In this document: piece after piece, positions 1 through 22,317 of the stretch
Position numbering within the stretch: the stretch's first letter is position 1
Layout: each line of letters opens with the position of its first letter
DNA from: a virus
DNA: 22,317 bases
Direction: 5' to 3' (one strand)
Virus record (IMG/VR): IMGVR_UViG_3300035698_011431
Location: 64,001 to 86,317 of that record
Position numbers and translations under genes: made by a program
Notes under the pieces: generated by a model
Told to the model about the DNA's origin: nothing
What the model saw: only the letters and a program-made list of their open reading frames with translations
The model's database searches: none

Positions 1-639
1 AAGATAAAGAAGTATACAACCTTAGCAGATCAAGTAATTTATCAATCTAAATGGGCAAAGACACATATTGCATGGGGAGAAATACCAAGTAATGGGATAG
101 TAATAACAAATGGAGTAAATCAAGACATATTCAATACGAATGGAGGCGTAAGAGACTTTACAGGAGGTAAGAAGTATAAAGGGGTATATTTGATCCTTAT
201 AAGTAGCTCTGACCCATGTAAGCGATTACATGAGTCATTGCACATATTTGAGCAAACACATAAAAGGACCATAGAAGAAAGTTTTGATCCTGTTAAACTA
301 ATTATTGCTGGAAGGTTACCGGATGAATATCATGTAAGGAAAATGGAATCCAATTGGGATTTTGTAAGAGGGGAAGAGAATGAATACATAGGAGAATTAC
401 ATAGTGCTGAAGAGGTGGCTAAAGTAATGAGAGGGTGTACACATTTATTATTCCCTAGCTACAATGATGCTGCTCCGAATACAGTATTAGAGGCAAGAGC
501 ATGTGGATTGGATGTAATTTATAGTCAAACGGGTGGAACGCCTCAGGTTGCAAGTTTAGAAGGATATAAGATGGGATTGAACGTTATGGTTGAAAATTAT
601 TTTAAATGTTTCGAAAATGTATTAAAAAAACAATGGTAA
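1..639 (+). CDS. GT4-family glycosyltransferase, C-terminal part (5' end outside window)
   Basis: The frame is open from base 1, so the gene begins upstream; 212 codons are visible and end in TAA. The visible part is the C-terminal half of a GT-B fold retaining glycosyltransferase. About residues 33-45 carry the inter-domain signature ITNGVNQDIF, which in GT4 enzymes precedes the nucleotide-sugar-binding domain. Near the end, NDAAPNTVLEARACG matches the GT4 E-x7-E type donor-binding loop, followed by the usual G-x-D-V-I strand. The first visible residues (TLADQVIYQSKWAK) resemble the end of the acceptor domain. No TTG or ATG inside should be taken as the start. The sugar and acceptor are unknown. 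It overlaps the next gene by 7 nt (ATGGTAA) and is the first of seven glycosyltransferases in the window. Confidence 0.88.
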   Translation, partial: KIKKYTTLADQVIYQSKWAKTHIAWGEIPSNGIVITNGVNQDIFNTNGGVRDFTGGKKYKGVYLILISSSDPCKRLHESLHIFEQTHKRTIEESFDPVKLIIAGRLPDEYHVRKMESNWDFVRGEENEYIGELHSAEEVAKVMRGCTHLLFPSYNDAAPNTVLEARACGLDVIYSQTGGTPQVASLEGYKMGLNVMVENYFKCFENVLKKQW

Positions 640-854
640 AGTATTGTAAAAATTGTGCTTATTTCAAACGGGACTTAGATCCAGACATGATTTCTGATGA
701 TAATAGTATATGTAAAGCTACTGAAAATGTTAGCGAAGATATAGGAGATCCGTATGGATATGGGGAAGGGATTCAAGCTTATCATCCCAAGATATTGAAT
801 GCGAATAACAACTGCAAATATTATAAAGTTAAATGGTGGAAAATTTGGATATGA
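633..854 (+). CDS. Cys-rich mini-protein, paralogue 1 (zinc-knuckle-like)
   Basis: A 73-residue protein. I chose ATG 633 because it overlaps the upstream stop (ATGGTAA) and puts the C-x2-C motif at the N-terminus as in its paralogues; an in-frame ATG at 606 would add nine residues lying within the upstream gene. It reads YCKNCAYFKRDLD near the start, has a single Cys near residue 27, and ends NCKYYKVKWWKIW. The arrangement C-x2-C ... C ... NC-K-x-Y-K-x-K-W recurs in the genes at 3041 and 3236. The four Cys could bind one zinc ion, which is inference. The basic, Trp-rich tail might contact nucleic acid or membrane. No named family recognised. Confidence 0.75.
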   Translation: MVKYCKNCAYFKRDLDPDMISDDNSICKATENVSEDIGDPYGYGEGIQAYHPKILNANNNCKYYKVKWWKIWI

Positions 855-1150
855 AAATACCTAGAACGATATTAATAGGGAATAGTGATTATAAAATCAT
901 TCGAAAAGATTGGGTTTTTAATAAGGTGTTAGGTGGAGAGATAAATTATGATGCAAAAACAATTAAAATCCGAAAAGGAGACAAGGGGATTATGGAGGAT
1001 ACTTTTTTTCACGAAATGGCACATGGGGTAATGAAAGAAATGGAGTATAATTATCCTCAAGTAACAAAATATAGGAATGATGATGATTTTATACAAGAAT
1101 TAGGGTTAACATTACGCAAAACATTTAAAAGCTTATTAGATAATCAATGA
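851..1150 (+). CDS. Small HExxH putative zinc metallopeptidase
   Basis: A 99-residue protein. ATG 851 overlaps the upstream TGA (ATGA); an ATG at 833 would add six residues inside the previous gene. DTFFHEMAHGVMKE carries HExxH at residues 54-58, the zinc-binding and catalytic signature of gluzincin-like peptidases. It is preceded by a G-x-I-x-Y-D-x(2)-T-I-x-I strand and followed by DDFIQELGLTL, whose Glu (about residue 83) could be the third zinc ligand. The strand, HExxH, E-x-LG layout is frequent in short phage proteins related to the ImmA/IrrE and SprT-like groups. The substrate is unknown. It sits in a run of ATGA-coupled genes, so translation is probably coupled to the Cys-rich gene upstream. 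Confidence 0.75.
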   Translation: MKIPRTILIGNSDYKIIRKDWVFNKVLGGEINYDAKTIKIRKGDKGIMEDTFFHEMAHGVMKEMEYNYPQVTKYRNDDDFIQELGLTLRKTFKSLLDNQ

Positions 1151-1320
1151 AGCAAATTATAGCTTATATATTAATAAGCCCAATAATTTTCATGATAAGT
1201 TGGGTATTATTTGAAAGGATAATGAAAAGATTAAAACAAGACATTCATGATTGGGCATATATAGCAGTCCCAACATCGATTGTATTAGCAGGATTAGCAT
1301 TAATAGTTTTATCCTTATGA
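1147..1320 (+). CDS. Small two-helix membrane protein
   Basis: A 57-residue ORF that starts in an ATGA overlap with the metallopeptidase stop and ends in an ATGA overlap with the methyltransferase start, which supports it as a real gene despite its size. It has a hydrophobic helix at about residues 4-24 (IIAYILISPIIFMISWVLF), a basic loop with RIMKRLKQDIHDW, and a second hydrophobic helix at about residues 37-56 (AYIAVPTSIVLAGLALIVL). The positive-inside rule suggests both ends lie outside the cytoplasm, with the basic loop inside. A holin-like role is possible for a two-helix phage protein, but no lysis gene lies nearby and nothing else supports it. Confidence 0.7.
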   Translation: MKQIIAYILISPIIFMISWVLFERIMKRLKQDIHDWAYIAVPTSIVLAGLALIVLSL

Positions 1321-1958
1321 GTTTTTACAGAAATCAATTAGAACAATATTTATCGGAACTGGAAATTAGATGCAATCGTGTACTTGATTGTGGAGGCTCA
1401 GCAAATCCTGTGAATAAAAGAGTTAAATTTTGGGACGTAAAAGACTATAAGATCTTAGATAACAACAACGAAAAAGGATGGCACGATAAATGGAATGAGC
1501 CTGATTATATAATAGATTTGGAAGATATTTGGGAGAATCATGATAGTGAAAATGGATATGAAAATGATCTTGTTGATAAGTTTAGAGGGGAAAGGTTTAA
1601 TTATATTTTTTGTTTAGAGGTTTTTGAATATCTAAGCGATTTTGATCCCTTATTAAATGCCTTCCATGAACTTTTAATTAAGGATAAGAAATATGAGGGA
1701 GGGATATTATATATATCTATTTGCGAAAAATATCCCGTACATAATCCAATCGAGAGTGATTCAAGTAGGCTAACAAAAAAAGGATTTGAGAAGTTGATAA
1801 AGCATCAATTTAAAATATTAGAATGTATCCCCCGCAATTATTCACCAGAAGCCTTTGCTCACATACAAGAAGCATGGAGGATAGATGGACTTAGAGCGGC
1901 GAAACATTTCAAAGGGCATGAGGCAATTGGACATATTTGGAAGCTTAAAAAGATATGA
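1317..1958 (+). CDS. Class I SAM-dependent methyltransferase
   Basis: A 213-residue protein. ATG 1317 overlaps the preceding TGA (ATGA); an in-frame ATG at 1251 lies inside the membrane-protein gene and would add 22 residues unlike a methyltransferase N-terminus. Motif I is RVLDCGGSANP at residues 21-31, with Cys-Gly-Gly instead of the common G-x-G-x-G. The Methyltransf_11-type post-motif reads FNYIFCLEVFEYLSDFDPLLNAFHELL at about residues 94-120. EGGILYIS follows as the strand after the helix. No nucleic-acid target-recognition domain is visible, so a small molecule, sugar or protein acceptor is more likely than DNA. It overlaps the next gene by 4 nt. Confidence 0.82.
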   Translation: MSFYRNQLEQYLSELEIRCNRVLDCGGSANPVNKRVKFWDVKDYKILDNNNEKGWHDKWNEPDYIIDLEDIWENHDSENGYENDLVDKFRGERFNYIFCLEVFEYLSDFDPLLNAFHELLIKDKKYEGGILYISICEKYPVHNPIESDSSRLTKKGFEKLIKHQFKILECIPRNYSPEAFAHIQEAWRIDGLRAAKHFKGHEAIGHIWKLKKI

Positions 1959-2248
1959 AAACCGAACTAAGTAAATATATAGAATCGAATATAAAAGCAA
2001 TCGAAGATCCAAAGTTTAGGGGTGACGCTATTCCAACTTGGAAAGGGAATAATGAGTTTATTTATAACAATTTAATGGCAGAAGATATAATTGGATTCAT
2101 GGGAAAAGATAAGAATAAGGTGATAAAAAAGGCTTATTTAGTGTTAAGGGACGGTGAAGTAATTAAGGCGTATAAAGACAAAGCCAGTGCTTTAAATAAT
2201 ATGGAAGGAGGGAATAAATTGCAAACTATTAAGTTCCAAGGATTGTAA
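1955..2248 (+). CDS. Hypothetical protein
   Basis: A 97-residue protein that I do not recognise. It starts in an ATGA overlap with the methyltransferase. The N-terminal half is charged and probably helical; the C-terminal half has alternating short strands (KKAYLVLRDGEVIKAYKDKASALN) like a small alpha/beta domain in which a displayed quantity is followed by an Asp-Gly turn. No Cys pairs, signal peptide or membrane helix is seen. It is followed by a 41-base gap with no obvious signal apart from a 4-bp AGAC/GTCT hairpin. Confidence 0.65.
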   Translation: MKTELSKYIESNIKAIEDPKFRGDAIPTWKGNNEFIYNNLMAEDIIGFMGKDKNKVIKKAYLVLRDGEVIKAYKDKASALNNMEGGNKLQTIKFQGL

Positions 2249-2289
2249 AGACCATAGTCTGCGAGAGATATATTTAAATTAAAGAAAAT

Positions 2290-2559
2290 ATGAAATCAAT
2301 GTGTTTAAAAGATTGGAAATCAATGAGTTTCCAAGAGAAGTGGGATTTATATCAAGAATGTTATAAAAAGGCGGTTGTAAGGGTAATGGATAAGGTAGCA
2401 TCTATAAAAGGCAAGAAGATAACCGAAGAGGAGTTTAATGAGAAATTATCCAAACAACAAATGAAGGAATTATTTAAAGTAATAGATATACGGGATTCTT
2501 ATGAATATAAGAACGCAAATAAACACAAGAAAAAGGAATTATTAGAAGAATATAGATGA
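2290..2559 (+). CDS. Hypothetical helical protein
   Basis: An 89-residue, highly charged, Lys/Glu-rich protein that looks entirely alpha-helical (for example KITEEEFNEKLSKQQMKELF). It has an aromatic N-terminal stretch, LKDWKSMSFQEKWDLYQECY. There is no Shine-Dalgarno sequence: the leader is AAATTAAAGAAAAT. It shares an ATGA overlap with the methyltransferase that follows, so the two are probably translationally coupled. No family recognised. Confidence 0.6.
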   Translation: MKSMCLKDWKSMSFQEKWDLYQECYKKAVVRVMDKVASIKGKKITEEEFNEKLSKQQMKELFKVIDIRDSYEYKNANKHKKKELLEEYR

Positions 2560-3032
2560 ATCCAATGATGTCTGACAAAGAAATAGCCTTGATTGATAAT
2601 CTCTTAAAAGAAAGACAACCTAAGTATTGTTTGGAGTTAGGGGCGGGAGGATCAACGTTACATTTCTCTAGTGCAGTTAATATAGAATACTGGAGATCAA
2701 TAGAGCATAATGGACATTGGTATCATAAGATAAGACCACAGATAAAAGATAATACGGATATAATATGGAATAGAGACGATAAAGAGGACACATATTTCAA
2801 AGAGGCATTGTTATACAAATATGATTTCGTATTGATAGATGGGTTAAATAGGACAAGAGCCATTGAGCTACTACCGGAATTACTGAACAAAGGAGGTTGG
2901 GCATTACTACATGACTCTGGAAGAGAAGAGTATAAAGATGTAAATAAGAAAGGGGAGGTCTTAATAGAAGGGGAGAAGAAACTAGACAATGGGTTTTATG
3001 CACATAGAGGATTAACATTATTTATTAATTAG
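2556..3032 (+). CDS. Class I SAM-dependent methyltransferase (Methyltransf_24-like)
   Basis: A 158-residue, single-domain Rossmann methyltransferase. Motif I is CLELGAGGSTLHFS at residues 25-38. An acidic residue at the end of strand 2 is given by WRSIEHNGHWY (about residues 46-55). Motif IV is YDFVLIDGLNRTRAIELLPELL at about residues 89-110, then NKGGWALLHDSGREEY with the LLHD strand. The VLIDG...R...L..LL..GG....HDS pattern is typical of the Methyltransf_24 group, which often acts on sugars or small molecules in glycan gene clusters. That would fit the neighbouring glycosyltransferases, but the substrate is inferred only. It starts in an ATGA overlap and ends in TAG. Confidence 0.83.
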   Translation: MNPMMSDKEIALIDNLLKERQPKYCLELGAGGSTLHFSSAVNIEYWRSIEHNGHWYHKIRPQIKDNTDIIWNRDDKEDTYFKEALLYKYDFVLIDGLNRTRAIELLPELLNKGGWALLHDSGREEYKDVNKKGEVLIEGEKKLDNGFYAHRGLTLFIN

Positions 3033-3040
3033 ATAAACAA

Positions 3041-3235
3041 ATGAAAACTTATTGTGAAAACTGTAGATATGACAAATTTACTGCAATCCATTGTATTAAG
3101 TGTTTAGAATTAGCGAGGAGTAATGGAGTTAAAAGTATTATAAGAGAAGATCATGATTATGATACAGTTACCTTAAATAAAAACAACGATTGTAAGCACT
3201 ACAAACGTAAATGGTATAAATTCTGGGTTAAATGA
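3041..3235 (+). CDS. Cys-rich mini-protein, paralogue 2
   Basis: A 64-residue protein beginning MKTYCENCRYDK and ending NDCKHYKRKWYKFWVK. It shares the N-terminal YC-x-NC-x-Y and the C-terminal DCK-x-YK-x-KW-x-K-x-W signature with the protein at 633-854, from which it differs in the middle by a second Cys pair, HCIKC (about residues 18-21). The leader before the ATG is AGATAAACAA, with no Shine-Dalgarno. It is followed without a gap by a third related gene. A single-zinc knuckle is the simplest reading; function unknown. Confidence 0.72.
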   Translation: MKTYCENCRYDKFTAIHCIKCLELARSNGVKSIIREDHDYDTVTLNKNNDCKHYKRKWYKFWVK

Positions 3236-3430
3236 ATGATGAATTGTAAGAATTGTAAATATAGACTTGATTATACTGATAATCATGATTGGGGAACATG
3301 TGAAAATGATAAAGTTGATCTTATGTTCGAGATCGAAGATAAAGACAAGGAATTTATAAGCTTAAAGGCTGGTAGGATTAATAAAGGTTTTGGATGTATA
3401 TATTTTATTAAAAGATCTAAAGCTAAATAA
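3236..3430 (+). CDS. Cys-rich mini-protein, paralogue 3
   Basis: A 64-residue protein starting at the base after the previous stop codon. Two ATGs are in tandem (3236 and 3239), and either could be used. It has NCKNCKYRLDY at the start, a middle GTCEN and a late GCIYFIK, giving the same C-x2-C ... C ... C spacing as its neighbours, but it lacks the KW-x-K-x-W tail. It is therefore the most diverged of the three. No Shine-Dalgarno. The tandem placement with paralogue 2 suggests local duplication. Confidence 0.7.
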   Translation: MMNCKNCKYRLDYTDNHDWGTCENDKVDLMFEIEDKDKEFISLKAGRINKGFGCIYFIKRSKAK

Positions 3431-4537
3431 ATGATTAAAATAAACTACAACTCAAAGAAGAGTAAGAAGGGAGCAAAGCATTGCTTTATTTATCGTGGAC
3501 CAAAGATGGAAGAGATCAAGAAAGCTCTAGGTAGGGAGAATCAAGACTTGTGTTTAAAGGTCTTCTTTGATCAAGACAAATTAGACAACTGGGGAGATAA
3601 TCCTAATGGAGACAATCCGAAACATAACACAACAATAAAAGAAGCTACTCAAATACAGAACATATGCTGGTATCATGGATTAGCTCCAAGAGTTTATCAG
3701 ACATTACAAATAGAATGGATAGGGCAATACATAAGAAAGAACGCCAACAAAACTATTATAGGAGAGAATAAGATTTGTGATGCACAGGTAACTGATGATC
3801 TTGGAGAAACTACTGGAACAATTGAAGACTGTCAAAAGATTTGTGGAGAGATAGATAAACTAGGCAAAGAGTATGGGTGGGTATCGAATAGTGCTGAATA
3901 TAAGGGAGCTGACATTATTGGAGGAAAGTTTGTAGACTTCCAGACATTTAATTTAATAGATGATTATAAAGAAAAGATTAAGGATAAATATATAGAATAT
4001 GGAACTTACGGAAAGAAGTATTATCATAACGTACCCGAATTAGATCTTAATGGATGCCCTAGGGAGAATGAGAATAGGGTTAAATGGTTGGGTTTGGATA
4101 AGGTAGATTTTAAGGGGAAGGTAGTTATTGATTATGGATGTGCTAATGGATGGTTTTGTAGGTATATGGATTCAAGAGGAAGTTTAATTGTTAGGGGGGT
4201 TGATACTAAGAATGATTCAATGAAAGATCCAGGCAAGGCGTTCTTTTTAGTGAATAATTATCTAGGTCATTATAATATTAGATTCTCTTATAGAGATTTG
4301 AATAACATATCAGAAGGATCGGGTGATTATGATATAGCATTATTCCTAAGCATGGCTTATCACATTAAAGATATAGGTTTTTTGTCAGACGCCGCAGAGC
4401 TAGTAATAGTAGAAGACAACTCAAAGAACAGAGACGCAAAAGAGAAACTAGAGAAGTTATTTAGCAGGGTAGAACATAAAGGCTTTACTGAGGATAGAAA
4501 CAATTCACATTTGCCAATTTATTATTGTTATAAATAA
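3431..4537 (+). CDS. Two-domain protein: kinase-like N-terminal region plus C-terminal SAM methyltransferase
   Basis: A 368-residue protein that starts directly after the upstream TAA (TAAATAAATG-type leader). Residues about 228-365 are a class I methyltransferase: motif I is VVIDYGCANGWF at 231-242, an acidic D257 ends strand 2 (RGVDTK), and DYDIALFLSMAYHI at 299-312 is the motif IV region. Residues about 17-175 are different. A central LCLKVFF strand (about 40-46) with one Lys, a helix EATQIQNICWYHG (71-83) led by Glu, GLAPRVY (83-89), and later GGKFVDFQTF (164-173) follow the order of the beta-3 Lys, alpha-C Glu and metal-binding D-F strand of protein-kinase-like folds. I see no clear HRD/N catalytic loop, so this part is degenerate, small or unrelated. 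The methyltransferase call is firm; the kinase resemblance is tentative. Confidence 0.75.
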   Translation: MIKINYNSKKSKKGAKHCFIYRGPKMEEIKKALGRENQDLCLKVFFDQDKLDNWGDNPNGDNPKHNTTIKEATQIQNICWYHGLAPRVYQTLQIEWIGQYIRKNANKTIIGENKICDAQVTDDLGETTGTIEDCQKICGEIDKLGKEYGWVSNSAEYKGADIIGGKFVDFQTFNLIDDYKEKIKDKYIEYGTYGKKYYHNVPELDLNGCPRENENRVKWLGLDKVDFKGKVVIDYGCANGWFCRYMDSRGSLIVRGVDTKNDSMKDPGKAFFLVNNYLGHYNIRFSYRDLNNISEGSGDYDIALFLSMAYHIKDIGFLSDAAELVIVEDNSKNRDAKEKLEKLFSRVEHKGFTEDRNNSHLPIYYCYK

Positions 4538-4540
4538 ATT

Positions 4541-4750
4541 ATGAAACAAGTACCATTAACTATAAATTATGATCAAAATCCAATAGGCAAAGTTGAATTT
4601 GATGAGAAAGTAGAAAAGCTATTGGCGAGTCATAAATATATTATAGCCCCAGGATTTATAATAAAAGGACAAAATGCTAAAGGGGAAATTAAGGAAATGG
4701 AATTGGTGGAATTATCTATTATTCCGTGGGAGAAATATAATAAAGAATAA
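4541..4750 (+). CDS. Hypothetical protein
   Basis: A 69-residue protein, not recognised. It appears mainly beta: TINYDQNPIGKVEFDE, then HKYIIAPGFIIKG, then EMELVELSIIPW, which would fit a small sandwich or barrel. The leader is AAATAAATT with no Shine-Dalgarno. It lies 3 nt after the methyltransferase gene and its TAA is followed directly by the ATG of a glycosyltransferase, so it is probably in the same transcript. Confidence 0.6.
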   Translation: MKQVPLTINYDQNPIGKVEFDEKVEKLLASHKYIIAPGFIIKGQNAKGEIKEMELVELSIIPWEKYNKE

Positions 4751-5434
4751 ATGAATATAGGAATAATAATATTATATTCAGGGGAAAGGCTATTACAGAA
4801 ATGTTTAGATTCAGTAAAGGATCAATGCAAGAATATTATAATTGTGAGTAATATAAGTCCTTATCATAATGCAATCAATGAATGCTTTAGATTAGGAGTA
4901 AAGAACTTTGATTGGTTTATAGTATTAGATGCGGACACAACTTTAAAAGAAAATGTACTGGAAAGCTATCAAGAGATTATGGAAGACAATTTGTGGTGCA
5001 TTACAGGGCGTCTGGAAGACTATTATCACAAGGAAGGTAGAGATGGAACTATGATGTATAATTCAAAGGTAATAGGGGATTTTAAACATACGGATGATCC
5101 TAATACAGATAGAACAATACACGGGATATTTCATGAGAAAGGATATTCTAAAAAGAAGATAGAAGAGTATGTTGGAGTACATCATCCAGAATGGACATGT
5201 GAAGAAGCATTTAAAAGACATTTCTATTTGGGTACTAGGATAGATGACATGATGGAGTGGAGTGAAAGATTAGGATTCTTGTTTAGAGAAGACGGTCGTG
5301 ATGTGAATAAGGCTGCCTTGTTAGGGTTATATACAGGATTTTATCAACACAAAAGGCCTTTAAATTCAAAAGATGATAGTGATTGGGATAAAGTTAAAGA
5401 TCAATTTAATAATAACGAAATATTAAAATGGTAG
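4751..5434 (+). CDS. GT-A fold glycosyltransferase (GT2-like)
   Basis: A 227-residue protein. The N-terminus, MNIGIIILYSGERLLQKCLDSV, is the first strand and helix of a GT-A fold (GT2: strand, then E/R-x-L-x-x-C-L-x-S). WFIVLDADTTLKENVL at 55-70 holds the D-A-D metal and nucleotide-sugar motif (60-62). The middle region has Trp- and His-rich acceptor-side segments, including VGVHHPEWTCEE (about 161-172). It is short for a GT2 enzyme but has the full N-terminal donor half. The leader is AATAAATG with no Shine-Dalgarno, and the end overlaps the HisRS-like gene by 7 nt (ATGGTAG). Confidence 0.78.
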   Translation: MNIGIIILYSGERLLQKCLDSVKDQCKNIIIVSNISPYHNAINECFRLGVKNFDWFIVLDADTTLKENVLESYQEIMEDNLWCITGRLEDYYHKEGRDGTMMYNSKVIGDFKHTDDPNTDRTIHGIFHEKGYSKKKIEEYVGVHHPEWTCEEAFKRHFYLGTRIDDMMEWSERLGFLFREDGRDVNKAALLGLYTGFYQHKRPLNSKDDSDWDKVKDQFNNNEILKW

Positions 5435-6090
5435 TTAAAGAAACGACATATAAAGGAACTAGGATATTATATCAAGAAGAGGCATGGCAGAAAAGGGTAA
5501 TGATAAATACATTTGTAGAATATTTATTAAAGGCTGGATTCGATGAAATCAGTATACCAATAATACAGTATCAGGAAATTTTTAAAGCTAAAGTAGGGGA
5601 AGAGAATAATAATTTAATGTTTAAATTTAAAGATCGTGGACATAGGGACTTATGTTTAGCCCCTGAATATACAGCCATAATCCAGAAACTTAGTCAGGGA
5701 ATATTTAGAAAAGGAAAAGATGTGAAACTGTTTTATATTCAAGAATGTTTTAGAGGGGAGAAACCACAAGCAGGTAGATATAGACAATTTACACAACTCG
5801 GCGTTGAGATTTTGCATCCTAAATGTGATTATACTGAGGATTTACTATCATTGGCAGAAAACTTATTAAAGGTAATAGGGATTGGAGGTTATAATATAAA
5901 TAGAGATCAAAAGAGGGGGCTTGATTATTATAAAGATGGCAAAGGGTTCGAAATTGAATATTCAGATCTGGGTACTCAGAAACAAATCATTGGAGGTGGT
6001 CAATATGAAGGCGGAACAGGTTTCGCAATAGGTGTCGATAGATTATTAGAAATAAAATTAGACAAATGCAAAGAACACGAGAACAAATAA
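5428..6090 (+). CDS. Minimal class II aminoacyl-tRNA-synthetase-like core related to histidyl-tRNA synthetase
   Basis: A 220-residue protein. Motif 1 is FDEISIPIIQYQEIF (38-52). LCLAPEYTA (75-83) matches the HisRS L-R-P-E-x-T strand whose Glu binds the amino group. Motif 2 is FYIQECFRGEKPQAGRYRQF (102-121), then TQLGVEIL with the Gln and Glu positions of the histidine pocket. The HisRS-specific signature RGLDYY is at 163-168. Motif 3, GGTGFAIGVDRLLEI (195-209), has its Arg. HisRS is normally about 420 residues; here the insertion between motif 2 and RGLDYY is about 32 residues rather than over 100, and no anticodon-binding domain follows. It is therefore likely to activate an amino acid, probably histidine, without standard tRNA recognition. 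HisZ-like regulatory paralogues are the alternative, but those usually lose catalytic residues. It starts in the preceding gene's stop (ATGGTAG) and overlaps the following methyltransferase by 25 nt. Confidence 0.82.
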   Translation: MVVKETTYKGTRILYQEEAWQKRVMINTFVEYLLKAGFDEISIPIIQYQEIFKAKVGEENNNLMFKFKDRGHRDLCLAPEYTAIIQKLSQGIFRKGKDVKLFYIQECFRGEKPQAGRYRQFTQLGVEILHPKCDYTEDLLSLAENLLKVIGIGGYNINRDQKRGLDYYKDGKGFEIEYSDLGTQKQIIGGGQYEGGTGFAIGVDRLLEIKLDKCKEHENK

Positions 6091-6632
6091 TAAATACTAG
6101 ATATCAAGATGATTTCGAAGTAGCTAAATGGATTGATCAAAATATCAAAGGAAAATCTATTGGAGATTTGGGTTGTGGTTGGGGTGTAATAATAAGCGGA
6201 TTAAAGAATAGAGGATGGGATGTTTGGGGGGTAGATATATCAATAGAGGGAATCGCTTCTAATGTCATAGAATGTGTTAGGTCGGTCGATTTATCAAAAG
6301 AGGTATATTTGCACAAAGCTGATATTGCAATGTCTCTAGAGGTCGCTGAGCATCTCCCAAGGGGTTCTGAGGATATCTTTATAAAGAACTTAATGAAGTT
6401 GAATGCAGAAACAATAATAATGACGGTTGCAACCCTAGGGCAAGAAGCTAAGTCTCATACAAATATAAAACCCAGAAGGATGTGGATAGAAAAGATAGAA
6501 GCACAAGGATACAAGGAGAATGAAGCAATGGAATATAAGTTTAAGAAAGATTTGGAGGGGAAATTGGAGATTAAAGCGTGGTATAGCTGGAACATTATGA
6601 TATTTAATAAAAAAATTAATGAAAAAAGATAA
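6066..6632 (+). CDS. Class I SAM-dependent methyltransferase
   Basis: A 188-residue protein. Motif I is SIGDLGCGWGVIISGL (31-46), the acidic residue ending strand 2 is in WGVDISIEG (D57), and ADIAMSLEVAEHLP (85-98) is the motif IV and E-V-x-E-H-x-P helix of Methyltransf_11/UbiE-type enzymes. The start at 6066 overlaps the HisRS-like gene by 25 nt. No closer ATG gives a sensible N-terminus, and Y-x-D-D-F-x-V-A-K-W at 13-22 is a common lead-in of phage and glycan-cluster methyltransferases. The C-terminal half is Lys-rich. Coupling to the upstream adenylating enzyme suggests they may act in one pathway, but that is inference. Confidence 0.82.
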   Translation: MQRTREQIINTRYQDDFEVAKWIDQNIKGKSIGDLGCGWGVIISGLKNRGWDVWGVDISIEGIASNVIECVRSVDLSKEVYLHKADIAMSLEVAEHLPRGSEDIFIKNLMKLNAETIIMTVATLGQEAKSHTNIKPRRMWIEKIEAQGYKENEAMEYKFKKDLEGKLEIKAWYSWNIMIFNKKINEKR

Positions 6633-6780
6633 ATTGTTTTATTATTCATTAGGACAGAGGGATGCGATAGCATCAGCATTGGCTATCTATGAAGGGAAAA
6701 TAAAATTAAACCATTTAGCACAGGATTATAGAAAGATTTATGGAGAAGAACATTTTAGTCATAAATGGCATACAAAATAA
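6619..6780 (+). CDS. Small hypothetical protein
   Basis: A 53-residue ORF that overlaps the methyltransferase stop by 14 nt and ends just before the 50-base gap in front of the MoxR gene. The sequence is soluble and helical, with SLGQRDAIASALAIYEG followed by a charged stretch rich in Tyr and His near the C-terminus. No family recognised. It could be spurious, but it fills the only space between two genes in an otherwise gap-free region and keeps the local AT-biased codon use. Confidence 0.5.
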   Translation: MKKDKLFYYSLGQRDAIASALAIYEGKIKLNHLAQDYRKIYGEEHFSHKWHTK

Positions 6781-6830
6781 CATACAGTTAAGATATAATG
6801 ATATTTAAAAAAAAATAATTATTAATAATA

Positions 6831-7853
6831 ATGAATATAAAGCAAACTAAGAAATATTTTAAAGAGTTAATAGGTTCAAATCAACATGAGTCAATAATGT
6901 TGTGGGGAGGACCAGGGATCGGGAAGAGCCAAGGGATTAAACAAGTGGCGAAAGAATTAAATGCTGATTTAATAGATTTAAGATTATCATTATTAAACCC
7001 TGTTGATTTAAGGGGATTGCCATTTATAGATAAAGCTAAACAAGAGGCTTCATGGCTTAAGCCTACATTTTTGCCAAAAACAGATAAGTTAACAATCTTA
7101 TTCTTAGATGAAATAAATTTAGCACCTTTATCTGTTCAGTCGGCAGCTTATCAATTGATATTAGACAGAAAGATAGGGGAATATGAGGTTCCTAATAATA
7201 CTTTTATTATAGCGGCAGGGAATAGGATGGAAGACAGAGCACATGTAACAGAATTCCCGGCACCTTTGGCTAATAGATTTATACACATAAATGTTGATCC
7301 TGATTATGATTCATGGAGAGATTGGGCAGTTAAGGAGGATGTTAATGAAAAGATTATATCTTTCTTATCAAATGATCCTGAATATTTATATAAGAAACCA
7401 AAGAAAGGAATCAAGGCATTTCCTACTCCGAGGAGTTGGGAGTTTGCTAGTAAAAATTTGAAAATAGATAAGACCATGAGAAAAGAAGTATTAGGTGGGA
7501 TTATTGGAGAGGAAGCAACAAATCAATTCTATTCTTGGGTACGGATATATAAGGATTTACCAGATATAGATAAAATTTTAGATGGGAGCATGATAGATAA
7601 AAGTGGATTCTTTAAGAAGGTAGATGTACCAAGCAGAAATGATATCTTATCAACTCTTGCAATATCATTAGGATTAAGGAGTAAGGTGAATAACTTTGAT
7701 AATGTAGTTAAGTATATAGATTATATGCCTAAAGAATATCAATTGCTTTATATTAATGTAGTTTTAAATGGACAACATGAAGATAAATTCAGATTAAGTG
7801 AAGCGTGGAAAGAATGGGATAAAAAAAATAAAGATTTATTAAATGACTTATAA
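6831..7853 (+). CDS. MoxR-type AAA+ ATPase
   Basis: A 340-residue protein. Walker A is GGPGIGKS (26-33), Walker B is ILFLDEIN (89-96), sensor 1 is AAGN (128-131) and the Arg finger lies in LANRF (145-150). The L-x-D-R-x-x-x-x-x-P-x-D-L-x-G-L-P stretch (48-64) is typical of MoxR/CobS-like AAA+ proteins, which remodel or insert metal into partner proteins together with a VWA-domain protein. Such a partner lies two genes downstream. The C-terminal 180 residues are helical and probably partner-specific. The leader is A/T-rich with no Shine-Dalgarno. It overlaps the next gene by 11 nt, so the three genes 6831-9488 probably form one translation-coupled module. Confidence 0.88.
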   Translation: MNIKQTKKYFKELIGSNQHESIMLWGGPGIGKSQGIKQVAKELNADLIDLRLSLLNPVDLRGLPFIDKAKQEASWLKPTFLPKTDKLTILFLDEINLAPLSVQSAAYQLILDRKIGEYEVPNNTFIIAAGNRMEDRAHVTEFPAPLANRFIHINVDPDYDSWRDWAVKEDVNEKIISFLSNDPEYLYKKPKKGIKAFPTPRSWEFASKNLKIDKTMRKEVLGGIIGEEATNQFYSWVRIYKDLPDIDKILDGSMIDKSGFFKKVDVPSRNDILSTLAISLGLRSKVNNFDNVVKYIDYMPKEYQLLYINVVLNGQHEDKFRLSEAWKEWDKKNKDLLNDL

Positions 7854-8364
7854 TATAATTGATAAAGATGATCAGGAATTAGATGTAATTGGAAAGAAAA
7901 GTAAAGAGCTTTTCATTCATTCCATGTTTCCTCCTTCGAAGATGTTACATATCAATACCCACAAAGAACAGGTAGAGGGAAAAGCTTTAAGGAAAGTATC
8001 AAGGGAATCAATATGGGCAAAGAATCTCCAAGGCGGACTATATTCTCATATGTTTTCAACGAGTTCTGTGGGTTTTCAAGACCATGAGGATCGCAAAGAG
8101 ACATGTATGTGTTGCGGGGAAGAAATAGATTATGGGAATGTATGTACAAAATGCCAATCATATTTAAGTAAGGCACAAATAGAACATTTAGATAATTATT
8201 GTGATAAATGTGATGAATATTTAGCTGAATGTGAACATCGCCCAGAGGATTTCTTTGTAGAGGCTTTTAAAGGGATAAATAAAGGGAATAGATGTGATAG
8301 TTGTGGGGTACACCCAAGTCAATGTGAATGCGAACATAATTTAGATGCTAATAAAATCAAATGA
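7843..8364 (+). CDS. Cys-rich, zinc-ribbon-like protein of the MoxR/VWA module
   Basis: A 173-residue protein. Residues 1-85 have no recognisable motif. The second half has repeated Cys pairs: CMCCGEEIDYGNVCTKC (about 88-104), YCDKCDEYLAECEH (about 119-132) and CDSCGVHPSQCECEH (about 151-165). These would form two or three zinc knuckles; the ECEH ending appears twice, which suggests internal duplication. It lies between the MoxR ATPase and the metallopeptidase-VWA gene and overlaps both (11 nt, and 4 nt as ATGA). It may bridge or specify the substrate of that module, which is inference. No named family recognised. Confidence 0.72.
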   Translation: MTYNIIDKDDQELDVIGKKSKELFIHSMFPPSKMLHINTHKEQVEGKALRKVSRESIWAKNLQGGLYSHMFSTSSVGFQDHEDRKETCMCCGEEIDYGNVCTKCQSYLSKAQIEHLDNYCDKCDEYLAECEHRPEDFFVEAFKGINKGNRCDSCGVHPSQCECEHNLDANKIK

Positions 8365-9488
8365 AAATAGATATAGCAAAATTTAAGATACTTAAGGAAA
8401 GACCTTTGTATGGAAAATTACTATATTATTTGAATTTTAAAAGAGAAGATAGCATTGAAACGCTAGGTGTAGATGGGGATGACAACCTTTATTATAACCA
8501 AGGATATTGGGATTCATTAAAGGGTGAAGAGCAGAAGTTTGTTTTATGTCATGAAGTTATGCATCTAGCGTTAAAACATTTATGGAGGGAGAAAGCAAAA
8601 GATCATGTGAAATGGAACATTGCCTGTGATTACGCTATTAATCAGTTAATAGATTATAGCCCTCCTAAGAATATATTATTAAGCGGGAAATATATAAATA
8701 AATGTGCTGAGGAAATATATAAATTATTGAAAGACAAGAAACAAAAAGGATTTGATAACCATAGTAAATGGGGAGATAAAAGTGAAAAGAAAAACAAGAT
8801 AAAGGGGAAGTCAAAGGGAGAAATAGAAACTACAAAAGAGAAGCAAGATAAGTGGGATGAAAGGACACAAACTGCTGTTAAATATTCAGAAGGGAAACAG
8901 AAAGGAACCGGATCAATATTAAAAGGATTGGGATTGGAATTCTTGGATGAATATAACAGTTATAAAGATATTCTATTGAGGTATGTAGATAATAAAGAAG
9001 ATGATTATGATTTTTATAAAGCAGACAGAAGATTTTTAGATCAAGAATATATTTTGCCATCATTCGCAGAGAAAGAAGTATTAAATTGGATTGCTATAAT
9101 AATTGATACAAGTGGATCGATAAGTCATGAAACATTATGGAAGTTTATAACCGATGTAAGGGGAATTATAAATGAATTTGATGAAGTAAAGGTAAAGTTA
9201 GCTTTTGCAGATGATCAGGTTTCTAAGTTTTATGATATAAATAAAATAGAAGATATCCCTCAATGTTATGGTGGGGGAGGGACTGATTTTAGACCAGCAA
9301 TAGCTAAAGTTAATAAGATGGATAATGCCCCTAAAGCATTGTTTTATTTTACAGATGGATATGGTGACTTTCCAAGGAAAGAGGATAGTAATGGGTATGA
9401 TACGTATTGGGTTATTACGGAATTAGAATCATTCTTAGGAGAAAAGATAACAGTCCCTTATGGAGAATTATTAAAATTTAAAGATTAA
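8361..9488 (+). CDS. Metallopeptidase-like plus VWA-domain protein (DUF2201-type)
   Basis: A 375-residue protein. The N-terminal domain has VLCHEVMHLALKH with HExxH at 64-68, then WNIACDYAIN at 85-94, whose D90 is the likely third metal ligand, as in the DUF2201 N-terminal metallopeptidase family. A Lys/Glu-rich linker spans about 120-185. The C-terminal VWA domain has the MIDAS motif DTSGS at 249-253, GGGTDF with the second MIDAS residue at 308-309, and FTDGYGDF at about 330-337. VWA proteins of this type work with MoxR AAA+ ATPases, and the MoxR gene is two genes upstream. No signal peptide or transmembrane helix is seen, so a cytoplasmic role is expected. It begins in an ATGA overlap. Confidence 0.86.
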   Translation: MKIDIAKFKILKERPLYGKLLYYLNFKREDSIETLGVDGDDNLYYNQGYWDSLKGEEQKFVLCHEVMHLALKHLWREKAKDHVKWNIACDYAINQLIDYSPPKNILLSGKYINKCAEEIYKLLKDKKQKGFDNHSKWGDKSEKKNKIKGKSKGEIETTKEKQDKWDERTQTAVKYSEGKQKGTGSILKGLGLEFLDEYNSYKDILLRYVDNKEDDYDFYKADRRFLDQEYILPSFAEKEVLNWIAIIIDTSGSISHETLWKFITDVRGIINEFDEVKVKLAFADDQVSKFYDINKIEDIPQCYGGGGTDFRPAIAKVNKMDNAPKALFYFTDGYGDFPRKEDSNGYDTYWVITELESFLGEKITVPYGELLKFKD

Positions 9489-9492
9489 GGGA

Positions 9493-9768
9493 ATGATTTA
9501 TTATTATGCAAAGACTAAATTGAATATGGGTATAATCAAAGAACCCGAAGACTTCGTAAAGGCATGGAAAAGTTTTAATGGATATCAAATCAGTGATGAA
9601 CTTCATGATAAGAGAAGACCAAACTGGAAGAATATGGATAGAATACAAAAAGCATTTGTAATGAAATGGGGTAGATGTTTTAGAGGGATAGTAAACCCAA
9701 CTTGTTGGAACAATTTAAATCCAGAAAATTATAAACAATTTGTAGATTTTGATATATATTACGAATGA
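9493..9768 (+). CDS. Hypothetical protein
   Basis: A 91-residue protein. It has a Trp-rich middle (KAWKSFNGY, RRPNWKNM, VMKWGRCFRG) and the sequence VNPTCWNNLNPENY near the end. No named domain recognised. The start is behind TAAGGGA, which could act as a weak ribosome-binding site. It overlaps the following glycosyltransferase by 4 nt (ATGA). Confidence 0.6.
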   Translation: MIYYYAKTKLNMGIIKEPEDFVKAWKSFNGYQISDELHDKRRPNWKNMDRIQKAFVMKWGRCFRGIVNPTCWNNLNPENYKQFVDFDIYYE

Positions 9769-10616
9769 ATACATCATTTAAAACAAGCATTATAACTACA
9801 GCTACTATAAATACACCATATAGAAACGACCCTTGGAAGGAAGCTATAAGATGTTATTTAGATTTTGCTGATGAGGTAATAGTAGTTTGTGGTCATCATA
9901 AAGATATACAAACAATTACAGAAGAGTTCGGAGATAACAAGAAATTAGTTTTAAATTATATGGATTGGCCATATAAATGGAACTGGATAGAATTGCCTAA
10001 GCATATGAATAGAGGGTTGGAGCTTGCTACTAAAGAGGTTATAATAAGGATGGACATTGATTATTTTATACATGAGAAAGACTTTAAGGAATTCAAGGAA
10101 CAATTAAAAGTGTTTTATGAGTCAGGGGATCTGATAGCAAAGACTTTAAAGGTGAATGTAATGAATAAGTATAATGGAATGATAAAGAGTAGAAATGCAA
10201 ATGTCATAAATGGTAGGAGGAAAGACGCAATAAGATTCGGAAAAGCAGAGAATAAGGAGACAGATTGGACAGTCCCGACAATAAATATCGGAAGTTGTAA
10301 GAAGCCGAAGTATATTGCATTTGAGGAGGCTGATAGTAAATTATTGAGAACATGGATATATAATTATGATTATTTCTTTTGTACTAAAAGAGATGTACAA
10401 AAAGAGTTCTGGAGGTTTGCACAAGCATATTCAGCTGCATTTATAAAATCATGGGGTGCAACTGAAGAAGAGGCATATGATAAATGGATAAGAATGCAAA
10501 CAGGACGTTTATTAAAGGCAGGGGAAGAAATAGATCATCCTAAATATATAAAGAAGCGGATAGATAAGATGCCGAGAGAAGAATGGGGGTATTGCAATTG
10601 GGATTTAATAAAATGA
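9765..10616 (+). CDS. GT-A fold glycosyltransferase-like protein
   Basis: A 283-residue protein. TSIITTATINTPYRNDPWKEAIRCYLDFADEVIVVCG (8-43) is the first strand, helix and second strand of a GT-A enzyme (strand, then an acidic and aromatic helix, then VIVV). EVIIRMDIDYFIHEKDF (91-107) carries the D-I-D metal motif (97-99). The C-terminal 120 residues are Trp- and Lys-rich and likely bind the acceptor. The family is not certain; it is distant from classical GT2 but keeps the donor-site layout. It lies downstream of the MoxR module and is ATGA-coupled at both ends. Confidence 0.7.
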   Translation: MNTSFKTSIITTATINTPYRNDPWKEAIRCYLDFADEVIVVCGHHKDIQTITEEFGDNKKLVLNYMDWPYKWNWIELPKHMNRGLELATKEVIIRMDIDYFIHEKDFKEFKEQLKVFYESGDLIAKTLKVNVMNKYNGMIKSRNANVINGRRKDAIRFGKAENKETDWTVPTINIGSCKKPKYIAFEEADSKLLRTWIYNYDYFFCTKRDVQKEFWRFAQAYSAAFIKSWGATEEEAYDKWIRMQTGRLLKAGEEIDHPKYIKKRIDKMPREEWGYCNWDLIK

Positions 10617-11047
10617 GGAAAGATAAGCAGATAATAAACAATAATATAGAGATGAGATTGGCTAGGGAAACTGGAGTGGATGAACGGGACAATTTATTGA
10701 AAAGGATGGGATGTTTCAAGAAAAGGATTAAAGATATACCTCCTTATATTGAAAATGACATAGAACAAGTAATTAATCCTTGGTTAGTATACAAGATGGA
10801 ATGTGAGATGGGGTTTCCAAGAGAGATATTCTTTGAACTATTTGCAGATCAAAACGACATAGAATGCGAAGAGTATTGGAGTGATTGGTGTGATATGTGG
10901 CTTGATGATTTTAAAAAGGCCAACCATAAACTACTATTTAATAGTAAGTGGATGATAAAAGGGATAATAGATAATGAATTAAAAGAATATGCTGTGAACA
11001 AGGGGATATATGAAGAAATATTAGAAACTAAAAAGAAATATCATTAA
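10613..11047 (+). CDS. Hypothetical protein
   Basis: A 144-residue protein; ATG 10613 overlaps the upstream TGA (ATGA), whereas an ATG at 10583 would add ten residues inside the glycosyltransferase gene. It is helical and acidic-aromatic in the middle (ECEEYWSDWCDMWLDDF). Four Cys are scattered rather than paired as in a zinc ribbon. No family recognised. It sits between two glycosyltransferase genes and could be an accessory subunit, which is only a guess from position. Confidence 0.62.
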   Translation: MRKDKQIINNNIEMRLARETGVDERDNLLKRMGCFKKRIKDIPPYIENDIEQVINPWLVYKMECEMGFPREIFFELFADQNDIECEEYWSDWCDMWLDDFKKANHKLLFNSKWMIKGIIDNELKEYAVNKGIYEEILETKKKYH

Positions 11048-11059
11048 TTATATGAATAA

Positions 11060-12067
11060 ATGAGAGTATTACAAGTCGTGGATTGCAAGTTTTGGGCCCT
11101 AGATAATTTAGTAAAATCAATAAACAAAAACTTAGAAGACAGGTTTGATATCTCGACAATATATATACATCCAAGAGAAGTTTCGGCAGGATTAGTTTCT
11201 ATTCATCAAGAGATAAGGAAAGGAATAGATGTGATTAATTTCCATTATTGGAGAACGGCTACCCAATTAATGGTATTAATTCCAGATTTAATGTTATATC
11301 CAAGGATATTAAGTCATTGGAATCATGAAAGTTTGGAAAAAGAAAGTTGGAAGAAATTTGGATATTTAACCCATCCAACTAAATACGGCAAAAACTTGCT
11401 AAGCAAAGATCATTCAAATGTAACAAGAATTCCAATGGGAATTGATTTGAGTCGATATAGTTATATCCCAGATGATCTTTATAGGAAGACAAGCAAGGAG
11501 ATAGCAATAGGATATATTGGACGAGTAGCAGATTGGAAGAACTTACATTTCATTTGTGAATGTTGTAAAGAATTAGGATATAAGGTAATAGCTTCAGGAT
11601 ATATTGATAAACCTGAATATTGGAAGAAAGAAGTGGAGCAATATGCAAATGATGGCACGCTAGAAATGAATGGAGGTATGGGTAGGGGCGAAATGATGGG
11701 AGCAATCTTTAAGGACAATCTATATAAGAGAATGACTGTATTAGCAATGGCTAGTGAAGGGGAATATGAAAGCGGTCCACTAGGTCCACAAGAGGCGATG
11801 GCAAGAGGTATTCCAGTATTAGCTACAGAAAAAGGCACATTAAAAGATAGGGGAGAAGATGGAAAGAATATAGTATTTTTTAAGGAAAATAATAAAAAAG
11901 ATTTTAAGGATAAATTGAAGGACTTAGTTGAAAATGAAGAGAAGAGGATGACTATAAGAAAACATGGATGGGAAACAGCAAAACAATTTCCAGAGAAACG
12001 AATGGCAATAGAGTTCGGGAAGTTGTATTATCAAGTCAACAGCGAATTCCAAAAACAAGGGGGGTGA
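11060..12067 (+). CDS. GT4-family glycosyltransferase
   Basis: A 335-residue, full-length GT-B enzyme. It begins with MRVLQVVDCKFWALDNLV (first Rossmann strand), has VINFHYWRTATQL (58-70) in the acceptor domain, the hinge signature IPMGIDLSRY (124-133), IGYIGRVADWKNLHFI (150-165) opening the donor-binding domain, and EYESGPLGPQEAMARGIPVLATEKG (235-259) as the E-x7-E loop and following strand. These are the GT4 landmarks. The residue before E-A-M-A is Gln, a common variant. The leader is TATGAATAAATG, A/T-rich with no Shine-Dalgarno. It would transfer a nucleotide-activated sugar with retention; the substrate is unknown. Confidence 0.88.
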   Translation: MRVLQVVDCKFWALDNLVKSINKNLEDRFDISTIYIHPREVSAGLVSIHQEIRKGIDVINFHYWRTATQLMVLIPDLMLYPRILSHWNHESLEKESWKKFGYLTHPTKYGKNLLSKDHSNVTRIPMGIDLSRYSYIPDDLYRKTSKEIAIGYIGRVADWKNLHFICECCKELGYKVIASGYIDKPEYWKKEVEQYANDGTLEMNGGMGRGEMMGAIFKDNLYKRMTVLAMASEGEYESGPLGPQEAMARGIPVLATEKGTLKDRGEDGKNIVFFKENNKKDFKDKLKDLVENEEKRMTIRKHGWETAKQFPEKRMAIEFGKLYYQVNSEFQKQGG

Positions 12068-12073
12068 TGCTAA
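12068..12073 (+). promoter_or_regulatory. Spacer after a strong Shine-Dalgarno-like sequence
   Basis: The bases just upstream (AAGGGGGGTGATGC, about 12057-12070) form a G-rich Shine-Dalgarno candidate 5-10 nt before the ATG at 12074. Other starts in the window lack this. The match overlaps the Gly-Gly-stop end of the upstream glycosyltransferase, so it might be coincidence. Confidence 0.45.
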
Positions 12074-12265
12074 ATGTTTATTGAAGCGTTTTTAATCGAC
12101 AAAACAGGACATATAATTAGTGCAAATGCAAAGGAAAATGATTTTATTGCAAATGCAGTGATTACATTTCTAAAGAGTGGACAAAGTCAATTAGTAAAAG
12201 AAAATATTGATGATGCCCTCAAAGATGTGAATCGTATCAAAATTAACATTGAAGTTGTAGTATAA
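12074..12265 (+). CDS. Hypothetical small protein with a canonical ribosome-binding site
   Basis: A 63-residue protein, not recognised. It reads as a strand (FIEAFLIDKTGHIISA), a helix (DFIANAVITFLKSG), and a C-terminal amphipathic strand (RIKINIEVVV), which suggests a compact alpha/beta domain. It is the only gene here with a clear Shine-Dalgarno: GGGGGGTGATGCTAA just before the ATG, overlapping the stop of the upstream gene. It is followed within ten bases by a 9-bp hairpin (12274-12298). The signal at the start and the hairpin at the end make it look like a separately controlled gene. Confidence 0.6.
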   Translation: MFIEAFLIDKTGHIISANAKENDFIANAVITFLKSGQSQLVKENIDDALKDVNRIKINIEVVV

Positions 12266-12273
12266 AGGCTTCC

Positions 12274-12298
12274 TCCCTCTGAGCCTTAATCAGAGGGA
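12274..12298 (+). terminator. Hairpin, possible intrinsic terminator or RNA-stability element
   Basis: Nine perfect base pairs (TCCCTCTGA against TCAGAGGGA) enclose the 7-base loop GCCTTAA. The stem starts 8 nt after the stop codon of the gene at 12074. The tail after it is AATTTCTATAAAG, with only a weak U-run, so termination would be partial at best. It may instead protect the 3' end of the message. An alternative pairing, AGGCT with AGCCT (12266-12286), could compete. Confidence 0.5.
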
Positions 12299-12342
12299 AA
12301 TTTCTATAAAGTAAGACTGGGTAGAATTAATAAAATAAGAAC

Positions 12343-12975
12343 ATGGAATTGATTAGTATTGTATTACCGACACACGAAAGACCAATAGAATTATCTAAAA
12401 TTCTACTTAGTATTGAAAAGAATAAGTATCCTGCGAAAGAAATAATAGTAATAGATACAGGGTTGCGAGATAAGGGATTAACAAGGAAGTTAATAGATAA
12501 GTTTAAGCCAAAATTCAAAACAAACATTCTATATCTAGATACTTGTCAGGAAGGATACGATTTAGCTATGGCAAGAAATATGGGAGTGGCTGAATCAATG
12601 GGAAGTATATTAATGTTTCTGGATGATAGATATGAATTAGATGAAGATGTTCTAGGGAAAATAGCTGAAGATGTAAATGAAAACACATGGCATTATGGAA
12701 AAAAAAGGATCAAAGGAAAGATAATTCATGAAAGACCATTTATAGAAAACTTTAGTTGGTTATATAAGAAAGAGTTTAGGAAGTTCGGTTGTTTTAATGA
12801 AAGAATTAATATGTATGGAGGGATGAGCCAAGATGTTAGGGAAAGGTGGCAGGCAATAGGGAATAAGTTCAAACAAGAAGATATATATGTTACTGAGATA
12901 GCGAGTTCGAAATCCAATCATGACAAGGAAGGAATATGGAAGATGAAGTATTTGCTTTATAGATTGAATAATTAA
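12343..12975 (+). CDS. Family 2 (GT-A) glycosyltransferase
   Basis: A 210-residue protein. ISIVLPTHERPIELSKILLSI (4-24) is the classical GT2 start (S-x-V-x-P-T-x-x-R). EIIVIDTGLRDK (33-44) is the second strand with the nucleotide-binding Asp, and AMARNMGVAESMGSILMFLDDRYELDED (75-102) leads to the D-D metal motif (94-95) after the usual R-N-x-G helix. GGMSQDVRERWQ (about 159-170) may correspond to the catalytic-base E/D-D region. It is short relative to most GT2 enzymes and has no transmembrane helices, so it is probably cytosolic. The leader is TAATAAAATAAGAAC, with no Shine-Dalgarno. Confidence 0.88.
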   Translation: MELISIVLPTHERPIELSKILLSIEKNKYPAKEIIVIDTGLRDKGLTRKLIDKFKPKFKTNILYLDTCQEGYDLAMARNMGVAESMGSILMFLDDRYELDEDVLGKIAEDVNENTWHYGKKRIKGKIIHERPFIENFSWLYKKEFRKFGCFNERINMYGGMSQDVRERWQAIGNKFKQEDIYVTEIASSKSNHDKEGIWKMKYLLYRLNN

Positions 12976-12978
12976 ATA

Positions 12979-13290
12979 ATGAAAACAGAAATAACCAAAG
13001 AAGAAATACAAAAGATAAAAGAAAAGTATTTATTATTGACTTATGATCTTTGGTTTTTTAGATATAAGAAGCCAGGTAAACAATGGTATGAGTTAACAGA
13101 TTATCTTAGGGATAATATGATAAAAGAAGGATTGATAGTTGAGTATGATGACAAAGAGAAAACGGTATATGTATTTGATAGTGCCAATGGAAAATTCCCT
13201 ATGAATATATCTTATAGAATAAAAGAGGGGAGATTAGTAAAAGAATTTAAAAAAGTTAGTGAAGATAAATGGGAACCTATTTATTATTAA
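12979..13290 (+). CDS. Hypothetical protein
   Basis: A 103-residue protein, not recognised. It has a helical, charged N-terminus, an aromatic segment (YDLWFFRYKKPGKQWYELTDYL), then a strand-rich C-terminus with VYVFDSANGKF and NISYRIKEGRLVKEF. No Cys pairs or membrane helices. It begins 3 nt after the stop of the GT2 gene with AAATAATG. The 102-base gap after it contains the nested inverted repeats described separately. Confidence 0.6.
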   Translation: MKTEITKEEIQKIKEKYLLLTYDLWFFRYKKPGKQWYELTDYLRDNMIKEGLIVEYDDKEKTVYVFDSANGKFPMNISYRIKEGRLVKEFKKVSEDKWEPIYY

Positions 13291-13303
13291 TTTAATAAGC
13301 AAA

Positions 13304-13374
13304 AAGTGTACAATCACTAGGTTCTAATAATTAAGGCAGCGTACACTTCCTTAATCAATTAGAATCTACTGATT
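13304..13374 (+). repeat. Nested inverted repeats with competing folds (possible RNA switch or DNA recognition site)
   Basis: An 8-base arm (13304-13311, AAGTGTAC) is complementary to 13341-13348 (GTACACTT). Between them starts a longer palindrome: 13312-13336 pairs with 13349-13374 through about 23 pairs (7 bp, a small internal loop, 11 bp with one G-T, one mismatch, 5 bp), with the GTACACTT arm in its 12-base loop. The full versions of both stems cannot coexist because no linker separates the first arm from the base of the long stem. They could alternate, or the inner 7 bp (13330-13336 with 13349-13355) could form an H-type pseudoknot with the 8-bp stem. No T-run follows, so it is not a simple terminator. 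Confidence 0.6.
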
Positions 13375-13392
13375 AAAATTAAATGCTTATGA

Positions 13393-14586
13393 ATGAAGGA
13401 AGACTTATTTGATAAAGAAGGAAAGTTACAAAGAAAAATAAAAATTTTAGATATCACTTGGCATGTGATGCATCAAACTCACATGATAAGTGCTTTAAAA
13501 AATGATTGTGAGTTTTATTACTTATTAACCTCATGGAGGTCATGGCACGACAAGAGATTTTCAAGTGTTAGGGAAGTTCCTGAGGAGATTAATTGGATAT
13601 CAAGATACGAACCTGGGAAATATGATGTAGCTATATTGCATGTAGATCAAGCATCAATTGATCAAAAGACTGGTAAATATAAAATGCTACATGAGATAGA
13701 TGAACAAATACAAGATATTCCAAAAATAATATTAAATCATGGCAGTCCTGTAGACCCTGAATCGGGGATGCTTAAACAACCGGGAGATACGAATGAACAG
13801 GCACAAGAAAAATGTATCAAAATGATGAAGAAATTGTTACATGGTATGCCAATGGTAGTAAATTCTTATACGGCTGCATCTGACAAGGAATGGGGATGGG
13901 GAACACCGATAATTCATGGGATGCCTCATTTTACAGAAAAGGAAGGGAAAGAAATAAAACAATCATATAAAGAAAAGCTAGAAAAAGATAAATTTTATAC
14001 TATAGAAGAAGCATATATTGAATATGAAAAGAAAATAGGAAAACAAGGTTGGTGGGATCTCTTGAAAGAACCAAGATTATTCTCTGCATTAAGTCCTGGC
14101 GGATGGGCTACTTATTATAATCGAGATGTAATGTTAGCCCTTGTAGGGATCTTAAAAGATGATTACGGGTATCCTTTTTATTGGTGTAAAACATGTTTTC
14201 ATAGGACGAGGACAATGTTTCATCCATCAAATTTTAATGATTATAGAAGCTACTTAGGAAGGTCTTTGATATATTTTGATCCATCAATAAGGACTCCAAT
14301 GAATAGAGCTAGGAGTGAAGCTTTTTTTTCAGGGTGTTGTGTTGTACAAGTAGAAGGAGCGCATGATCTAGAGCGTTGGGCAAAGAATGGTGAGAATATA
14401 ATAATAGTTCCAAATAATCCAAAAGAAATAGCAAAAACATTAGTAGACTTAGTTGAAAATAGATATGAGGAAGCTATGGAAATAGGACAAAGGGGAAAGG
14501 AAATGGCAATGAAAGAATTCAATCCGACTAGATATCGACAAAATTGGATGGATGTTTTTGAAAAAGTATTAAAACCAATTAAATAA
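13393..14586 (+). CDS. GT-B fold glycosyltransferase (GT4-like, C-terminal domain clear)
   Basis: A 397-residue protein. The N-terminal half opens with KIKILDITWHVMHQTHMISAL (first strand and helix) and contains IILNHGSPVDP and HGMPMVVNSYTAA, the acceptor-side features. The donor domain reads RSLIYFDPSIRTPMNRARSEAFFSGCCVVQ (about 289-318), where the conserved E-A sits in R-S-E-A-F-F-S-G-C. GENIIIVPNNPKEIAKTL follows, then a helical tail that is usual for GT4 enzymes. The insertion with YPFYWCKTCFHRTRTMF (about 258-274) is unusual. The start lies after the nested-repeat region and has no Shine-Dalgarno; out-of-frame ATGs at 13383 and 13389 are close by. Confidence 0.8.
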   Translation: MKEDLFDKEGKLQRKIKILDITWHVMHQTHMISALKNDCEFYYLLTSWRSWHDKRFSSVREVPEEINWISRYEPGKYDVAILHVDQASIDQKTGKYKMLHEIDEQIQDIPKIILNHGSPVDPESGMLKQPGDTNEQAQEKCIKMMKKLLHGMPMVVNSYTAASDKEWGWGTPIIHGMPHFTEKEGKEIKQSYKEKLEKDKFYTIEEAYIEYEKKIGKQGWWDLLKEPRLFSALSPGGWATYYNRDVMLALVGILKDDYGYPFYWCKTCFHRTRTMFHPSNFNDYRSYLGRSLIYFDPSIRTPMNRARSEAFFSGCCVVQVEGAHDLERWAKNGENIIIVPNNPKEIAKTLVDLVENRYEEAMEIGQRGKEMAMKEFNPTRYRQNWMDVFEKVLKPIK

Positions 14587-14594
14587 TAAAAACT

Positions 14595-15482
14595 ATGGCA
14601 CGTTATGCAATTGTCGACTGGGCCCGTTTTAATGGAAGAGATCCAAAGGCAATAGGCTCAACATTTTTAAGGGCAGATAATTTAGTAGCAAAAGATAAAG
14701 ACTTTTTTCATTGGACACAGGGGTGTACTTCAGATGCTATTATATTTCAAAAAGTCTATTGGACGGAAATGATGAGAACAGATAAAAATCCTAAAATATT
14801 AGACTTATCAGATCCTGATATGATTAAGGGAAGTGTTTTAGGAGGAATGGATCTTAAGGAAATTTCGCAATATGTAGATGCGATAACATGTTCAAGTCCA
14901 GAACTTACAAAACAGGTGGCTAAATATGTAGACATACCAACTTATTATGTTCCTGATAGAATAAACTTTGATTTATTCCCAGACCCTAAGAAACATACAG
15001 AGAGAGCTAAAACAGCTGTATGGTTTGGATATGCTCATAATGCTAAGGAGGTTCTTCAGTATTACATATTAGAAGGATTAGTAAGGCAAGGATTAGATTT
15101 ATTGGTAATAAGTAACACCCCATTTAAACCGGAGGATAATTATGGGGTTAATATTAAGAATGTAAGTTACGAATCGGATACAGCCTATTATGAAATACAG
15201 GCAGGAGATATTTTTATAAACCCTGGAACTGTGACGAATGCGAATTTCAAATACAAATCAAACAATAAAACAGTAATAGCGTGGAAATTAGGATTGCCTT
15301 TAGCTTTAGGGGAAGAAGAGTTACAAAAGTATCTTAATCCACGTGCAAGAGAAGAGGAGTCAATCAAGAGAATAAAAGAAGTAGATGAAAAGTATAATAT
15401 TATTGATAGTGGAAAAGATTATAAAAGGATAATAAACGAAATACTAAAAAATAAATGCAAGGATACAAGCAAAGTAAAATAA
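14595..15482 (+). CDS. GT-B fold glycosyltransferase-like protein
   Basis: A 295-residue protein. It starts MARYAIVDWARFNGRDPKAI, contains KILDLSDPDMIKG (acceptor domain), DAITCSSPELTKQVAKYVDIPTYYVPDRINFDLFPD (about 94-129) as the hinge, KTAVWFGYAHNAKEVLQY (about 138-155) as the opening of the donor domain, and GDIFINPG plus NKTVIAWKLGLPLALGEEEL (about 205-245) as the phosphate- and sugar-binding end. The usual E-x7-E is not intact (N-F-K-Y-K-S-N-N-K-x-x-x-A), so either the donor site is modified or this is a GT4 relative. The end overlaps the next gene by 28 nt. Confidence 0.72.
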   Translation: MARYAIVDWARFNGRDPKAIGSTFLRADNLVAKDKDFFHWTQGCTSDAIIFQKVYWTEMMRTDKNPKILDLSDPDMIKGSVLGGMDLKEISQYVDAITCSSPELTKQVAKYVDIPTYYVPDRINFDLFPDPKKHTERAKTAVWFGYAHNAKEVLQYYILEGLVRQGLDLLVISNTPFKPEDNYGVNIKNVSYESDTAYYEIQAGDIFINPGTVTNANFKYKSNNKTVIAWKLGLPLALGEEELQKYLNPRAREEESIKRIKEVDEKYNIIDSGKDYKRIINEILKNKCKDTSKVK

Positions 15483-15772
15483 ATTCAGGGGATTTGGTAG
15501 AACCTATTACATATACTCAAAAGAATTTTTTAGATTACTGTAAAAAGATTGGATTTGGAGATATAACAATAATCCTTAGAGATGGACAGCCAGTTCAAGC
15601 TATAAATGGAAATCAATCATGTAAAATAGATGTTAATGATACTTGGGAATTAACTGAATATTTAAAAGACATTAAAGATGCGGATGTAACAATATATGTA
15701 AATCATGAGGGGAACATGAGAGTAAAGAAAGTAATAGAAAAGAAACGGTTTGATTTAAAGCCTGAAGAGTAG
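15455..15772 (+). CDS. Hypothetical small protein
   Basis: A 105-residue protein. The section GFGDITIILRDGQPVQAI (about 34-51) resembles the short strand-turn-strand of DUF2292-like proteins, but I hold this weakly. The C-terminus is charged (VKKVIEKKRFDLKPEE). The start at 15455 lies in the glycosyltransferase frame overlap, behind AAAAATAAATG; a TTG at 15494 is an alternative. It is the last gene before the terminator at 15815-15841. Confidence 0.55.
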   Translation: MQGYKQSKINSGDLVEPITYTQKNFLDYCKKIGFGDITIILRDGQPVQAINGNQSCKIDVNDTWELTEYLKDIKDADVTIYVNHEGNMRVKKVIEKKRFDLKPEE

Positions 15773-15814
15773 TAATATAGAAACAACAATATAATAAGCT
15801 TACTTAATACAGAG

Positions 15815-15841
15815 AAGCGGGTTAATCCCTGCTTTTTTTTT
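15815..15841 (+). terminator. Rho-independent terminator just before the portal gene
   Basis: A short stem, AAGCGGG with CCC-T-GCTT (one bulged T), encloses the loop TTAAT and runs into nine or more consecutive T (about 15833-15841). The hairpin ends six bases before the portal ATG (15847). It should separate the small-gene operon upstream from the structural genes, but it leaves no room for a conventional leader of the portal gene. Confidence 0.65.
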
Positions 15842-15846
15842 ATGCC

Positions 15847-18504
15847 ATGTTTGAAAAGATACAATCTTTGTTTACAAAACCAATACAGAAACCAATACAG
15901 CAGCCAATAATAAAAGCTCAAAATTCGTCACGAGCAACTGATTTCACACCATCGGCTTCTTTTGATATGAAAGAACCACCACCACTTACGATGACAGAGC
16001 AACTGAAAACATATAGATCGTGGGTGTTTGCAGCAGTATCAATGAAAGCTGCGGCTGTAGCCAGTATGGAATTAACCTTATTTAAAAAGACAAGAGGGGA
16101 TATTGAGATAGTAGAAGAACATCCTGTTTTAGATTTACTAGATAAGGTAAATGAGAGGATGACCTTTTATGGATTAATGAATTATTCCAGTATAATAAGG
16201 AATTTATCAGGAGAAACGTATTGGTTAATGATTTTCAATAATAAGGGGGAACCTGTTGAAATATACCCATGGATTAGGCCGGATTATATTACAGTAATTC
16301 CATCAAAAGATAGGGATGAATTTATAAAGGGATATGTTTATACAGTGCCAGGATCACAAGAAGAGATTCCTTTAAATACAGAGGAGATTATTCAATTCTT
16401 AGATGTAAATCCTATCAATCCTTATCGAGGACAATCACGAGTTGCAGCTACAGCATTTGCAATTGAAACTGATAAAAAAGCATCTGCATGGAACTGGAGG
16501 TTTTATAAGAATAACGCAACTCCAAGGGGTATTTTAAAAATTCAAAACAGATTTGATGAAGCTCAATACAAACAATTGAAAGCTTCCTGGGATGCAGGAC
16601 ATCAAGGAGAGTCGAATTCTAATAAGGTGGCGATAATATTTACAGGTAGTGCCGGAACGGATGCTGATTTTATGGAGGTTGGGATGAGTACTAAGGACAT
16701 GGATTTCCTTAAGCAAAGAGAATATTCAAGGGATGAAATTTTATCAATATTTGGAGTTCCATTTTCATTATTAAATCCAGGGACTAACGTAAACCGGGCG
16801 ACAGTTGAAGCAGCGCAAGTTAATTTCTTAACTAATACGGTTAGGCCGGAGATGAGAGAATGGACAGAAGAGTTAAATGAATTCTTATTGCCTTTATATA
16901 ATGATTCAGAAGGATTATTTTTTGATTTTACTGATCCTGTCCCGGAGAATAGAGAGTTAAGTCTAAAAGCTTATGATAGTGGCCTTAATTTAGGATGGTT
17001 AACAGTAGATGAAGTGAGAGCTAAAGAAGGATTACCACCTTTAACAGAGAAAGAGAAAGAAGCCCAAGATTCTAATGTTCCAGAAGGAGACGACAATTCA
17101 GAGGATAAACCAATAGAAGAAGATGAAGATGCACCACCAGAAGATGAAGGAGAACAAGAGGGGGATGGGGAAGAAGCGGAAGTTGAAAAAACCTTAAAGA
17201 GGAGAAAATTCAATGTAAGGGTAAAGTCGTCAACACCAAAATCTAAGATAGAATCAATAGTTGATAAGGCAACAAGTGTTGAATTAAAGAGAATATTAGA
17301 AAAACAACTAAAAGACAAAGCTCCAAAGAAGAAGAAAAAGGTAATAACAAAGAGAATAAAGACAAGTCAAAATGAGAAGATATTCCAAAAAAGTATAAAT
17401 GAAGAGGAAAAGTTTCTCCAAAAGTTTTATGATGAGAATTTTCTAGATGAAGTTATAAAAACAGAGAAAGAAATTCAAGCCTATTTAGTTAAAAAATATG
17501 AAAAAGCCCCATCGGAAATTGTTAATGGAGTATTAGTCTTCAAGCAGAACGATAGATTAAGGAAAGAAATGGAAAAATGGATAGATAAAAAGATGTCAAA
17601 ACTATTAAAAGACTTCACAGGAGAGAAGATGAAGGAATTGCATAACAATAGCGAAGTAATTGCCAAACAGGCCGTCAAAGACATCTCACGAGCTTCTAAG
17701 GGGTTTGTGTCGAATATCGCAATGTTTATTAAAGGATATTTGTCTAATATTAAGGCATTTATATTCAATGAAGGGAGAAGGATCAAGGAGAAGATAACAG
17801 ATAACTTATTACAAGGTGTAATGGTTTCATTGGCTATTCAACAAGCTAGAGAAACTAGTCTTAATAAAAATACTTTAAAGCTTTCAGCAATATCACATCC
17901 AAGGGGATTATATCGTAAAACAATAGAGGATGCTGCTGATAAAGATGGGATAAGTTTCTTTAAAATGTTAGCTCCACTAGCAGTAATACCAACATTATCT
18001 AAGACGGGAATGACAATGGCAGCATTGTATATGATTAAGACTAAGGATGAATGGAATAAACATATTGATCCTAATAATAATACTAATGTAGTTGGAGGAT
18101 TAGGGTTACATCATGGCTCACAGGATTATTATTTACCTGAAGGATTTGAAAGTTTAAAAGAAGAGAAAGAAATATCAAAAGAACAGAGAAGAGAATTGAA
18201 TGGGAAGTCAATAAAGCCTATAAAGTCACTCGATAAAAAACAGATAGAATCTTATAAGAAGGAGATAGAAGAAGTTAAGGGTGAGATTGAAAAGAATTTT
18301 AAAAAGAAAACCAAAGAATTAGAGAAGGAATATCTTAAGAAAGAAAAAGAAACAACGGAAGGAACATCGAAGAAAGTGAGTGTAATAGAATCTAAATGTA
18401 AAAAGCTAGAAGAAGAGAAAGAAGAACTTCAAAAAGAAGATAATAAAATAAAACAAAAAGAAGAGAAACTAGAAAGTTTAATTTCTGAATTTGAAAATGA
18501 ATAA
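15847..18504 (+). CDS. HK97-type portal protein with long C-terminal extension
   Basis: An 885-residue protein. Residues about 45-405 are a HK97-family portal (Phage_portal, PF04860-like): RSWVFAAVSMKAAAVASMELTL (57-78), ETYWLMIFNNKGEPVEIYPWIRPD (123-146), QFLDVNPINPYRGQSRVAA (183-201), NGN-type FYKNNATPRGIL (219-230), and FLKQREYSRDEILSIFGVPFSLLN (287-310). Residues about 411-447 are an acidic linker of Asp and Glu. Residues about 448-885 are extra: basic, then helical, with WNKHIDPNNNTNVVGGLGLHHG near 736 and a Lys/Glu coiled coil from about 770 to the end. The extension may be a fused minor-head (MuF/gp7-like) protein plus coiled coil; typical portals are 400-500 residues. The portal sits at the vertex through which DNA enters and leaves the capsid. 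The 18504 stop overlaps the next gene by 8 nt. Confidence 0.85.
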   Translation: MFEKIQSLFTKPIQKPIQQPIIKAQNSSRATDFTPSASFDMKEPPPLTMTEQLKTYRSWVFAAVSMKAAAVASMELTLFKKTRGDIEIVEEHPVLDLLDKVNERMTFYGLMNYSSIIRNLSGETYWLMIFNNKGEPVEIYPWIRPDYITVIPSKDRDEFIKGYVYTVPGSQEEIPLNTEEIIQFLDVNPINPYRGQSRVAATAFAIETDKKASAWNWRFYKNNATPRGILKIQNRFDEAQYKQLKASWDAGHQGESNSNKVAIIFTGSAGTDADFMEVGMSTKDMDFLKQREYSRDEILSIFGVPFSLLNPGTNVNRATVEAAQVNFLTNTVRPEMREWTEELNEFLLPLYNDSEGLFFDFTDPVPENRELSLKAYDSGLNLGWLTVDEVRAKEGLPPLTEKEKEAQDSNVPEGDDNSEDKPIEEDEDAPPEDEGEQEGDGEEAEVEKTLKRRKFNVRVKSSTPKSKIESIVDKATSVELKRILEKQLKDKAPKKKKKVITKRIKTSQNEKIFQKSINEEEKFLQKFYDENFLDEVIKTEKEIQAYLVKKYEKAPSEIVNGVLVFKQNDRLRKEMEKWIDKKMSKLLKDFTGEKMKELHNNSEVIAKQAVKDISRASKGFVSNIAMFIKGYLSNIKAFIFNEGRRIKEKITDNLLQGVMVSLAIQQARETSLNKNTLKLSAISHPRGLYRKTIEDAADKDGISFFKMLAPLAVIPTLSKTGMTMAALYMIKTKDEWNKHIDPNNNTNVVGGLGLHHGSQDYYLPEGFESLKEEKEISKEQRRELNGKSIKPIKSLDKKQIESYKKEIEEVKGEIEKNFKKKTKELEKEYLKKEKETTEGTSKKVSVIESKCKKLEEEKEELQKEDNKIKQKEEKLESLISEFENE

Positions 18505-21500
18505 AACTCAATTACTAGAGCAGAAGGCAAAGAGGATACTAGAAAAGAGGAAAGAGGAGAAGATTAAGTCTAAACAACAAACTAAAATATTAAAAAAAGC
18601 AGTAGACAGAATCCCTGCATTTTTTGATTTGACTATAAAAAATATAGATGAATTAATTGCCAAGGAATCAGAGGATATAAAAGGTAAGGTTAAGGAAGAT
18701 CTAATTGAGATTGGAAAAGATTTCGATACTAAGCTTGAATCTCTTAAAAAAGAAATCACAGAAATCTATAATGAAGGTATTAGTGAACTCAATATTGATA
18801 TTAAAAATCTAGAGGAAGTTAAGAGTACAAAAGAAGAAACAAATAAAAGAATAACTATATTAGATAAAAAGACGGAAGAGGGTATATTCGATTTAAAAGG
18901 TAAGGTTAAGGAAAACATTCAGGGAGAAAAAATAGTATTATTAAATGAAATTGAAATAGTTCAAAAGAATGTAGTTGGATTGTTAACAGGATTAGAGGAA
19001 ACAGTAAAGAAGAAAGAGGGATTAAATAAGGCAGAATGGAAAGATGCAATGAGGTTAGCAAGGAGAGAAATTTCTAAAGAGATATTAAGACAAAAAGCAT
19101 ATATTATTGAGGTTATTCGATCTAAAGAATTAGAATCTCATACAATAGCGTTCCATTCGGATACAAATGCAACGGGAGAACAATTAAACAGGTTAACTCA
19201 GGGAGATTCTAGTGATGACGTTAATGATTTACATATACATAATCCTGATCATATCCTAGAAACGGTGAATACTATGATCCAAGGGACTGTTTCTAGATTA
19301 GACTTAGGCCATACAGGGTTTAATTTAACAGTGGCGGCTACAGGAAAGAAAGGATACAACCAAATAACAGATATTAGAATAAAGGATGGTATTGTTAAGC
19401 ATATTAGTCCTGGAATAGTTGAGATAGATACATCAACAGAGCCAACAATTAATCATAATCTATTAGCAGGATTACAAGGTGGTCAAGCTGGAGAATATTA
19501 TCATCTTAAAAGTTCTGAATATACTGACTTAACAGACGGAGGGACAACAACCTTGCATTCACATGTAGGTCCTTTATTAATGCCACCAGTAGAAGACTGG
19601 TATGACCCGACAGGAGGATTACCAGTAGCTCCGACAGTTGGTGACAGATATATCTCTGAATCCACTGCGAGTGGTTGGACTGAGGACTATATATATGAAT
19701 GGGATGGTACTACATGGGTAGAGTCAGAACCAACTGAAGGATGGATGGTGTGGATGTTACTTGAATTCATGTTTTATGTTTTCTTTTCTGGTGGATGGGC
19801 AGAGGTTAATGACAAGGTCGGAGTTGATGCAAGTGCAACGCCTGGATATTTAGGGGCAGCTAACAATGATGGTGTATTAAGAACAAATTCAAGTAATATC
19901 ACATATACAGATGGGGGTAATTTCGTAACATTAGATACAGTACAGGATATAGGGACAGGAGACAGCCCGACTTTCGCAGGTATAGACTTAGGTTTCACCC
20001 AAGGATCGGTAATATTCGAAGGAGCCTCAGGATTAACAGAAGACAACGCTAATCTCTTTTGGGATGATGCGAATAATAGGTTAGGGATAGGTACTGATGC
20101 GCCAACAGAGGCATTGTATATCGAAGGAAACTTATTTGTAAATACATCTACTGGTGATTTGCTTATACAAAACCAAGGCGGTTCATCTATAGAGTTAAGG
20201 TCAAGCGGTTCTGCAGCGTATAACTCAATAACTGGTGGACTTGGCTTTCAGATCAACTCTAATTTTGCCATGTGGATAAATACATCTAAACAAATAGGGA
20301 TAGGAAGAGTAGATCAAACCAAAACACTTGATGTGTTAGGTGACTCTAGATTTATGTCAGCTATAGACGCAGTAAACGCCTATTCATGGCTAGACGCAGC
20401 AGGGGCAAGTATACTGAGCATTGATTCTACTAATTTGAGAGTAGGGATAGGTACTGATGCGCCCGAATCATTGCTAGATGTAAACGGTGATTTTACTATA
20501 GGAACTAATGCAACACGACTTAATAACCCAAATATATCAGGTGATTGGATAGCAGATTATTCAAGATTGTTCTTCAATGCTGGTGCTGGAGGAACAGGAA
20601 ATAATAATTTAAGTGTAATATTCGCTCCGACAGGCACAGCAGATAAATGCCTTTTTCAAGTGCGAAATTCTGGAGCAACAAGTTACGGAAGGTTAGCATT
20701 AAGGGTTGAAGGTACTACAGCTGGAATTGTTACAGATTTTAGCGGAGGTGGTCCACCTATAACGGAACTACAATTCGGTGATGGTTCACTGGCTTCTATT
20801 GCAGGGACACTGGATGATATGTCATGGTGGATAAACAACACTAACGTTTTTTCTTTAGGCACTACTGGCAATTCACTACATCAAAATATAACAGATACGG
20901 TTGACGCCTATTCATGGCTAGACGCAGCAGGGGCAAGTATATTGCGAGTTAACTCTGTTAATAAACAAATTGTGTCAGGTGTGAATAGTGTAACAATACC
21001 TGCTTATACATTTGAAGGTGCTGAAGGTTATGGTCTTGGATATGTAACTGGGAATCTTCTTTTATTCGCCGATTCAGTATTGGGTCTTGTTTTAACTCCA
21101 TCTCTAAAAGATTACAGAATACCTTCTGATTGGAAATATGGCTGGTCGTCAACAGTTACAAATACTTCAGGTATAGATACATCACTTCAAAGAGTATCAG
21201 CTGCCAAAATGTCTCTTGGAACATCAGCATTAAATGATTTTTCAGGAACATTTATAACAGGAAACATAGGGTTAGGGATATCAGTACCAACAGCGAAGCT
21301 ACACGTAGCAGGAGATGTGTTATTCCAGAATGCAGTAGATTCTACAACAGCCGTAGTCTTTAAAGACACTGCGGGAACCTCTAATTTCATATACGATGCA
21401 ACAAATAATCAAATATGTGTTGGAGAATTAGCAGCAGCACCAAGTGCAGATTTTCATATTAAAGGTGGTGCTACTGGTACAGAGTTTATTATAGAAGGAG

Positions 21501-22141
21501 GGAACCCTGATTTTTCATATGCTGTTTCTGGTAACGTAAAAGCCCAAATTGCTTATGTAGAAAGTACAAGTAATTTAATTTTACAAGCTAATGATTCTAA
21601 TACTGGCTACGGGGGGCTAGGGACTCTTAACCATCTTGTTGTAAGTGGTGTAGCTGCAACTAGGGGGTTTGTAGGAATAGGAGTAACCCCAACAGAAAAA
21701 CTAGAAGTCTCGGGAAACATATTCCTAACAACAGACAGCCAAAAGATGTTATTTGGCGCTGGAAAGGACATGTCAGTATATTATGATGGGACTAACGCAG
21801 TTGTTAACCCAAAAGAAGTAGGGAGCGGAGTATTGTCAGTGCTGGGGACTATTAGAAGCCAAGGTAGACAGAAAGCAGTAACCACAAAGACAACAACCTA
21901 TACAATCGCAACAACAGATGAAGTTATTGTTTGTAATCATGCTACAACGCCATTTACGGTAACCTTACCAGTAGCGAGTGGTAGTGGGCAATCGTATTAT
22001 ATAAAAAACAAGGGAGTTGCGTCAGTCACGATAGAAGGGGATGGAGCGGATGTCATAGATGGCGATCTAAACCAAGTTTTAGATCAATGGGACACCTTTG
22101 AGATATGCGATGATTCCGCTAACTCGTGGATAATAATTTAA
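18497..22141 (+). CDS. Tail-fibre-like protein with N-terminal coiled coil
   Basis: A 1214-residue protein. I chose ATG 18497 (overlap ATGAATAA with the portal stop); TTG 18491 would add two residues. Residues 1 to about 215 are charged and heptad-like, expected to form a trimeric coiled coil. Tail-fibre linker repeats follow: AFHSDTNATGEQLNRLT, then HNLLAGLQGGQAGEYYHL and SEYTDLTDGGTTTLHSHVG. Near residues 370-420 is GDRYIS...YIYEWDGTTWVE...EGWMVW, a DUF2793-like unit. From about residue 530, repeated G-I-G-x-D-x-P-x-x-x-L-x-V-x-G units occur about five times, as in many phage fibres. The C-terminal part, TTTYTIATTDEVIVCNH...VTLPVASGSGQSYYIKNKG...VDGD, is a beta-rich tip. It probably attaches the virion to a host surface structure. 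Confidence 0.85.
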   Translation: MNKTQLLEQKAKRILEKRKEEKIKSKQQTKILKKAVDRIPAFFDLTIKNIDELIAKESEDIKGKVKEDLIEIGKDFDTKLESLKKEITEIYNEGISELNIDIKNLEEVKSTKEETNKRITILDKKTEEGIFDLKGKVKENIQGEKIVLLNEIEIVQKNVVGLLTGLEETVKKKEGLNKAEWKDAMRLARREISKEILRQKAYIIEVIRSKELESHTIAFHSDTNATGEQLNRLTQGDSSDDVNDLHIHNPDHILETVNTMIQGTVSRLDLGHTGFNLTVAATGKKGYNQITDIRIKDGIVKHISPGIVEIDTSTEPTINHNLLAGLQGGQAGEYYHLKSSEYTDLTDGGTTTLHSHVGPLLMPPVEDWYDPTGGLPVAPTVGDRYISESTASGWTEDYIYEWDGTTWVESEPTEGWMVWMLLEFMFYVFFSGGWAEVNDKVGVDASATPGYLGAANNDGVLRTNSSNITYTDGGNFVTLDTVQDIGTGDSPTFAGIDLGFTQGSVIFEGASGLTEDNANLFWDDANNRLGIGTDAPTEALYIEGNLFVNTSTGDLLIQNQGGSSIELRSSGSAAYNSITGGLGFQINSNFAMWINTSKQIGIGRVDQTKTLDVLGDSRFMSAIDAVNAYSWLDAAGASILSIDSTNLRVGIGTDAPESLLDVNGDFTIGTNATRLNNPNISGDWIADYSRLFFNAGAGGTGNNNLSVIFAPTGTADKCLFQVRNSGATSYGRLALRVEGTTAGIVTDFSGGGPPITELQFGDGSLASIAGTLDDMSWWINNTNVFSLGTTGNSLHQNITDTVDAYSWLDAAGASILRVNSVNKQIVSGVNSVTIPAYTFEGAEGYGLGYVTGNLLLFADSVLGLVLTPSLKDYRIPSDWKYGWSSTVTNTSGIDTSLQRVSAAKMSLGTSALNDFSGTFITGNIGLGISVPTAKLHVAGDVLFQNAVDSTTAVVFKDTAGTSNFIYDATNNQICVGELAAAPSADFHIKGGATGTEFIIEGGNPDFSYAVSGNVKAQIAYVESTSNLILQANDSNTGYGGLGTLNHLVVSGVAATRGFVGIGVTPTEKLEVSGNIFLTTDSQKMLFGAGKDMSVYYDGTNAVVNPKEVGSGVLSVLGTIRSQGRQKAVTTKTTTYTIATTDEVIVCNHATTPFTVTLPVASGSGQSYYIKNKGVASVTIEGDGADVIDGDLNQVLDQWDTFEICDDSANSWIII
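20082..20103 (+). repeat. 22-bp direct repeat within the fibre gene (paired with 20442-20463)
   Basis: Encodes the G-I-G-T-D-A-P motif. The identical 22 bases occur at 20442-20463, 360 bases downstream and in frame, so the two motif copies share their DNA, not just their protein sequence. Confidence 0.8.
20376..20413 (+). repeat. 38-bp direct repeat within the fibre gene, copy 1
   Basis: Identical over 38 bases to 20904-20941, in the same reading frame, encoding AYSWLDAAGASIL. Such long perfect identity inside a coding repeat points to recent duplication or to recombination between fibre modules. Confidence 0.85.
20904..20941 (+). repeat. 38-bp direct repeat within the fibre gene, copy 2
   Basis: Second copy of the element at 20376-20413, 528 bases downstream (an exact multiple of three, so frame is kept). 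Together with copy 1 it could mediate in-frame deletion or duplication of a 176-residue fibre segment. Confidence 0.85.
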
Positions 22142-22150
22142 CAAAAACCT

Positions 22151-22317
22151 ATGTCTTATATCGCAACAAAATATAAAAGAGGATGGGAATGAGTAGATAG
22201 TGATTCTATGGGAACAATCACTTGGACTGAAGGGACAAGGACTTTTTCCCTTGAACCAAAAGCTGGTCAATCTGAATTTCATTTTTGGTCAGGTGGGAAG
22301 TTCTTTTCAAAGACATC
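22151..22317 (+). CDS. Start of a tail-associated protein, interrupted by an in-frame TGA (right edge)
   Basis: ATG 22151 opens MSYIATKYKRGWE and reaches TGA at 22190-22192, after which the same frame stays open to the window end: VDSDSMGTITWTEGTRTFSLEPK, then AGQSEFHFWSGGKFFSKT. This resembles the beta-rich start of phage tail structural proteins (I-T-W-T-x-G-x-R-T-F). The conserved part begins about at the in-frame ATG 22208, which could be the true start, leaving the first 13 codons as a leader peptide. Otherwise TGA may be read through or be a nonsense change. The 3' end lies outside the window. Confidence 0.45.

Follow-up and report, generated by a model that had tools for sequence, protein, structure and literature searches.

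A gene at 5428-6090 of the window (forward strand) very probably encodes a natural minimal histidyl-tRNA synthetase (HisRS) that charges tRNA-His. The window, by which we mean the whole stretch of 22,317 nucleotides that was analysed, spans positions 64001-86317 of a virus record of 86,317 bases and is AT-rich, with ~33% GC. The gene was characterized from its open reading frame, with HMM and sequence searches and an AlphaFold model. For the wider family, found mostly in huge phages, we consider it likely that these minimal enzymes are able to replace full-length HisS and that a large branch of them controls its own synthesis through an RF2-like +1 frameshift at a histidine codon, with a histidine-free product.

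The window gene and its product

The coding sequence begins with ATG and specifies 220 residues plus a stop. The preliminary description had reported all of the HisRS landmark motifs in a protein of about half the usual length, encoded between a glycosyltransferase and a methyltransferase gene and overlapping both, and our analysis bears this out. The N-terminal HisRS signature KGTR (residues 9-12) lies at 5452-5463, in a region that sits in the other frame in the frameshifted relatives described below; the invariant proline of motif 1, P44, is at 5557-5559, and the histidine-binding loop LAPEYT (L77-T82), with P79, E80 and T82 invariant, is at 5656-5673. Motif 2 and its loop, YIQECFRGEKPQAGRYRQFTQLGVE (residues 103-127; 5734-5808), include the catalytic R109 and the acceptor-stem loop PQxGRYR, which resembles the E. 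coli HisRS loop in the alignment. Further along the same strand are RGLDYY (residues 163-168; 5914-5931), the HisRS-specific histidine site, GGGQY (residues 189-193; 5992-6006), the second histidine-site motif, and motif 3, GFAIGVDR (residues 198-205; 6019-6042). The class II motifs 1-3 and the histidine-specific residues are thus all present, and E80, T82, R109, Q123, E127, R163, Y168, Y193 and R205 are invariant across 35 relatives. As their equivalents in E. coli HisRS we take E83, R113, Q127, E131, R259, Y264, Y288 and R311.

Two parts of a full HisRS are absent, the insertion domain and the anticodon-binding domain. At the place of the former (~125 residues), a linker of 35 residues (5809-5913) joins motif 2 to RGLDYY, against a median of 125 in full HisRS, and only 15 residues follow motif 3, against a median of 109; the preliminary description had likewise noted that the insertion is nearly missing and that nothing lies beyond motif 3. 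In a profile search, the protein matches TIGR00442 (hisS) with E=4e-42 and 144.7 bits, far below the full-length cut-off of 286.75 bits, as a protein without the canonical HisS architecture. It also matches Pfam tRNA-synt_His (4e-20) and E. coli HisRS (1e-20), and a search of PHROGs returned no family for it. The AlphaFold model (pLDDT 87, pTM 0.85) has the HisRS fold: its top match in the PDB is 2el9, E. coli HisRS with a histidyl-adenylate analogue (TM 0.79), and the next matches are catalytic domains of pyrrolysyl-tRNA synthetase. The short form therefore shares with canonical HisS (TIGR00442) motifs 1-3, LxPExT, RGLDYY, GGxY, the motif 2 acceptor loop and the fold, and differs from it in being half as long, in lacking both domains and in occupying a separate branch of the tree.

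A protein of this kind could instead be a regulatory or decoy paralogue that carries out no aminoacylation, such as a HisZ-like subunit of ATP phosphoribosyltransferase or a sensor of tRNA-His or histidine. HisZ (TIGR00443) is itself a HisRS paralogue without the HisRS anticodon-binding domain; it does not aminoacylate and has HisG as its partner. In RefSeq, plasmid-borne bacterial copies of the short form are named ‘ATP phosphoribosyltransferase regulatory subunit’, the name also given to the Paraburkholderia entries. However, the window protein scores higher with hisS than with hisZ (144.7 versus 82.3 bits), every catalytic residue is invariant, the flanks that were examined as annotation or translation showed no hisG, and genomes that have lost hisS keep a separate HisZ-like protein. 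On these grounds we do not count the protein as a HisZ and regard a paralogue without aminoacylation as very improbable; the view that the gene is neither decayed nor a HisZ, already expressed in the preliminary description, stands.

The upstream neighbour (4751-5434, forward strand) is a glycosyltransferase of family 2 that overlaps the HisRS reading frame by 7 nt, and the downstream neighbour (6066-6632, forward strand) is a methyltransferase-like open reading frame that overlaps it by 25 nt. Glycosyltransferase-like genes, called partly by HMM match and partly by looking at the sequence only, occur at 1-639, 4751-5434, 9765-10616, 11060-12067, 12343-12975 and 13393-14586; they are mixed with methyltransferase-like genes, and all lie upstream of a phage portal protein gene at 15847-18504. 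At 6831-9488, a MoxR-like AAA ATPase is followed by a DUF2201 metallopeptidase/VWA protein, which PHROGs names an HNH endonuclease. Elsewhere in the record, a tRNA-like gene with an anticodon that has no assignment is found at bases 35086-35156 (L221:15086-15156).

The short form as a family and the loss of hisS

Scans of viral DNA yielded 14 and later 66 loci with a short HisRS, in which some contigs are represented more than once; further carriers are two metagenomic phages of 635-642 kb and Sinorhizobium phage Phosso (469 kb). The short form is thus present in dozens of phages, mostly huge, and occurs sporadically in Pseudomonas, Paraburkholderia, Chromobacterium and other bacteria. Its median length is 209.5 aa (n=74); motif 2 is separated from RGxxYY by 35 residues, against 125 in full HisRS, and the tail beyond motif 3 has 7 residues, against 109. 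Since half length is the norm of the family, the window gene is not truncated. The suggested search of viral metagenomes finds the same short form conserved there, and relatives of ~210 aa are not fragments of a longer HisRS, the outcome that would have spoken against the original reading; a fragment or a decayed or truncated gene is ruled out by the existence of a conserved short family with an intact active site. The family, its conserved residues and the loss of domains can be read directly from the sequences. In a maximum-likelihood tree, all sampled full HisRS fall on one side of a branch with support of 100/99, and the short forms split into two large groups.

One decayed relative was seen in a 141 kb phage contig (L014:9995-10544), with an internal deletion before motif 2 and a broken frame. 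In three other loci (L007, L011 and L016), a tryptophanyl-tRNA synthetase-like gene (MKYLVGIQPTGKIHIGNYMG..) lies <5 kb from the short HisRS.

The first six bacterial carriers that were checked also have a full HisS. Two genomes belonging to one family, G442 and G619, carry contiguous short forms of 217 and 223 aa and have no hisS over the cut-off, only a HisZ-like protein; both short forms fall on the window's side of the tree, in which the one from G442 is included as L183. Among the 38 other genomes of this family, which have no short form, full hisS is present in 33 and was not detected in 5, so a missing hisS is weak evidence when taken alone, and the argument is carried by a relic and a gap at the hisS site. 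In G595, the gene order is hscA-fdx-rlmN-pilW-rodZ-hisS-yfgM-bamB-der (gene names read from the sequences). In G442, the ~230 bp between rodZ and yfgM contain relics of the N- and C-terminal parts of hisS (2e-9), whereas in G619 pilW is joined directly to yfgM, leaving a clean gap. Both sites are inside contigs, and neither region contains an N. The short form appears to have replaced HisS in these two genomes, a case that we consider strong but not final, the completeness of the assemblies not being stated.

Given the loss of hisS in two carriers, together with the unconserved neighbours and the adjacent tRNA-His genes described below, the short form is most likely a working enzyme, and the family most likely represents a natural minimal HisRS that aminoacylates. 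Engineered HisRS urzymes without the insertion and anticodon domains activate histidine and acylate tRNA-His (PMC4082485). These urzymes, or N-terminal catalytic domains, are HisRS cores stripped of the same two domains, but they are laboratory constructs, whereas the present family consists of natural genes. A 2022 review of duplicated synthetases has HisZ as its sole HisRS entry (PMC9437257).

The acceptor

The preliminary description had proposed that histidine is passed to something other than a tRNA, for example a modified base, a glycan or a peptide. Such a histidine-adenylating enzyme, possibly with a carrier protein as acceptor, would resemble the carrier-protein ligases derived from aminoacyl-tRNA synthetases, which are also synthetase cores without tRNA-binding domains (PMC9437257); these domains are missing here too, and a glycosyltransferase and a methyltransferase flank the window gene. 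However, no carrier protein or conserved partner gene was found for the short HisRS. Across the 22 loci of the window's group, each cluster of neighbouring genes turns up in three at most, and the glycosyltransferase and methyltransferase are not conserved beside relatives; they therefore carry no information on the acceptor, and the proposal based on them was dropped. The motif 2 acceptor loop is kept, tRNA-His often adjoins the gene in relatives, the split relatives described below have a histidine codon at the frameshift site and histidine-free proteins, and hisS has been lost in two carriers, all of which point away from a non-tRNA acceptor and leave it a small probability. From the unconserved neighbours, the adjacency of tRNA-His, the histidine-codon frameshift and the loss of hisS, tRNA-His is in all probability the acceptor of the minimal HisRS.

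In several huge phages, a tRNA-His gene adjoins the short HisRS. Of the 42 tRNAs within 150 bp, 10 are for histidine, compared to a share of 7.6% overall (P=5e-4), and in 11 of 40 loci no tRNA lies closer than tRNA-His (P=1.4e-4). Both results are inflated by related phages; the clustering is independent of phylogeny only in part, and a nearby tRNA-His is absent from many loci. Three relatives in the window's own group have a tRNA-His elsewhere in the record; the 86-kb record that contains the window, probably a genome fragment, yielded none.

By strict count, 22 of 33 of these tRNA-His genes have G-1 and C73, and three more do so by eye. In bacteria, histidine identity consists of G-1 and C73, acceptor-stem minihelices with G-1-C73 are charged by HisRS, and the HisRS motif 2 loop covaries with C73 (PMC9976931). 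Identity elements of this kind, together with minihelix charging, would explain how a synthetase can do without an anticodon domain. The minimal HisRS would activate histidine with ATP and then transfer it to tRNA-His, recognizing the acceptor end (G-1:C73) through the kept motif 2 loop, with no check of the anticodon and no insertion domain. Phages that carry the enzyme, often with a tRNA-His of their own, may thereby sustain the decoding of histidine during infection, and in two bacteria a relative of the window gene would have taken over from HisS.

Some loci contain a second tRNA-His without G-1, either with U72 and A73 (L061:5290-5363, L065:6704-6776, L073:5399-5474) or with U73 (L066:4991-5066); these genes resemble the alpha-proteobacterial type and may be charged by the HisRS of the hosts. 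Genes for tRNAs with a CTA anticodon, labelled Pyl by ARAGORN, are found at L006:3410-3482, L010:17151-17303, L061:11798-11885 and L066:10379-10535 and are probable amber suppressors. Dense tRNA arrays enclose the short HisRS in L064, L069 and L076 (38, 42 and 45 tRNAs in loci of 10-12.6 kb).

Split genes in the sister group

The window gene is contiguous, with no frameshift, and its product contains 3 histidines; it is therefore without the histidine-codon switch of its relatives. In 45 of these (21 phage, 24 bacterial), an N-terminal segment (MLRGTR..) is encoded in one frame and the rest of the protein in the +1 frame, and both the open frame and the protein conservation change frame at the same site. 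At the junction, the 0 frame has CTT in 37 and GTT in 8, and the codon that follows is for histidine in all 45 (CAT in 40, CAC in 5), with a stop directly after it in 19. Examples are AGGGGG TCT CTT CAT TGA (L065), CGGGGG TAT CTT CAT AGC (L079) and, from Pseudomonas, CCGGAGC TAT CTT CAT CGA. The slip codon is 27 codons from the start in 41 of the 43 members with the common site and 28 in the other two. In L060, which belongs to the other group of the tree, the site is nine residues earlier, and in L082 it is near codon 71, at VCL-IPE, again as CTT CAT; across the 45 relatives, the site thus occupies three positions in the gene. Scored for Shine-Dalgarno (SD)-like pairing, the upstream stretch of the median phage member ranks among the best 2% of sequence windows; in bacteria the pairing is moderate, and the stretch is weak in L058, L077 and L070. 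When CTTC is read as a single step, L085 and Phosso each give a full-length protein in which the hisS match begins at profile position 3 instead of 27; across the junction, the Phosso peptide is predicted to read ..DTLRGC-L-IEADYEE..

The arrangement resembles that of prfB, the RF2 gene, whose site is AGGGGG NNN CTTTGA (PMC12421855); of the sites tried in the RF2 setting, CUU_U performed best (PMC5009743). Shared features are the SD-like AGGGGG, the 3-nt spacer, CTT near codon 26, the +1 shift and, as proposed here, feedback control by the factor that handles the codon at the stall. An SD-like element ~3 nt before CTT and continuation in the +1 frame were found in the 45 loci, 8 of them with GTT; re-pairing of tRNA-Leu from CUU to UUC should be good, and by codon-anticodon pairing GTT would be a poorer slip codon than CTT. 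Unlike prfB, the relatives have no in-frame stop read by their own product: the ribosome would stall at a histidine sense codon instead of UGA, in a gene for an aminoacyl-tRNA synthetase, and would respond to charged tRNA as the signal.

Genes could also look split through errors in sequencing, through decay into pseudogenes or through internal starts, and the start codons annotated for the Phosso and Paraburkholderia proteins do lie within the second frame. Against this, independent assemblies, isolates among them, show the identical break with CTT/GTT-CAY at 45 loci; protein-level conservation of the first frame ends at the site, and the SD-like stretch lies upstream of it. Several members have no ATG, GTG or TTG in the second frame before the conserved region, which, with the conservation of the upstream frame as protein, led us to reject an internal start. 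We give this explanation of the split relatives hardly any weight, less than either alternative considered above. With annotated starts inside the second frame, the predicted frame-fused protein has been missed by annotation. We consider a programmed +1 frameshift in the sister group highly probable.

The composition of the predicted fused proteins suggests what the frameshift may sense. Together they contain 1 histidine in 9,333 aa, and 44 of the 45 have none, compared with 4 of 179 phage open reading frames of comparable length and 5 of 22 full-HisRS cores; methionine and cysteine occur in all 45. Contiguous short forms are also depleted, with no histidine in 20 of 40. The split frame, the histidine codon and the near absence of histidine are, like the hisS relic, matters of direct observation. 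Since the fused proteins are nearly histidine-free, the enzyme can be made when charged tRNA-His is lacking, and a histidine codon at the slip site combined with such a product predicts autoregulation by charged tRNA-His. A histidine codon stands at the stall in all three positions, for which it is difficult to find an explanation other than a sensor. We therefore think it likely that the frameshift senses His-tRNA-His. In the mechanism that we propose, synthesis in the sister group would require a +1 ribosomal frameshift, signalled by the SD-like stretch and the CTT (or GTT) slip codon ahead of the histidine codon. When His-tRNA-His is scarce, the ribosome would stall at this codon, slip into the +1 frame and complete the protein; when it is plentiful, the ribosome would read histidine and meet a stop soon after.

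No mention of a histidine-codon frameshift in a HisRS gene was found in the recoding literature searched, a search excluding preprints and most subscription journals, so its novelty is provisional. In the GeneTack survey of 2013, one +1 cluster labelled ‘tRNA synthetase’ comprises 215 genes from 81 genera and is placed in class PV (apparently phase variation); with 81 genera, this cluster is a poor fit to the sporadic short HisRS family.

If these readings are true, the family provides a natural aminoacyl-tRNA synthetase close to the minimal core so far engineered for work on the origin of translation, and some bacteria may live on a minimal HisRS. RF2 autoregulation has been a textbook case for decades; the frameshift branch would extend its logic beyond stop codons to a hungry sense codon, and the frameshift cassette would be a direct sensor of tRNA charging in the cell. 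Finally, phage pairs of tRNA-His and HisRS with G-1:C73, in hosts that lack G-1:C73, would be natural orthogonal pairs, an example being Sinorhizobium phage Phosso if its host follows the alpha-proteobacterial rule.
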